Positions 1-64,000 of a stretch of DNA of 64,000 bases are shown here, piece by piece. Position numbers and translations under genes: made by a program. This DNA is from Hyphomicrobiales bacterium (GTDB lineage: Bacteria; Pseudomonadota; Alphaproteobacteria; Parvibaculales; Parvibaculaceae), in the NCBI GenBank assembly GCA_016124805.1, contig WGND01000001.1, forward strand, positions 62,001 through 126,000, given 5' to 3'. The notes under the pieces were generated by a model. That model had not been told where the DNA came from and ran no database searches. It worked only from the letters and a program-made list of their open reading frames with translations. How positions within the stretch are numbered: position 1 is the stretch's first letter; each line of letters begins with the position of its first letter.

Positions 1-539
1 AAAGTAGCGCCATGAAATTTCGGCAGTTCCGCGCGCCGGTCAATACCGGCCACCGCTTCAAGGGCCGGTCGCGTCAGGCTGTTGCCCTTGGCCGACCCCC
101 AATTGGCAAGGCCCGCCACGGGGGCGGCCATTTTGCCGTTGCGGTCGGTCTGGGCAAGCTGCCCGGGCACGAAGGGAAAGCCCTCCGTTTTGGCCACGGC
201 AGCGCGATAGCGCAGCATCAGATGGGGGAAATCGAGATTGAATTCATGCGGCGGCACATAGGGACATTTCGTCATGTAGCACATGTCGCACAGCGTGCAG
301 GCGTCCACGACGGGGCCGAAATCAGCGCTTTTAACCTCATCCAGCTCCTCGGTGGGACTGTCATCGATCAGGTCGAACAGGCGGGGAAAGCTGTCGCAGA
401 GATTGAAGCAGCGACGGCAGCCATGGCAGATGTCAAAGATGCGGCGCATCTCCACATCCAGCTTTTCCATGTCGTAAAAATCCGGGTTCTGCCAATCAAT
501 CGGATGGCGCGTGGGCGCTCCGGTGCTGCCTTCTTGCAT
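1..539 (-). CDS. Fe-S cluster protein, heterodisulfide-reductase/GlpC-like (3' end outside window)
   Basis: The N-terminal 179 residues are present and the gene runs off the left edge. Two ferredoxin-type cysteine clusters are visible: Cys38, 41, 44 and 48 (CxxCxxCxxxC) and Cys81, 84, 87 and 92, the last followed by Pro. This is the pattern for two [4Fe-4S] clusters in GlpC/HdrC-like electron-transfer proteins; the expected C-terminal cysteine-rich (CCG) part would lie outside the window. The ATG at 539 follows an AGGGG-like ribosome site. It lies 57 bp downstream of the rubrerythrin stop on the same strand, so I infer that it passes electrons to rubrerythrin or belongs to the same iron/oxidative-stress unit. 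A hairpin separates the two genes. Family assignment is good; the partner role is inference. Confidence 0.8.
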   Translation of the reverse strand, partial: MQEGSTGAPTRHPIDWQNPDFYDMEKLDVEMRRIFDICHGCRRCFNLCDSFPRLFDLIDDSPTEELDEVKSADFGPVVDACTLCDMCYMTKCPYVPPHEFNLDFPHLMLRYRAAVAKTEGFPFVPGQLAQTDRNGKMAAPVAGLANWGSAKGNSLTRPALEAVAGIDRRAELPKFHGAT

Positions 540-563
540 CTTTTACCCCTGCAGAAAAGAAAG

Positions 564-588
564 GCCGGGGACGATGATCGTCCCCGGC
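564..588 (-). terminator. hairpin between rubrerythrin and the Fe-S gene
   Basis: The inverted repeat GCCGGGGACGAT / ATCGTCCCCGGC has 12 bp arms around one central base. Read on the minus strand it is followed by CTTTCTTTTC, which makes it intrinsic-terminator-like. It lies just after the rubrerythrin stop and ends about 25 bp before the Fe-S start, so it probably reduces rather than abolishes downstream transcription. Confidence 0.7.
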
Positions 589-596
589 ATTGTCGG

Positions 597-1019
597 TTAG
601 CCGTTCAGGCTGTCGAGCGCTTTCTGGAAACGACCGGCGTGGCTTTTTTCAGCCTTGGCGAGCGTTTCGAACCAGTCGGCAATCTCGTCAAAGCCTTCGT
701 CGCGCGCTGTGCGCGCCATGCCCGGATACATGTCGGTATATTCGTGCGTTTCGCCGGCGATCGAGGCCTTGAGGTTCATATCCGTTGAACCGATGGGCTC
801 ACCCGTGGCCGGGTCACCCACTTCTTCGAGGAACTCAAGATGGCCGTGCGCATGGCCAGTTTCGCCTTCCGCTGTGGAGCGGAACACGGCGGCCACGTCG
901 TTATAGCCTTCAACGTCGGCCTTCTGGGCGAAATAGAGATAGCGACGATTGGCCTGGCTCTCACCAGAAAAAGCGTCTTTCAGATTTTCCATTGTCTTGG
1001 AACCAGCGAGCGATGGCAT
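597..1019 (-). CDS. rubrerythrin-like diiron protein without a rubredoxin domain
   Basis: A 140-residue ferritin-like four-helix protein. The usual diiron ligands can be placed at Glu20, Glu53-x-x-His56, Glu90 and Glu124-x-x-His127, matching rubrerythrin helices. The C-terminal rubredoxin domain of classical rubrerythrin (two CxxC pairs) is absent, so electrons must come from another protein. Rubrerythrins reduce hydrogen peroxide in the cytoplasm. I chose ATG 1019 because GAGGAG lies just upstream; a GTG at 1031 is part of that ribosome site. An Irr-box palindrome lies about 185 bp upstream, and an Fe-S protein gene follows. Peroxide reduction is from family knowledge; electron supply by the neighbour is inference. 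Confidence 0.9.
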
Positions 1020-1202
1020 GTTGCTCCTCACCTTCTTTTCAATGTTGCGTTTCCGGCCACCAGAGAGTGGCGGATTTTGGGGGTCCAGCCATCAGGTGAT
1101 GGCCGGGGACGAATAAAATCAGAAAGCAGTCGTGAACTGCCCGATCCCGCATCTGCATGGAGATGACATGAATCTAGGTCGCGCCAGCGGCACGGTCAAT
1201 AG

Positions 1203-1219
1203 TTTAGAGCGATTCTAAA
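1203..1219. promoter_or_regulatory. Irr box (iron control element, ICE)
   Basis: TTTAGAGCGATTCTAAA has perfect 6-bp arms TTTAGA/TCTAAA around five bases, the form known for Irr-binding ICE motifs in Rhizobiales. It lies between the irr stop and the rubrerythrin start, about 185 bp from the latter, so it most probably controls rubrerythrin and perhaps the Fe-S gene. The match is seen in the sequence; binding is inferred. Confidence 0.8.
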
Positions 1220-1258
1220 GTTAAGAACGACTCGCGATTAGCCCGAGAGGCGGCAGCT

Positions 1259-1684
1259 TCAGCTGCGCGGACGCGAATGCAGACGAACGATGACATCGAC
1301 GCGGGCGATGTCTGTGCCGTCAGGTGCCTTGGGCAGATTGGCGATGGTGATTTCGTCACCAGCAATATCCATCAGCGCGCCGTCATTCTCGATAAAGAAA
1401 TGATGGTGGTCATCGATATTGGTGTCGAAATAGGTGCGCGAGGAATCAACCACCACTTCACGCAGCAGATCAGCCTCGGTGAACTGATGCAGCGTGTTGT
1501 AGACGGTCGCCAGCGAAACGCTGACCCCTGCCTTCTGGGCTTCCTCATGCAGGGCTTCAGCCGTCACATGGCGGTCGCCGCCCTCAAACAGCATCCGGCC
1601 AAGCGCAAGGCGCTGGCGCGTCGGGCGCAAGCCGGCTTCCCGAAGGCGGGTCAATGTCTGGGCGTAGGGCCGTTCCTGTGTCAT
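1259..1684 (-). CDS. irr: iron response regulator Irr (Fur superfamily)
   Basis: A 141-residue Fur-fold repressor. The N-terminal winged-helix part (about 8-85) contains the recognition segment near SLATVYNTL, and the dimerisation part carries the His93-His94-His95 motif that is the hallmark of Irr and its haem binding. The N-terminal Cys-Pro haem regulatory motif of Bradyrhizobium Irr is not present, as in many other rhizobial Irr proteins. Irr represses or activates iron and haem genes at ICE boxes according to haem status; such a box lies directly downstream, facing rubrerythrin. Its position beside fabA-fabB-fabI is the arrangement typical of Rhizobiales and supports Irr over PerR or Fur. 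The start is ATG 1684. Confidence 0.92.
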   Translation of the reverse strand: MTQERPYAQTLTRLREAGLRPTRQRLALGRMLFEGGDRHVTAEALHEEAQKAGVSVSLATVYNTLHQFTEADLLREVVVDSSRTYFDTNIDDHHHFFIENDGALMDIAGDEITIANLPKAPDGTDIARVDVIVRLHSRPRS

Positions 1685-1710
1685 CGCTGATCCCTGGTCG
1701 GACTCGCAGT

Positions 1711-1725
1711 TTGTAATCGTTACAA
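1711..1725. promoter_or_regulatory. candidate operator in the irr promoter
   Basis: TTGTAATCGTTACAA is a palindrome with 6-bp arms TTGTAA/TTACAA around TCG, 27 bp upstream of the irr start. Its size resembles operators of Fur-superfamily regulators. It does not match the ICE motif, so autoregulation by Irr or control by another regulator are both possible. Confidence 0.5.
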
Positions 1726-1756
1726 TATGGAAGATGTAGTCAGTATGACGCTTTTG

Positions 1757-1776
1757 TCAAGGGCACCACCCCTTGA
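1757..1776. repeat. inverted repeat in the irr-fabA spacer
   Basis: TCAAGGG (1757-1763) and CCCTTGA (1770-1776) form a 7-bp stem with a 6-base loop in the divergent spacer. It could be an operator or a 5' leader hairpin; no function can be assigned. Confidence 0.35.
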
Positions 1777-1897
1777 GGCGCAGCAAGGGTTTGCGCTGCT
1801 CCGCCATTATGTTACCAACGCCGCAGGAATGAAAGGGAAGTGGGTTTTGAGCCCCTTCTGGTCTAAGCTAATGCCTGTTAACCGTCATAATGGCGGA

Positions 1898-1918
1898 CAG
1901 CCCTCAGAAGGGCTGAGG
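1898..1918 (+). promoter_or_regulatory. overlapping alternative hairpins before fabA
   Basis: CAGCCCT/AGGGCTG (1898-1904 with 1909-1915) and CCTCAG/CTGAGG (1902-1907 with 1913-1918) share bases and cannot form together. They lie 24 bases before the fabA start, probably in its leader. A regulatory role is conjecture. Confidence 0.3.
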
Positions 1919-1941
1919 CCAGTAAATAAGAGCGGACGTCT

Positions 1942-2460
1942 ATGGCTGAAAAGAAGTCGAGTTATTCCTATGAAGATCTGCTGGAATGTTCCCATGGCCG
2001 CCTGTTTGGCCCGGGCAACGCCCAGCTGCCCCTGCCGCCCATGCTGATGATTGATCGCATCAATCTCATCACCGAGGAAGGTGGCGAGCATGGCAAGGGC
2101 GAAATCAAGGCGGAATTCGACATCAAGCCGGACCTCTGGTTCTTCCCCTGCCATTTCGAGGGCGACCCCATCATGCCGGGCTGTCTGGGCCTTGATGGCG
2201 CCTGGCAGCTGCTCGGCTTCTTCCTTGGCCATATTGGTGGTCAGGGCAAGGGTCGCGCTGTTGGTGTGGGCGAGGTCAAATTCTCCTCCATGGTGACGCC
2301 GGCCAACAAAAAGATCACCTACAACATCCAGCTCAAGCGCGTTGTCAATCGCCGCCTTGTCATGGGCGTTGCCGATTGCACCATCTGGGCCGATGACGAA
2401 CTGGCCTATACCATTACCGACATGAAGGTCGGTCTTCAGGCCCCCGAAAAGCCCGCCTGA
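1942..2460 (+). CDS. fabA: 3-hydroxydecanoyl-ACP dehydratase/isomerase FabA
   Basis: A 172-residue hot-dog-fold enzyme of the length expected for FabA. It dehydrates 3-hydroxydecanoyl-ACP and isomerises trans-2- to cis-3-decenoyl-ACP, the branch point to unsaturated fatty acids. The catalytic His71 lies in the segment [12 protein letters not shown], and the partner Asp85 in GLDGAWQ, equivalent to His70 and Asp84 of E. coli FabA. The start ATG 1942 agrees with the conserved N-terminus. It is first in the plus-strand block fabA-fabB-fabI, divergent from irr, so the block covers isomerisation, condensation and enoyl reduction. Confidence 0.96.
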
Positions 2461-2522
2461 CAGGGCCTGGTGATCTGCCGCAATTTCGACCCATAAATAA
2501 CGACAATAAGAACAACAATCAG

Positions 2523-2540
2523 GGGCGCAATGAAGCGCCC
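2523..2540 (+). promoter_or_regulatory. hairpin in the fabA-fabB spacer
   Basis: GGGCGC and GCGCCC form a 6-bp stem around AATGAA, 29 bp before the chosen fabB start. It has no T-tail. It may stabilise or partly attenuate the transcript between the genes. Confidence 0.35.
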
Positions 2541-2568
2541 ATTCGACAACAGGAATAGAGAGGCTGTC

Positions 2569-3798
2569 ATGAGGCGAGTCGTCGTCACCGGCATGGGGAT
2601 TGTCTCCAGCATCGGGAATAACAGCCAGGAAGTGCTCGCCAGTCTGCGCGAGGGCAAATCCGGCATCGTCAAGGCGGATACATACGCCGAAATGGGTTTT
2701 CGCAGCCAGGTTCACGGCAGCCTGAAAATCGATATTGAACAGGCCGTCGACAGGCGCGCGCGCCGCTTCATGGGCGATGGCGCAGCTTATGCCTGCATTG
2801 CCATGGATCAGGCGATTGCGGACGCCGGGCTTGAACCCGGCGATGTCAGCAATCCGCGCACCGGTCTTATTGTTGGCTCAGGCGGCCCCTCCACCAAGGC
2901 GATCGTGTCAGCTGCCGATACGGCGCGCACCGAACCTGTCAAGGGCCCGAAAAAAGTCGGCCCCTTTGCCGTCCCGAAAGCCATGTCCTCGACATGCTCG
3001 GCCAATCTCTCGACCTGGTTCAAGACCAAGGGCGTCAATTACTCCATCTCCTCGGCCTGCTCGACATCGGCCAATTGCATCGGCAATGCCGCTGAAATGA
3101 TCCAGTGGGGCAAGCAGGACATCATGTTTGCCGGTGGCGGCGAAGAACTCGACTGGACGCTTTCGGTGCTGTTCGACGCCATGGGCGCGATGTCGGCCAA
3201 GCGCAATGACACGCCCGACAAAGCCAGCCGCGCCTATGACAAGGATCGCGACGGTTTCGTCATCTCCGGCGGCGGCGGCATTCTGGTTCTTGAAGAACTG
3301 GAACATGCCAAGGCGCGCGGCGCAAAAATCTATGCCGAGATCGTCGGCTATGGCGCGACCGCCGATGGCGCCGACATGGTCGCCCCGTCGGGCGAAGGCG
3401 CGGTGCGCTGCATGCAGATGGCGATGCAGAACCTCAAAGGCCAGACGGTTGACTATATCAACCCGCATGCCACCTCGACACCGGTGGGCGACATTCCCGA
3501 GATCAAGGCGATCATCGAAGTCTTTGGCAACAAGACGCCGCCGATCAGCGCCACCAAGTCGCTGACCGGCCATGCGCAGGGGGCCGCCGGTGTCCATGAA
3601 GCCATCTACACACTTCTCATGATGCAGAGCGGCTTCATTGCGGCGAGCGCCAATATTGACGAGATCGATCCGGAAGTAGCGGCCGCCAATATCGTGCGCG
3701 AACGCATCGACGGGGCCGACATCAATCTCGCCCTTTCCAACAGTTTCGGCTTTGGCGGCACCAATGCCACCCTCGCCTTCCAGCGCTATCAGGGCTGA
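2569..3798 (+). CDS. fabB: 3-oxoacyl-ACP synthase I FabB
   Basis: A 409-residue thiolase-fold condensing enzyme. The Cys-His-His triad of elongating KAS I/II enzymes is present: Cys164 in [10 protein letters not shown], His300 in [10 protein letters not shown] and His335 in [11 protein letters not shown]. FabB extends the cis-3-decenoyl product of FabA, so the two must work together. Another ATG in frame at 2530 would add 13 residues, but AGAGAGG lies 6 bases before ATG 2569 and the protein then begins with the conserved [10 protein letters not shown]. The fabI start follows 48 bp after the stop. Confidence 0.95.
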
Positions 3799-3846
3799 GG
3801 CCCAACCGGCGTCCAGTCGCAACCATTACACGGGTCAAAAACAACA

Positions 3847-4698
3847 ATGCATGGATCTGATGAGCAAACGGCGCACCAGGGTCTGGTGCTGAGCGGTCCT
3901 CTGATGAAGGGCCGCCGCGGCCTGGTCATGGGTGTCGCCAATGATCATTCCATCGCCTGGGGGATCGCCAGGACACTTGCCATGCATGGCGCGGAAATGG
4001 CCTTCACCTATCAGGGTGAATCATTTGGCCGGCGGGTCAAGCCGCTGGCCGACTCCGTCGGCTCCAAACTGCTGCTGCCCTGCGACGTCACCGACGAAGC
4101 CAGCATGGATGCCACTTTCGAGGCCATCGGCAACGAATGGGATAGCATCGACTTTGTTGTTCATGCCGTGGCCTATTCCGACAAGAGCGAACTCAAGGGC
4201 CGCTATGCCGACACCTCGCGCCAGAACTTCCTGCGCTCGATGGATATTTCCTGCTTCTCCTTCACCGATGTGGCGCGGCGCGCTTCGGCCATGATGCCCA
4301 ATGGCGGCGCGCTTGTGACGCTCACCTATGAAGGCGCGCAGCGCGTCATGCCGAATTACAATGTGATGGGTGTGGCCAAGGCGGCACTGGAAGCAAGCGT
4401 GCGCTATCTCGCTTCTGACCTGGGGCGCGACGGGATCCGCGTCAATGCGATTTCGGCGGGCCCCATGCGCACGCTGGCGGGCTCTGCCATTGGCGATGCG
4501 CGCTTCGTGCACAAATGGAACAAGACACATTCGGCCCTCAAGCAGACAATCGAGCTTGAGCATGTCGGGGGGGCTGGCCTTTATCTGCTCTCCGATCTCT
4601 CCGCACGTGTGACCGGCGAAATCCATTATGTGGATTCCGGCTACAACATTATCGGTCTGCCGCGCTCGGAAGAGATGAAGCCCGTCGACGAGGTCTGA
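3847..4698 (+). CDS. fabI: enoyl-ACP reductase (NADH) FabI
   Basis: A 283-residue short-chain dehydrogenase-fold enzyme that reduces trans-2-enoyl-ACP in each elongation round. The nucleotide-binding segment GVANDHSIAWGIA is near residues 29-41. The catalytic pair is Tyr171-x6-Lys178 (YNVMGVAK), with the FabI-type preceding tyrosine in TYEGAQ. Neither ATG 3847 nor the in-frame ATG 3904 has a strong ribosome site. The later start would give MKGRRGLVMGVAN, close to the usual N-terminus, so the true protein may be 264 residues. It is last in the fabA-fabB-fabI block. Confidence 0.94.
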   Translation: MHGSDEQTAHQGLVLSGPLMKGRRGLVMGVANDHSIAWGIARTLAMHGAEMAFTYQGESFGRRVKPLADSVGSKLLLPCDVTDEASMDATFEAIGNEWDSIDFVVHAVAYSDKSELKGRYADTSRQNFLRSMDISCFSFTDVARRASAMMPNGGALVTLTYEGAQRVMPNYNVMGVAKAALEASVRYLASDLGRDGIRVNAISAGPMRTLAGSAIGDARFVHKWNKTHSALKQTIELEHVGGAGLYLLSDLSARVTGEIHYVDSGYNIIGLPRSEEMKPVDEV

Positions 4699-4702
4699 GC
4701 CC

Positions 4703-5350
4703 TCAGCGTCGTTTCAGCTCCAGCACATTGTAAGTTGATTCCAGCACCGGATAGGGAAAGACGATGCGCAGGCGTCCGTCTTTCAATTGCGAGATCACGC
4801 CCAGCTCATCCTGAAGCTGCGGATCGGTGATGCCGCCCTGCGGGCCTGAATAGGCGCGGATCGGCCCTGAGTGATCCTTATTGGGCGCGGCCAGCAGCAG
4901 GGCGGTGCGCGCATCACGCTGATAGATGAAACCGGACTGGCGCTGCGATCCCGAAAGCTTTTCATAAAAGGGCCTGCCATCCTTCATGGTGATATCGCAG
5001 TTGAACCAGCTATAGACGACGAGGCCAACGAAAGGCCCACCTGCTTTCAACGTACGGCATTTCCATTTGCCTGCCATGGCTGGCAGATCGATCGGGATTG
5101 TTTCGGCTTCCATGACATTGAGAAGCTCGGCCATGTCGCCTGCCGGTTCTTTGGCAATCGAGGCTTCCATGGTGCCCGCAGCCACGGCGGCGTCATAACG
5201 CGCCAGTCGTTGCTGATCAAAATCCGTAATGACCTTCTGCCATTCATTCATCGTTTCGCGCATTTGCGGCGCTTCTGCCGGTGCCGGATTTTCAATGGCG
5301 CAAGCGGGTAAGGCGAAAATCATCGCAAGGGCAAAAAAGATGCGGCGCAT
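4703..5350 (-). CDS. putative lipoprotein, DUF4893-like
   Basis: A 215-residue exported protein. The N-terminus has Arg-Arg, a hydrophobic stretch and the lipobox-like LPAC with Cys17. The mature part resembles DUF4893 proteins: a helical N-terminal segment, then a beta-rich domain with KWKCRTLKAGG and a segment reporting on bound substrate-like loops (residues about 90-210). No enzyme motif is visible. It is convergent with fabI (4-bp gap) and seems monocistronic. Family assignment is from memory of the pattern and is moderate; function is unknown. Confidence 0.65.
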   Translation of the reverse strand: MRRIFFALAMIFALPACAIENPAPAEAPQMRETMNEWQKVITDFDQQRLARYDAAVAAGTMEASIAKEPAGDMAELLNVMEAETIPIDLPAMAGKWKCRTLKAGGPFVGLVVYSWFNCDITMKDGRPFYEKLSGSQRQSGFIYQRDARTALLLAAPNKDHSGPIRAYSGPQGGITDPQLQDELGVISQLKDGRLRIVFPYPVLESTYNVLELKRR

Positions 5351-5373
5351 GGGCAGGTTTCTCCCGAAAGCAT

Positions 5374-5406
5374 AAGGGCGCTTCCAGTTTACCTGAAAAC
5401 GCCCTT
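5374..5406 (-). terminator. terminator hairpin after the RcnB-like gene
   Basis: AAGGGCG and CGCCCTT pair, and the inner bases extend the stem with G-U pairs to about 14 bp around a 5-base loop. On the minus strand ATGCTTT follows. It lies about 20 bp after the stop of the gene at 5427-5969. Confidence 0.55.
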
Positions 5407-5426
5407 CGCATTCAGCCTTTCGGCGA

Positions 5427-5969
5427 TCAATAGAAGAGGTTGAAGATCACCTGCGTGATCAGGCCATTAGTGCTCTGGACGAGAAACACATTGTTCTGGA
5501 CGCGCACCCACTGATAGCCGCGCGGCGCGGGCTGCAGGTGATAGGCATAGGGGTTCACAAGATAGGTCTGCTGCCGATAGGCGGCAGGCAGCTTCTGGCC
5601 ACGTGCCCATGCTTTGCGCGCATCATAGCCCTTGGGTGCAACCCAGGCCTTGGACGCATGCACGGCCTTGTAGCGACGGCCATTATATTCATAGTCGCGA
5701 TCGCGCATGTTCTGGGCGTGGGTGTCGGGCTTGTCATTGCCGTAATGATTGCCGTTATTGCCCTGATTGCTGCTGCTGTGGCCGCTATTGTTCTGGGTCT
5801 GATTTCCCTGACCATGGCTGTTCTGGTTCTGGCCAGACTGACCCTGATAGGTCTGGGTCTGGTTGCCGTAATGATTGCCGTTGTTGCCGTTATTACCGTT
5901 TTGGGCGGCCATGGCTGCCGTTCCGGAAAGAAGGCTCAGGACGAGTGCTGCTGCGAATGCGGTCTTCAT
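5427..5969 (-). CDS. secreted RcnB-family protein with Asn/Gly/Gln-rich linker
   Basis: A 180-residue exported protein. A signal peptide spans residues 1-21 (cleavage near AMA-AQN). Residues 22-90 are low-complexity and rich in Asn, Gly, Gln and Ser. The C-terminal part (about 112-178) ends in GYQWVRVQNN-VFLVQ-TGLI-like sequence typical of the RcnB periplasmic family (linked to Ni/Co homeostasis in E. coli). I chose ATG 5969 because GGAG lies 7 bases upstream and a proper signal peptide results. The linker contains a 9-residue repeat GNNGNHYGN at 28-36 and 70-78. The metal role is inferred from the family only. Confidence 0.7.
   Translation of the reverse strand: MKTAFAAALVLSLLSGTAAMAAQNGNNGNNGNHYGNQTQTYQGQSGQNQNSHGQGNQTQNNSGHSSSNQGNNGNHYGNDKPDTHAQNMRDRDYEYNGRRYKAVHASKAWVAPKGYDARKAWARGQKLPAAYRQQTYLVNPYAYHLQPAPRGYQWVRVQNNVFLVQSTNGLITQVIFNLFY
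5737..5756. repeat. 20-bp direct repeat, copy 1
   Basis: TTGCCGTAATGATTGCCGTT occurs identically here and at 5863-5882, inside the low-complexity part of the RcnB-like gene. It points to internal duplication or slippage in the linker. Confidence 0.7.
5863..5882. repeat. 20-bp direct repeat, copy 2
   Basis: Identical to 5737-5756; the two copies encode the repeated GNNGNHYGN segment of the secreted protein. Confidence 0.7.
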
Positions 5970-6085
5970 GTCGATCTCCATGAGGCCCATCCGGGATCGG
6001 ATGCTTTGCCTCGTTGAAGTGACCCTAGGCCTTTCCACCTGAATAGCATCTGGGGGCGCTGTTATTCGCCGTTCATCTTCGCGGA

Positions 6086-6120
6086 CAAAGAAAAAGGGCG
6101 CCGGATTTCGCCGACGCCCT
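6086..6120 (-). terminator. intrinsic terminator after pnp
   Basis: On the minus strand GGGCGTCGG and CCGGCGCCC form a 9-bp stem (one G-U) with a 6-base loop, followed by TTTTTCTTT. It begins 24 bp after the pnp stop and closes the long operon that ends with pnp. Confidence 0.85.
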
Positions 6121-6143
6121 CTTCGCTCAATGCGTTGCCGCAA

Positions 6144-8327
6144 TCAGTCACGGTCGCGACGCTTGCCACGGCCACCGCCGCCGCTACGCTCACGGGGCTG
6201 TTCTTCCGGCTCGTTTTCATAAACGATCTCTTCGCCTGTCTCTTGATTGACATGCTTCATGGAGAGGCGAACCTTACCGCGTTCGTCAAAGCCGAGAAGC
6301 TTGACCTTGACGGTCTGGCCTTCAGCCACAACATCGGCGACTTTTTCAACGCGTGTCGGGGCCATCTGCGAAATATGCACCAGGCCGTCACGCGGACCGA
6401 AGAAGTTCACGAAGGCGCCGAAATCGACAACCTTGACGACCGTGCCATCATAGATCTTGCCGACTTCCGGCTCGGCCACGATGCCCTGAATCCAGGCAAT
6501 CGCCTTGCGGATCGACTCGCCATCCGACGAAGCGACCTTGATCGTGCCATCATCAGAGATGTCGATCTTGGCACCGGTCTTTTCGACGATCTCGCGGATC
6601 ACCTTGCCGCCTGTCCCGATCACTTCACGGATCTTGTCGGTCGGCACATTGACGACTTCAATGCGCGGGGCATGCTCACCCATTTCCGGGCGGGCTGTGT
6701 CGAGCGCCTTGGCCATCTCGCCGAGGATGTGGATACGACCACCCTTGGCCTGTTCCAGTGCGATCTTCATGATGTCTTCGGTGATGCCCGTGATCTTGAT
6801 GTCCATCTGGAGCGATGTGACACCTTCAGACGTCCCGGCCACCTTGAAGTCCATGTCGCCGAGGTGATCTTCATCACCCAGAATGTCGGAGAGAACCGCA
6901 TGGCGGTCACCTTCGAGGATCAGGCCCATGGCAATACCGGCCACAGCGCGCTTGAGCGGCACACCGGCATCCATCATCGCCAGCGAACCGCCGCAGACGG
7001 TCGCCATGGAAGACGAGCCGTTCGACTCGGTGATTTCCGAGACGAGACGCAGCGTGTAGGGGAAATCGGTCTTGGCGGGCAGCACCGCACGCAGCGCACG
7101 CCAGGCGAGCTTGCCGTGACCGACTTCGCGACGGCCCGTGAAGCCCACACGACCTGTTTCACCGACCGAGAAGGGCGGGAAGTTGTAATGCAGCAGGAAG
7201 TTTTCCTTGTAGGTGCCTTCGAGCGCGTCGATGAACTGTTCATCATCGCCCGTGCCGAGCGTGGCAACAACCAGCGCCTGTGTTTCGCCGCGCGTGAAGA
7301 GCGCCGAACCATGGGTGCGCGGCAGCACGCCGACTTCGGAAACAATCGGACGGACCGTTGAGAGATCACGGCCGTCGATGCGCAGCTTCGTATCAAGGAT
7401 CGAGTTGCGGACGATATCGCTTTCGATGGCCTTGAAGACGCCGCCGACATCATTTTCAGAGACGGCATCGGCATTGTCGGGATTGCAGAGTTCGGCCTTG
7501 GCCTTGTCCTTTGCCTTGGAGATCGCCTCATGGCGTTCGCCCTTGTCCTTCAGGCCATAGGCGGCGCGGACATCGGCTTCGACGAGGGCACGAACCTTGC
7601 CTTCCAGTTCCGACTGGTCGGGCGCTGTGAAGGGACGCGGTTCCTTGGCGCATTTTTCAGCCATGCGAATGATCATGTCGATCACCGGCTGGAAGCCACG
7701 GTGACCATGCATGACGGCACCGAGCATGATGTCTTCGGAAAGTTCCTTGGCTTCGGATTCCACCATCATCACGGCATCGCCCGTACCAGCAACGACAAGA
7801 TCAAGAGCGCTTTCGCCCATGTCGTCGATCAGCGGGTTGAGAACATATTCGCCATTGATGTAGCCGACGCGGGCAGCACCGATGGGGCCCATGAAAGGCA
7901 GGCCGGAAATCGTCAGCGCGGCGGAGACGGCGACCATGGCAACGATGTCGGGATCATTTTCCATGTCGTGGCTGAGCACGGTCACGATGACCTGGGTTTC
8001 GTTCTTGAAACCCTTGGCAAAAAGCGGGCGGATGGGACGGTCGATCAGGCGGGAAACCAGTGTTTCCTTTTCGCTGGGACGGCCTTCGCGCTTGAAAAAG
8101 CCACCGGGGATCTTGCCCGCGGCATAAGTCTTTTCCTGGTAATTCACTGTTAGGGGGAAGAAGTCGAGACCGGGCTTGGGCTTGCGTTCGCCGACGACTG
8201 TGGCGATGACCGTTGTCTCGCCATATGTGGCAATGACGGCACCGTCAGCCTGACGGGCAACCTTGCCGGTTTCGAGCGTAAGGGTGCGACCACCCCATTC
8301 AATTTCTTCACGTGTAATTTCAAACAT
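6144..8327 (-). CDS. pnp: polyribonucleotide nucleotidyltransferase (PNPase)
   Basis: A 727-residue phosphorolytic 3'-5' exoribonuclease of the RNA degradosome. It shows two RNase PH-like domains (about 10-220 and 310-540) joined by a helical domain. A KH domain follows (about 550-610, with [15 protein letters not shown]), then an S1 domain (about 615-690) and an Arg/Gly-rich tail. ATG 8327 is preceded by AGGAAAC and gives the conserved MFEITREE start; an upstream in-frame codon would add ten unlikely residues. rpsO lies upstream on the same strand, the classic rpsO-pnp pair. A strong terminator follows. Confidence 0.97.
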
Positions 8328-8645
8328 ATCAGTTTCCTGTTTCGCGCCAGCCCGCATTCATGCGTTCTTTTCACCATCAAGGGCGGGCGCTTTGCTGCCG
8401 CTCACATCGCGGCCGGACGAAAGAATGGCTTCTCGCAAAGGGCGCACTACACGCGCCACGCAACACTTGAAGGGGACCAGACGCCCTGAGACAAAGGCGA
8501 AGGCTCCACGTTGCGACAAGGCCATCCGTAAACGGACGATTGTCTCTTCGGATCAGGCCCAGAAACGACAAGAGGCGGCGCTTCACATTGGAAACGCCGA
8601 CCCCTTACGCAACAGGACTGACCATGCGGGTAACGTGCACCCGTC
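8328..8645 (-). other. rpsO-pnp spacer, no gene seen
   Basis: These 318 bases separate rpsO from pnp. Small hairpins are visible: TCCGT/ACGGA near 8525-8536, and GGTAA/TTACC at the rpsO 3' end. In other bacteria this interval holds RNase III processing and PNPase autoregulation signals. I cannot identify them here, and the short reading frames in it do not look like genes. Confidence 0.5.
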
Positions 8646-8915
8646 TTACCGCCGGATACCTAGGCGGGCAATAAGCTGCTCGTAGCGGCTCTGTTCCTTC
8701 TTCTTGACGTAGTCAAGAAGGCTACGGCGAAGGCTCACCATCTTGAGAAGACCACGACGGGAATGATTGTCCTTGGCGTGTGTCTTGAAATGTTCGGTGA
8801 GGTTGACGATACGCTCGGTCAGGATTGCGACCTGCACTTCGGGTGAACCTGTGTCACCGTCTTTGCCGCCAAATTCCTTGATAAGCTCAGCCTTGCGTTC
8901 AGGCGTAATCGACAT
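8646..8915 (-). CDS. rpsO: 30S ribosomal protein S15
   Basis: An 89-residue S15, the usual length. It has the family's N-terminal segment [16 protein letters not shown], the central [31 protein letters not shown] core that contacts 16S helix 22, and the C-terminal Arg-rich end. AGGAG lies just before ATG 8915. It sits 9 bp downstream of truB and upstream of pnp, the common bacterial order. Confidence 0.98.
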
Positions 8916-8924
8916 CGTGTACTC

Positions 8925-9851
8925 CTATTGGTTTGATATGAAAACGCGCACAGGCCAAAGCTCGCCCTTCCGATATTCGGTCAGCGCCACCGGATTTCCC
9001 CGATGGGTTGCCAAGACCGGTCCCGAAAGGATGGGAGCGTCGCGCCCGCGCAACAGAACCCCCTGCCCCCTTTTCAGTCTGGCAGCTTCATCACCGCTCA
9101 AGGCCAGCGCCGGGATGTCGTCCAGCGCGGTCTCCAATGGCAATAAATGCTCCCTCAGGGCTGAGGATTCGGCGGCAATATGACCCAAGGCCAGTAGTTT
9201 ATCCAGTGGAATCGCCCGCGACTCGCCAAACGGGCCGTGGCGAGTGCGCCGCAGGGCCACAATATGGCCGACCGTGCCCAGGGCCAGGGCCAGATCCCGG
9301 CCATAGGAACGGACGTAAGTCCCTTTGGAACAAGAGATTTCCAGCTCCGCATGGTCCGCATCCGGGCAGCAAATCAGCCGCGCCCCGTGAATTGTCACCT
9401 TGCGGGCAGCCAATTCGACGTTCTCACCGGCCCGCGCCAGATCATAGGCCCGCTCGCCCGCCACCTTGATGGCGGAATAGGCTGGCGGCACCTGCGCGAT
9501 CTCGCCGCGAAATCCGGCGAGCGCCGCCTCGATTTCAGCGGGTTTCGGCCGGTTCGGGCTCTCAGCGCTGACCTCGCCCTCGGCATCATCGGTTGTCGTT
9601 GCGATACCGAAACGGACGGTGAAGCGATAGGTCTTGCTGGCATCCATGATGAAGGGGACGGTCTTGGTGGCCTCGCCCAGCGCCACGGGCAGCACGCCAC
9701 TGGCCAGCGGATCAAGCGTGCCGGCATGGCCAGCTTTCTTGGCATTGAAGGCGCGGCGGACCCGATTGACCACATCGCTGGAGGTGGGCCCCAGCGGCTT
9801 GTCGATCAGAACCCAGCCGGAAATATCATCGCCCTTGCGGTGGCGCGCCAT
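8925..9851 (-). CDS. truB: tRNA pseudouridine(55) synthase TruB
   Basis: A 308-residue pseudouridine synthase that makes Psi55 in the T-loop of tRNAs. The catalytic Asp47 lies in GHAGTLDPLASGVL. The YSAIKVAGERAYDLAR segment and the CSKGTYVRS motif are also typical. The C-terminal part carries a PUA-like region. It lies 2 bp after rbfA and 9 bp before rpsO, and so is part of the nusA-infB operon. Confidence 0.97.
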   Translation of the reverse strand: MARHRKGDDISGWVLIDKPLGPTSSDVVNRVRRAFNAKKAGHAGTLDPLASGVLPVALGEATKTVPFIMDASKTYRFTVRFGIATTTDDAEGEVSAESPNRPKPAEIEAALAGFRGEIAQVPPAYSAIKVAGERAYDLARAGENVELAARKVTIHGARLICCPDADHAELEISCSKGTYVRSYGRDLALALGTVGHIVALRRTRHGPFGESRAIPLDKLLALGHIAAESSALREHLLPLETALDDIPALALSGDEAARLKRGQGVLLRGRDAPILSGPVLATHRGNPVALTEYRKGELWPVRVFISNQ

Positions 9852-9853
9852 AA

Positions 9854-10315
9854 CTAGAAGGCGTCCTCTTCAGAGAAATCATCATCGTCATCGCGGCTTT
9901 CGAGATCGCGAGCCACCTGCGGGCTGTGCAGCAGGCGCTCCACCTCCTCTGCCTTGTCGAAAGAGAGATCAGGCTGGAACGCCAGCTCCGGCATGAATTT
10001 GAAGGAAATTTCGCGCGCCAGCTGGCCGCGCAGATAGCCGCTCACGCGCCTCAAGGCCTCGACAAGCTTGACGCTGTCCGCCCCGCCATAGCGGCCCCCG
10101 CCAAGCGGCGCGACAAAGCAGGTCGCATGACGCAGATCAGGACTGATACGCACTTCCGTCACGGTGAAGCTGACATCCACAAGATCGGGGTCCTGGATCG
10201 TGCCGCGGGCGACAATCTCGGCCAGCGCCCGACGCAGCAATTCGCCCGCTCGCAGCTGACGCTGGCTTGGTCCTTTGGCGGCACGGGCCTGACGTTGGTT
10301 TTTTTTCTTTTGCAT
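9854..10315 (-). CDS. rbfA: 30S ribosome-binding factor RbfA
   Basis: 153 residues from ATG 10315; a TTG at 10330 would add five. The KH-like fold is seen in RAGELLRRALAEIVARG, the VSFTVTEVRISPDLRHATCFV strand region and the LRGQLAREI helix. The tail is acidic (ESRDDDDDFSEEDAF). RbfA binds the 5' end of 16S rRNA late in 30S maturation. It lies between infB and truB, with a strong hairpin separating it from infB. Confidence 0.94.
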   Translation of the reverse strand: MQKKKNQRQARAAKGPSQRQLRAGELLRRALAEIVARGTIQDPDLVDVSFTVTEVRISPDLRHATCFVAPLGGGRYGGADSVKLVEALRRVSGYLRGQLAREISFKFMPELAFQPDLSFDKAEEVERLLHSPQVARDLESRDDDDDFSEEDAF

Positions 10316-10340
10316 GTATGCAGGCTTCAAACGCTAAAGC

Positions 10341-10364
10341 CCTCCCCCTCAACCGAGGGGGAGG
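10341..10364 (-). terminator. perfect 10-bp hairpin between infB and rbfA
   Basis: CCTCCCCCTC and GAGGGGGAGG form a perfect stem with a 4-base loop, starting 6 bp after the infB stop. There is no T-run on the minus strand (GCTTTAGCG follows), so it may be a processing or stabilising element or a weak attenuator rather than a full terminator. Confidence 0.5.
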
Positions 10365-10370
10365 TTTGCT

Positions 10371-13175
10371 TCAGTCGAGGCTACGCTGCACGACTTCAAC
10401 ATCGAAACATTCGATGATGTCGCCCTTGCGCATGTCCTGATAATTCTCGAAGGCCATGCCACATTCCATGCCGGAAATGACGTCTTTCACTTCGTCCTTG
10501 AAACGCTTCAGGGTCGAAAGCTTGCCTTCATGGATGACCACATCATCACGAATGAGGCGCACATGGCTGCCGCGCTTGACGGTGCCTTCCGTGACACGGC
10601 AACCAGCGACCTTGCCCACCTTGGAAATGTGGAAGACCTCAAGGATCTCGGCATTGCCATTGAAGGTTTCGCGCAGTTCCGGCGACAGCATGCCGGACAT
10701 GGCGGCCTTGATATCGTCCACCAGATCATAGATGACCGAGTAATAACGGATTTCAACACCAGCCTGACGCGCGGCATCGCGTGCCTGTGCGTTGGCGCGG
10801 ACATTGAAGCCAATGATCGGCGCATTGGAGGAAGCAGCCAGCGTGATGTCACTTTCGGTGATGCCACCGACACCGACATGCAGCAGACGGGCCGTCACTT
10901 CATCGGTTCCGAGCTTGTCGAGGGCCTGGGCAATCGCTTCGGCCGAACCCTGCACGTCTGCCTTCACGACGATCGGCAGTTCCTGAAGGTTCTTTTCCTT
11001 GAGCTGCAGCAGCATCTGGTCGAGCGATGTGCGCCCGCCGGTGCCGACACGCTTTTCAAGCTTCACACGCGCGCGATAGTCGGTGACTTCGCGGGCACGG
11101 GCTTCATTTTCGACAACAGCCATGACGTCGCCCGCTTCCGGCGCGCCGCTCAGGCCGAGCACTTCGACAGGCACCGAGGGTCCGGCGCTCTGAATGTTTT
11201 CGCCACGGTCATTGATGAGGGCGCGAACGCGACCCCATTCAGCGCCGGCCACGATCACATCGCCGACCTTGAGCGTGCCGCGCTGGATCAGCACGGTGCC
11301 CACAGGACCGCGACCGCGATCAAGCTTGGCTTCAATGATGGTGCCTTCTGCAGCACGATCAGGGTTGGCGCGAATGTCGAGCAGTTCGGCCTGCAGCAGG
11401 ATCAGCTCTTCAAGCTTTTCAAGGCCCTGACCCGTCTTGGCGGAAATCTCCACAGACAGGGTATCGCCACCGAAATCTTCAAGGATGACGTCATGCTGCA
11501 GCAATTCGTTTTTCACGCGCTGCGCATCGGCTTCATGCTTGTCGATCTTGTTGATCGCAACGATCATGGGAACGCCCGCAGCCTTTGCATGCGCAATAGC
11601 TTCAACCGTCTGCGGCATCACGCTGTCGTCAGCCGCCACAACGAGGATCACAAGGTCCGTGACCTTGGCGCCGCGTGCACGCATAGACGTAAAGGCGGCA
11701 TGGCCCGGCGTATCAAGGAAGGTGATCTTGTCGCCCGAGGCGAGGTTCACCTGATAGGCGCCGATATGCTGGGTGATGCCACCGGCCTCACCAGCCACCA
11801 CATCGGTTTTGCGCAGGGCGTCGAGCAGCGATGTCTTGCCGTGGTCGACATGGCCCATGACGGTGACAACAGGGGCGCGCGGAATGCGATGCTCATCGGC
11901 ATCATCATCGCCCACCAGACCGGTTTCCACATCGGATTCTGCCACACGCTTCACGGTGTGACCCAGTTCTTCGGCAACGAGCTGGGCGGTGTCACTGTCG
12001 ATCACATCCGTGATTTTCAGCATGATGCCCTGCTTCATCAGGATCTTCATCACGTCAACAGAGCGCTCGGCCATGCGATTGGCGAGCTCCTGAATGGTGA
12101 TCACTTCCGGGATCACGACGTCGCGCACCACCTTGGCGGGCGCTTCCTGAATACCGGCAAGTTTCTTCTTTTCACGCTCCACGCGACGACGCATGGATGC
12201 CAGCGAACGCTGGCGCTCGGCACCATCGCCCAGAGCGGCATTGATCGTCAGCTTGCCTGTGCGGCGGCGATCATTGGTCCGGCGCGGTGAGGGCGCAGGC
12301 TTGGGGGCTGCGGCCCCTGCGCCACCACCACCATGGGAGCGGCGGGGCTTGGCGTCATCGTCATCGGGCACGAGCGGTGCGGCACGTCCGGCGAGACCAG
12401 GGCGACCATCTTCATCAAGACGGCGCTTGGCATCATCGGCGGCACGCTTGCGCTGAACCTCTTCCTTGTCGCGACGGGCGGCTTCCTCGATCTCGCGCTG
12501 GGCTGCCTCTTCACGCTCAAGCGCGCGGCGGGCATCTTCCTCTGCAAAGCGCCTGGCTTCTTCCTCGGCGCGGCGGCGATCATCACCTTCGCGGGAGCGC
12601 GCATCCTCAAGGGCGGCGGCACGGGCCTGTTTTTCTTCTTCTGTCAAAGTCCGCAGCACAACACCGGAGCGGGCGCGTTCGCCGCGCGCAGGAGCCTTGG
12701 CGCGCGCAGGTGCGCGCGTTTCAGCAGCCGGGGGCTTGGCTTTGGCCGCAGGGGCGGCTTTGACAGCTTCCTCGGCAACCGGCTCTTCGGCCTTGGCCTT
12801 CTTGGCGACGGGTTCAGCCTTCTTGGCCTTTTCAGGCTCAGGCGCCTGTTCAACCTTGGCTTCAACGGGCGCTGCCTCGACGGGCGTCGCCTTTGCTTCC
12901 ACGGCAGGCTTTTCAGCCGCCGGTGCAGGTGCCTTTGCCGCAGGCGCTTTCGCCTCGACGGCGGGTGCGGCCTCTTCGACGGCCTCGGGAGCCGACTGGG
13001 CATCCGGGCCGGTCTTGATCGTGCGGCGTTTTTTCTTTTCGACGACGACCGACTTCGACCTGCCATGCGAAAAATTCTGACGCACATGGCCAGACTCAAC
13101 CGTCCGCTTGAGGCTCAGCGTTTTACCGCCGGTCACTTTCGGTTTGCGTTCGCCTGTATCAGCAGTGTCGTTCAT
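10371..13175 (-). CDS. infB: translation initiation factor IF-2
   Basis: A 934-residue IF-2. The N-terminal third is long, Ala/Lys/Glu/Pro-rich and charged, as in alphaproteobacteria. The GTPase domain begins around 435, with the P-loop GHVDHGKT at 441-448, then DTPGHAAF and NKID. Domains II-IV that bind initiator fMet-tRNA follow. IF-2 joins fMet-tRNA to the 30S subunit. The start overlaps the YlxR-type gene by 4 bp, indicating translational coupling. Confidence 0.97.
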
Positions 13176-13837
13176 GCCTGTCCTTCGTCTTCTTCATGGC
13201 CTGCCTTGATAGGCTGGCTTGGGCGCTCCTGGCGCCCGTAGCTGTCGAGTCTGGCGAGATCGCCAACGACTTTTTCCTTCATGCGGCCTTGAGTCAGGGC
13301 AGCATGTACCACATTTGCACGCCCCAATGCCAAACCCATTTCATCAGACCACAAGGGCCTGAGTGTGGGCACATTGGCGGGGCCGCCAGCTTCCGCTATC
13401 ACACGCAGTCGCTGTTGAATCTTGCGTCGGCCATCTTCGGCGCCATCGCGCGCCTCTATCAAAAGGGCTGCCTTGCCGGAAGAAATGGCCGTCAGCACCT
13501 TCTCAAAACCTGTCACCAGCGCCCCGGCCTTCTTGGCCAAGCCCAGTGTTTCTGCGGCGCGGCGCGCCAGAATGCGTTCCACATCATCGGCCAGCGTTGG
13601 CTCGACAATGACCTTGGCCTTGGCCGCCCGGGCAAAAAGCCCCTTGGCGATCGCCTGCTCCATTGTCGCGCGATCCGCGCTGACCCACATGCCCCGTCCC
13701 GGCAGACGTTCCGCCAGATCGGGCATGACGCGCCCTTCAGGATCGACCACAAAGCGGATCAACCCGTCTTTTTCGCCCACGTCACCGCTGACAATGCAGC
13801 GGCGTTCTTCTCGTTTACCCTCGGGGCGTGCGGCCAT
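13172..13837 (-). CDS. YlxR/RnpM-type RNA-binding protein with L7Ae-like domain
   Basis: 221 residues. The N-terminal YlxR (DUF448) domain spans about 8-85, with RRCIVSG and the GRGMWVSAD segment. A ribosomal L7Ae-like domain follows (about 90-180: [18 protein letters not shown]). This two-domain form is usual in alphaproteobacteria between nusA and infB. YlxR proteins bind RNA, and in some bacteria modulate RNase P. It starts 5 bp after the nusA stop and overlaps infB by 4 bp. Confidence 0.88.
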
Positions 13838-13842
13838 GCCTG

Positions 13843-15477
13843 TTACGCCATATCCTCTGCTTCGAGGGCTTCGGCTTCCGCCGCATCGGCAGCTTCCTTG
13901 GCCGCCGCCGCTTCGGCAAGTTCCTCTGCCGTGATCCAGCCGGCCTGAATACGGGCCTGCATGATCATGTTTTCGGCTTCTTCGTCGCTCACCTCATGGC
14001 CGTCGAGAATGCCGGGCTGGCGCTTGCGCTCGCCGCCCACATTTTCCGTCCAGCCTGTCAGGTCGTCGGTGGCACAGCCAGCCAGATCCTCAACGGTCTT
14101 GATGTCATTTTCACCAAAGGCCACCAGCATGGCAGCCGTGACGCCGGGCACTTCGGCCAGTTCATCGGCCACGCCAAGGGCGCGACGCTTCTCGTCGAAT
14201 TCGGCATTCTGACGATCAATATAGTCGAGGGCGCGGTTCTGGATTTCCTGCGCCGTCTCTTCGTCAAAGCCTTCAATTTCGGCAATTTCCTCAACGGGCA
14301 CATAGGCCACTTCTTCAATCGAGGAAAAGCCTTCCGAAGCCATCAACTGGGCAATCACTTCGTCAACATCAAGGGCTTCGGCAAAAATGGCGCTGCGGGT
14401 GGCAAATTCAGCCTGGCGGCGCTCGGACTCTTCCGCCTCGGTCAGGATGTCGATATCCCAGCCCGTCAGCTGCGAGGCCAGACGCACATTCTGGCCGCGA
14501 CGGCCGATGGCGAGCGACAGCTGGTCATCAGGCACAACGACTTCAATACGCTGCGTGTCTTCATCAAGCACGACCTTGACCACTTCGGCAGGCGCAAGCG
14601 CGTTGACGATGAAAGTCGCATTATCCGGTGACCACTGAATGATATCGATCTTTTCGCCCTGCAGCTCGTTCACCACGGCCTGTACGCGCGAGCCGCGCAT
14701 ACCGACGCAGGCGCCGACAGGGTCGATGGAATTGTCATTCGACAGCACGGCAATCTTGGCGCGCGAGCCGGGGTCACGGGCAACCGCCTTGATCTCGATG
14801 ATGCCGTCATAGATTTCAGGCACTTCCTGTGCGAACAGCTTCGCCATGAACTGGGGATGGCTGCGCGAGAGAAAAATCTGGGGCCCGCGCTGTTCGCGGC
14901 GCACGTCATAAATATAGGCGCGCACGCGGTCGGAATTGCGGAAGGTCTCGCGCGGCAACAATTCATCGCGACGGATGATGGCTTCACCACGACCCAGATC
15001 GACGATCACATTGCCATATTCAACGCGTTTCACGAGGCCATGAATGATCTCGCCGATACGGTCGCGATATTCGTCATACTGGCGTTCGCGTTCGGCATCG
15101 CGCACCTTTTGCACGATAACCTGCTTGGCCGTCTGCGCAGCAATACGGCCGAAATCAACCGGCGGCAATTCATCCTCGATAAGATCGCCAAGCTGGGCGG
15201 CCGGGTTGCGGCGCTGGGCAGCCTTGATCTCGATCTGCAGGGCGTCATTGTCGATCTGATCGACAACTTCGAGCAGGCGGACCAGGCGGATTTCGCCGGT
15301 CTGGGGATTGATGCGGGCGCGAATTTCATTTTCTGCGCCATAGCGTGAGCGGGCGGCCTTCTGGATGGCTTCCGCCATCGCTTCGAGCACGACCTCACGA
15401 TCAATCGATTTTTCCCGCGCAACCGCGTCTGCGATCTGCAACAGTTCAAGACGGTTGGCGCTTACTGCCGATGCCAT
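13843..15477 (-). CDS. nusA: transcription termination/antitermination factor NusA
   Basis: A 544-residue NusA. The domains are an N-terminal RNA-polymerase-binding part (1-130), an S1 domain (about 135-200), two KH domains (about 200-345; [14 protein letters not shown] and [12 protein letters not shown]) and C-terminal helix-hairpin-helix repeats (about 365-490). The tail is Glu/Ala-rich. NusA acts on RNA polymerase in pausing, termination and rRNA antitermination. It follows rimP directly (stop and start adjacent), as in the conserved rimP-nusA-infB operon. Confidence 0.97.
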
Positions 15478-16110
15478 TCATTCTTCTCCGTCGGATGGGG
15501 TGTCATCAATGGGACCCCGTCGCTTCAAACTTTCCTTGATGAGGCTGTCCGTCATGACGAGCTTGGCCTCACTCACCTGTTCGAACGGCAGGCCAATGAC
15601 CTGCGGTTCGGAAAATCCTTCCAGTTCAACTTCCAGAAGAACCTCACCATTTTCAAAACCCTGAATGAGGCCCCGAAAACGCTTGCGGCCGTCAATCGGC
15701 TCGCCAAGTTCTATTTTGGCGTCGAAGCCCTGCCAGCGCTCAAAATCCTTCGGGCGCGTGAGCGGGCGGTCAATGCCGGGCGAGGACACCTCGAGATTAT
15801 ACTCGCCGGGAATGGGGTCTTCGACGTCAAGCAACGCCGAAATCGTCCGCGAAAGCTCTTCGCAGCCCGCCACCACCATGCTGCCATCGGGGCGCTCGGC
15901 CATGACCTGCAACGTCTGACCGTCCTGTAAACCATACCGTATACGGACGATCTCGAAATTGATATCGGCAGCAACCGGCGCAATCATCTCGAAGATGCGG
16001 CGCGCGGTGCCGGGGGCTGCAACAAGATGGGTATCAAGCTGCGCGATCTCGCCAGCAGCCTGTGCGCCGTCCTGTTGATCAAGTCCCATTGTTGCCAATC
16101 GTGGCCTCAT
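15478..16110 (-). CDS. rimP: ribosome maturation factor RimP
   Basis: Two RimP domains are visible, including EIVRIRYG, SRTISALLDVEDPIPGEYNLEVSSPGIDRPL and the C-terminal SH3-like half. RimP is needed for 30S assembly. The frame is open up to 16221, but those codons cover a structured leader and are not RimP-like. ATG 16110 (210 residues) or ATG 16089 (203 residues) are better starts, and the ribosome site does not decide between them. It is first of rimP-nusA-ylxR-infB-rbfA-truB-rpsO-pnp, with trmB upstream. Confidence 0.92.
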   Translation of the reverse strand: MRPRLATMGLDQQDGAQAAGEIAQLDTHLVAAPGTARRIFEMIAPVAADINFEIVRIRYGLQDGQTLQVMAERPDGSMVVAGCEELSRTISALLDVEDPIPGEYNLEVSSPGIDRPLTRPKDFERWQGFDAKIELGEPIDGRKRFRGLIQGFENGEVLLEVELEGFSEPQVIGLPFEQVSEAKLVMTDSLIKESLKRRGPIDDTPSDGEE

Positions 16111-16145
16111 GCCGTGCGAGCCTGTTTCGGGCTCCAGAAACAAAA

Positions 16146-16236
16146 AAAGCGGGCCCCCGTTTCCGGAGACATCCCACTTACAAGAGCGAAGACCGCCTGT
16201 CTTCGTTATGTGAGGTAGCACTTAAGTGCCCGCTTT
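16146..16236 (-). promoter_or_regulatory. structured leader with terminator-like end before rimP
   Basis: On the minus strand the outer arms AAAGCGGGC (16236-16228) and GCCCGCTTT (16154-16146) pair over 8-9 bp and are followed by more T residues. Nested inside are CACTTA/TAAGTG (16228-16223 with 16180-16175) and a hairpin CGAAGAC/GTCTTCG with a 5-base loop (16205-16187). Such a closed multi-stem RNA ending in a U-run looks like an attenuator of the nusA operon, or the trmB terminator, or both. It is not a tRNA: no T-arm motif is present. Confidence 0.6.
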
Positions 16237-16276
16237 ATAGACCCTTTATCGGCCCGAAGGCAAGGGGGCGGGACGC

Positions 16277-17026
16277 TTATTCGCGGTGAAATGTCAGATA
16301 GGCCGGGGTGCGGCCTTCGCGCAACGCCTTTTGCTCATAGCGCGTGCCGCACCAGCCCGCATAAGGCGTGCGCCAATCAGCCGGGCAGGTTGCGGCCCAG
16401 ACCAGACGCGGGCCGCCCGCCGCATTGAACTGGCGGATATGGGCAAGCGTCCAGGCGACATAATCGGGGATATCGCTGGCAAAACGCAGTTCGCCGCCCG
16501 GTTTCAGCGCCGCGGTCAGGGTGGCCAGCGTTTCCTGATTGATGAAGCGGCGCTTGTTATGGCGGGCTTTGGGCCAGGGATCGGGATAGAGGATGAAAAT
16601 GCGGTCCAGGCTTGCCGGTCGCAGCTTTTCCAGCAAAGGCCGGGCGTCGTCGGGGTGAACGCGGATGTTTTTCAGGCCCAGCCCGTCAATTTCGGCAACC
16701 AGCTTGGCAATCCCGTTGAGAAAGGGCTCGCAACCGATAATGCCGATATCGGGGTGGGTTCTGGCTTGATCAATCAGATGCTCACCGCCGCCAAAGCCGA
16801 TTTCGAGCCAGATCTCGCGCTTGGCTGATACAAAGAGTGAGGCTGGATTCAGTCTTTCACCCTCGCCTTCCGGCAGGTCGATGCTGATTTCGGGCAGGAA
16901 ATCCTCAACCAGCCCCGCCTGATGGGCGCGCAGCGGCTTGCCGCGCCGCCGGCCATAGACATGTCGGCGGGAGACTTGGCGGCGGTCGAGCTGCGAGGTC
17001 GCGCCCTGAGTCCGGTCTTCTGTCAT
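16277..17026 (-). CDS. trmB: tRNA (guanine-N7-)-methyltransferase TrmB
   Basis: 249 residues from ATG 17026; a GTG codon just before it could also serve. The Rossmann methyltransferase shows EIGFGGGEHL (SAM site, near 76-85), the DDARP loop and the signature YPDPWPKARHNKRRF. TrmB makes m7G46 in tRNA. The N-terminus carries an alphaproteobacterial Arg/Lys-rich extension (QVSRRHVYGRRRGKPLRAHQ). It lies 31 bp after metK on the same strand. Confidence 0.95.
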   Translation of the reverse strand: MTEDRTQGATSQLDRRQVSRRHVYGRRRGKPLRAHQAGLVEDFLPEISIDLPEGEGERLNPASLFVSAKREIWLEIGFGGGEHLIDQARTHPDIGIIGCEPFLNGIAKLVAEIDGLGLKNIRVHPDDARPLLEKLRPASLDRIFILYPDPWPKARHNKRRFINQETLATLTAALKPGGELRFASDIPDYVAWTLAHIRQFNAAGGPRLVWAATCPADWRTPYAGWCGTRYEQKALREGRTPAYLTFHRE

Positions 17027-17057
17027 CACAATGCCGAAAGGCGGCTGCCGCCTTTGT

Positions 17058-18227
17058 TTAGCGGATTTCGCTCTTCAGCTTGTCAGCCAGATCGGTCTTC
17101 TCCCAGGAGAAGCCGCCATCTGCATCCGGCGTGCGGCCGAAATGGCCATAAGAGGATGTGCGCGCATAGATGGGCTTGTTGAGCTGAAGATGCTCGCGAA
17201 TGCCGCGCGGGCTGAGATCCATGGCGCGGGGAATGGCCATCTCGATGGCGGCTTCATCCACCTTGCCCGTGCCATGCAGATCGACATAGATCGAAAGCGG
17301 CTTGGAGACGCCGATGGCATAGGAGACCTGCAGCGTGCAGCGATCTGCCAGACCGGCGGCCACGACATTCTTGGCGACATAGCGCGCAGCATAGGCCGCC
17401 GAACGGTCGACCTTCGTCGGGTCCTTGCCGGAAAAGGCACCGCCGCCATGAGGCGCGGCACCGCCGTAAGTATCCACGATGATCTTGCGACCGGTCAGGC
17501 CCGCATCGCCATCAGGACCACCAATGACGAAGATGCCTGTCGGATTGACGTAAAATTCTTCTTCCGGCGGGAACCAACCCTCCGGCAACACTTCGGTCAC
17601 ATAGCCGCGCACCAGTTCGCGCAGATCGGGCTGGGAAACACCCGCCTTGTGCTGGGTGGAGACCACGACCGAGGTAACGCCAACCGGCTTGCCATTTTCA
17701 TAGCGAAGCGTCACCTGGCTCTTGGCATCGGGCTCGAATTCAGGACGCGCGCCCGAGTGACGGTCTTTAGCCATGCGCTGCAGAATGCGGTGGGCATAGA
17801 CAATCGGGGCGGGCATCAGCACGTCGCTTTCGCGGCAGGCATAGCCGAACATGATGCCCTGGTCGCCCGCACCCTCATCCTTGTTGCCGGCAGCATCAAC
17901 GCCCTGGGCAATATCGGCGGACTGGGCGTGCAGCAGCACTTCCACATCGGCATTCTTCCAGTGAAAGCCTTCCTGCTCGTAACCGATTTCGCGCACCGCG
18001 TTGCGGGCGGTTTCCTCGATGAGTTCCTTGGTCAGCGAGTCCGGCCCGCGGACTTCGCCTGCCAGAACAATCTTGTTTGTCGTGGTCAGGGTTTCGCAGG
18101 CGACGCGCGCATAGGGATCGGCGGCGAGATAAAGATCGAGCACGGCATCCGAAATACGGTCACACACCTTGTCGGGATGGCCTTCGGAGACGGATTCACT
18201 GGTGAAGAGGAAGTTTGAGCGTGCCAA
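17058..18227 (-). CDS. metK: S-adenosylmethionine synthetase
   Basis: 389 residues from TTG 18227. GGGAGA lies 6 bases before this TTG and the protein then begins with the conserved (M)[19 protein letters not shown]. An ATG-like upstream frame to 18272 has no homology. The family signatures [12 protein letters not shown] and [16 protein letters not shown] are present. MetK makes SAM from methionine and ATP. It sits between an XRE-type regulator and trmB, as in Rhizobiales. Confidence 0.96.
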
Positions 18228-18260
18228 CTTTATCTCCCTTAGAGATAGCGCAATGGGTAT

Positions 18261-18284
18261 CAGGCGGCGCAACCGCTGCGCCTG
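18261..18284 (-). promoter_or_regulatory. alternative hairpins in the metK leader
   Basis: GGCGCA/TGCGCC (18266-18271 with 18277-18282) and CAGGCG/CGCCTG (18261-18266 with 18279-18284) overlap and are mutually exclusive. They lie about 35 bases before the metK TTG start. No SAM riboswitch consensus was recognised. Confidence 0.35.
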
Positions 18285-18342
18285 TGCTCAAGGTTTTTGC
18301 AAGGATTGAGGGCGGGGTCAACTGTCAGAAGCAAAATATTGC

Positions 18343-18356
18343 GATATGCACATATC
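18343..18356. promoter_or_regulatory. palindrome upstream of metK
   Basis: GATATGCACATATC has 6-bp arms GATATG/CATATC. It is in the spacer between the XRE-type gene and metK, about 115 bp from the metK start. It may be an operator for metK. Confidence 0.35.
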
Positions 18357-18389
18357 TTTATTTCGCTGGGTCGAGTGACGTGCCGCCCT

Positions 18390-18803
18390 TCATTTGTCAG
18401 AAGGCGAGGGTTGCCGCCCCAGGACTTTGACAAGATCAAGCAACCGGCGGCGCAAATCCGCGTCCCGAATGGCAAAAAAGGCAGAATTGAGCTGGATTCC
18501 CTCGCCCGTCGTCATGCGCTCCAGATCCAGCTGGCCTGCTCCGGCCTGCGGGGCCGGCAGGTCACCGTCGGGCAGATCAAGGCCATCATAAAAATAGGAA
18601 ACCGGGACGACCAATATGCGGGCGATCTGATAGAGGCGGCTCGCCCCGATCCGGTTGAGCCCCTTTTCATATTTCTGGACCTGCTGGAAAGTCAGTCCCA
18701 GCGCCTCGCCGAGTTTTTCCTGACTCAAGCCCACCATCATCCGTCGCATGCGGACGCGGCTGCCCACATGGACGTCGATCGGATTGGCCGATTTGCGGGG
18801 CAT
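18390..18803 (-). CDS. XRE-family DNA-binding regulator
   Basis: 137 residues from ATG 18803. A Cro/C1-type helix-turn-helix spans about 15-70 (SRVRMRRMMVGLSQEKLGEALGL then FQQVQKYEKGLNRI), with a C-terminal extension of unknown role (about 70-137). This regulator type is commonly found between lnt and metK in Rhizobiales, and related genes there have been called phrR; I do not assign the name. It could regulate metK, itself, or membrane genes. The sequence does not show which. Confidence 0.85.
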   Translation of the reverse strand: MPRKSANPIDVHVGSRVRMRRMMVGLSQEKLGEALGLTFQQVQKYEKGLNRIGASRLYQIARILVVPVSYFYDGLDLPDGDLPAPQAGAGQLDLERMTTGEGIQLNSAFFAIRDADLRRRLLDLVKVLGRQPSPSDK

Positions 18804-18935
18804 GGGACCGCTTACACTCCTGGCGAAATTCAACCAAGGGGCGATGCCACCGTGACATCTGCCCTCATCTGCCGACTTAACGACAGGCGCGCAGACACAA
18901 CAAGCTGAGACGGGGCCAGATCGGATTGAGGCGGG

Positions 18936-20591
18936 TCAGAAGCGTTTGCGGCCATAGATGGCGGCAAAACCGGTTGCCAGCATCACCAGCGCCAGAAAGC
19001 CGTCGCCCAGACGGGCATAGAGCGTGGGGGTGATGGCAGAGGGCAGGGTTGCATCAACCAACTGCGAGCTGTTGAGGCTGGTTTGCGACTGCACGCGCCC
19101 ATAGGCGTCGATGACTCCGGAAATGCCGCTATTGGCGACGCGCACCACCGGCAATCCCTGCTCGACGGCCCGCATGCGCGCCTGCGCGAAATGCTGATAG
19201 GGGCCCCCGGAATTGCCGAACCAGGCATCATTGGTAATGGTCAGAAGCCATTGAGGGCGGTGGCCGGGCGCAACAACATCATTGGCAAATATGATCTCGT
19301 AGCAGATCAGGGGGCTGAAATCGGGAACGCCCGGAAGGCTCAGCGTACGGGGTCCGGGCCCGGTGTCGAAGCTGCCCTGAAACTGCGTGATCTTGCGCAG
19401 GCCCAGACGACCAAGAATCTGGCGAAAGGGCACATATTCTCCGAAGGGCACAAGATGGGCCTTGTCATAGGTTTCGACGATTTCGCCTGCATCATCCACG
19501 ACAAAAAGGCTGTTGTAGAAATGCGTGAGGCGACCGGAGTCGCTATCCGGATCAGGTTCGCCACGAGGCCCCCCCGCAATCAGGATGGCACCCTGCGGCA
19601 GGACACGGGCAATGGCGGATCGCAAATAGGGTTCAAAAGGCAGCAGCACCGGGATTGCCCCTTCCGGCCAGATGACAATGCTGTGCGCGCCGAGGCCCGG
19701 TGAAGCGGGCGTGGGCGCCGCGCTCATCCGCAACAGCTTGCCGATGATCGCACTGGCGCGGTCGGCATCCTGCCATTTGTCCTTGAGCGAGATATCCGGC
19801 TGAACAAGACGCAGGCTGACATTCTCGACGGGCACATCCTGCGTTGTGGCCAGACGAATGGCACCCCCCAGCCAGAGCAGCAGCAGCGCGCATATGGCGG
19901 CAAGCGGCACACCTAGAATATGGCGGTCATTGCGCAGCGAGCGGGGCAGGCGGGGGTCATGGGTGGCAAGCGAGGCGCCGACCAGCATGACGACAAAACT
20001 CAAACCCAGCGCGCCGATCATGGCGGCAGTCTGGATCAGCGCATCCGATCCGATCAGGCTTTCGCCGATCTGGTTCCAGGGAAAGCCGGTGAAGACATGC
20101 CCGCGCAACCACTCGCAACAGGTCCAGATAATGGCGAGCATGGCGATGCGCCGGTAGCCTGCAAACCAGACAAGGCGCGACAGACCGGCAGCCAGCGCCG
20201 TGAACAGGGCAAGGCCCGCAGGCAGCAGCGTCACGGCAAAGGGCAGCAGGAAGGCGAATTTATCTGCCTCGACCAGAAAGGCATGTCCGATCCAGTAGAG
20301 CCCGAAAAGAAAATAGCCAAAACCGAAGAACCAGCCGAGCACACCAGCCCGCCGCATCACCCGCCAGCGCGTGGAGGGTGTCGGATCATTCACACCATCG
20401 AGCAGCCAGACAAATATCGGCAGGGTGAAAAACAGCACGACAAAAATATGGAAGGGCGGCAGCGCCAGCGTGCTCAGGGCACCGGAGAGAAAGGCTGCGC
20501 CCCAGGCGCGCCAGCCGCGCAGCTCCGAGACCGCATTGGCGATGCGCATGATCATCGCCTGGCCCGAGACGAGCCTGATTTCCTGAGCCAT
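18936..20591 (-). CDS. lnt: apolipoprotein N-acyltransferase
   Basis: 551 residues from ATG 20591, 7 bp after the corC-like stop; upstream frame codons overlap corC and are not Lnt-like. About six N-terminal membrane segments are followed by a periplasmic nitrilase-type domain with the catalytic triad Glu310 (IWPEGAIP), Lys377 (YDKAHLVPFGEY) and Cys430 (PLICYE). A last membrane helix is near the C-terminus. Lnt adds the third acyl chain to lipoproteins at the inner membrane. Neighbours corC, ybeY and phoH are the usual cluster. Confidence 0.95.
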   Translation of the reverse strand: MAQEIRLVSGQAMIMRIANAVSELRGWRAWGAAFLSGALSTLALPPFHIFVVLFFTLPIFVWLLDGVNDPTPSTRWRVMRRAGVLGWFFGFGYFLFGLYWIGHAFLVEADKFAFLLPFAVTLLPAGLALFTALAAGLSRLVWFAGYRRIAMLAIIWTCCEWLRGHVFTGFPWNQIGESLIGSDALIQTAAMIGALGLSFVVMLVGASLATHDPRLPRSLRNDRHILGVPLAAICALLLLWLGGAIRLATTQDVPVENVSLRLVQPDISLKDKWQDADRASAIIGKLLRMSAAPTPASPGLGAHSIVIWPEGAIPVLLPFEPYLRSAIARVLPQGAILIAGGPRGEPDPDSDSGRLTHFYNSLFVVDDAGEIVETYDKAHLVPFGEYVPFRQILGRLGLRKITQFQGSFDTGPGPRTLSLPGVPDFSPLICYEIIFANDVVAPGHRPQWLLTITNDAWFGNSGGPYQHFAQARMRAVEQGLPVVRVANSGISGVIDAYGRVQSQTSLNSSQLVDATLPSAITPTLYARLGDGFLALVMLATGFAAIYGRKRF

Positions 20592-20598
20592 GGCGATA

Positions 20599-21525
20599 TC
20601 AGCTTTCGATGGGTTCGGCGGGTGTGGCGGTTGCGTCGACCGGGGGTTGATGGATATGGATGCGCAGCCGCTTGATGCGGCGCGGGTCGGCATCCTTGAC
20701 CTCGAATTCAAGCCCTGCCGGATGGCGGATCAGCTCGCCGCGCACGGGCACCCGCCCGACAAGCGAGAAAACGAGGCCGCCCAGCGTGTCCACTTCATCT
20801 TCATTGTCATCATCAAGCAGGCGGAAGCCGAGAATGTCTTCCAGCTCCTCAACCGGACAGCGCGCATCGGCATCAATCAGGCCGTCCTCGCGCTTGACCA
20901 GCATCGGGCCTTCGTCGGTGTCATGTTCATCTTCAATGTCGCCGACAATTTCCTCGACCAGATCTTCAATTGAGACGATGCCGTCCGTGCCACCATATTC
21001 ATCAATGACAAGGGCAAGATGAATACGCGTCGCCTGCATCTTCACCAAAAGGTCAAGCGCGGGCATGGAAGGGGGGACAAAGAGAATGTTGCGGCGGATG
21101 AGTTTCAGCGAAAAGGGTTCAGCCTGTCGTTCCGCCTCGGCGCTGCGGGGTGCCAGATAGCCCATCACATCCTTGATGTGAACCATGCCGATCGGATCAT
21201 CAAGCGTTTCGCGATAGATCGGCATGCGCGAATGGGCAGAGTCACGATAGAGCTTGAGCACTTCATCCAGCGTGGCGCTTTCCTCAATGCCGATGACATC
21301 GGCGCGCGGCACCATCACATCGTCAACGCGCAACTCACCGAAATTGAGGATGTTCACCAGCATGTGGCGTTCTTCAGTGGTGAGCGGCCGGCGGGACTCG
21401 TCATGCTCCTCAAAGACCTCTTCGAGCGTTTCGCGCAGAGAGGAGTCCGTCGCATTGCGCCCGAGCAGATTGCGCAGCCATCTCAGGCTGCCGGTCGAAT
21501 TCGATCTGTCGCTTGTATCGGCCAT
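20599..21525 (-). CDS. CorC/HlyC-type CBS domain protein
   Basis: 308 residues. The N-terminal part lacks the DUF21 membrane domain, as in soluble CorC. Two CBS domains follow (about 66-130 with VMVPRADVIGIE, and about 135-195 with LLVKMQATRIHLALVIDEYGG). The C-terminal CorC_HlyC transporter-associated domain (about 205-295) contains CPVEELEDILG. CorC influences Mg/Co efflux in enterobacteria; in the ybeY-corC-lnt cluster the exact role is not settled. Its ATG overlaps the ybeY stop by one base (TGATG), showing coupling. Confidence 0.9.
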   Translation of the reverse strand: MADTSDRSNSTGSLRWLRNLLGRNATDSSLRETLEEVFEEHDESRRPLTTEERHMLVNILNFGELRVDDVMVPRADVIGIEESATLDEVLKLYRDSAHSRMPIYRETLDDPIGMVHIKDVMGYLAPRSAEAERQAEPFSLKLIRRNILFVPPSMPALDLLVKMQATRIHLALVIDEYGGTDGIVSIEDLVEEIVGDIEDEHDTDEGPMLVKREDGLIDADARCPVEELEDILGFRLLDDDNEDEVDTLGGLVFSLVGRVPVRGELIRHPAGLEFEVKDADPRRIKRLRIHIHQPPVDATATPAEPIES

Positions 21526-22040
21526 CAGTTTTCCGTCAGGTCCTCTGCATAGGGATCGGCAATGCCGAGACCCGCCAGAATATCGCGCTCCAGCGATTCC
21601 ATGTCTTCCGCTTCGCCCTCATCCTCATGGTCATAGCCCATCAGATGCAGCATGCCGTGCACGACGAGATGGCTGAAATGATCGGCCATCGTCTTTTTCT
21701 GTTCCACGGCTTCGCGCGAAATGGTTTCAAAGGCCAGCACGATGTCTCCCAGATGGTCGGTGCCGCCGGTGTTTTCACCGGCCGGAAAGGAGAGGACATT
21801 GGTGGGCTTGTCCTTCTGGCGCCATTTCCTGTTGAGGCCCTGCACGAAATCATCATCGGCCAGCACGATGCTGAGTTCGACCACGTCATCGCCACCCGCG
21901 ACACAAGCGCCCCATGCCGCCTTGGCCGCGCGCAGGGCAAGCGCATGACTTGCCTCATCCCAGTCACCGGCCTCCACCAGCAGATCAATGGAGAGACCGG
22001 CGTCAGGCTCGCTCAGGCTTGTCAGGGCGTCGGCACTCAT
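21525..22040 (-). CDS. ybeY: endoribonuclease YbeY
   Basis: 171 residues with the zinc motif His128-x3-His132-x5-His138 (HGMLHLMGYDH). The upstream KPTNVLSFP segment is also diagnostic. YbeY matures rRNA 3' ends, mainly 16S, and takes part in ribosome quality control. It overlaps phoH by 4 bp and the corC-like gene by 1 bp, so the three are probably co-translated. Confidence 0.95.
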   Translation of the reverse strand: MSADALTSLSEPDAGLSIDLLVEAGDWDEASHALALRAAKAAWGACVAGGDDVVELSIVLADDDFVQGLNRKWRQKDKPTNVLSFPAGENTGGTDHLGDIVLAFETISREAVEQKKTMADHFSHLVVHGMLHLMGYDHEDEGEAEDMESLERDILAGLGIADPYAEDLTEN

Positions 22041-23047
22041 CGTTTGGTGTCTTGCCCTCGCGGATCAAGCAGCCCGCGTTCACGGGCGTTATAGGCTTTA
22101 ACGACGCGCGTCACGAGCGGATGGCGCACCACATCGGCGTCGCTGAAGCGCACCGTGGCAATGCCGGGCACATCATCGAGAATGTCGAGCGCATCCTTGA
22201 GGCCGGATTTGGCGCCCATGGGCAGATCCACCTGCGACGGATCGCCGGTAATCGCCATGCGGCTGTTTTCGCCCAGGCGGGTCAGAAACATTTTCATCTG
22301 CACCGGTGTGGTGTTCTGGGCTTCGTCCAGAATGACGAAGGCATTGGCAAGCGTGCGGCCGCGCATGAAGGCGAGCGGGGCCACTTCGATCTCGCCGGAT
22401 TCAATGCCCTTCATTGCCTGCTCGCCGGGCAGCGTGTCATAAAGCGCGTCATAAAGCGGGCGCAGATAGGGATCGATCTTTTCCTTCAGGTCGCCGGGCA
22501 GAAAGCCGAGACGCTCGCCCGCCTCCACCGCCGGTCGCGACAGGATGATGCGATCAACCCGCTTCTGCAGCAGCATGGAGACCGCAACAGCAACCGCCAG
22601 ATAGGTCTTGCCGGTGCCCGCCGGACCGATGCCGAAGCAAAGCTCGTTCTGCTGCAGGGCCTCGATATATTTGGCCTGTGTCTGCGAGCGCGGCGTGATC
22701 ACGCGGCGCTTGGTCTGCACCATGACGCGCGAGGAACTGTCATCCTTGTCGGCGGCATTGCCGGATGTCGTGGTGGCCATGCGCATTGCTCCGTCAACTT
22801 CGCCCTGATTGACCTCCTGTCCGCGCTTGAGTCGGCCATAGAGATTCTTGAATACGCGGTCTGCCATGCGTCGCGCTTCCGGCTCGCCTGTGATGACGAG
22901 CTTGTTGCCGCGCGATGTGGCCATGATGCCCAGCTCTTTCTCGATGCGAACGAGATGGCTGTCATGTTCACCATAAAGCTCCGTGAGGAGCCTGTTGTCG
23001 TCAAAGGCAATAACGAGGCTTTCGCCGCCGGTTTCGTTCAACTGCAC
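22037..23047 (-). CDS. phoH: PhoH-family ATPase
   Basis: 336 residues from GTG 23047, which has AAGGA just upstream. An N-terminal KH-like region (about 10-75) precedes the PhoH P-loop domain: Walker A GPAGTGKT at 141-148, then LSRPAVEAGE and the Walker B FVILDEAQN. PhoH/PhoL proteins are linked to RNA metabolism beside YbeY. The miaB stop lies 51 bp upstream. Confidence 0.94.
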   Translation of the reverse strand: MQLNETGGESLVIAFDDNRLLTELYGEHDSHLVRIEKELGIMATSRGNKLVITGEPEARRMADRVFKNLYGRLKRGQEVNQGEVDGAMRMATTTSGNAADKDDSSSRVMVQTKRRVITPRSQTQAKYIEALQQNELCFGIGPAGTGKTYLAVAVAVSMLLQKRVDRIILSRPAVEAGERLGFLPGDLKEKIDPYLRPLYDALYDTLPGEQAMKGIESGEIEVAPLAFMRGRTLANAFVILDEAQNTTPVQMKMFLTRLGENSRMAITGDPSQVDLPMGAKSGLKDALDILDDVPGIATVRFSDADVVRHPLVTRVVKAYNARERGLLDPRGQDTKR

Positions 23048-23098
23048 CCTGTCCTTTCCGGACTTACACCGCGATGGATCATCTGGCCTTCTGGCCGC

Positions 23099-24577
23099 TC
23101 AGGCTGTCGCAATTTCATCGGCCACCAGACGTCCCTTGAGGGAGTTCTGGAAACCGCCTTCGATATGCACATTCGCGATGGTGCCAAACAGGCTGTCGGG
23201 CGCCTCGTTGATGTGCACGGACTGAAGATAGGGGCTGCGCCCGACAAGCTGGTGGCGATCACGACCGCGCCGGTCAAAGAGCACAGGCAAAACGCGCCCC
23301 GTGCAGGACTGGTTGAAGGCGAGCTGTTGCCCGCTGACCAGCGTCTGCAGACGCTGCAGGCGTTCGGCCTTCACCGCTTCGTGGACCTGTTCGTCATGGG
23401 TCGCCGCAGGCGTGCCGGGGCGGGGGGAATATTTGAAGGAATAGGCCTGGGCAAAGCCGACCGTTTCGATCAGCGCCAGCGTGTCCTCGAAATCGGCATC
23501 GCTCTCGCCGGGGAAGCCGACAATGAAATCCGACGACATGGCGAAGTCAGGCCGCGCCTTGCGAATGCGTGCAATAATCTCGTGATAGCGTTCCGCCGTA
23601 TGCTGACGGTTCATGGCCTCCAGAATGCGGTCCGAGCCCGACTGCACGGGCAGATGCAGATAGGGCATCAGCTTGGCGATATGGGCATGCGCCTCGATCA
23701 GCTCGTCATCCATGTCGCGGGGATGGCTCGTGATATAGCGGATGCGGTCCAGACCATTGATCTGGGCCAGCTCCGCCACCAGCGCGCCGAGCGTGGCGCT
23801 GCCGCCGCCTGCCGCCTCGCCATGATAGGCATTCACATTCTGGCCCAGCAATGTCACTTCCCGCACACCGGCATCCACCAGGGCGCGTGCCTCGTCAAGA
23901 ATGCGGGCAACGGGACGGGAATATTCGCCGCCGCGCGTATAGGGCACGACGCAGAAGGTACAGAATTTGTCGCAGCCCTCCTGAACGGTCAGAAAGGCAG
24001 CCGGTCCGCGCGCCAGCGTCAGACGTTTCTGCGGTGCGGGCAGGGTCTCGAACTTGTCTTCGATCGGAAATTCGGTATCGACGATGCGCTGGCCGGTCTC
24101 GCGCATCTTGTCGATCATGGCCGGCATGCGATGATAATTCTGTGGTCCGACGACGAAATCGACCGTCGGCTCCCGGCGGCGCATCTCGGCCCCCTCGGCC
24201 TGCGCCACGCAGCCGGCCACACCGATCATCATGTCTTCGCCACGGGTCTTCTTTTCGTCCTTCAGAACGCGCAGGCGCCCGAGCTCGGAATAGACCTTTT
24301 CGGCGGCTTTCTCGCGAATATGGCAGGTATTGAGGATCACCATATCGGCTTCCTCGGGCGTTCCGACCTCGCTATAGCCTTCCGGCGCCATGACATCGGC
24401 CATGCGCAGACTGTCATAGACATTCATCTGGCAGCCATAGGTCTTGATGAAAATCTTGCGGCTATTGGCTTTGTCGGCTGGCTTGACGGAGAGCGGCAGG
24501 GCGCGACGTGCGGAATCAGGGGCCTTGGCCTCACCTGGTTCGGCGCTCTGCGCAGGGGACACGATGGTATCGGACAA
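23099..24577 (-). CDS. miaB: tRNA-2-methylthio-N6-dimethylallyladenosine synthase MiaB
   Basis: A 492-residue methylthiotransferase. The N-terminal cluster cysteines are Cys49 (YGCQMN), Cys85 and Cys123; the radical-SAM triad is Cys202, Cys206 and Cys209 (CDKFCTFC). The C-terminal TRAM-like domain is near 410-475. It adds the methylthio group to i6A37 in tRNA with two [4Fe-4S] clusters. The N-terminal 35 residues are a variable extension. It precedes phoH-ybeY on the minus strand. Confidence 0.96.
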
Positions 24578-24690
24578 TGTGGTCGCTTAACTCCTCGGTG
24601 ACGTGACGGATCACGAACTGATTTGCAGAAACTCTATCACGGGAAGGGCTTGGCAAGGGAACGAGATATTCGACCCCCTCGGCCTTAATG

Positions 24691-24716
24691 CCCCCGATTT
24701 TCCCCTAGGGCGGGGG
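24691..24716 (-). terminator. hairpin immediately after plsC
   Basis: CCCCCG and CGGGGG form a 6-bp stem with a smaller CCCTAGGGG palindrome in the loop, directly after the plsC stop. No T-run follows, so it is at best a weak terminator. Confidence 0.35.
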
Positions 24717-25589
24717 TCAGCCCGCAGCGGCAACGCCGATCCGGTCAGGCGCGGCCGCATCGCCCGCCTTGCCGGCCTTGTCATCGGCCTCATCCCAGCG
24801 CCCGATCAGGGCCTGTTCCACCCCGCGACGGCAGGCATTTTCGCAATAGGCGGCCAGCGCCTTGCGATTACCGATTTCGCGAATGGTGACGGGCTTGTGA
24901 TATTCGACCAGCACCTCGATCGGCCCCAGCGAGAAGGCTTCCCAGAGATGGGGGAAAAGCTCCATATCGCCATACCAGGCAAAAAACGGCCGGAAATAGC
25001 GGCCCATGGGGAAGCCGTAAATCTTGGTATAGGTCACCGACACCGGCTGCACCACAAGGTCATCCTCGCGGTCGGCTTCGCCACTGACGATGGTGAGCTG
25101 GGCAACGCTCATCAGCGCGCTCTTGAAGTTCAGCACCCGGTTGCCATCACTGGAAGTACCTTCGGGAAAGAGGATCAGGCGGTCGCCTGCGGCGATGCGG
25201 GCATGGATTTCGTTGCGCGAATGGGCGGTACGGGTGCGCCGCTCGCGCTCCACGAAAACCGTCTGCTGCAGGCGCGCCAGCGTGCCGAAAAAGGGCCAGC
25301 CGGCCACTTCGCTCTTGGCCACGAAGGAGGAGGGCTGCAGCGAGGCCATGATCGGAATATCGAGCCAGCTTGTGTGGTTGGCCGTGATCAGGCAGGCGCC
25401 CTTCTCATAGGGTGTGCCCCGCGTCGTCACGCGAATGCCGATCAGCTTGCAGAGAAAGCGGTGATAGCGATTGGGCAGTTTCTTGGCGAGCGGCAGGCGC
25501 AGCTTCATGGCCAGCCACTGCATGGGCATCAATATGAGCGCGGAGAGTATGAACCCCGCAAGGAGCACAGCTGCACGTAACCTGGCCAT
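24717..25589 (-). CDS. plsC: 1-acyl-sn-glycerol-3-phosphate acyltransferase
   Basis: 290 residues. One N-terminal membrane segment (about 5-28) is followed by the PlsC domain, with the catalytic NHTSWLD (HX4D, near 71-77) and the FPEGTSS motif (near 141-147). It makes phosphatidic acid at the inner membrane. A C-terminal Ala-rich tail of about 30 residues is unlike the core family. In Rhizobiales an OlsA-type acyltransferase for ornithine lipids has the same motifs, and with olsB at 43.4 kb that alternative cannot be excluded. Confidence 0.88.
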   Translation of the reverse strand: MARLRAAVLLAGFILSALILMPMQWLAMKLRLPLAKKLPNRYHRFLCKLIGIRVTTRGTPYEKGACLITANHTSWLDIPIMASLQPSSFVAKSEVAGWPFFGTLARLQQTVFVERERRTRTAHSRNEIHARIAAGDRLILFPEGTSSDGNRVLNFKSALMSVAQLTIVSGEADREDDLVVQPVSVTYTKIYGFPMGRYFRPFFAWYGDMELFPHLWEAFSLGPIEVLVEYHKPVTIREIGNRKALAAYCENACRRGVEQALIGRWDEADDKAGKAGDAAAPDRIGVAAAG

Positions 25590-25640
25590 TTCTAGGTCTC
25601 CATCCCTTTCGGGCCCGCTTCCTGTCGTCCTGCCGGGGTT

Positions 25641-26108
25641 TTACTTCTTGTCCCGGTCCAGCGGCACGCCATAAAGCTCGAGGCGATGATCCACCAGATT
25701 GAAGCCCAGCTCGCGTGCAATCACACGTTGCAGGTTTTCGATGTCATCATTGTGAAACTCAATGACGCGTCCGGTGGAAAGATCAATCAAATGGTCATGA
25801 TGCTCCTCGGTGACCTGCTCATAGCGAGAGCGACCATCGCGGAAATCATGCCGTTCCAGAATCCCAGCCTCTTCAAACAGACGAACCGTACGGTAAACCG
25901 TGGCAATCGAGATCTTGTTGTCCACGAGAGAGGCCCGGCGATAGACCTCCTCGACATCGGGATGATCGCTGGCAAGCGAGAGGACGCGGGCAATGACGCG
26001 TCGCTGCTCGGTCATGCGCATCCCCTGCTTCACGCAGAGATTCTCGATCCGCTCGGGATCGAGTTGGGCAACATCATTGGTGATCTTTTCAGTAGGGCTC
26101 GTGTCCAT
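25641..26108 (-). CDS. fur: Fur-family metalloregulator (Fur/Mur)
   Basis: 155 residues from ATG 26108; a GTG at 26114 would add two. The winged helix (about 10-85) includes ISIATVYRTVRLFEEAGI. Metal-site residues are in HDF, EEHHDHLID and EFHNDDIENLQ. In alphaproteobacteria this orthologue, next to rimI/tsaB and plsC/miaB, senses mostly manganese (Mur), while Irr carries haem/iron control; an irr gene is present at 1.3 kb. Which metal it senses here is inferred. Confidence 0.92.
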   Translation of the reverse strand: MDTSPTEKITNDVAQLDPERIENLCVKQGMRMTEQRRVIARVLSLASDHPDVEEVYRRASLVDNKISIATVYRTVRLFEEAGILERHDFRDGRSRYEQVTEEHHDHLIDLSTGRVIEFHNDDIENLQRVIARELGFNLVDHRLELYGVPLDRDKK

Positions 26109-26268
26109 GACCACATCATAAAGAAAGCAGAATGGCTTGTCACCAAATCGGAAAAGCCTGATGGGGCCAGCTCATAACGGGTAAGTAACTGAAAAACGAG
26201 TGAATTCTGCCCTTTGGCGCGATTTGCCGCGCTGACGATGCCTCAGGCGCCCCAAGAGCGGCAAAACC

Positions 26269-26727
26269 TCACCCGGCGGGGCCGAGATCACAGCGCCAGA
26301 CCAGGGCATCGACCTTTTCATGCCCGCGCTGGTAATAGCCCGCCCGGCGGCCGACCTCGACAAAGCCGCAGGCCCTGTAAAGGGCAATGGCAGGCTGGTT
26401 GTCATTCGCCACTTCAAGAAAGAGCTGATCAGCGCCCTCGCGGCCCGCGCGCACCTTGGCCGCTGCCATGAGCGCATGGCCGATGCCCTTGCCGCGCGCC
26501 TCGGAGGCCACACAAATGGTCAGGATTTCGGCCTCGCCGCCGCCACATCGGGTGAGAACAAAGCCCAGCGGCATGTCATCAGCGAAAGCCAGCAGGGCGA
26601 ATGCGCCCGGCGTTGCCAGAAGGCCGGCAAAACTTGCCTCATCCCAGGGGCTGTCAAAGGCCTGCGCGTGAAGCGCGGCCAGCACGCCGGCATGGGCGGG
26701 CCCTGCGGGCTGAATGTCACATGTCAT
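26269..26727 (-). CDS. rimI: ribosomal-protein-alanine N-acetyltransferase RimI-type
   Basis: A 152-residue GNAT protein. The acetyl-CoA loop is near 77-82 (EARGKGIG), the following LFLEVANDNQPAIALYRACGF is RimI-like, and GYY-RG lies near the end. It sits 9 bp after tsaB, the common pairing. Family knowledge suggests N-terminal acetylation of S18; other GNAT substrates are possible. Confidence 0.88.
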   Translation of the reverse strand: MTCDIQPAGPAHAGVLAALHAQAFDSPWDEASFAGLLATPGAFALLAFADDMPLGFVLTRCGGGEAEILTICVASEARGKGIGHALMAAAKVRAGREGADQLFLEVANDNQPAIALYRACGFVEVGRRAGYYQRGHEKVDALVWRCDLGPAG

Positions 26728-26736
26728 GGCAGCAGG

Positions 26737-27438
26737 TCACGGCGCGTCGGGCAGGGCATCGGGATCAATGCCGCCGGGCAGCTTGGCATCCGGCTTGCGC
26801 AGATAGAGCGGGGCAGGGGCCTCGCGAAATTTCGCCGCCCCGTGAAGCTTGAGCCTGTCATGCGCGATACGGGCAACCGCCAGCGCATCGGGCTGGGCGG
26901 CCGCATCGGCCAGACGGAAGGCCCGGTGGTGATCACGCAAGACGTCATCCACCAGGGCCGCAGCTGACCCCACCCCCACCATGCGTTCCTTTGGCAAATG
27001 ATCCTGAACCGATTCAAGTGCGACCAGCATCGGCTCCATCAAGGGCGTCAGATCAGGGGCAAAGACCTGCAGATAGATTTCGCCGCGACGGGCATCAAAA
27101 GCCGACACAATAACCTCGCCCGGATCCGTCATGACGGGTTCGGCAATGGCCTCCAGCGTCGTGACGCCGACAAGCGGCAGGCTGCGGGAAAGGGCGATGC
27201 CACGGGCGGCAGAAAGCCCCACGCGCAGGCCGGTGAATGTTCCCGGCCCCACGGTGACGGCCAGCGCATCGAGATCATCATAGCCAAGCCCTGCCTCCAG
27301 CATGACCTCGGCAATCATCGGCATCAGATTTTCAGCGTGACCGCGCTGGCGCAGTTCGTGGCGCGAGGCCAAGGGCCTGGCCCCCACGACAGCAACAGAC
27401 AGGGCGCCCTGGGCCGTATCGAATGCAAGAAGGTTCAA
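26737..27438 (-). CDS. tsaB: tRNA threonylcarbamoyladenosine biosynthesis protein TsaB
   Basis: 233 residues with an ASKHA-fold N-terminal half: MNLLAFDTAQGALSVA, then LDALAVTVGPGTFTGLRVGLSAARGIAL (about 57-84). TsaB is the non-catalytic partner of TsaD in making t6A37 on tRNA. It is upstream of rimI and fur on the same strand. Confidence 0.93.
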   Translation of the reverse strand: MNLLAFDTAQGALSVAVVGARPLASRHELRQRGHAENLMPMIAEVMLEAGLGYDDLDALAVTVGPGTFTGLRVGLSAARGIALSRSLPLVGVTTLEAIAEPVMTDPGEVIVSAFDARRGEIYLQVFAPDLTPLMEPMLVALESVQDHLPKERMVGVGSAAALVDDVLRDHHRAFRLADAAAQPDALAVARIAHDRLKLHGAAKFREAPAPLYLRKPDAKLPGGIDPDALPDAP

Positions 27439-27462
27439 GTAAGCCCCATGGTGAGCGGTTGA

Positions 27463-28056
27463 TCAGATGATCTGGCAGGCCCGATCAAATTCAAGACGCG
27501 GGCTGCGCGGGAAAAGACCCGCCTCGTCACCATAGCCCAGATTGCAGAGGAAATTCGACTTCACTGTCGTCCCGGCAAAAAAGGCCTCATCCACCTTGGC
27601 CATGTCATAGCCCGACATGGGGCCGCAATCGAGCCCCAGCGCTCGGGCCGCCAGCATGAAATAGGCGCCCTGCAGCGAGCCATTGCGGAAGGCAGTGGCT
27701 TCGGCCCATTCCGCGCTCCGGTTGAACCAGGTCTTGGCTGTCAGATCATGGGGAAAGAGTTCAGGCAGCAATTCATAGAATTCGACGTCATAGCCAAGGA
27801 TCGCCGTCACGGGCGCCGCCATGGTTTTTTTCAGATTGCCCGCAGAGAGGGCCGGTGCCAGCTTTTCCTTGGCCTCTTTCGTCTTTACAAAGATGATCCG
27901 GGCCGGTGAGCAGTTGGCGCTTGTCGCACCCCATTTCATCAGATCGTAAATGGCCTTCAACTGTGCATCGCTGACCGGCTTGTCGAGCCAGGCATTATGC
28001 GTGCGGGCCTTGCGAAACAGGGTATCAAGCGCGTCATCGCCCAGAACTTCACTCAT
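27463..28056 (-). CDS. nitroreductase-family protein, RutE/HadB-like
   Basis: 197 residues of the FMN-dependent nitroreductase fold. The segments [31 protein letters not shown] and [12 protein letters not shown] closely fit the RutE (probable malonic semialdehyde reductase) group. No other rut genes are nearby, so the substrate here is uncertain; a general enone or quinone reductase is possible. GAGG lies 8 bases before ATG 28056. It appears to have its own promoter in the 159-bp spacer upstream. Confidence 0.85.
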
Positions 28057-28215
28057 CTCTGCGTCCTCATGCTTTTTGATTTATGCGGGCTATGCCCTCA
28101 ACAGGCCAAGGCCCTGACGCACAAGATACGGCTTTCAGCCCGCCATACCAGCCTGAAAGGGCCGCGGTCCAGTTTTTGAGCATGTTCAGATAAGGACGCC
28201 GAAAAGCTTGCCTGT

Positions 28216-28764
28216 TCAGACCTGACGAACTTCAGTCACTTCGGGGATGTAATGGCGCAGCATGTTCTCAACACCGTTCTTCAGCGTCACGGTTGAAGAC
28301 GGGCAGCCCGCGCAGGAGCCCTGCATGTTGAGATAGACAATACCATCCTCAAATCCCTGAAAGGTAATGTCGCCGCCATCCTGCGCCACGGCAGGGCGGA
28401 CACGCGTATCGAGAATTTCCTTGATCTGGGAAACGATCTCGCTCTCATCGCCGTCGGCGTGACCATTGTCGTCGTCGCTGCCATAAAGCACCGGCGCACC
28501 GGAGGTGAAATGTTCCATGATCGCGCCAAGCAGCGCCGGCTTGAGATGCTGCCACTCGCCATCCGTCTTGGTGACGGTGACAAAATCAGATCCGAAGAAA
28601 ACCCCACTCACGCCGTCAACGGCAAAAAGGCGCGCGGCCAGCGGCGAACGCTCGGCGGCGCTTGCATCCGGAAAGTCGGCCGCCCGTCCATCGCCCAGAA
28701 CCTCGCGGCCGGGAATGAATTTGAGCGTCGCCGGATTGGGCGTGGCTTCGGTCTGGATGAACAT
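28216..28764 (-). CDS. NifU-family Fe-S scaffold/carrier protein
   Basis: 182 residues from ATG 28764, giving the conserved [19 protein letters not shown]; an upstream frame to 28842 is not conserved. The N-terminal Nfu domain (about 1-90) is followed by the NifU C-terminal domain (about 105-175) with the cluster-binding CAGCPSS (CxxC). Nfu proteins carry [4Fe-4S] clusters to targets. With MiaB and HemW in the window, Fe-S clients are close by, but no operon link is shown. Confidence 0.92.
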
Positions 28765-28860
28765 TTGAAAACCCTTTATTCTGCATGGCTTTAGCAAGCC
28801 ACCCTGCGCCCTATAGATGGACCTGATGGCGGCTCTAATCAAGAGCCCGCGCCCAGAGGG

Positions 28861-29370
28861 TCACGCCAGCGCGCGCAGCGCCTCTTCGCTGAGATTGCCC
28901 GGCACCACGGTGACAGGGATCGGGAAGGCCTTTTCAGCCGCATTGGAGACCATGGAAACCAGCGGTCCCGGGCCTTCCTTGCCAAGCCCTGCGGCCAGCA
29001 CCAGAACAGCAATATCGCGGTCTTCCTCGATGATCTGCTTGACCTGCTCGGCGCGACGGCCTTCGCGAATGACGAGTTCAGCCATGATGCCGTCGGCATA
29101 TTCATTCACATGGGAGGCAAGGCGATGCAGCAGCTTTTCAGCTTCAGCGCGCGCCTCATCGCGCATGATATTGGCCACGCCCAGCCATTGCTGGGAGCTG
29201 TCGCCCGGCTCGATCACGGCCAGCAATGTGACGACACCATGGGTATGGAGCGCGCGCAGGCTCGCAAAGTGGATCGCCACTTCGGATTCGGGCGTGCCAT
29301 CCACCACCACGAGAAACTTGCGGCGCTTCTGCGGGGCGGGTCCCGACTCTTTGGATGCATCTTCTGTCAT
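28861..29370 (-). CDS. universal stress protein family
   Basis: 169 residues from ATG 29370; the frame is open to 29406. The UspA Rossmann-like fold is visible: KFLVVVDGTPESEVAIHFA (about 18-36) and the end strand IPVTVVPGNL. The typical ATP-binding G-2x-G-9x-G(S/T) motif is not clear, so this may be a non-ATP-binding Usp. Function is unknown. It is 52 bp downstream of the DUF2333 gene. Confidence 0.82.
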   Translation of the reverse strand: MTEDASKESGPAPQKRRKFLVVVDGTPESEVAIHFASLRALHTHGVVTLLAVIEPGDSSQQWLGVANIMRDEARAEAEKLLHRLASHVNEYADGIMAELVIREGRRAEQVKQIIEEDRDIAVLVLAAGLGKEGPGPLVSMVSNAAEKAFPIPVTVVPGNLSEEALRALA

Positions 29371-29422
29371 GGGCGCGATGCTGCCACCGCGCGCAGGATT
29401 GGGCAAGACGACAAATGCACGC

Positions 29423-30514
29423 CTATTTCAGCAGAATATTGGTGATTTCCCGGAGCTGCGTGCGGGCGCGCAACAGGTAAAAGCCCTCGGCGGTCAGATG
29501 ATTGGGGCGCAGATCGGCATCCGGCGCGCCATTGACCACCACCAGCGGGGAGAGCGTCGCGGCCTTACGCAGGCTGTCGAGCATCTCCGCCCAGGGCTTT
29601 TCCAGATTGCGCTCCCTGATGATGGGCGCAAAATCCACACCCAGCCCCTGCAGCACCATATAATAGCCATAGAGCTTGCCCTTGGTCTGGTAGAAAACAT
29701 CATCCGCCTTGAAGTCGATAAAGTCGGACGAATGTTCCGTGATCTGACGATCAAGCACGGCAGAAGACGACCCGAGGTCAGAGGCGAAGCGGTCAAGCGT
29801 GGCGAGCAGATTGTCGGCCCGCTTGTCGAAGACAGCATCGCCCTTGGCAAGACGCGCATTATATTCGAGCAGCTGCTTGCGGGCATCGCGATATTGCGAT
29901 TCCGAACTGGCGCGGATCGCCAGCGAGACGCCGGGATTCCAGAGCCAGACGGTGCCGGGATATTGCAGCAGGCCGCCGGCGCGCTGCAGATTGGGGTCGG
30001 CTTCCGAGGAGCCGCGCGTCCGGCCCAGCTGGTCGGTCAGCTCAAAGCCGAAACGGGCGAGCGCCGACATGATGCCCTGCTGGAAATTGGGCATGTTGTC
30101 GAGCATGTAGCCCGGCTGGAAAAAGGGATCATTCGCCGTCCAGCTGTTCTGGTTAACTTCACGGTCAATCAGCGCGGCAGCGATGGAGACAGCTTCGCTG
30201 CCGCCTTCAATGCGGTCGGCGGCGGGCACCGTGAAATTCACGTCATCGTCAATGTGATGCACCATCACCATGCCGACGGGATAATAGAGCAGGGCAATGA
30301 CGAGGAGCGCGATCACGCCGCGACGGACATAGCCCAGCCAGTTGCGGCTGCCGGCTGCGGCGGGCGCTGTTGCGCCGTCTGCCGCGCCCGCACCATCTGC
30401 CGGTTTGCGCCGCCAGAAGGCCAGATTTGGCATGGACCAGCTTCCCTTCCGATAGAGCCAGGCGTGACGGATGCGGTCACCAAGGGCTGCAAGGCGTTCG
30501 GAAAAGCTCATCAT
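29423..30514 (-). CDS. DUF2333 family membrane-anchored protein
   Basis: 363 residues. A cytoplasmic N-terminal part (about 1-60, with an Ala/Gly-rich segment) is followed by one membrane helix (about 63-85) and a large periplasmic domain. That domain includes HIDDDVNFTVP, SWTANDPFFQPGYMLDNMPNFQQG and TKGKLYGYYMVLQGLG, segments I recognise from DUF2333. No catalytic motif is apparent. Function is unknown; a cell-envelope role is inferred only from topology. Confidence 0.8.
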   Translation of the reverse strand: MMSFSERLAALGDRIRHAWLYRKGSWSMPNLAFWRRKPADGAGAADGATAPAAAGSRNWLGYVRRGVIALLVIALLYYPVGMVMVHHIDDDVNFTVPAADRIEGGSEAVSIAAALIDREVNQNSWTANDPFFQPGYMLDNMPNFQQGIMSALARFGFELTDQLGRTRGSSEADPNLQRAGGLLQYPGTVWLWNPGVSLAIRASSESQYRDARKQLLEYNARLAKGDAVFDKRADNLLATLDRFASDLGSSSAVLDRQITEHSSDFIDFKADDVFYQTKGKLYGYYMVLQGLGVDFAPIIRERNLEKPWAEMLDSLRKAATLSPLVVVNGAPDADLRPNHLTAEGFYLLRARTQLREITNILLK

Positions 30515-30644
30515 CTCTCCTTGAAAGGGTCGAGGTCGGGAAACACGTCCAGTCAGTGTTAAATAAGATCGGGCGGGCAGGGATCAAGACGCAAATATCT
30601 CATGCACTTATCCCCGCCCGGCCGGTTTCAGCCGGTCAAGCCTT

Positions 30645-31652
30645 TCAGATAAAGCCGACAATCTCGCGAACGCGCGCCATGATCGGGTCGGCAATGGCAC
30701 GCGCCCGCACCGCCCCGTTGCGCAGCACGGCGTCAATATGGCCCGGATCGTCCATCAGGCGCTTCATCTCGCCGGTAATGGGCGAAAGCCTTTCAATGGC
30801 GAGGTCCGCCAGCACCGGCTTGAATTCACCAAACTGCCTGCCGCCAAATTCCGCCAGCACCTCCGCCTTGGTCTTGTCGGCAAGGGCGGCATAAATGCCA
30901 ACCAGATTGTCAGCACCGGCGCGGCCTGCCAGACCTTCCACCGTTTCAGGCAGGGGATCGGGGTCGGTCTGGGCCTTGCGGATCTTCTTGGCGATGTCCT
31001 CGGCACTGTCCTTCATGGTGATGCGGGAAAGGTCCGAGGGGTCGGATTTCGACATTTTCTTGGTGCCGTCGCGCAGGCTCATGACGCGGGTGGCCGCGCC
31101 CATGATCAGCGGCTCGGGCTGGGGAAAGAAGTCCGGCACGGCAAAATCATTGTTGAATTTCTGGGCGACATCGCGGGCAAGCTCCAGATGCTGCTTCTGG
31201 TCCTCGCCGACAGGCACATGGGTTGCCTGATAGACGAGAATGTCAGCTGCCATCAGCACCGGATAGGCATAGAGCCCGACACTTGCCTTTTCGCGGTCCT
31301 TGCCGGCCTTGTCCTTGAACTGGGTCATGCGGTTGAGCCAGCCGATGCGGGCGACGCAATTGAGCACCCAGGCAAGCTCGGCATGGGCCGGAACGCCGGA
31401 CTGGTTGAAGATGATGTGCTTTTCAGGGTCGATGCCCGCCGCGATATAGGCGGCGGCCACTTCGCGCGTATTGGCCGCCAGTTCCGCCGGGTCCTGCCAG
31501 ACGGTGATGGCATGCATGTCGACCACGCAATAGAGGCACTCATGGCTCTCCTGCAGGCCAACGAAATTGCGGATCGCGCCCAGATAATTGCCCAGATGCA
31601 GATTGCCTGTCGGCTGCACTCCTGAAAAAACGCGGTTTGTCGGCTTATTCAT
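30645..31652 (-). CDS. trpS: tryptophanyl-tRNA synthetase
   Basis: A 335-residue class I aminoacyl-tRNA synthetase of the bacterial TrpRS type. The HIGH-like motif is HLGN (about 18-21) after FSGVQPTGN, and the KMSKS loop is [10 protein letters not shown] near 205. It charges tRNA-Trp. It lies 69 bp downstream of murJ; the murJ-trpS pair is common in Rhizobiales. Confidence 0.97.
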
Positions 31653-31721
31653 CTCTTACTTCCATTCCCAAGCTTTGGCGTGGGTTCTTATCGGACGGGG
31701 CGGCGTCCAGTGCAAGGGGGC

Positions 31722-33260
31722 TCAACGCAGCAGCGCGCGGCGCATTTCGGCAAAACGCGTCGCGCCGGTCATCTCGCAAAAGACCCCGTAAACGATCATG
31801 CCGCCCACGACGAGCCCGGCGAGAACCGAAATGCTGGCGAGCGCATGCAGGGCAAAATAGGGCGCGAGGAAGGCCGCGCCTGCATAAAGCGCCAGCCCCA
31901 TGCCCGCCGCCGAGACCAGAATGAGCGGCAGGCGCCTGATGAGCTGGGCATCGGGCGTGAAATCGCCACGCCGCCATAGCGTGATGCCGAGCTGTCCGGC
32001 ATTAACCCAGGCGGCAAGGGTCGTGCCCATGGCGATGCCGGCAAAGGCGAAGAACTGGAAAAGCACGAAAGACGAGACGATGTTGACCGCGATGGAGATC
32101 GCGGCAAAGCGCAGCGGCGTCTTGGTGTCCTGCCGCGCAAAAAAGCCCGGCGAGAAGACCTTGTTCAGCACGAAGGCCGGCAGGCCGATGGCATAGATCA
32201 TCAGGGCCAGCGCCGTGGCCTGCGTATCTGAATCGAGAAACGCTCCGCGCTGGAAAAGCACCTGAATGATATCATGGGGAATGACCGCCAGCGCCATGGC
32301 GGCAGGCAGCGTCAGCAGCATGGAAAATTCGATGGCGCGGTTCTGGCTCCAGCTCGCGCCCCCCTTGTCGTCGGCCCGCAGGCGGCGCGACAGATCCGGC
32401 AGCAGCACCACACCCATGGCGATGCCGATGACACCGAGCGGCAGCTGATAGATGCGGTCGGCATAATAGAGCCAGGACACGGCCCCTGCCTGCAGGGTCG
32501 CGATCATGGTGCCGATGGTGAGATTGAGCTGGCCGATGCCGCCGGAAATGATGCCGGGCACGCCCAGCCGCACAAGCTGGCGCATATCCGGCGTGAGGCG
32601 CGGCCAGCGCAGACGCAGGACGATGCCCGCCCGCCAGCAGGAAATCAGCAGCCAGATAAACTGGATGACGCCCGCCGCCGCGACGCCATAGGACAGTGCA
32701 AGGCCGGGATTTTCCGTCAGCGGCACGACAAACCAGATCGCGCCGATCATCGTGATGTTGAGCATGACGGGTGCCGCCGCCCCCGGAAAGAAGCGACCCA
32801 TGGAATTGAGGATCGCCGCCTGCAACGCGGTCAGCGAGATGAAAAGCAGATAGGGAAAATTGATGCGTGTGAATTCGATGGCCAGCGCCAGCTTTTCGGG
32901 ATCATCGCCATAGCCCGGCGCAAAGAGCCACATGAGCCAGGGCATGAAAATTTCTGCCAGGATCGTCAGCACCAGCAGGACAAAGAGAAGGCCCGAGAGC
33001 GCATCTTCGGCGAAATGGCGGGCCGCCGCTTTGCCGCTCCCCTCCAGATGACCGGAGAACAGAGGCACAAAGGCGGAGTTGAACGCGCCTTCGGCAAAGA
33101 TCGAGCGGAACATGTTGGGAAAGCGGAAGGCAACGAAAAAGGCATCCGCGATCGGCCCGGTCCCCAAAGCCGACGCCACCAGCATGTCGCGAAAAAAGCC
33201 GAGAATGCGGCTGAGCATGGTGGTGCCACCCACGGTGGCGGCGGAGCGGACGAGATTCAT
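31722..33260 (-). CDS. murJ: lipid II flippase MurJ
   Basis: 512 residues with about 14 membrane helices of the MOP exporter superfamily. N-terminal features are typical (SAATVGGTTMLSRILGFFRD and the FFVAFRFPNMFRSIFAEGAFNSAF loop). It flips lipid II across the inner membrane for peptidoglycan synthesis. It lies 36 bp after glnD, so transcription from glnD may read into murJ. Confidence 0.95.
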   Translation of the reverse strand: MNLVRSAATVGGTTMLSRILGFFRDMLVASALGTGPIADAFFVAFRFPNMFRSIFAEGAFNSAFVPLFSGHLEGSGKAAARHFAEDALSGLLFVLLVLTILAEIFMPWLMWLFAPGYGDDPEKLALAIEFTRINFPYLLFISLTALQAAILNSMGRFFPGAAAPVMLNITMIGAIWFVVPLTENPGLALSYGVAAAGVIQFIWLLISCWRAGIVLRLRWPRLTPDMRQLVRLGVPGIISGGIGQLNLTIGTMIATLQAGAVSWLYYADRIYQLPLGVIGIAMGVVLLPDLSRRLRADDKGGASWSQNRAIEFSMLLTLPAAMALAVIPHDIIQVLFQRGAFLDSDTQATALALMIYAIGLPAFVLNKVFSPGFFARQDTKTPLRFAAISIAVNIVSSFVLFQFFAFAGIAMGTTLAAWVNAGQLGITLWRRGDFTPDAQLIRRLPLILVSAAGMGLALYAGAAFLAPYFALHALASISVLAGLVVGGMIVYGVFCEMTGATRFAEMRRALLR

Positions 33261-33296
33261 GGGGCGCGCTTCTTCACGTTGGGTCTCTGACCGCTT

Positions 33297-36092
33297 CTAA
33301 TCAGCCGCAAGAACATCTTCGCGGCGGCGTTTTTGTGGCCGTGCCTTTTTAACCGGATCGGCCAGCGCTTCAAGCAGATGCCGTTCCACCGCCTTCTTCT
33401 TGTTGGCATTGGTAACCTTCTGGCCGATCACATCCTTGACATAGAAAACGTCGACGGCGCGTTCGCCATAGGTCGTCACATGGGCAGACCCGATGGTGAG
33501 GCCCAGATGGAAAAGCGCCCGCGTCAGGGCATGCACGAGACCGGGGCGATCAAGCCCGTTCACCTCGATGACGGTATATTGGTCGGAGAGATCATTATCG
33601 ATGAAGATCTGGGGCGCGACAGCCACGGAGAAAGCATCCGCACGGCGCTGCCGCTTGTGGCGTTCTTCAATGGCATCGGGCGGCAGCACTTCGCCTGACA
33701 GGACCTTTTGCAGCATTTCCTTGAAACGCTCCACGCGCCGCGCCTCGGTGATCGCACCGCCATCCTGATCTTGCACCAGAATGATATCAAGCGCCATGCC
33801 GTCGCGTGTCGTGAAAATCTTGGCATCGACAATATTCATGCCCAGCACGGCGCAGGCGCCGGCAAAGCGGGAGAAGAGACCCGGATGGTCCTGCGTATAA
33901 AGCGTGATCTCCGTCACATCGCCATCGGCGGGATGGATGTCGATGACAAGCGGGGCGCTCTTGCTCTGCATGATCAGATGCGCGTGGCGTTCATGCATAT
34001 CGGTGTCGAGCGACAGCCAATAGCCATCGGCATGACGCCGGGCATAGCTCTTCTGGGCTTTTTCCGTCCAGTCGGGCAGGCGGGCAAAAAGTGCATCCTG
34101 CGCGGCGGCCACGCGTTCCTTGCGATTGAGCGCATTGTCGCCACCCTGCAGCAGGGTCGCGGTATCGAAATAGAGGTGACGCAGGAGCTGGCCTTTCCAG
34201 CCATTCCACACACCGGGGCCCACGGCCTTGATATCCACAACGGTCAGCACATAGAGCATGCGCAGGCGTTCGGGGCTCTGGACCAGATTGGCAAAATCGC
34301 GCACCGTCTTGGGATCGGAAATATCGCGCTTCTGCGCGACGTCGCTCATCACGAGATGATTGCGCACGAGCCAGGCAACCGTTTCGGTTTCGCCCTCGCC
34401 CATGCCCAGACGCGGGCAGAGCTTGCGTGCAATCGCTTCGCCCGCTTCGGAGTGATCCTCGGGGCGACCCTTGGCGATGTCATGCAGGAAGACCGACATA
34501 TAAAGCGCGTTGCGGCTCTTCATCTTGCTCATCAGTTCGTGCGCAAGGGGATATTCGCCGGGCTCGGCATTGCGCTCGACCTCGGAGAGAATGCCGATGG
34601 CGCGCAGCAGATGCTCGTCGGCGGTGTAGTGGTGATACATGTTGAACTGCATCAGCGCGACGATGCGCCCGAAATCCTGCACGAAGCGGCCGAGCACACC
34701 GGCCTCATTCATCAGGCGCAGCGTTCCCTCCGGGTCCTTCTTCGATGTCAGAATTTCGAGGAAGAGCTTGTTGGCTTCCTCATTCTTGCGCAGCGAGGCA
34801 TCGACCAGTTTCAGCGAGCGCGTCACAAGCTTGAGCGCATCGGGATGAATATCAAGCGTGTGCTCATTGGCGACATGAAACAGGCGAATGAGATTGACAG
34901 GATCCTTTTCGAAGAATTTCGGCGAGGTCACATCCAGCCGGCCTGACTCGATGTTGAAGCCGCGAATGACCTTCTTGCGGCGCAGCGCCTGCATGAAGCG
35001 ACCGATGGAGGGCTTCTTCTTGCGTTCCTGTTCTTCAAGCACGGCGCAGAAGATGCGCGTCAGATCGCCGACATCCTTGGCGACCAGAAAATAATGCTTC
35101 ATGAAGCGCTCGACATCGCGCAGCCCCGCATGGGCATGATAGTCGAGGCGCTTGGCCATCTCGGTCTGCACATCAAAGGTCAGGCGTTCTTCGGCGCGGC
35201 CTGTCAGGAAGTGCAGCTCGCATCGCACCGCCCAGAGAAAATTCTCCGCCTTGCGGAACGTCGCATATTCTTCCGCCGTGAAAACACCTGCCGCCACCAG
35301 CTCGGAGGGTTCCTTGACGCGATAGACATATTTGCCGATCCAGAAGAGCGTGTTGAGATCACGTAGGCCGCCCTTGCCCTCTTTCACATTGGGCTCGACC
35401 AGATAGCGGCTTTCGCCCGCCCGCCTGTGACGCACATCGCGCTCGGCGAGCTTGGCCTCCACAAATTCATCGCCCGTGCCCTTGACGACTTCCGCGTCAA
35501 AGCGGGTCTCCAGCTCTTCGAAAAGATCGCGGTCGCCGATGATGTAACGCGATTCCAGAAGGGCAGTGCGGATGGTGAAATCCTCGCGCGAGAGACGAAT
35601 GCAGTCCGTGACCGAGCGTGTGGCGTGACCGACCTTGAGGCCGAGATCCCACAGGACATAGAGCATGTATTCGACAACGCTTTCGCCCCAGGGGGTCTGC
35701 TTGTAAGGCAGCAGAAACAGGAGATCGATATCGGAACCCGGCGCCATGGTGCCACGGCCATAGCCGCCGACAGCCGTGATCGTCAGGCGCTCGGCGCCGC
35801 TGGGATTGGCCGCGCGTGACACATGCTGGATGGCAAATTCATAAAGCGCGGAGATCACGCTGTCCTGCAGGATGGCCAGGCTCTCGGCACAGGCCAGCCC
35901 GCGAAACGTGCCCGATTCCAGTCGCTCATGGGCGAGCGCCCGGCCACGCTTCATCTCCTCTTTCAGCGTTTCGACAACCGCGCGTTTGAGCGCCAGATCA
36001 TCGCTGCCATGTTTCTCTGCCAGTTTGCTCAAGCGGCTGTTCAACTCGGCCAGATTGGCAATGTCGCTCGGGTTCGATTGGCTTCGGGCCAT
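33297..36092 (-). CDS. glnD: bifunctional uridylyltransferase/uridylyl-removing enzyme GlnD
   Basis: A 931-residue PII-modifying enzyme. The nucleotidyltransferase domain has GG-YGRGTMAPGSDIDLL (109-125). A central GlnD helical domain is followed by the HD domain, with His537-Asp538 in FLHDIAKG. Two C-terminal ACT domains (about 725-800 and 840-915) sense glutamine. It uridylylates PII at low glutamine and removes UMP at high glutamine. A 302-bp spacer upstream probably holds its promoter. Confidence 0.97.
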   Translation of the reverse strand: MARSQSNPSDIANLAELNSRLSKLAEKHGSDDLALKRAVVETLKEEMKRGRALAHERLESGTFRGLACAESLAILQDSVISALYEFAIQHVSRAANPSGAERLTITAVGGYGRGTMAPGSDIDLLFLLPYKQTPWGESVVEYMLYVLWDLGLKVGHATRSVTDCIRLSREDFTIRTALLESRYIIGDRDLFEELETRFDAEVVKGTGDEFVEAKLAERDVRHRRAGESRYLVEPNVKEGKGGLRDLNTLFWIGKYVYRVKEPSELVAAGVFTAEEYATFRKAENFLWAVRCELHFLTGRAEERLTFDVQTEMAKRLDYHAHAGLRDVERFMKHYFLVAKDVGDLTRIFCAVLEEQERKKKPSIGRFMQALRRKKVIRGFNIESGRLDVTSPKFFEKDPVNLIRLFHVANEHTLDIHPDALKLVTRSLKLVDASLRKNEEANKLFLEILTSKKDPEGTLRLMNEAGVLGRFVQDFGRIVALMQFNMYHHYTADEHLLRAIGILSEVERNAEPGEYPLAHELMSKMKSRNALYMSVFLHDIAKGRPEDHSEAGEAIARKLCPRLGMGEGETETVAWLVRNHLVMSDVAQKRDISDPKTVRDFANLVQSPERLRMLYVLTVVDIKAVGPGVWNGWKGQLLRHLYFDTATLLQGGDNALNRKERVAAAQDALFARLPDWTEKAQKSYARRHADGYWLSLDTDMHERHAHLIMQSKSAPLVIDIHPADGDVTEITLYTQDHPGLFSRFAGACAVLGMNIVDAKIFTTRDGMALDIILVQDQDGGAITEARRVERFKEMLQKVLSGEVLPPDAIEERHKRQRRADAFSVAVAPQIFIDNDLSDQYTVIEVNGLDRPGLVHALTRALFHLGLTIGSAHVTTYGERAVDVFYVKDVIGQKVTNANKKKAVERHLLEALADPVKKARPQKRRREDVLAAD

Positions 36093-36394
36093 AAGGCATT
36101 GTCCCTGATCAGATCATTCGGGCATTTGCCAGCCTCTTGCCCAGCAAATCACGGATCGGCCGCGTCCCTCCTATATGACCTCAATATATAGCATGGCTGC
36201 GCGCGGCAAGGGTGAGAGATGGACATTGCATGAACATGATTTCATTCGATTCCATTTTCTCGTCACAAAATTGCCCGTCTCTCGCCATGCCGCAGGACTG
36301 ACTTATGTGTCGCGGGCTTGTTCATCCGTTCTTTGTCCCAACCGGGCCCGTGCCAGCCACGAAATGACTGGCTCACAAGAAAGGAGCCAAGCAA
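36093..36394. other. divergent spacer glnD / small exported protein gene
   Basis: 302 bases with no gene. AT-rich TATATG and TATATA stretches at 36173-36190 could hold the -10 region for glnD, but I find no well-spaced -35. The right end holds two mutually exclusive hairpins over the ribosome site of the plus-strand gene (listed separately). Confidence 0.5.
36352..36389 (+). promoter_or_regulatory. two competing hairpins over a ribosome binding site
   Basis: GCCAG (36352-36356) pairs with CTGGC (36368-36372), while TGGCTC (36369-36374) pairs with GAGCCA (36384-36389). The second stem covers part of the AAAGGAG ribosome site six bases before ATG 36395. Because the two stems share 36369-36372, only one can form, which suggests translational control. 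Confidence 0.45.
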
Positions 36395-36697
36395 ATGCGT
36401 ACCAAACTTCTGACATCGGTTGCCCTGGCCACTGCCCTCATGGCGTCACCTGTGCTGGCCAACAATTATGCGGCCAACCCCAACCCGACCCCTGACCAGG
36501 CCAAACAGCTCTGCAGCAAGCTTTCCGACCAGTTCGAGTTTCTGACGCCGTTCAAGAAGGGCGTGCCCTATTGGTCAAAGGCCAGCGCCGAATTCAAGGA
36601 TGGCCAGCAGGCCTGTGAAAACGGCAAGCCGGTTGTCGGTGCCAAGGACATGCAGACCGCCATTTCCGACATGTATGTGGTGCCGGACTCGATCTGA
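36395..36697 (+). CDS. small secreted protein of unknown function
   Basis: 100 residues with a clear signal peptide (1-22, cleavage after VLA). The mature 78 residues contain two cysteines (LCSKL and ACENG) that could form a disulfide, and an NPTPDQAKQLCSKLSDQF start. AAAGGAG precedes ATG 36395. I do not recognise the family. A strong inverted repeat follows the gene, so it is probably monocistronic. Confidence 0.8.
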   Translation: MRTKLLTSVALATALMASPVLANNYAANPNPTPDQAKQLCSKLSDQFEFLTPFKKGVPYWSKASAEFKDGQQACENGKPVVGAKDMQTAISDMYVVPDSI

Positions 36698-36733
36698 AAG
36701 CCGGCGCTGACCAACATCGCGAGCTGATCCACC

Positions 36734-36772
36734 GCCCGGTCAGGTCGGCCCCCTGGGACGGCCTGACCGGGC
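36734..36772 (+). terminator. terminator-like hairpin after the small exported protein gene
   Basis: GCCCGGTCAGG and CCTGACCGGGC form an 11-bp perfect stem, 37 bp after the stop. A T-run is lacking (TGGTTGCC follows), so efficiency is uncertain. Confidence 0.6.
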
Positions 36773-36810
36773 TGGTTGCCTGAACGACCAGATATAAACA
36801 AGCATTAAAA

Positions 36811-36826
36811 TTTATTTATAAATAAA
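36811..36826. repeat. 16-bp perfect AT palindrome
   Basis: TTTATTTATAAATAAA reads the same on both strands, inside an AT-rich island of otherwise GC-rich DNA. It could be a protein-binding site or a promoter UP-like region for the gene at 37007. Confidence 0.6.
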
Positions 36827-37006
36827 AAGTCTGTATATATTTCCGTTTCGTGACTTCGAATTCATCTTAAGACTTTATTTTGCCGCAATATTGCCAGTAA
36901 GCCGCCGACATCCGGGACGATTCTTCTTCTCGAGGGCAAGATCGCCCTTGTCGCGCTGCCCCTCCCCGTTGGGGCCCATGACAGCGCAAACCGGAGAAGA
37001 CCCCAA

Positions 37007-37276
37007 ATGTTGAAGACCCTCGCGATGGCCTCTATTGCCGCCAGCCTGATGGCCGGCCCCGTGCTTGCCGCAGAAACCATGGCGCAGCCCACCCCGATGC
37101 CCACATCGAGCGTTGCGTCTCCTGCCAGCCAGAAGGCCCCGATGACCAAAGCGGAAATCAAGGCGGAAAAAATCAAAAAGGCCGAGCTGAAAGCTGAAAA
37201 GGCCAAGGAAAAGAAGATCGCGCTGAAGGAAAAAACCAAGAAAGACAAAGAGTCGGTGGCACCGACCGTCAACTGA
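37007..37276 (+). CDS. small secreted Lys-rich protein of unknown function
   Basis: 89 residues. A signal peptide (1-22, cleavage near VLA-AET) is followed by a Pro/Ser/Thr linker (23-45) and a strongly basic helix-prone tail made of Lys/Glu/Ala repeats (46-82; KAEIKAEKIKKAELKAEK). GGAGA precedes ATG 37007. Composition-driven similarity to other Lys-rich proteins would be misleading, so I assign no family. It might bind anionic envelope polymers or nucleic acid; that is a guess from charge. Confidence 0.7.
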   Translation: MLKTLAMASIAASLMAGPVLAAETMAQPTPMPTSSVASPASQKAPMTKAEIKAEKIKKAELKAEKAKEKKIALKEKTKKDKESVAPTVN

Positions 37277-37299
37277 TCTCCAGCCAAACTGCCACTCTC

Positions 37300-37325
37300 A
37301 GGACCGGGTCCCCCCGCCCGGTCCT
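37300..37325 (+). terminator. terminator-like hairpin after the Lys-rich protein gene
   Basis: AGGACCGGG and CCCGGTCCT form a 9-bp perfect stem with an 8-base loop, 23 bp after the stop, followed by GATTGTCT. Confidence 0.65.
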
Positions 37326-37383
37326 GATTGTCTCCCGGCTTGACAGCGATAGGCGATGACAACACTCTGCGCGGAAATGCCTT

Positions 37384-38142
37384 TTGTTCACTCCCGTGGA
37401 AGCGCCCGCCTTGTCCCAGCCCGCCGATATCGACAAACGCAAGATCTATAGCCGCCTTTTGCAGGCCTGGTGGAAGGATCGCGGCCAGTTTTCACGCAAG
37501 AAGATCGCACGTGACTGCCCGATCTGCGGCTATCACGGGACATTCCTCTCCGTCGGTCGCCCGTCGCGCTGGGATACGCGCTGCCCCAATTGTGGCTCGC
37601 GCGAACGCCATCGTCTGATCCAGCTTTATCTGAACGATCACAATATTGATCTGACCACCAAGAGCATTCTGCAATTTGGCCCCGAGAAATGGCTGATGCG
37701 GGCCATGAAGAACAATCCGGCCTATGAGCCGGCTGACCTTTATTCGCCGATTGCGAAATATCGCCTCGACATCACCAAGATCGACCGCCCGGACAACTGC
37801 TTCGATGTGGTGATCGCCAATCATGTCTTTGAGCATGTGGATGAGGATGCGCTCGCCATGCGTGAGATGTATCGCGTGCTCAAGCCCGGCGGTCTGGGGT
37901 TCTTTTCGGTACCGATCAACCTGTCGCGCGAAGAAACCTATTCAGACGATTCCATCACCGATCCCGATCTGCGTTTTGCGCATTTCGGCGGCACCGATCA
38001 CAAGCGCTTCTACGGCCGCGACTTTGGCGCAAAGCTCGAAGCGGCAGGCTTCCGTGTCGAGGCCTATCGCCGCGAGCCGGGCGAAGAAGTGAAATGGGGC
38101 CTGTTGCGCGATGAGTGCATTTTCATCGGGCACAAGGACTGA
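37384..38142 (+). CDS. SAM-dependent methyltransferase with N-terminal zinc ribbon
   Basis: Up to 252 residues. The N-terminus holds a four-cysteine zinc-ribbon pattern, CPICG...CPNCGSRERHR (about 46-80). A class I methyltransferase core follows, with SILQFGPE, FDVVIANHVFEHVDED (about 141-156) and MYRVLKPGG. The ribbon plus RERHR suggests a sugar or glycolipid-linked methyltransferase like those in polysaccharide clusters, but the substrate is unknown. The start is uncertain: TTG 37384 follows GCGGAAA, and GTG 37396 is also possible. It is convergent with mutS (3-bp gap). Confidence 0.8.
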   Translation: MFTPVEAPALSQPADIDKRKIYSRLLQAWWKDRGQFSRKKIARDCPICGYHGTFLSVGRPSRWDTRCPNCGSRERHRLIQLYLNDHNIDLTTKSILQFGPEKWLMRAMKNNPAYEPADLYSPIAKYRLDITKIDRPDNCFDVVIANHVFEHVDEDALAMREMYRVLKPGGLGFFSVPINLSREETYSDDSITDPDLRFAHFGGTDHKRFYGRDFGAKLEAAGFRVEAYRREPGEEVKWGLLRDECIFIGHKD

Positions 38143-38145
38143 CGG

Positions 38146-40881
38146 CTAGTCCTTCCCGGATTCCATCGCCTTCAGGCGGTAAAGCCATTCAAGGGCTTCC
38201 TTGGGGCTGAGCTCGTCGGGATTGATCGCCTTCAGTGATTTTTCGATCTCGCTGTCGCGCGGCTTTGCACTTGTGGGCCGCGTCGCGGTGAAAAGCGGCA
38301 GATCATCAATCAGGGCTGTCTTGGGGGTGCGCTCGCCGCCTTCTTCCAGAGCCGCCAGCACATGGCGCGCGCGCGTGATGACGCTGCCGGGCAATCCGGC
38401 CAGCTTGGCAACCTGAATGCCGTAGGAACGGTCCGCCGCGCCGGGTGCGACCTCATGCAGGAACACCACATCGCCCTCCCATTCGCACACTTTCATGGTC
38501 GCATTGGCGAGATGGGCAAGCTTGTCGGCCAGTGCCGTCAGTTCATGATAATGGGTGGCGAAAAGCGCGCGTGAGCGATTGACCTCGTGCAGATGCTCGA
38601 CCGCAGCCCAGGCAATCGAAAGCCCGTCAAAGGTGGCCGTCCCGCGCCCGATCTCATCAAGAATGACAAGGGATCGCGGCCCGGCCTGATTGAGAATGGC
38701 CGCCGTTTCCACCATCTCGACCATGAAGGTCGAGCGGCCACGGGCAAGATCATCGGCAGCACCCACGCGGCTGAAAAGCCGGTCGACCACACCGATATGC
38801 GCCTGCGCGGCGGGCACGAAGCTGCCCATCTGCGCCATGATGGCAATCAGCGCATTCTGGCGCAGGAAGGTTGATTTGCCCGCCATATTGGGGCCGGTCA
38901 GAAGCCAGAGCGTTTTGGCCGCGCCCCTGTCGCCCGAGAGATCGCAATCATTGGGCACGAAGGGAGCGCCCCCTGCCTCAAGGGCTGCCTCAACCACCGG
39001 GTGACGTCCCGCCTCGATCGCAAAGGCGCGGCTTTCATCAACCAAAGGCCGGACATAGCGTTTTTCGGCAGCAAGCGCCGCCAGGGCTGCCGTCGCATCA
39101 AGGACGGCGAGCGCCGCTGCGGCGCGGGTGATGATGGCCGCTTCCGCCATGACATCGCTGACGAGCCCTTCAAAGAGCCGGAGTTCAAGGTCGAGCGACT
39201 TGCCCGCCGCTTCCGCAATGCGGCTGGCGAGATCGGCCAGTTCGCTTGTCGTGAAGCGCATGGCATTGGCGAGCGTCTGACGATGGATATAGCGCGCGCT
39301 CAGGGGCTCCGACATCAGGGTTTCGCCATGGCGCGGAGCGACCTCAATATAGTAGCCCAGCACATTGTTGTGCCGGATCTTGAGTGTGGCTATGCCCGTC
39401 TCCTCTGCATATTTTGCCTGCAGACCGGCAATCAGGCGGCGCGCATCATCCCGCAGCAGGCGCAATTCATCGAGCTCGGCGGAAAAGCCCGGCGCGATGA
39501 AACCGCCATCGCGCGCCAGCAACGGCAATTCACGATCCAGTGCTTCAGCAAGACGTGTCTTCAAGGCCGGGGCGACATCGCGCAAGGCAGACGCGCTTTG
39601 GGCCAGCTCTTCGGGCAGGGGCAGAAGACCGGCGGGCGCCGCATCCAGAAGGGCGGCCACATCATGCCCGGCGGCAAGGCCGTGACCGATCTGGGCGAGA
39701 TCACGCGGCCCCCCGCGCCCCAACGACAGGCGCGACAGGGCGCGCGCCATATCGGGGGCGGCCTTCAGGCGGCTGCGCATGTCATTGCGGGTATCGCGCG
39801 CCTCAAGGCACCATTCAACCGCATCAAGGCGGGCATTGATCCGGCCGGGATCGGTCAGTGGCGCGGCCAGTCTTGCACCAAGTTCGCGGGCGCCGGCCCC
39901 TGTCATGGTCCGGTCGATGACGGCAAAAAGTGAGCCGCGCGTTTCGCCCTGCAGCGTGCGCATGAGTTCAAGATTGGCGCGCGTGGCGGCATCAATTGCC
40001 ATGGCATCGCCTGAAATGATCTGGCGCGGGGCCGCGAGAGCGGGGATGCGCCCGACCTGCGTCAGGGACACATAATCGAGCAAGGCGCCCATGGCGGCAA
40101 TTTCAACACGCGAAAAACTGCCAAAGGCCTCAAGCCCCGCCACGCCCAGATGGGCGCTCAGACGCCGCTCGGCGCTGCCTGAGTCAAAGCGGGCCGCGGG
40201 CAGGGGCGTGATGCATTTTTCCATCGAAAGCACCGGCGACAGCATCGGCCCCATCTCGGGATCAGCCATCAGGTTTTCCGGCACCAGCAATTCACCCGGC
40301 GCCAGCCGGGCCAGTTCCGCCCCGAGGCTTGCCGGTTCAATGGCTGTCACCTCAAAGCGACCCGTCGATACGTCGCACCAGGCAAGACCCAGAAAGGGGC
40401 TGCTGCCAATGCGGGCAAGCGCGGCCAGATAATTATGGGCACGCGCTTCGAGCAGCGTGTCTTCGGTGAGCGTGCCGGGAGTCACAAGGCGCGTCACGGC
40501 GCGGGCGACAACCGACTTGGCGCCGCGCTTCTTGGCCTCGGCGGGGTCTTCCATCTGCTCACAGACGGCGACCTTGAAGCCCTTGCGGATGAGCCGCTCC
40601 AGATAGGCTTCATGGGAATGGACGGGGACCCCGCACATGGGGATATCCTCGCCCGCATGCTTGCCGCGCTTGGTGAGCGCAATATCGAGGGCGGCAGCGG
40701 CCTTGACCGCATCCTCAAAGAACATCTCGTAGAAATCGCCCATACGGTAAAAGAGCAGGGCATCAGGCTGGGTCGCCTTGATCTTGAGAAACTGCGCCAT
40801 CATGGGCGTGGCATCACCCGGCGGTGGCGCGGCATTGAGGGGTTCGGCCATGTCTGGCGCCATGTCGGGCTGGTTTTGCAT
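38146..40881 (-). CDS. mutS: DNA mismatch repair protein MutS
   Basis: A 911-residue MutS. The mismatch-recognition domain starts with [27 protein letters not shown] (Phe-x-Glu motif). Connector, lever and clamp regions follow, then the ATPase domain with Walker A GPNMAGKS (663-670), a Walker B segment with LDEIGRGT and a helix-turn-helix end. It starts mismatch repair. The first 25 residues are a Pro/Ala-rich extension; a later in-frame ATG (about residue 27-28) is a possible alternative start. Confidence 0.97.
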
Positions 40882-41090
40882 CGCCGCGAGACTAGCAGAA
40901 CTCGCGCCCGCGAACAGGGGGCAAGCCGCATTTCACGGCGCGATGCACCCGTCTCGACCCACCGCCTCGGGCTGCTTTCATGGCAAATCTTGGCAATTTC
41001 CCCGCACACGTCTTGTTATTGCCGCATCGCCAGCCTACAAAACGGGCTTCCTTCGGGCCCCAGAGGCCCCATCAGCGGATCAGACCGAGA

Positions 41091-43355
41091 ATGAGCAAGA
41101 AACGGCGCGCCATCACCGACGAGGAAGCCCTCCTATTTCACTCCCAGGGCAAACCCGGCAAATTTGAAATCACACCGACCAAACCGATGGCGACGCAGCG
41201 CGATCTGTCGCTCGCCTACAGCCCCGGTGTGGCGGTTCCCGTGCGCGCCATTGCTGAAAATCCCGACGCTGCCTATGACTACACAACCAAGGGCAATCTC
41301 GTTGCCGTGATCACCAATGGCACGGCCATTCTGGGTCTGGGTGATCTGGGCGCGCTCGCCTCCAAGCCGGTCATGGAAGGCAAGGCCGTCCTCTTCAAGC
41401 GCTTTGCCGATGTTGATGCCATCGATCTTGAAATCGACACGCGCGATGTTGACGAAATGGTCGCCTCCATCCGCTATCTCGGCCCCTCTTTTGGCGGCAT
41501 CAATCTGGAAGACATCAAGGCACCGGACTGCTTCATCATTGAAAGCCGTCTGCGCGAATTGATGAATATTCCCGTCTTTCACGACGACCAGCACGGCACC
41601 GCCATCATCACGGCGGCAGGTCTCATCAATGCGCTTTATCTGACCGGTCGCGACATCAAGGACACCCGCATGGTTGTCAATGGCGCGGGCTCTGCGGGCA
41701 TTGCCTGCCTTGAGCTTGTGAAGGCCATGGGCATGCCGTCTGAAAACGCGCTGCTCTGCGACACCAAAGGCGTGATCTATCAGGGTCGCACCGAAGGCAT
41801 GAACCAGTGGAAATCAGCCCATGCCGTGGTCACTGACCGCCGCACACTGGAAGAGGCCATGGTGGACTGCGATGTCTTCCTCGGCCTTTCCGTCAAGGGC
41901 GCGATCACACCCAAGATGGTGGCCTCCATGGCGCCCAAGCCGATCATTTTCGCGATGGCCAATCCCGATCCCGAAATCACGCCCGAAGAAGTTTCGCAGG
42001 TGCGCGATGACGCGATCATGGCCACAGGTCGCTCGGACTATCCCAATCAGGTCAATAATGTCCTGGGCTTTCCCTATATCTTCCGCGGCGCGCTGGATGT
42101 GCGCGCCACGACGATCAATGAGGAAATGAAGATTGCCTGCGCCGAAGCGCTGGCCGCTCTTGCCCGCGAAGACGTGCCGGACGAAGTGGCCGCCGCCTAT
42201 CATGGCGAGCGCCCGCGCTTTGGTCCCAGCTACATCATCCCGGTGCCGTTTGACCCACGCCTCATCCGCGACATTCCGCATGCGGTTGCCCGTGCCGCGA
42301 TGGATTCCGGCGTGGCGCGCAAGCCCATCGTCGATATGGAAGCCTATAAGAACGAGCTCTCCGCCCGCCTCAACCCGACAGCGAGCACGCTTCAAGTTAT
42401 CATGGACAAGGTGCGCCGTGATCCCAAGCGCGTGGTCTTTGCCGAAGGCGAAGAAGAGCGCGTCATCCGCGCGGCACTCACCTTCCGCGACAGCGGGCTT
42501 GGCCATCCCATTCTGGTGGGCCGTGAAGAACAGATCCGCGACACGCTGCGCCAGATCGGACTCGATCCGAACACGCAGCTCGACATTCGCAATGCGCGCA
42601 ACTCGTCGAAGAACCAGGAATATACCGACTATCTCTACCAGAAGCTGCAGCGCAAAGGCTTCCTCCAGCGCGATGTCCATCGCCTCGCCAGCAATGACCG
42701 CAATATCTTCTCGGCCCTCATGCTGGAACTTGGCGATGCCGATGCGATGATCACCGGCGTCACGCGCACCTATTCCGTGGCGCTGGAAGATATCCGCCGC
42801 GTGATCGATCCGATCGAGGGCCAGCGCCCGATCGGTGTGACCATGGTGGTGGCCGGCGGCCGCACCGTTCTGGTGGCCGATACCAATGTGCATGAAATGC
42901 CCACCGCTGAAGAGCTGGCCGATGTCGCCATTCAGAGTGCGGAAGTTGCCCGTCGTCTGGGCTATGAACCGCGCGTGGCGCTGCTTGCCAATTCAAGCTT
43001 TGGCACACCAGCCGGCGAACGCCCCAACACGGTGCGCGAGGCGGTGAACATCCTCGACGCACGCGGTGTCAATTTTGAATATGATGGCGAGATGGCGGCA
43101 GACGTGGCGCTTAATCGCGACACGATGGCGCTTTATCCCTTCTGCCGCCTGACAGACACGGCCAATGTGCTGGTGATGCCGGCCATTCATGCCGCCTCGA
43201 TCTCGACCAAGCTGCTGCGCGTGCTTGGCGGCTCGACGCTGATCGGCCCGCTGCTTGTCGGCCTTCAGCGTCCCGTGCAGATCGTGCCGATGACGGCGAA
43301 TGTGTCCGAACTCGTCAACATGGCCGCATTGGCTGCCTATGACCTGACGAAATAG
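41091..43355 (+). CDS. maeB: NADP-dependent malic enzyme with phosphotransacetylase-like domain
   Basis: 754 residues from ATG 41091 ([20 protein letters not shown]); the frame is open to 40980, but that extension is not conserved. The malic enzyme half (about 1-430) shows [24 protein letters not shown] and the NAD(P) loop [12 protein letters not shown]. The C-terminal half (about 435-754) is a phosphate acetyl/butyryltransferase-like domain, which in this class is usually regulatory. It decarboxylates malate to pyruvate with NADPH. It is transcribed away from mutS. Confidence 0.95.
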
Positions 43356-43359
43356 GCGG

Positions 43360-44232
43360 TCAGTTTTTTTCCGGCGGGGCACCAAACTTGGCGGCCCATT
43401 TGGTCAGATAGCGTTCGGAAATTTTCGAGACGGGGAAAATGATGAGCACGTCGGTGGTGCCGAACTGCTCATCGACAACCGCGCCATCGCCGATATAGCA
43501 GCCCGCCCGCAAATAGCCCTTGATCATGGGCGGCACGGCGCGAATGGCTTCGCGCGCATTCACTTCTTCCTTGGCCATGCGGTTCATTTCCACATAGCGG
43601 TCGGGCAGGGCGCGGACATGCCATTCGGGCGGGGCAGAAAATTCGTGATGCAGATAGGCGAGCGGCAACGCGATCTCGTCGGGATTGATTGTGTTGAAGC
43701 TGGCGCAGCCAAACATCACATCGAGATTATGCAGCGACAGGTAGCGAATAATGCCCTGCCACAGAAGTTCAACGGTTGGCTTGTTGCGGTAGGGCGGCAG
43801 CACGCAGGAGCGACCGAGCTCCAGAAAATGCATATTTGGCCCGGCGCGCTCCAGCAATGGCGCGATGTCATATTCGCTCGCCGTATAGAAGCCACCATTC
43901 TTTTCGGCAACATCCTGCCGCAGAAGCCGGTAGCAGCCGACGACAGCGTCAAGCGAGTCACCGAGCTTGTGATCAATGACCAGCAGGTGGTCACAGAAAT
44001 CATCAAAGCGGTCAAAGTCGCGTTTGCGCGCCAGCGTTTCGGCATCGGGCTTGGCCGACATTTCCTCGTAGAAAACATGGTAGCGCAGCTTCTGCGCGGC
44101 ATCGATTTCCTGGGCGTTGCGCGACAGGCGCACTTCCAGTGAGCCGCTCTGGCCAAAGCTGTCCGGATCACCGGCCAATGCCTTGGCCGCCGTCAGACTG
44201 TTCACGTCTGAGTCCGCTTTCGCAGATGTCAT
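43360..44232 (-). CDS. olsB: L-ornithine N-alpha-acyltransferase OlsB
   Basis: A 290-residue hemolysin-like GNAT-fold acyltransferase. Recognisable OlsB features are the segments LRYHVFYEEMSAKPD, ELGRSCVLPPYRNK and MIKGYLRAGCYIGDGAVVDEQFGTTDV. OlsB forms lyso-ornithine lipid from ornithine and 3-hydroxyacyl-ACP, giving phosphate-free membrane lipid. The acyltransferase for the second step (olsA) is not adjacent; the PlsC-type gene at 24.7 kb is one candidate in the window. It is convergent with maeB (4-bp gap). Confidence 0.9.
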   Translation of the reverse strand: MTSAKADSDVNSLTAAKALAGDPDSFGQSGSLEVRLSRNAQEIDAAQKLRYHVFYEEMSAKPDAETLARKRDFDRFDDFCDHLLVIDHKLGDSLDAVVGCYRLLRQDVAEKNGGFYTASEYDIAPLLERAGPNMHFLELGRSCVLPPYRNKPTVELLWQGIIRYLSLHNLDVMFGCASFNTINPDEIALPLAYLHHEFSAPPEWHVRALPDRYVEMNRMAKEEVNAREAIRAVPPMIKGYLRAGCYIGDGAVVDEQFGTTDVLIIFPVSKISERYLTKWAAKFGAPPEKN

Positions 44233-44463
44233 CTATCGGACTCCACTCTCGCCCATTGCAGGGATTGCCTCCTGCGGGCAGGCCCCAGACTGGATCCTGA
44301 CCCTGAGGCCTCAATGCGATCCCGGCCACCGGGGTGGCGACCTCAGCCGCATCCTTTCATCTACACGCGCCCCTGCCAAGTCGCGAGGTTTGCATGCGAG
44401 GTTGTGACGCTTGCCTATGACAACTTGATGAAGGCTGCAAGCATTTGATGACATTAACTAAAT

Positions 44464-45912
44464 TTAAGCTGGCCCCGCCGCCGTCGCAGGCTTTTGCGTA
44501 CTTGCCAGCGGATCGCCGAACCAGAACCAGAGGATGAGGCAAATGGCGGGAAGTCCCATAAGACCCGTGCTGGCAAAGAAGGGGGCATAGCCCACTGTTT
44601 TTTCCGTCAGGCCGGGCGCGGCGCTGATGAGCCAGTCATGCAGCGGACCGGGCTTTGAATACCAGTCCACCATGGCGCCGGACTGGCCGCCCAGGAGCTT
44701 GCCGGGCAAGGCATAGACGGAGCTGAACAGCGCATATTGCGTGGCGGTGAATTCGCGATTGGTGAGGCTCGACATGAAGGCGATGAGGCAGGTGCCCGCA
44801 AAGCCGCCGGAGAAATTTTCAGCACTGATGGTGATGGTCAGGGAGGCGACCTCATTGCCCTGTGCGGCCAGCCAGACAAAAAGGAAATTGGTCAGCGAGG
44901 CGGCAACGGCCCCGATCATCATGGCGCGCAGCGTCCCGAGGCCTGCAATGGCAAAGCCGCCCACCACCGCGCCTGCAATCGTCATCCAGATGCCGTAGAG
45001 CTTGACGACGGTGCCGATTTCAACTTTTGAAAAACCGATATCGACGTAAAGCGGATTGGCCATGACCCCCATGACAAAATCGGGCACGCGGTAAAAGCCG
45101 ATCAGGGCCAGCAGGGCAAGCGCCCGCCAGCCATGGCGTCCGAAAAAATCGACAAAGGGCGCGATGACGGCGCTGTAAATCCATTCCAGCGCAAGGGCGA
45201 GCTGTCGCGGCAGCTTATGCCGTCTTGCCCAGTCGGCGACCATCTCCTCGCCAATGATGATCTGCGGCGCATCGGCGAGCCGCGGCGCGGCAAGGGCCGC
45301 CCCAATGCCCAGCGCCATGAGCACCGCCATGGCCAGATAGGCAATGTGCCAGGAGATATATTCGGCCAGAAAGAGGGCGCCCGCCCCCGAGGCAATAAGC
45401 GCAAGCCGGTAGCCAAGCTGATAGGCGGCCGCCATGGCTCCCTGTTTTTCATCACTCACCGCCTCGATGCGCCAGGCATCAATGGCGATATCCTGCGTGG
45501 CGGAGGCAAAGGCGAGCAGCAGCGCAAAGAGCACAACAGGCGTCAGCGACACCGAGGGATTGCTGAAGGACATGCCGACAAGGGCAAGCGCAATGACGAG
45601 CTGGGCGATGATCATCCAGGCGCGGCGCTTGCCGAGAAGGTCGCCCAGCCATGGCAGTTGCAAGCGATCCAGCACCGGGGCCCAGACAAATTTGATCGTA
45701 TAGGCAAGGCCGACATAGCTCATCAGGCCGATATCGGTGCGCGAGATGCCTGCTTCACGCAACCACAGGGAAAGCGTGCCGAAGACCAGCAGAAACGGCA
45801 GGCCGGAGGAAAAACCCAGCACCAGCATGATGAAGACACGGCGCTCGGTATAGACGGTCCAGGCCTCGGCAAGGCGCTGGCCAAGGGGGCGTGTCTCGAT
45901 CTGGTCGCTCAT
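44464..45912 (-). CDS. ampG: AmpG-type muropeptide transporter (MFS)
   Basis: 482 residues from ATG 45912, with GAGGAG upstream. About 12-14 membrane helices are visible. AmpG-like segments near the N-terminus include FSSGLPFLLVFGTLSLWLREAGI, KFVWAPVLDRL and ATQDIAIDAWRIE. AmpG takes up anhydro-muropeptides for peptidoglycan recycling. No other recycling gene is adjacent; a hybrid kinase lies 57 bp upstream. Family call good, substrate from family. Confidence 0.88.
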   Translation of the reverse strand: MSDQIETRPLGQRLAEAWTVYTERRVFIMLVLGFSSGLPFLLVFGTLSLWLREAGISRTDIGLMSYVGLAYTIKFVWAPVLDRLQLPWLGDLLGKRRAWMIIAQLVIALALVGMSFSNPSVSLTPVVLFALLLAFASATQDIAIDAWRIEAVSDEKQGAMAAAYQLGYRLALIASGAGALFLAEYISWHIAYLAMAVLMALGIGAALAAPRLADAPQIIIGEEMVADWARRHKLPRQLALALEWIYSAVIAPFVDFFGRHGWRALALLALIGFYRVPDFVMGVMANPLYVDIGFSKVEIGTVVKLYGIWMTIAGAVVGGFAIAGLGTLRAMMIGAVAASLTNFLFVWLAAQGNEVASLTITISAENFSGGFAGTCLIAFMSSLTNREFTATQYALFSSVYALPGKLLGGQSGAMVDWYSKPGPLHDWLISAAPGLTEKTVGYAPFFASTGLMGLPAICLILWFWFGDPLASTQKPATAAGPA

Positions 45913-45969
45913 GATGGCGCTCCTCGCAGGCGGCAACGAATCGTTCCCACTCTAAGCGAGTTTTTGCTG

Positions 45970-48144
45970 TCAGACAGCCTTGGCGGCAGGGTTTGCAATA
46001 TTGGGCGACTGCTTGCCAGCCCAGCGCAGGAGGGTTCGGGCCAGCGCGTCGGCGGCGACAGGCTTGGAGAGATAATCATCCATGCCCGCATTCAGGCAGT
46101 TCTGGCGATCCTCGGCCATGGCATTGGCCGTCAGCGCGATGATGGGAATGGCGTTGCGTGCGTCATTGAGATTGCGGATATGCGCCGTCGCCTCGAAACC
46201 ATCCATGCCGGGCATGTGCAGGTCCATGAGCACGACATCAAATGTACCCGCCTCATGGGCCTCGAGCGCTTCAATGGCTTTCTGGCCGTTCTGGGCGATG
46301 GTGACCTTGTGGCCGACATGCTCAAGCAGGGTCCGCGTGAGAAGCGCGTTGATCTCATTGTCCTCGGCCACAAGAATATTGAGCGATTCAGTATCTGCCG
46401 CTGCCGGGGTTGCCCCCGTGCCGTCTTCGGCCTCTTCCTCGTCAGTTGCTTCAATGCCATCGGCGAGGGCGGCAAGTCGCGTCAGCAGCGATGTGGTGCG
46501 AACGGGCCGGACCAGATAGGCATCAAAGGCGGCCTGCTCATGGCCGGTCAGCACCGGCAGATGATCGCGCTCCTGCGGGCGCAGGAGCACCAGCGTGGCG
46601 ATACCCGGATTGAGACGCCGCGCCAGACGGGCAAGTTCAGCACCTTCCCCTGCCGCGCCTTCGATCATGCACATGAAGATATCGGCCCTGTCACGACGCA
46701 GATGCTCTTCCAGGGCGGTACGCGAGGCAACGCAGGTGACATCGGCCCCGACATACGCCGCCGCGCGCGCAAGCGCCGGCACCACCAGCGGGCGGTCCTC
46801 CAGAATGACAAGGCGCAGCCCTTCAAGCTGCGGAACGGGTGGCTGCTCTTCGGCCACCTGCCCCAGCGGCAGATGCACGCGAAAGAGCGAACCTTTTTGC
46901 GGCGTGCTTTCAACCTCGATGCGGCCACCCATGACAAGGACAAGGCGGCGCGTGATTGCCAGGCCGAGGCCGGTGCCCTCATAGCGCCGCGAATGGCTCT
47001 GATCGGCCTGGGCGAAATCCTCGAAGATGGTTTCGAGCGTTCCGGCATCCATGCCGATGCCGGTATCTTCGACCTCGATAATGAGATGCAGCTTGTCGTC
47101 GGGATAGGCATAGTCGCCCAGACGCAGACGCAAGACGACGCCGCCTTCGCTGGTAAACTTGATCGCATTGCCCGCCAGATTCAAAAGTACCTGCCGGATG
47201 CGCGGCTCGTCGCCCATGACGCGGCGCGCGATGCCCGGTTCAATTTCGGAGACGATTTCAAGACCCCGCTCAAAGGCACGCGGCGCCAGAAGCTCGGCTA
47301 CACTTTCAACAGCGCTTGGCAGATCGAAGGGATGTTCTTCCAGCGTGATCTTGCCGGCTTCGATCTTGGAATAGTCGAGAATGTCATTGATGATGGCGAG
47401 CAGCGCTTCGCCCGATGATTTGACAGCGCCGGCATAGGACCTCTGTGCCGCGGTCAATCCGGAATCGAGCAGTAGCTGCGTCATGCCGATGATGCCATTC
47501 ATCGGTGTACGGATTTCATGGCTCATGGTGGCCAGAAAAAGACTTTTGGCACGCGAGGCGGCCTTGGCCTGCTCCAGCGCTTCGGCGAGTTTTTCCTCAG
47601 CCTGCTTGCGCTCGGTGATGTCGCGACCAACGGTCTGGATTTCCTTCAGCCGGCCATCTTCATCACGAATGGCGAATTCTTCCCAGGCAAACCAGCGCGG
47701 GCCGCGCGAGGTCTGCACGCGCTGGTCGAAACGCACGCGATAGGGCGGCAGGGCGAGCCCGGAAAAGGAGCCGAGAATTTTCTGCTGCTCGCCTTCGGGC
47801 ACTTCGGGAAGAAACTGTTTGCCGATGACATCGGCGCGGGTGAGGCTGAAGGTGTCGCAGAAAACATCATTCACATAATTGAGGCGGCCCTTGAGATCCT
47901 TGCGGATGATGACATCGCCCTGTGCCTTGACGAGATCGCGATAGCGCTCCTCGCGTTCGGCCAGCTCCCAGTTTTCATCGCGCAATGTTTCCAGCCGCGC
48001 CTGCAGCAGCTCCACTTCCCGCGCATGCCGCGTGGCACGACGCGAGGCCCGGCGCCATGCCTCGATTCCCAAAAAGACAACGAGAGCCGTCGCCAGCAAA
48101 ATCAGTGGCGCAGCTTCATTTGAAAGTGCGGGCAGCATTGACAC
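45970..48144 (-). CDS. PAS-containing hybrid histidine kinase with a degenerate receiver
   Basis: 724 residues. A membrane segment (about 11-28) and a coiled coil (about 38-68) precede a PAS domain (about 66-180). The HisKA domain has the phospho-acceptor His209 ([10 protein letters not shown]). The HATPase domain (about 310-428) carries NAIKF, DTGIGM and GTGLGL. A first receiver-like domain (about 443-560) lacks the phospho-Asp (MCMIEGAAG at the expected place). A second, normal receiver (about 588-705) has Asp641 ([12 protein letters not shown]) and Lys694. There is no sensor domain beyond PAS. The cognate output is not in the window, and the ligand is unknown. Confidence 0.92.
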
Positions 48145-48238
48145 TCCGAGGCAGCAATAGGGCCAAGACCCTGACGCGTCAGTTTCCCCCGCTCATGCTT
48201 TCCAAAAGGTTAGCAATGCACCATTTCGGCGCAGATGC

Positions 48239-49780
48239 TCAGGCGACATCCCCCAGACGCTGGGCGATGGGCTCGCGATAGGCCAGCGCTTCGGCGACAT
48301 GCAACCGCCCCACCCCGTCGCGTCCCTCCAGATCGGCCAGGGTGCGGGCCACGCGCATGACGCGGTGATAGCCCCGCGCGGTCAGGCCCATGCGCTCAGC
48401 GGCCTGGGTGAGGAGCGCCCGGCCTGCCGCATCGGGTGCGGCGATTTTTTCCAGCCGTTCGCCTTCCATGGTGGCGTTGAGCCCCTGATCAGCCCCGCCG
48501 AGGGCGCGGGCAGCCTGCATGTCACGGGCGCGCGCCACACGCCGGGCGACCTCCGCCGAGCCTTCGGCGGGCGGCGGCAGCGAAAGATCGGCGGGGGAAA
48601 CAGGCGGTACCTCGATATGGATGTCGATGCGATCCAGCAGGGGGCCGGAGAGCTTGGCCTGATAGTCGCCCATGCAGCGCGGCACGCGGGCGCAGGCGCG
48701 CGCGGCATCGCTGGCATAGCCGCAGCGGCAGGGATTCATGGCCGCGACCAGCTGAAACCGGGCGGGATAGCTGACATGGGCATTGACGCGGGCGACCACC
48801 GCCTGCCCGGTTTCGAGCGGCTGGCGCAGGCTGTCGAGCACCTGACGGGGAAATTCCGGCAATTCATCAAGAAAGAGCACGCCGTGATGGGCGAGCGAGA
48901 CCTCGCCGGGTCTGGCGCGCAGGCCGCCGCCGATCAGGGCGGGCATGGAGGCGGAATGATGCGGCGTGCGGAAGGGGCGCCGCCGCGCCATGCCCTTGGT
49001 GGTCAATTCCCCGGCAATGGAATTGATCATGGAAAGCTCCAGCATCTCGCGCGGGGAAAGCGGCGGCAGGATGCCCGGCAGGCGCGCGGCGAGCATCGAC
49101 TTGCCTGAGCCGGGCGGGCCCACCATCAGCATGTTGTGACCCCCGGCGGCGGCGACTTCAAGCGCCCGCTTGGCGCTTTCCTGCCCCTTCACGTCGCGCA
49201 GATCGGGCAGCGCGCCCATTTCCATCGCCTTCATGGGGGCCGGTTCGCTCAGGACCTGCGTGCCCTTGAAATGATTGATGAGCTGGATGATGGAGAGCGG
49301 CGCGAGAATGCCGCCCGGATTTTCCTCGCCCATGCCCGCCCAGGCAGCTTCAGGCCCGCAATCCTTGGGGCAGATCAATCCGCGACCGCGGGCATTGGCG
49401 CCGATCGCGGCGGGCAAGGCACCGGCCACGGCATTGATCGCACCATCAAGGGAGAGCTCGCCAATGACAACAAATTTTTCAAGTTCCTGCGCGGGCAGCA
49501 CATCCATGGCGACAAGCAGCGCCAGCGCAATGGGCAGGTCATAATGGCTGCCTTCCTTGGGCAGGTCGGCAGGCGCGAGATTGACCGTGATGCGCTTGGG
49601 CGGCAGGCCGAGGCCAATGGCCGACAGCGCGGCGCGGACGCGCTCGCGGCTTTCGCCCACGGCCTTGTCGGCCAGCCCCACGACCGTGAAGGCGGGCACG
49701 CCGCTTGAAATCTGGACCTGAACATCGACGGGCCGGGCCTCCACGCCCTGAAAGGCGACCGTCTCGATATGCGCAACCAT
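48239..49780 (-). CDS. comM: ComM/YifB-family Mg-chelatase-like AAA ATPase
   Basis: 513 residues. The N-terminal ChlI/Lon-like domain (1-170) is followed by the AAA domain with Walker A GPPGSGKS (221-228), a Walker B region LFLDELPEF, and a CRCG-containing arm. ComM is a helicase that promotes branch migration during natural transformation; it is also widespread in bacteria not known to be competent. A LexA-type box lies 61 bp upstream, so DNA-damage control is likely. Confidence 0.93.
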   Translation of the reverse strand: MVAHIETVAFQGVEARPVDVQVQISSGVPAFTVVGLADKAVGESRERVRAALSAIGLGLPPKRITVNLAPADLPKEGSHYDLPIALALLVAMDVLPAQELEKFVVIGELSLDGAINAVAGALPAAIGANARGRGLICPKDCGPEAAWAGMGEENPGGILAPLSIIQLINHFKGTQVLSEPAPMKAMEMGALPDLRDVKGQESAKRALEVAAAGGHNMLMVGPPGSGKSMLAARLPGILPPLSPREMLELSMINSIAGELTTKGMARRRPFRTPHHSASMPALIGGGLRARPGEVSLAHHGVLFLDELPEFPRQVLDSLRQPLETGQAVVARVNAHVSYPARFQLVAAMNPCRCGYASDAARACARVPRCMGDYQAKLSGPLLDRIDIHIEVPPVSPADLSLPPPAEGSAEVARRVARARDMQAARALGGADQGLNATMEGERLEKIAAPDAAGRALLTQAAERMGLTARGYHRVMRVARTLADLEGRDGVGRLHVAEALAYREPIAQRLGDVA

Positions 49781-49840
49781 GCCCTTGCCCCGCAGCCCTT
49801 ATGGAACATCAAGGCTGGCCGAAAGGTGCTTTTCAGTCAA

Positions 49841-49855
49841 GAACAAAAGTGGAAC
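49841..49855 (-). promoter_or_regulatory. SOS (LexA) box before comM
   Basis: GAACAAAAGTGGAAC, on the minus strand GTTCCACTTTTGTTC, fits the alphaproteobacterial LexA operator GTTC-N7-GTTC exactly, with the T-rich spacer end often seen. It is 61 bp upstream of comM and 73 bp from the divergent secreted protein gene. comM has been reported in LexA regulons of alphaproteobacteria. Confidence 0.75.
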
Positions 49856-49927
49856 TCGGTGCCCTTTGCAAAACTGTCGCGAAGCGGGGGCAGAGTGCGG
49901 CTCGGCATTTTCTCTGCGAGGCCCCTC

Positions 49928-50290
49928 ATGAAGACCCTCTCTCTCCCCACGCTCCTGCTCGCCTGTCTGGCGCTGGCCGCCCCTTCGCAGGCGGAGGATG
50001 GCGCGCCTCTTCAGGAGATCGCCTGTTCGGCGGCGAAGACGACGAAATCCGTCTCGGCGGGGCCTGAGGTCAAACTCACTTTCACCAATGTGGGGGATAG
50101 CCCCGTCGACCTCAACTGGCTCAATTATGCGGGCGAGACGGTCTATTTCACGACGATCTATCCGCACTGGACCCATACGCAGAAAACCTTTGCGACACTT
50201 GTCTGGATGCTGAGCGATGAGGATGGCCACTGCCTGCGCATCATTACCGCCCCTGCGACGGCCACAACGCTTGAGATTTCTGCGCCCTGA
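49928..50290 (+). CDS. small secreted protein with VHL beta-domain-like sequence
   Basis: 120 residues. A signal peptide (1-22, PSQA-EDG) is followed by a short linker and an all-beta region (about 46-118). FTNVGDSPVDLNWLNYAGETVYF and the later TFATLVWMLSDEDGHCL resemble the von Hippel-Lindau beta domain (N-x-S-x-V-x-x-W-[LI]-[ND]-[YF]-x-G, then W-x-x-x-D). Bacterial VHL-like proteins exist but are poorly described. GCGAGG lies before ATG 49928; the open frame to 49769 overlaps comM and is discarded. It is divergent from comM and shares its spacer. Cys33 and Cys102 may form a disulfide. Confidence 0.72.
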   Translation: MKTLSLPTLLLACLALAAPSQAEDGAPLQEIACSAAKTTKSVSAGPEVKLTFTNVGDSPVDLNWLNYAGETVYFTTIYPHWTHTQKTFATLVWMLSDEDGHCLRIITAPATATTLEISAP

Positions 50291-50296
50291 GCAGGC

Positions 50297-51277
50297 TCAC
50301 CAGAAAGGGAGCGGGCTCTCGGGTGCCAGAAAGGGTTTCAGCCTTTCCCAGGGGATGGTCACCGTGCGATCGCCAAAGGAATAGGGCCCGACGCTATAGA
50401 CGGGAAAATTGACCCCCAGGCCTTCTGACGTCACGACCCAATAGGTTGGGTCGGGCGACATGGTTGCCACCCCCTCGCGGCCCTCGTCAAACAGCGGCTG
50501 GTCATCGGCCCGGGCCTGCGCCGCCAGATCAGCCAGCACCAGATCGGCCAATGCCGGCTGCCAGCCGCTATCGGGCAGAAATATGTCGCCGACGCTGACA
50601 AGCCGCCGTTCTTTCAGCAGATAGTTGAGATGCTCTGCCGCCCCCACGCCATGGGCGGCGCCCACGGGATAGATCCAGCCGAAATTATCGACACTGACAA
50701 GATCGTCCGTCGCCTCGTTGAGATTGAAATGGGCATAATCTCGCTGCGCCCCGTCAAAGCCGCTTTCAACAACCGGCCATATTCGGGCAAGCGCGCCATT
50801 GAAATCTTCCGTGGTTTCGGTCCGTGGCGCATCAATGCGCAGATGCAGGCGCTGCTGATACTGCATCGCGCCATCGCCATAGGAGTCGCCATCCGGTTTG
50901 GCAGGCGCGATGAAACGCCATTTGTCGAGGACGACAAAAACATAGGCCCCGCGCGTCAGGACAGCCCGCCCCATAAATTCGAGGCGTTCATCATATTGCG
51001 CGGCGAGACATTCGACATCGCCGCCACAGGCCCTGTTGCGAAAGACAAGCCAGCTTCGTTGCGAGGCGCGCAGGCCATCCTGGCCCGCATCGCTCAGCCT
51101 CGCGAGCTGGCGCGCATAAAGCGCGGCGAGGTCTTCATCCTGTTTTGAGATTTCCGGATTGGCGCAGATGAGCTTTTCCTGCTGCGTCGTTGCCCGCTTG
51201 CAATCAAAACTTGCTGCCGATGCCGAGAGAGGCAAGAGCGTTGCCGCCAGACAAAGGATCGCCGTTTTCATATTCAT
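50297..51277 (-). CDS. secreted LprI-domain protein with a DUF3298-like C-terminal half
   Basis: 326 residues from ATG 51277, with AGAGG 8 bases upstream. A signal peptide spans 1-21. The LprI-type (lysozyme-inhibitor-like, PF07007) N-terminal domain has Cys26, 38, 84 and 90 in FDCKRATTQQEKLIC and RSWLVFRNRAC...CL. The C-terminal part (about 130-326) looks like DUF3298/RsiV-type: YPVGAAHG and LKERRLVSVGDIF. RsiV-type domains can bind lysozyme. The protein may sense or resist cell-wall hydrolases, which is inference from domains. Confidence 0.78.
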   Translation of the reverse strand: MNMKTAILCLAATLLPLSASAASFDCKRATTQQEKLICANPEISKQDEDLAALYARQLARLSDAGQDGLRASQRSWLVFRNRACGGDVECLAAQYDERLEFMGRAVLTRGAYVFVVLDKWRFIAPAKPDGDSYGDGAMQYQQRLHLRIDAPRTETTEDFNGALARIWPVVESGFDGAQRDYAHFNLNEATDDLVSVDNFGWIYPVGAAHGVGAAEHLNYLLKERRLVSVGDIFLPDSGWQPALADLVLADLAAQARADDQPLFDEGREGVATMSPDPTYWVVTSEGLGVNFPVYSVGPYSFGDRTVTIPWERLKPFLAPESPLPFW

Positions 51278-51296
51278 GCGGCAAGCCTCTCTGCTG

Positions 51297-52238
51297 CTAG
51301 AGACGCGATTCAATCGCATCCCAGACGAGGCCTGAAAGATTTGATCCTTCGAAGCGGTCGATTTCCTGAATGCCCGTCGGCGAAGTCACATTGATCTCTG
51401 TCAGATAATCGCCGATCACGTCGATACCGACAAAGATCAGGCCGCGACGCTTCAGCTCCGGCCCGATGATCTCGCAGATTTCCTGCTCGCGTTTTGTCAG
51501 GGCGGATTTTTCCGGCCTGCCGCCGACATGCATGTTGGAGCGGGATTCACCTGCCGCCGGCACCCGGTTGATGGCGCCTGCCGGTTTGCCATCGACAAGG
51601 ATGATGCGCTTGTCGCCCTTGCGTACGTCGGGCAGATATTGCTGCACGATGACGGGCTCGCGGTTCATCTGGCCGAACATTTCCAAAAGCGAGGCGAGGT
51701 TCTCGTCACCCTCGCGCAGGCGGAAGACGCCCGCGCCGCCATTGCCGAAAAGCGGCTTGATGATGATGTCCCTGAACTCGTCGCGGAAGGCGCGGATTTC
51801 ACGCGGGTCGCGACTGATGAGTGTCGGCGGCAGCAGATTTTCAAAATGCAGGGCGAAAAGTTTTTCCGGCGCATTGCGCACTTCAGCAGGATCATTGACC
51901 ACCAGCGTCCTGGGATGGATAAGTTCGAGCATATGGGTCGCGGTGATGTAGCTCATGTCGAAGGGCGGGTCCTGCCGCATCAGCACGACATCCACATCAT
52001 CTTCGAGATTGAGCCGCGTCTCCTCGCCCAGCGTGGCGTGATTGCCGTGCTCGCGGCGCAGGGTCAGCGGGCGGACCAGCGCATAAACTTGACCATCGCG
52101 CATGGAGAGATGCTGGGGCTCGTAATAAAACAGTGTGTGGCCGCGCGCCTGCGCCTCCAGACCCAGGGCAAAGGTTGAATCACCATCAATATTGATGCTG
52201 GCAACGGGATCCATCTGGATGGCAACTTTGAGGCTCAT
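51297..52238 (-). CDS. gshB: glutathione synthetase
   Basis: 313 residues from ATG 52238, giving the conserved [30 protein letters not shown]; the longer frame is not conserved. GshB N-terminal and ATP-grasp parts are present ([66 protein letters not shown]). It joins gamma-glutamylcysteine and glycine. Neighbourhood with yraN, rsmI and an LpoA-like gene is common in alphaproteobacteria. Confidence 0.96.
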
Positions 52239-52342
52239 GGCATGCGTCTCGTTTTTCTGTTCCGGCGCTAAAGAGACGCCGATGGTTCGCGCAAAGATGG
52301 GGGGCGGCGGCCCGACTTGCAATGCAGATCAGGCCGGAAGGG

Positions 52343-53191
52343 CTAATTCAAACGGTTTTTGAGGCGGCGCAGGGCCTGTTCGGCAAGGCCCGCCATGCGC
52401 ATGTCACCCTGGGCGGCGGCTTTTTCCATGCAGACGGCAAAGGCGTCCGCCGCCCCGGCCATCTGTCCGGCCTGAAGGGCAATGCGACCAAGCTCAAACT
52501 GCAAGGCCGGGTTCTTCGGATCAAGCCATGACATGCGGATGATGACATCGCGGGCCCGATCATATTTCTCGGCCCGCAGGGCGCGCGCCAGAATGTTGTT
52601 CTGCAGGCGCAGCAGAATGTCGTGGCTGGAGACCACCGCGTAGAAATCCGGCGTCAGGCGGGCCTGAGGCCCATCCATCTGGCGGCGCAGGGCCAAAAGG
52701 TCGGGCGTACCCAGAATGTCGCCGCCATTGAACGGGTCGATGATGACGGCCTTGTCGCCCGTCTGCAGCCGCAGAAGGAAATGGCCGGGAAAACTCAGGC
52801 CGCCCATGTCCAGACCCAGCGCCTTGCCTACATGGAGATAGAGAATACCGAGCGAGACAGGCAGGCCGCGACGCCGGTCGATCACCTGCATCAGATTGGC
52901 GTTGTCCACATCATCATAATTTTCCGTGTCGCCACGATACTGGTAGCGCCCGGAAATGAGCGAGGCGAGAACGCCCGCCATGATCTCGGCAGGCGCATCA
53001 ATCGCCTTGCCGAGGGCGCCCCAGGCGGCGGCAGCCAATTCATCAAGATGGGCCTGATAGGGCGCGACCGGCCGGTCGGGAAAATCAAGCGCGCCGAGCA
53101 GCAGCGCGATGCGCGCCAGATCCATCTCCGCCGCGTCGGCAAGCCCAGCCGCCTTGATTTCATCCTGAAGGGAGGTCGCTGCTTTTTCCAT
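52343..53191 (-). CDS. SirB1-type transglutaminase-like protein with C-terminal TPR
   Basis: 282 residues from ATG 53191; the frame is open to 53227. The SirB1-like region (about 25-190) has YDDVDNANLMQVIDRRRGLPVSLGILYLHVGKALGLDMGGLSFPGHFLLRL. The usual catalytic Cys position is not evident, so it is probably non-catalytic, as in SirB1. TPR-like helices end the protein (about 200-280). The role is unknown. Confidence 0.85.
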   Translation of the reverse strand: MEKAATSLQDEIKAAGLADAAEMDLARIALLLGALDFPDRPVAPYQAHLDELAAAAWGALGKAIDAPAEIMAGVLASLISGRYQYRGDTENYDDVDNANLMQVIDRRRGLPVSLGILYLHVGKALGLDMGGLSFPGHFLLRLQTGDKAVIIDPFNGGDILGTPDLLALRRQMDGPQARLTPDFYAVVSSHDILLRLQNNILARALRAEKYDRARDVIIRMSWLDPKNPALQFELGRIALQAGQMAGAADAFAVCMEKAAAQGDMRMAGLAEQALRRLKNRLN

Positions 53192-53239
53192 GGCGCGGAT
53201 CATTGCCCGATGCGCTGTGGGCGGCAAGAAAAGATGTGC

Positions 53240-53818
53240 CTATTTGCCCGCCGCGACCACCACATGGGAGATGACATTGTGCACGCCCGAAATGTTGCGG
53301 GCGTGATTGATGGCCCGGGTCAGTTCGGCCTGGCTGCGGGCGCTGCCTGCCAGATAGACCGTCCCATTCAGCGTCTCGATGTCATAATTGATGCTGGCAA
53401 TATCGGCATCCCCCACCATGGCCGTGCGCAGCTTGGTGCTGATAAGCTTGTCGGTGGTCGCCTGGCTGAAGCCGGGACCGACCCCGATCTGCATCTCGTT
53501 ATAGACTTCCTTCACACCCGAGACGCTATAGGCCGTCTTGCTGGCAAGGATGCGATCTTCCGGCTTGCCGACATAGCCGATCAGCACGACGCGTCCCTTG
53601 CGCACCTGGGTTTCGACGGCGCTGAAAACATCAGCATTGGCCGCCAGCAGCTTGCGGTTGATTTCAAAGGCGATCTCATTGTCATCGACGGCCTGTTCCA
53701 GACCGCGATCCTGGGAGGCGCCGACAACGGCGGCCCCGCCTGCGCCGAGCACAATGGGGACGCAGCCACCCGGCATCAGAAGCAGGAGGATCAGGACGAG
53801 GCGGGCGGAGAGGCGCAT
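53240..53818 (-). CDS. BON-domain lipoprotein
   Basis: 192 residues. The signal peptide ends in the lipobox MPGGC (Cys19). Two BON domains follow (about 45-112 and 115-190), each with a conserved central Gly (VVLIGYVGKPED; VYLAGSARSQAE). It resembles OsmY/DolP-type envelope proteins that bind phospholipid. It is 12 bp downstream of the SirB1-type gene on the minus strand. DolP-like envelope maintenance is inferred. Confidence 0.88.
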   Translation of the reverse strand: MRLSARLVLILLLLMPGGCVPIVLGAGGAAVVGASQDRGLEQAVDDNEIAFEINRKLLAANADVFSAVETQVRKGRVVLIGYVGKPEDRILASKTAYSVSGVKEVYNEMQIGVGPGFSQATTDKLISTKLRTAMVGDADIASINYDIETLNGTVYLAGSARSQAELTRAINHARNISGVHNVISHVVVAAGK

Positions 53819-53874
53819 GGCATTACCTTTGGATCGGAGAAATAAGTCCAGACTCGCCTCAGGCTGCGGCCAGA

Positions 53875-54279
53875 TTAAGGCTGCCTGACGGCTTTCACGT
53901 GAAGGAGCAGCCAGGGCAGCAGGCCGAAAAAGACGAACAGCGCAAAGCGCAGAATTCCCTCTGGCGTGGCAAGGCTGGTGGCATATTCGCCCGGCCCCTG
54001 CCCATACATGAGGAGCGCGCCCAGCATTTCGATGATCATGAGGAAGACAAAGGCAAGGCCGCCCATGGCGAGACGCGCCGGGGCTGTGTGCAAATCATAT
54101 TGGCGCAGAATCCAGATGGCGATGGCAGTCATGGCGACAAGCATCAGCGGCGCTTCGAGCAGTGTGGCGAAGAAGGGGCCCAGATTCGGTTCCAGCAGCA
54201 ATGTGCGGATCGGGCCCAGCATGAAACCAGCCCCGAAGGTCAGTCCGAAATAAAGTGCGGCGGCGCGTAACAGGGCCAT
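53875..54279 (-). CDS. small integral membrane protein of unknown function
   Basis: 134 residues with about four membrane helices (near 5-25, 33-58, 68-92 and 105-128). No catalytic motif is visible and I do not recognise the family. It lies between yraN and the BON lipoprotein on the minus strand. Confidence 0.7.
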   Translation of the reverse strand: MALLRAAALYFGLTFGAGFMLGPIRTLLLEPNLGPFFATLLEAPLMLVAMTAIAIWILRQYDLHTAPARLAMGGLAFVFLMIIEMLGALLMYGQGPGEYATSLATPEGILRFALFVFFGLLPWLLLHVKAVRQP

Positions 54280-54305
54280 GGGTGTCCTCCTTGCGTCATT
54301 TCTTT

Positions 54306-54677
54306 TCAGGCCTGCCAGGCATTGACGACATGCCGCGGCAGGCGGCGCGGTGCAATCAGCACCATATCAAAGCGCAGATCATAAGACGCCAGTTTGGGAT
54401 GTCTGGCCACATAAAGCTCGGCCGCGCGCAACAGGCGCTGGCGCTGTTTCGGGCTCAGGGCTTCCATCGCCCGGTCGAAATCAGGCCGCGCCTTGACCTC
54501 GACAAAGGCGAGCAGACGCCCCCGGGAAACCACAATGTCAATTTCGCCGGCATGGGTTTTGAAGCGGCGGGCGCGGATGCGATAGCCCTTGGCCATGAGC
54601 CAGAAGCAGGCCATGGCTTCGGCGACATGGCCCAGACGATGGGCGATGCGCCCCCGATCCGGATTGCCCCGCGCCAT
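54306..54677 (-). CDS. yraN: YraN/UPF0102 family protein
   Basis: 123 residues from ATG 54677, right after the rsmI stop. The restriction-endonuclease-like core shows GHVAEAMACFWL, RARRFKTHAGEIDIV and FVEVKAR, the Glu-Asp-Glu-x-Lys metal site of the family. Function is not established. The rsmI-yraN pair is conserved. Confidence 0.88.
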   Translation of the reverse strand: MARGNPDRGRIAHRLGHVAEAMACFWLMAKGYRIRARRFKTHAGEIDIVVSRGRLLAFVEVKARPDFDRAMEALSPKQRQRLLRAAELYVARHPKLASYDLRFDMVLIAPRRLPRHVVNAWQA

Positions 54678-54678
54678 G

Positions 54679-55563
54679 TCAGTCCCTGTCCTCCGAAAGG
54701 GCAAGGGCCCGGGCATAGATGTCGCGGCGGGGCAGGCCGGTCATGGCCACGACTTCGGCCACTGCATCCTTGAGGCTCAAACGGACCAGCGCATTTTCCA
54801 GCATGGCGCCCACCTCATGATCGCAGAGCGGCGCCCGCTTTTGGGGCGGACCGACCACGATCACGATCTCGCCCTTGGGGGCGCCCTCTCTTTCATAATG
54901 GGCGGCAAGATCGGCAAGCGGTGCGCGGCGGACCTCTTCAAAGCGCTTTGTGAGTTCGCGCGTCATGGTGGCTTCGCGGGTGCCGAGCTGGGCGGCCATG
55001 TCGGCCAGCGAAGCAGCCAGACGGTTGGCGCTCTCAAGAAAAACCAGGGTGGCGGGCACGGCAGCAAGTTCAGCGAGCTCCTTGCGGCGCGCTTCCTGCT
55101 TGGCGGAGAGAAAGCCTGCAAAGAAGAAGCGATCCGTTGGCAGGCCTGCCAGCGTGAGCGCGGCCAGCACCGAAGAGGCGCCCGGCAGCGTCGTCACCAT
55201 GAAGCCGGCATCCTGCGCCTCGCGGACCAGCTTGAAACCGGGATCGGAAACGAGCGGTGTCCCGGCATCGCTGATCAGCGCAATCGCTTCGCCATTGCCC
55301 AGCCTGTCCAGAATGCGGGGCCGCATCTCGGCGGCATTGTGGTCATGATAGGGGAAGGTGCGCGTCGAGATACCGTGAATGGCAAAAAGCTTGGCGCTGA
55401 CGCGCGTATCCTCGCAAAGCACCAGATCGGCGCGGGCAAGCACATCAAGCGCGCGCAGGGTGATGTCGCCCGCATTGCCGATCGGCGTGGCGGTGACATA
55501 GAGACCGGCGGCAAGCTTTGCCGTCAGGCTGCGGGACGTGGGCGCATCATCTGAGTCATTCAT
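54679..55563 (-). CDS. rsmI: 16S rRNA (cytidine(1402)-2'-O)-methyltransferase RsmI
   Basis: 294 residues from ATG 55563 (AAGGT upstream); the longer frame overlaps the divergent spacer and is not conserved. The tetrapyrrole-methylase fold shows GLYVTATPIGNAGDITLRAL, CEDTRVSAKL, ISDAGTPLVSDPG and FLESANRL. It methylates C1402 of 16S rRNA at the P site. It is divergent from the LpoA-like lipoprotein. Confidence 0.95.
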   Translation of the reverse strand: MNDSDDAPTSRSLTAKLAAGLYVTATPIGNAGDITLRALDVLARADLVLCEDTRVSAKLFAIHGISTRTFPYHDHNAAEMRPRILDRLGNGEAIALISDAGTPLVSDPGFKLVREAQDAGFMVTTLPGASSVLAALTLAGLPTDRFFFAGFLSAKQEARRKELAELAAVPATLVFLESANRLAASLADMAAQLGTREATMTRELTKRFEEVRRAPLADLAAHYEREGAPKGEIVIVVGPPQKRAPLCDHEVGAMLENALVRLSLKDAVAEVVAMTGLPRRDIYARALALSEDRD

Positions 55564-55714
55564 GGGCGGACCTTGCGCCAGGAGGGCTTGCCTTGGCAAT
55601 GGCGAAGCGAGCGATCTGCCCGGCCAGGCAACCCCTTGGCGGTTTACTTGTGCGGCAGGCGACATTAGTCTCGGGGCCGACCATTTCCCAAGGCCGTGGC
55701 AGGAAATTTCTCCC

Positions 55715-56998
55715 GTGAATCTGTATCAAATGACGTTCCGTTCCGGCCTGATGACGGCCCTTCGCTCGCTTTTCCTTCTTGTCGCGGTGGCCATGCTGGC
55801 GGGCTGTAGCGGTCTCGATCTGGGTGGCTTTGGGGGCAACCAGCCTGCGCCCGCGCCGGTGACCCGCGCGCCCGTGACCCCGCAACCGACACCACCCAAG
55901 ATTGTGGGGCGCGATCCCTCACTCTTCTATACGCCAGCCTATATGGACGGCCGCGAGCCGGTCCGTGTGGCGCTGCTGCTCCCCTTCAGCTCGCCACGCA
56001 GCGACGTTCGAAATGTTGCCAACGCCCTTTACAATGCGGCCCAGCTTTCGCTGTTCGATTTCAAAAACACCAATGTGCTACTGATCCCCAAAGCGACAGC
56101 CGGCACCGCAGACAGTGCCGCACAGGCCGCGCAGGAAGCCCTGAGGGAAGGCGCCGACATCATTATCGGGCCGCTCTTCTCCGAAGAGGTGGCCAGTGTG
56201 GCGGTTCCCGCCGCGCAGGCACAGGTGCCGGTCATTGCCTTTTCCACGGATGTGAGTGTCGGCGGCACGGGCGTCTATCTGCTCTCTTTTGCGCCCTTCC
56301 AGGACGTCAACCGTATTGTCGATTATGCCACCCGTCAGGGCATCAGCAGCTATGGCGCGCTTTTTCCGGCCAATGCCTTTGGCACCCGCGTGCGCAGCGT
56401 CTTTCAGGAAGCCGTTGCCCAGCGCGGCGACAGGCTTGTGTCGTCGGCGAGCTATCCCGGCACCTCGGAAGGCATGTATGACCCGACCAAGCTCGTCGCC
56501 GGTGCCAAGGACAGCTATGGCGCCATCTTCCTGCCGGAGGGCGGCAGCGCGCTGAAGCAGATTGCGCCCATGCTCGCCTATTTCGATGTGGATACGCAGG
56601 CCGTCAAACTGCTCGGCACGGGGCTCTGGGATGACCCGTCGCTCGTCAAGGAACCGGCACTGGATGGCGCTTGGTTTCCCGCGCCGCCACCGGAAGGCCA
56701 TGAACAGTTTGTGCGCCGCTACCGCGCCGCCTATGGCAATTCACCGCCGCGCATCGCCAGCCTTGCCTATGACGCGGTGAGCCTGACCATCGCGCTTTCA
56801 GCGCAGCCGAAAGAAACCCGCTTCTCGCGCGAGACATTCACCGCGCCTGACGGCTTTGCCGGTGTGGACGGGATTTTCCGTTTCCTGCCCAATGGCTGGA
56901 CGGAGCGGGGCCTGGCCGTCATGGAAATCAGGCCGACAGGTGCCGTCGTCATCGACCCGGCCCCGACCAGCTTCGACACGACACCGCCGCTCTTCTAG
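55715..56998 (+). CDS. LpoA/LppC-like penicillin-binding-protein activator lipoprotein
   Basis: 427 residues from GTG 55715, preceded by AGGAAA; a later ATG 55730 is also in frame. Membrane signal and lipobox LAGC with Cys31. A Pro/Thr linker (about 40-65) is followed by a periplasmic-binding-protein type 1 fold (about 70-400: VALLLPFSSPRSDVRNVANALYNAAQL). LpoA-type proteins activate class A PBPs from the outer membrane. The TPR domain of E. coli LpoA is missing, as in other alphaproteobacteria, so activation is inferred. It is divergent from rsmI. Confidence 0.86.
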   Translation: MNLYQMTFRSGLMTALRSLFLLVAVAMLAGCSGLDLGGFGGNQPAPAPVTRAPVTPQPTPPKIVGRDPSLFYTPAYMDGREPVRVALLLPFSSPRSDVRNVANALYNAAQLSLFDFKNTNVLLIPKATAGTADSAAQAAQEALREGADIIIGPLFSEEVASVAVPAAQAQVPVIAFSTDVSVGGTGVYLLSFAPFQDVNRIVDYATRQGISSYGALFPANAFGTRVRSVFQEAVAQRGDRLVSSASYPGTSEGMYDPTKLVAGAKDSYGAIFLPEGGSALKQIAPMLAYFDVDTQAVKLLGTGLWDDPSLVKEPALDGAWFPAPPPEGHEQFVRRYRAAYGNSPPRIASLAYDAVSLTIALSAQPKETRFSRETFTAPDGFAGVDGIFRFLPNGWTERGLAVMEIRPTGAVVIDPAPTSFDTTPPLF

Positions 56999-58149
56999 GC
57001 GAGCAGGAGCGCCAGCACTCCATTGAGCACCAGACGGCCTTGTGGCGTGGCGGTGAGCCTGTCGCCATCGCGCGTGACGAGGCCCTGACGCTCGGCCTCG
57101 TCAAGCCGGCTTGCATCAAGCGCGTGACCTGCAAGCCTTTCGAAACGGGAGAGCGAGACGCCTTCGCTCACGCGCAATCCCATCAGCATCATTTCATCAG
57201 CCTGTGACTGCGCGGGAATATCCTCGCAGGTCTCCAGCCCGTGGCCCTGTCGCTCGACATCCTCGATCCAGCGCCCCGGGGTCTTGTATGTGGCCGTTGC
57301 CAGCCGTCGCCCGTTCTTGACGATGCGGCCATGGGCGCCGGGACCGACGCCTGCATAATCGCCATAGCGCCAATAGAGGAGATTGTGGCGGCAGGCCGCG
57401 CCGGGCTTTGCATAATTTGATACTTCGTAGGCGGATAATCCAAACTCGCCACATATCTCGCCCGTCAAGCCATAGAGATCGGCTGCCGCATCTTCATCAG
57501 GCAGCCGGAAAGCGCCTTTCTCATAGAGCCGTGCGAAAGCCGTCCCCTCCTCGATGGTGAGCTGATAAAGCGACAGGTGATCGACGGCATGGTCGAGCGC
57601 GCGGCGCAGTTCGGCTGCCCATGACGCCCCCGTCTGACCGGGGCGGGCATAGATCAGATCAAAGGAGAGACGCGGGAAGGTCGCACGTGCCAGAGCAATC
57701 GCCTGCGTGGCTTCATCGGCTGTATGAAGACGGCCCAGAAACTTCAGCTGCGCGTCGTCCAGTGACTGCACGCCCAGCGAAAGACGGTTGACGCCTGCAC
57801 TCCGATAGCCCCGGAAGTTTTCAGCCTCCACACTTGTCGGATTGGCTTCGAGCGAGATTTCGACATCGGGTGCCACCGACCAGAGTGCCGCAATCTCGTC
57901 AATCACGGCAGCCACGGTGCGCGGCTGCATCAGCGATGGCGTGCCGCCGCCAAAGAAAATGGAGCTGACGGTTTTAGGTCCCGTCATCACCCGCATGGTC
58001 TGCAATTCGCGTTTGAGAGCGGCGGCCCAGCGGACCTGATCGACATTGGCGACAACATGGCTGTTGAAGTCGCAATAGGGGCATTTGGACTGGCAGAAGG
58101 GCCAGTGCACATAAACGCCGAAAGCGGTCTCAGCCTTTGAAGCAGGCAT
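56995..58149 (-). CDS. hemW: radical SAM family haem chaperone HemW
   Basis: 384 residues from ATG 58149. The radical-SAM cluster is Cys19, Cys23 and Cys26 ([12 protein letters not shown]), i.e. CxxxCxxC plus a following Cys-lacking F, which marks HemW rather than Hem[39 protein letters not shown] and the C-terminal domain follow. HemW inserts haem into respiratory enzymes; it is not a coproporphyrinogen oxidase. The start overlaps rdgB by about 20 bp, and the stop overlaps the LpoA-like stop by 4 bp. Confidence 0.92.
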
Positions 58150-58735
58150 CGACAAGCTGGGTGAAAGCATGGGCGCGATGGGAGAGGCCATGTTTGACGT
58201 CCGGGTCCATCTCGCCAAAGGTGATGTCATGGCCTTCGGCAATGAACATCGGATCATAGCCAAAGCCCTTTTCGCCGCGCGGCGGCCAGGTCAGCTCGCC
58301 ATCGACGCGGCCTTCAAAATATTCGACATGGCCATCGGGCCAGGCCAGCGCCAGACCGCAGATGAAATGGGCGCGATTGTCATGCGTGCCGGCTTCCAGA
58401 ATGGAGCGGCGCAGCTTTTCCATGGCGAAGGCAAAATCCTTGGTAGGACCTGCCCAGCGTGCCGAATAAATGCCCGGCGCCCCATTGAGGATGTCAACGC
58501 AGAGACCTGAGTCATCGGCGAGCGCGGGCAGATTGGCGCCCTTGGCCGCCGCCAGCGCCTTCAGCTCGGCATTGGCGCGAAAGCTGTCGCCCGTTTCTTC
58601 CGGCTCGGGCAGGCCAAGATCGCCTGCCGACACGGTCTCGATGCCGAAGGGAGCCAGCAGGTCGAAAATCTCGCGCACCTTGCCGAGATTGTGGCTCGCC
58701 ACGACGAGTTTCTTGCCATCAAAGTGACGGCTCAT
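58130..58735 (-). CDS. rdgB: XTP/dITP pyrophosphatase
   Basis: 201 residues of the Ham1 family: [49 protein letters not shown] and GFGYDPMF. It removes non-canonical purine nucleotides. It overlaps rph by 4 bp and hemW by about 20 bp, so rph-rdgB-hemW is one operon. Confidence 0.96.
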
Positions 58736-59448
58736 TTGGCAATCGCCTGCTTCTGCAATTCAACAAGCTCGGCAATGGAGGTCCGCGCCAGACCCATGAG
58801 CGAGGCAAATTCGGCCTCGCTGAAGGGCTCGGCTTCGGCGGTGCCCTGAATTTCGCAAATGCCGCCGCGACCGGTCATGACGAAATTGGCATCCGTATCG
58901 GCATTGGAGTCTTCGGCATAATCGAGATCGGAGACCGGCGTGCCCTTGTAGATGCCGCAGGAAATGGCCGCCACGTGATCCTTGAGCACCGTACCGGTGA
59001 CCATGTCACGGGCGCGCATCCATTCAATGCATTGATGCAACGCGATCCAGCCGCCGGTGATCGACGCCGTCCGGGTGCCGCCATCGGCCTGGATGACATC
59101 GCAATCGACCGAAATCTGGCGTTCGCCAAGTGCCTTCATATCGACAATGGCGCGCAACGAACGGCCGATCAGGCGCTGGATTTCCTGGGTGCGGCCCGAC
59201 TGTTTGCCCTGCGCGGATTCACGACGCATGCGGTCATGGGTCGAACGCGGCAACATGCCATATTCAGCCGTCACCCAGCCCTGGCCCTGACCTTTGAGGA
59301 AAGGCGGCACGCGCTCTTCCAGCGAAGCGGTGCACAGCACATGGGTATCGCCGAATTTGACGAGGCAGGAGCCTTCGGCATGTTTGGAAATGCCCGTTTC
59401 GAAGCTCACGGCACGCATCTGATGGGGCTGACGACCTGAAGGGCGCAT
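58732..59448 (-). CDS. rph: ribonuclease PH
   Basis: A 238-residue phosphorolytic 3' exonuclease for tRNA 3' trimming. Family segments are [60 protein letters not shown]-like ERQI and [18 protein letters not shown]. It is divergent from hrcA across a 230-bp spacer. Confidence 0.96.
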
Positions 59449-59583
59449 TCTGTTTCCGCTTTCTTTTGCATTCCTGGGATGTTCCGGCCCGTTGCGGGGG
59501 AACTTATGATGGCTGTTTGAGGGCCTTAGTACCCTTTGGGCGGCTTGCGGGCAAGGAAGCGCCCGCAGGCGACCGGCAGGGGT

Positions 59584-59612
59584 TTGACCTTCGCATAAGG
59601 GATGATTAAATT
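59584..59612 (+). promoter_or_regulatory. candidate sigma-70-type promoter for hrcA
   Basis: TTGACC (59584-59589) and TAAATT (59607-59612) are separated by 17 bases and lie 67 bp before the hrcA start. The -35 matches 5 of 6 and the -10 matches 4 of 6 consensus bases. I see no CIRCE element. Confidence 0.5.
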
Positions 59613-59678
59613 TATGACGGGTTTTCAGTCACTTAAGGCATGATGTCTCTTTGCCATCGACAGGAGCAGAGTCCCCCC

Positions 59679-60755
59679 ATGGTCGCCGTCAAGGATCTGA
59701 ATGAGCGTTCGCGCGAGATCCTGCGCCGCGTTGTCGAAACCTATCTGGAAACGGGCGATCCCGTCGGCTCCCGCTTTCTGAGCCGCCAGATGCCGATGTC
59801 GCTTTCAGCCGCCTCCATCCGCAATGTCATGTCGGATCTTGAAGCGCTGGGACTCATCTTCTCGCCCCATACCAGCGCCGGTCGCGTGCCAACACAGGCA
59901 GGCCTTCGCATGTTTGTCGACGGACTGCTGGAAATCGGTTCGCTCAGCGAGGAAGAACGTCGGGCCATTGAGCAACAAATGGCTGGCTCGCAGCAAGCGT
60001 CAGGCGCCAAGAATGTCGAGGATGTGCTGGATGAAGCGACCCGGCTCATGTCGGGTCTCAGCCATGCCGCCGGTTTCGTGGTCGCGCCCACCTATGATGC
60101 CGCGCTCAAACATATTGAATTTGTGCCGATTGATGATGGCCGCGCGCTTGTCGTGATCGTGACCGAGGGCGGGGGCGTGGAAAACCGCGTCATCGACATA
60201 CCCAAGGGGCTGACCCCGTCGGCCCTTGCCGAGGCAGGCAATTATCTCAATTCGCGCCTGCGGGGCAAAACGCTCGAAGAAGCGCGGAAACTGATCGCCC
60301 ATGAGATGGAAAACCAGAAAGAAGCCCTCAATGAGCTGACCGCCAAGGTGGTGGAGGCAGGGCTTGCCACCTGGTCGGGCGCGGGCAAGAACAGCAGCGA
60401 CGACCCGCTCGGCAAATCGCTGATCGTGCGGGGCCGCTCACGGCTGCTCGAAGATGTCCATGCCATGGAAGATCTTGAGCGGATCCGGCTGCTTTTCGAT
60501 GATCTTGAAAACAAACGCGATCTTGTCCAGCTTCTGGGCCTTGCCGGACAGGCGGACGGGGTGCGCATTTTCATCGGCTCGGAAAACAAGCTTTTTTCCC
60601 TGTCGGGCTCCTCGCTCGTTGTCAGCCCCTATATGGATCAGAATGAGCGTGTCGTGGGCGTTTTGGGCGTGATCGGGCCGACCCGGCTCAATTATGCCCG
60701 TGTCATCCCCATGGTCGATTACACCGCCAAGCTGGTGGGCCGACTTATCAATTGA
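59679..60755 (+). CDS. hrcA: heat-inducible transcription repressor HrcA
   Basis: 358 residues from ATG 59679, which has AGGAG 9 bases upstream; upstream codons are not conserved. The winged-helix N-terminus spans about 10-90 (SREILRRVVETYLETGDPVGSRFLSRQ and SAASIRNVMSDLEALGLI). GAF-like and C-terminal regions follow (VSPYMDQNERVVGVLGVIGPTRLNYARVIPMVDYTAKLVGR). HrcA represses groE-type genes through CIRCE. It precedes grpE. Confidence 0.95.
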   Translation: MVAVKDLNERSREILRRVVETYLETGDPVGSRFLSRQMPMSLSAASIRNVMSDLEALGLIFSPHTSAGRVPTQAGLRMFVDGLLEIGSLSEEERRAIEQQMAGSQQASGAKNVEDVLDEATRLMSGLSHAAGFVVAPTYDAALKHIEFVPIDDGRALVVIVTEGGGVENRVIDIPKGLTPSALAEAGNYLNSRLRGKTLEEARKLIAHEMENQKEALNELTAKVVEAGLATWSGAGKNSSDDPLGKSLIVRGRSRLLEDVHAMEDLERIRLLFDDLENKRDLVQLLGLAGQADGVRIFIGSENKLFSLSGSSLVVSPYMDQNERVVGVLGVIGPTRLNYARVIPMVDYTAKLVGRLIN

Positions 60756-60876
60756 GGCAAGATGCGTGGTTGACATCGGCAGCCTCAACGCGCAAATGCA
60801 ACCCAAACAATCAACCAGGCGACCCTGCCCGAGCTCATCCTTGGGCGGTTGCCCGCGAAAGAACGGATCCCGTGTC

Positions 60877-61518
60877 ATGAGCAACGACCCCAAACAGACC
60901 GATGCCGAACTGCAGGCCGAAGCTGATGCGGCGGCCGATATGGCCAGCCTGAACGAGAGCGAAGACGCCGCCGAGGGCGAAGAAGACGTCAATGAAGCCG
61001 GCTTTGCCGTGATCGAAGCGCTGCAGGCGGAAAATGTCGATCTGCGCGACAAGCTGCTGCGCGCCATTGCGGATGCTGAAAATATCCGCAAGCGCGGCGA
61101 ACGCGAAAAGACCGATGCGGCGCGTTACGCCTCGGCCAATTTTGCCCGCGACATGCTGCAGGTTGGCGACAATCTGCGCCGCGCGCTTGAGACGCTGAGC
61201 GAGGAGGACCGCGCCACCATGAGCGATACTGTCAAGTCGCTTGTCGAAGGCGTGGAAATGACCGAGCGCTCCATGCTGGCGACCTTCGAGCGCCATGGCA
61301 TCAAGCAGGTCATGCCTCAGACGGGTGACCGCTTTGACGCCAATCTGCATGAGGCCATGTTCGAAGTGCCCGGCACGGGCCAGCCCGGCGGCTCCATCGT
61401 GCAGGTGCTTGAAGCGGGCTACACCATCGGCGACCGCCTGTTGCGCGCCGCCCGTGTGGGCGTCGCCAAGGCAGACGGCACCACGGCCAATGGCTCGCAG
61501 GTCGATACCTCGGCCTAA
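60877..61518 (+). CDS. grpE: nucleotide exchange factor GrpE
   Basis: 213 residues from ATG 60877 (MSNDPKQ...); the frame upstream is not GrpE-like. An acidic N-terminus and long coiled coil (about 45-105) are followed by the beta head (HEAMFEVPGTGQPGGSIVQVLEAGYTIGDRLLRAARVGVA). GrpE drives nucleotide exchange on DnaK. It is 121 bp after hrcA; dnaK is not adjacent. Confidence 0.95.
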   Translation: MSNDPKQTDAELQAEADAAADMASLNESEDAAEGEEDVNEAGFAVIEALQAENVDLRDKLLRAIADAENIRKRGEREKTDAARYASANFARDMLQVGDNLRRALETLSEEDRATMSDTVKSLVEGVEMTERSMLATFERHGIKQVMPQTGDRFDANLHEAMFEVPGTGQPGGSIVQVLEAGYTIGDRLLRAARVGVAKADGTTANGSQVDTSA

Positions 61519-61570
61519 ATCCGGCGCCTTTCATCTCTTGCGACCCGCGCTTGCCCCACTCTTGCAATGT

Positions 61571-61601
61571 TTTATGCTGCACCCCAGATGTGCAGCATAA
61601 A
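61571..61601. promoter_or_regulatory. 11-bp perfect inverted repeat between grpE and the NnrU-family gene
   Basis: TTTATGCTGCA and TGCAGCATAAA flank a 9-base loop (CCCCAGATG). A further partial copy, GCAGCAT, follows at about 61604. No T-run follows on either strand, so an operator or leader element is more likely than a terminator. Confidence 0.55.
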
Positions 61602-61625
61602 CGCAGCATTTTGGGGGGAACCATC

Positions 61626-62330
61626 ATGATCAATCTTTGGGCCGCAGCCGCTTTTTTCCTTGCCATTCACCTGCTGGTGTCGGGCACGGCGCTTCGCGGC
61701 AAGCTTGTCAGCGCCATCGGTGAGGGTCCCTATATGGGGCTTTTTTCACTGGCCTCGCTTGGCGGCATTGTCTGGCTCGCCATGGCCTATGACCAGGCGG
61801 TGTTGGGCCCCAATCATCTCTATTGGGTGGCGCCGACATGGCTGGTGCATCTTGCCCCGCTCATCATGCTGATTGCCTTTCTGATCGGCGTCATCGGCAT
61901 CACCACCCCCAATCCCACCGCCGTGAAAGCCGAGGCGCTGGCCGCCAAGCCTGACACGGTGCGCGGCATCCTGCGCATCACACGGCATCCCTTTCTCTGG
62001 AGCGTGCTGATCTGGTCACTGCTGCATATTGCGGTGAATGGCGACCGCGCCGCGATCATCTTCTTTGGCACTTTTGCAATCCTCACCGCGCTCGGCACCG
62101 TCTCCATTGATGCCAAGAAGCGCAAGAGCATGGGTGAAAGCTGGAAGGGCTTTGTCGCCAAAACTTCCAATGTGCCTTTCGCGGCCATTCTCGGCGGACG
62201 CAATCAGCTCAAGCTGGGCGAATTCGCGATCTGGCGCATTGCGCTTGCGCTCATCATCTTTGGCGGCGTTTTCTACGGCCATCTCTGGATGTTCGGCGTC
62301 TCACCGGTGCCGGGCTGGGCGCCTTACTGA
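61626..62330 (+). CDS. NnrU-family membrane protein
   Basis: 234 residues from ATG 61626, with a run of Gs (GGGGGGA) 8 bases upstream. About six membrane helices are visible. NnrU-type segments are GPYMGLFSLASLGGIVWLAMAY, ITRHPFLWSVLIWSLLHIAVNGD and the SWKGFVAKTS region. NnrU is associated with denitrification in some rhizobia, but the family is wide and related to isoprenylcysteine methyltransferase-like membrane proteins. No nitrogen-oxide genes are nearby, so the role is open. Confidence 0.87.
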   Translation: MINLWAAAAFFLAIHLLVSGTALRGKLVSAIGEGPYMGLFSLASLGGIVWLAMAYDQAVLGPNHLYWVAPTWLVHLAPLIMLIAFLIGVIGITTPNPTAVKAEALAAKPDTVRGILRITRHPFLWSVLIWSLLHIAVNGDRAAIIFFGTFAILTALGTVSIDAKKRKSMGESWKGFVAKTSNVPFAAILGGRNQLKLGEFAIWRIALALIIFGGVFYGHLWMFGVSPVPGWAPY

Positions 62331-64000
62331 TCAACGCCTGATCAGCCCGGAGAGCCTGCCGCGCTGGCTTGCCGTGACGGTGAAGTCGGCCAGCGGCATC
62401 ACCTCATAATCCTTCTCGCGCACGGTGGAGACGCCGATATATTCAGCGCGCGCTTCCTCCTTCGTCAGCGTCAGCAGGATGAAGCCGTTATGCGCTACCT
62501 CGGCATAGGTCACATCCGGGCATTTGGCGGTGAGCGTGTCCTCGGAAAGTTTCGGGATGCGGGGATCGTCACCGAAATATTGATAGGGGCTTGGCGAGGT
62601 GACGCCCGAGGTACCGAATTCCACACCGACAAGACGACCGGCATCGTCATGCAAATCATTGCCCCACATGCAATGGCTGTCGCCCGCCAGCACCAGCAGA
62701 TTGGCCTCAGCTGCCCGGGCGGCGCCATAGAGCCGTTCGCGCGCGGCGGGATAGCCATCCCAGCCATCGGTGTTGATGGGCAGGCCGAGCTTGGTGTCGT
62801 CGATCCAGCGCTTCACATAGCGGTTCTTCAGTGCCGACTCCATGATGTCGGGCGGGAAGACATGGCTGAAATCAGGCGCGTTCATTTTCGCCATGATGAT
62901 CTGGTTGCCGAGCAACTGCCATTTGATGCCCTTGGCGGTGGAGGCCCGCAGCTCGTCTGCCAGCCATAACTCCTGACGCGCGCCCAGCATGGAGCGGTTT
63001 TCATCGCCCAGCACCTCGGCGCGGAAGCGCGCGACATCCGGCTTGCCGTCGGCATCAAAGACCATGTCGTCCTTGTAGCTCAGTTGCTCGGAGCGGCCTG
63101 TCAGCCGCGTCTCGATCAGATGCAGCGAAACGAGATCACCATATTCATAGGAACGGTTGAGCGTGTGGAAGCTCCGACCGGGTTCGGGGTCGCGCAGGGG
63201 CATCCATTCAAAATAGGCCCGCAGCGCGGCATCGCGGCGCACTATCCATCGGCCTTCTGTATCGGTGTCATGGTTCTGCGCCCCGCCCATCCATGAATTA
63301 TTCGCCGTCTCATGATCATCCCAGATGGTGATGAAAGGGGCGCTGGCGTGGGCGGCCTGCAGATCGGGATCGGTGCGATATTGTGCCAGGCGTGTACGAT
63401 AATCCGCCAGCGTCAGCAATTCATGTGGCGGCTGATGTTCGCGGTTAAGGGTTTTACCGACCTCGCCGCCATAGCCATCCGGGCCATATTCATAAATGTA
63501 ATCGCCGAGATGGATGACGGCATCGAGCCCCTCGGTCGCCGCGATCTCGCGATAGACATGGAAATAGCCAAAGGGAAAATTCGAGCAGGAGATGACGGCA
63601 AAACGGGCCTGTTCGAGACCTGCGGCGGGCAATGTTTTGGTGCGCCCCACGGGCGAGGCCGCCCCCTCGGCAAGGAAACGGTAAAAATAGGTCTGACCGG
63701 GGATGAGCCCTGTCGCATCGACCTTGGCGGTGTGGTCGCTTGCAACACTGGCCGAGACCTCGCCCTGCGCGACAATGTCTGAAAAGGCTTCATCCGTTGC
63801 GATCTGCCAGACAAGCGGAATGGTCTGGCTCTCCCCTGTCGTCACGCGCGTCCAGATGATGACCGCATCGGGGCGGGGATCGCCGCTTGCCACGCCATGG
63901 GCAAAACGCACGCTTGGCGCGACCTCGCGGCCCATGACATCGCCGATATCGGCACAGCCCGTCAGCCCCAGACCCGTCGAGGCGGTGAGCCCCCATAAAG
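62331..64000 (-). CDS. PhoD-family phosphatase/phosphodiesterase lipoprotein (5' end outside window)
   Basis: The frame stays open to the right edge, and the residues before MGREVAPSVRFAHGV read GLGLTGCADIGDV, so the protein is probably a lipoprotein (lipobox LTGC); the start is outside the window. A PhoD N-terminal beta domain (RFAHGVASGDPRPDAVIIWTRV) is followed by the metallophosphatase core with HLGDYIYEYG, WDDHETANN and GDSHCMWGND. PhoD enzymes hydrolyse phosphomono/diesters with Ca and Fe. Its stop abuts the NnrU stop (shared TGATCA region, convergent). Confidence 0.9.
   Translation of the reverse strand, partial: LWGLTASTGLGLTGCADIGDVMGREVAPSVRFAHGVASGDPRPDAVIIWTRVTTGESQTIPLVWQIATDEAFSDIVAQGEVSASVASDHTAKVDATGLIPGQTYFYRFLAEGAASPVGRTKTLPAAGLEQARFAVISCSNFPFGYFHVYREIAATEGLDAVIHLGDYIYEYGPDGYGGEVGKTLNREHQPPHELLTLADYRTRLAQYRTDPDLQAAHASAPFITIWDDHETANNSWMGGAQNHDTDTEGRWIVRRDAALRAYFEWMPLRDPEPGRSFHTLNRSYEYGDLVSLHLIETRLTGRSEQLSYKDDMVFDADGKPDVARFRAEVLGDENRSMLGARQELWLADELRASTAKGIKWQLLGNQIIMAKMNAPDFSHVFPPDIMESALKNRYVKRWIDDTKLGLPINTDGWDGYPAARERLYGAARAAEANLLVLAGDSHCMWGNDLHDDAGRLVGVEFGTSGVTSPSPYQYFGDDPRIPKLSEDTLTAKCPDVTYAEVAHNGFILLTLTKEEARAEYIGVSTVREKDYEVMPLADFTVTASQRGRLSGLIRR

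Follow-up and report, generated by a model that had tools for sequence, protein, structure and literature searches.

A predicted exported bacterial protein with a VHL-type beta domain and a changed hydroxyproline pocket

In the oxygen sensing of animals, the von Hippel-Lindau protein (VHL) is known for reading hydroxyproline, and we know of no HIF pathway in bacteria that VHL domains could serve. A bacterial VHL-like domain was encountered in a 64,000-nucleotide stretch of DNA from a Hyphomicrobiales bacterium (the window), in which an earlier note had read one short gene as a free-standing, exported protein resembling the VHL beta domain. The gene and its start region were as follows.

49918..49921, + strand: GAGG, a possible ribosome-binding site 6 nt 5' of the ATG (sequence reading)
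49928..50290, + strand: gene for an exported-looking VHL-beta-domain protein of 120 amino acids (ORF, Pfam, independent profile, predicted fold)
49928..49993, + strand: putative signal-peptide-like N-terminus, residues 1-22 (read by eye)

The ORF list and the translation gave an intact reading frame from ATG to stop codon. Its computed in-frame codon score was 0.174 per codon, compared with at most 0.08 in the other five frames, while the reference of 104 segments from 28 long ORFs had a 5th percentile of 0.108 and a median of 0.327; the codon usage was gene-like but modest. One antisense frame over the gene was likewise open, and the promoter/terminator scan found no + strand site for the gene. 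Residues 1-22, examined by eye, comprised K2, a hydrophobic stretch and S-Q-A before E23, and we infer that the protein is probably exported, with a putative periplasmic location. The Pfam match of the query to DIM (15.3 bits, cut-off 20.8) spanned the signal-like stretch only and was discounted.

The sequence motif quoted in the earlier note was real, but its letters had been slightly mis-transcribed; the protein reads N-V-G-D-S-P-V-D-L-N-W-L-N-Y-A-G and, later, W-M-L-S-D. Bacterial VHL domains match Pfam PF01847 (VHL beta domain) above the cut-off. The query scored 19.1 bits (E 0.0014), just short of the curated value of 21, and the class-level genome search with the Pfam family returned it at 19.4 bits (E 0.0028). 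No match was obtained when the Pfam family was searched against the whole genome at E 0.001, when the query sequence alone was searched for VHL among PDB sequences, or in the NCBIfam scan of the query. The evidence from the single sequence was thus only suggestive, and the identity was settled by the relatives.

The set of relatives consisted of 78 distinct domains, the query included, collected from plasmid records, the class-level genome search and a genome-contig scan (66 loci out of 90 pattern matches). A profile of 58 related domains, built without the query, detected the query among the 902 ORFs of the window with 70 bits (E 5e-21), while no other ORF exceeded 4.3 bits and none of 1000 shuffled versions of the query exceeded 6.9 bits. 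The profiles A1 (9 rows) and A3 (59 rows), each of which contains the query as one row, led to the human pVHL chains in PDB with E-values of 5e-7 and 4e-11, respectively, with the next unrelated matches at 0.005 and 0.68. The earlier note had named a negative profile search as evidence against its reading, and the opposite outcome was obtained at 70 bits.

The AlphaFold2 model of the mature protein, calculated with alignment A3, had a pLDDT of 91.1 and a pTM of 0.81. When this model was submitted to Foldseek, all 50 matches listed were pVHL entries (best E 2.7e-7; assigned by title and, for 6r7f, by PDB chain listing). VIA, which re-examined the matches that Foldseek had produced, again gave pVHL entries for 50 of the 50 listed, the best having a Z of 12.4 and an rmsd of 1.4 A over 83 residues at 20% identity, with model residues 16-98 aligned to human VHL 62-154. 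The domain of L031, from a Bradyrhizobium MAG and with all five pocket residues compared below, was modeled with a pLDDT of 94.9 and a pTM of 0.86, and its 50 listed Foldseek matches were likewise all pVHL entries (best E 2.5e-7). The fold and profile evidence is not fully independent, as the AlphaFold2 input alignment itself consisted of VHL-type domains. Nevertheless, the predicted structure was a VHL-type beta sandwich and not the differing fold that the earlier note had set against itself, and a VHL fold of the window protein is near certain. The likeness to the VHL beta domain was thus borne out by both sequence profiles and predicted structure.

The protein ends where the alignment reaches human VHL residue 154, so that the alpha (Elongin-binding) domain, which we take to lie beyond this point in human VHL, is absent. 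The window protein could therefore not build an Elongin/Cullin ligase.

PMC9528729 describes the hydroxyproline site of human VHL as Trp88, Tyr98, His110, Ser111, His115 and Trp117, in which Ser111 and His115 form hydrogen bonds with the hydroxyl group of hydroxyproline and Tyr98 bonds the carbonyl. Five of these positions were compared here, as His110, acting via its backbone, was left out of the scoring. The equivalent residues, placed by alignment, and two conserved cysteines were the following.

50024..50026, + strand: Cys33, first conserved cysteine, invariant in the 9-row alignment
50117..50119, + strand: Trp64, equivalent to human Trp88, kept
50147..50149, + strand: Phe74, equivalent to human Tyr98, changed
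50186..50188, + strand: Thr87, equivalent to human Ser111, Thr for Ser
50198..50200, + strand: Leu91, equivalent to human His115, histidine lost
50204..50206, + strand: Trp93, equivalent to human Trp117, kept
50231..50233, + strand: Cys102, second conserved cysteine, invariant in the 9-row alignment and Cys in 45 of the 78 distinct domains

In the 78 distinct domains, the five positions were occupied as follows: W at the Trp88 position in 77 with one gap, Y (67) or F (7) at the Tyr98 position, T (75) or S (3) at the Ser111 position, H at the His115 position in 76, and W at the Trp117 position in 77. Since HPW formed part of one of the two scan patterns, the 38 domains not matching this pattern, query included, were counted separately; H was found at the His115 position in 36 of them, while the query had L and L046 had Q. 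Eight of these 38 were repeats of the single protein L067, all of which kept H while the adjacent residues varied. A second sample of 13 further distinct domains, collected from whole genomes with profile A3, had W at the Trp88 position in 10, T or S at the Ser111 position in all 13, W at the Trp117 position in 12, and H at the His115 position in 10, the others having N (L116), S (L117) and T (L121). As Tyr occupied the Tyr98 position in just three of these 13, Phe74 is not remarkable and says little alone. With both samples pooled, H stood at the His115 position in 86 of 91 domains and the query was the sole one with Leu; loss of the pocket histidine is, as judged from these alignments, uncommon but not unique.

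The peptide-binding residues that the earlier note had proposed for inspection were thus conserved in part: the equivalents of Trp88, Ser111 (as Thr) and Trp117 were kept, whereas those of His115 and Tyr98 were replaced by Leu91 and Phe74. Because of these two replacements, the recognition of hydroxyproline implied by the note was unsupported for the window protein and appears doubtful. As for the cysteines, a disulfide between Cys33 and Cys102 is possible.

The VHL-beta domain had a patchy distribution. In the order, it was found in one of 40 genomes (27 of which had a completeness of 90% or more and a contamination of 5% or less), namely the present genome only. A weak match in the congener G002 (E 0.005, one stop) was absent in the profile search and was taken as chance. 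In the class, 9 of 385 genomes matched the Pfam VHL family at E 0.01, including G074 and G208, whose matches, below the cut-off and interrupted by a stop codon, yielded no domain; the same number, 9 of 385, matched profile A3 at E 0.001. In the phylum, 11 of 398 genomes matched profile A3, the present genome being included in all three counts. The named loci came from Cyanobacteriota, Pseudomonadota, Myxococcota, Actinomycetota, Acidobacteriota and Verrucomicrobiota, and further from Lentisphaerota, Planctomycetota, Chloroflexota, Gemmatimonadota and Sericytochromatia. The simplest reading is the gain of a single gene by the present genome. A clear donor lineage was not obtained, as the tree of 72 domains gave the query no firm place (support 88/33). 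A phage or mobile origin was likewise unsupported: none of 50,697 phage records matched the query, the 28 and 26 pattern matches from two viral-contig scans included no relative, only 3 of 72,556 plasmid records matched, at 25-29% identity, and the scanned neighbours were chromosomal housekeeping genes. The GC content of the gene was like that of its surroundings.

The two genes flanking the locus lie outside the proposed system.

48239..49780, - strand: Mg-chelatase-like ATPase, divergent neighbour (Pfam)
50297..51319, - strand: protein with LprI and DUF3298 and a signal-like start, convergent neighbour nearly touching the VHL-beta gene (Pfam)

Owing to these divergent and convergent orientations, the VHL-beta gene would share no transcript with either neighbour, and an operon with a target was rejected. 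The Mg-chelatase-like gene, presumably of the ComM/YifB type, was found in 25 of 27 genomes of the genus, and a VHL gene stood beside it in none of the 24 other loci (L084 and L097 being partial loci). A lysozyme-inhibitor link via LprI was also unsupported, since an LprI homologue occurred beside the Mg-chelatase-like gene in 4 of 24 congener loci, at a distance of approximately 110-380 nt, without a VHL match; the corresponding gap in the window is 516 nt. The stretch beside the Mg-chelatase-like gene (49781-50296 in the window) differed among the congener loci L083-L106 and may be a small spot of gene gain and loss. The product of 50297-51319 also gave an NCBIfam match to a putative colistin-resistance family with 21.5 bits, far below the cut-off of 150.

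The architectures of the relatives were examined by Pfam in eight proteins picked for length or features, not at random. VHL was accompanied by mannan-binding MVL (PF12151) in L020, by a DPP-IV/S9 peptidase in L058, by SEFIR/TIR in L048, by CHAT in L041, and by caspase and ricin lectin in L061, and was the only Pfam match in L024, L036 and L079. PADLOC assigned L048 to bSEFIR and nothing to L041, L061 or the query, so that no known defence system was indicated for the last. L039 had 34 kinase-type PADLOC matches, which may reflect any Ser/Thr kinase. The VHL-beta domain was located at the C-terminus in L048, L041, L061, L039 and L037, the last two being Ser/Thr-kinase-like by PADLOC and by similar sequence, respectively. 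This layout can be likened to that of bacterial immune proteins, in which an effector is combined with a sensor.

Other arrangements were also observed. In Rhodobacteraceae bacterium DSL-40, L067:4267-9933 is an open frame of 1889 residues with at least nine tandem VHL-beta domains, and the nine inspected all had the pocket histidine. In the Lentisphaerae proteins L058, L065 and L071, VHL stands ahead of a DPPIV_N region of the S9 prolyl oligopeptidase family (by Pfam in L058, by similar sequence in the others), and this combination of a proline-type peptidase and the VHL fold is suggestive. In L116 and L117, from two genomes but one family, a VHL-like domain follows a peptidase-like part; the pocket histidine is replaced by Asn in L116 and by Ser in L117, and the first tryptophan by Asn.

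Compared with the human pVHL beta domain (PDB 1lqb, 1lm8, 4awj; PF01847), the query shares the predicted fold and the equivalents of Trp88, Trp117 and Ser111 (as Thr); it differs in lacking the alpha domain, in its signal-like N-terminus and two conserved cysteines, in Leu for His115 and Phe for Tyr98, and in scoring under the Pfam cut-off. The Nostoc sp. C057 plasmid protein WP_069068075.1 (L013) is, like the query, small, with a signal-like start, one VHL domain and both cysteines, but reads T-Y-V-T-H-P-W where the query has T-F-A-T-L-V-W. Alphaproteobacterial MAGs encode proteins that join VHL to MVL (assigned by Pfam for L020 and by alignment for L021, L023 and L027); these share with the query a signal-like start and a first VHL cysteine near the predicted mature N-terminus, but differ from it in having a second domain of lectin type and in retaining the histidine. 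By description, the query also resembles EMK97_00595 of Litorilituus sediminis, a predicted secreted protein with a VHL domain; PMC9002001, as far as available, describes it and reports no binding measurement, and the tumour-suppressor use suggested there does not follow from the content reported in that part.

With respect to the literature, the statement in the earlier note that an exported bacterial version is poorly understood agreed with what was found, although bacterial VHL domains as such were already known (PMC9002001). Among the open-licence papers listed, titles and abstract openings showed no binding study or ligand data for a bacterial VHL member. An oxygen-sensing survey (PMC9618697) treats VHL in metazoans, and the matches to 'VHL' in PMC7694542 proved to be accession numbers.

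Considering these results, we propose that the gene encodes an exported binding protein of one VHL beta domain, whose specificity would have shifted from hydroxyproline and whose likeliest ligand would be an unmodified proline or a hydrophobic group; the probability of this reading is estimated at about 0.5. The product would be a small, probably periplasmic protein, composed of the domain and an N-terminal extension and perhaps held by a Cys33-Cys102 bond. By analogy with the family, it would act as a binding module, whose pocket of Trp64 and Trp93, together with Thr87, might accommodate a single side chain from an extended peptide or another ligand. Leu91 and Phe74 would make this pocket greasier, the hydroxyl contact of His115 and the carbonyl contact of Tyr98 being lost, and because they replace these two residues, an unmodified proline or a hydrophobic side chain would be a likelier ligand than hydroxyproline. 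A role as a binding module fits, as the relatives join the VHL domain to lectin, peptidase and effector-like parts.

Among the alternatives, it is unlikely that the protein is a glycan- or surface-associated module, and not a peptide reader, with the aromatic pocket stacking on sugars or simply forming part of the core. Lectin-type partners do occur in two of the eight Pfam-scanned relatives, the mannan-binding MVL of L020 and the ricin-type lectin of L061; the most conserved residues, however, include those of the human peptide pocket, and the fusions to DPP-IV peptidase, CHAT and SEFIR are not glycan-specific.

We consider it about as unlikely that hydroxyproline is still read, its hydroxyl group held by Thr87 alone or by a nearby polar residue (Tyr73, His83) and the ligand being hydroxyproline-rich proteins of a host, plant or alga. 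In favour of this, three equivalents are kept (those of Trp88, Trp117 and, as Thr, Ser111), and most of the first 78 bacterial domains retain all five residues, position by position, so that the ancestor may have bound hydroxyproline. In the window protein, on the other hand, the equivalents of both His115 and Tyr98 are gone, and the exported protein has no evident partner enzyme within the one oxygenase family sought, 2OG-Fe(II). Two proteins with PF13640 of this family were found in the genome away from the VHL-beta gene; as they were distant and had no signal-like start by eye, a close partner prolyl hydroxylase was rejected.

A wider form of the proposal, to which we give as little credence, would assign VHL-beta domains across many bacterial phyla a role beyond animal oxygen sensing, namely the reading of peptides of the hydroxyproline or proline type, in exported proteins as well as in CHAT, SEFIR/TIR, caspase and kinase proteins. 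In this view, the window protein would exemplify a natural change of specificity, from hydroxyproline to an unmodified proline or another hydrophobic ligand, through His to Leu and, at the Tyr position, Phe. The variation among the 13 further domains, at the position of Tyr and to a smaller extent at that of His, makes this form slightly less probable.

With no orthologue found in the order, the histidine change in the window protein may also be decay. A horizontally acquired VHL-beta gene that is now functionless, its binding site gone, is nonetheless quite improbable: it is the sole member in 40 genomes of the order, without the usual His and with a codon score under the median of local genes, but its frame is intact, with a signal-like start, conserved cysteines and core, and a confidently predicted fold. 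That the ORF arose by chance and merely resembles VHL can practically be dismissed, in spite of the Pfam score under the curated cut-off and the open antisense frame, as the independent profile gave 70 bits against no more than 6.9 for 1000 shuffles.

Across many phyla, bacterial proteins thus show the two tryptophans, the Thr/Ser and mostly the histidine of the human pocket. As a natural member lacking the histidine that would touch the hydroxyl group, the window protein could serve directly as a control in studies of whether there is any reading of hydroxyproline in the bacterial family.
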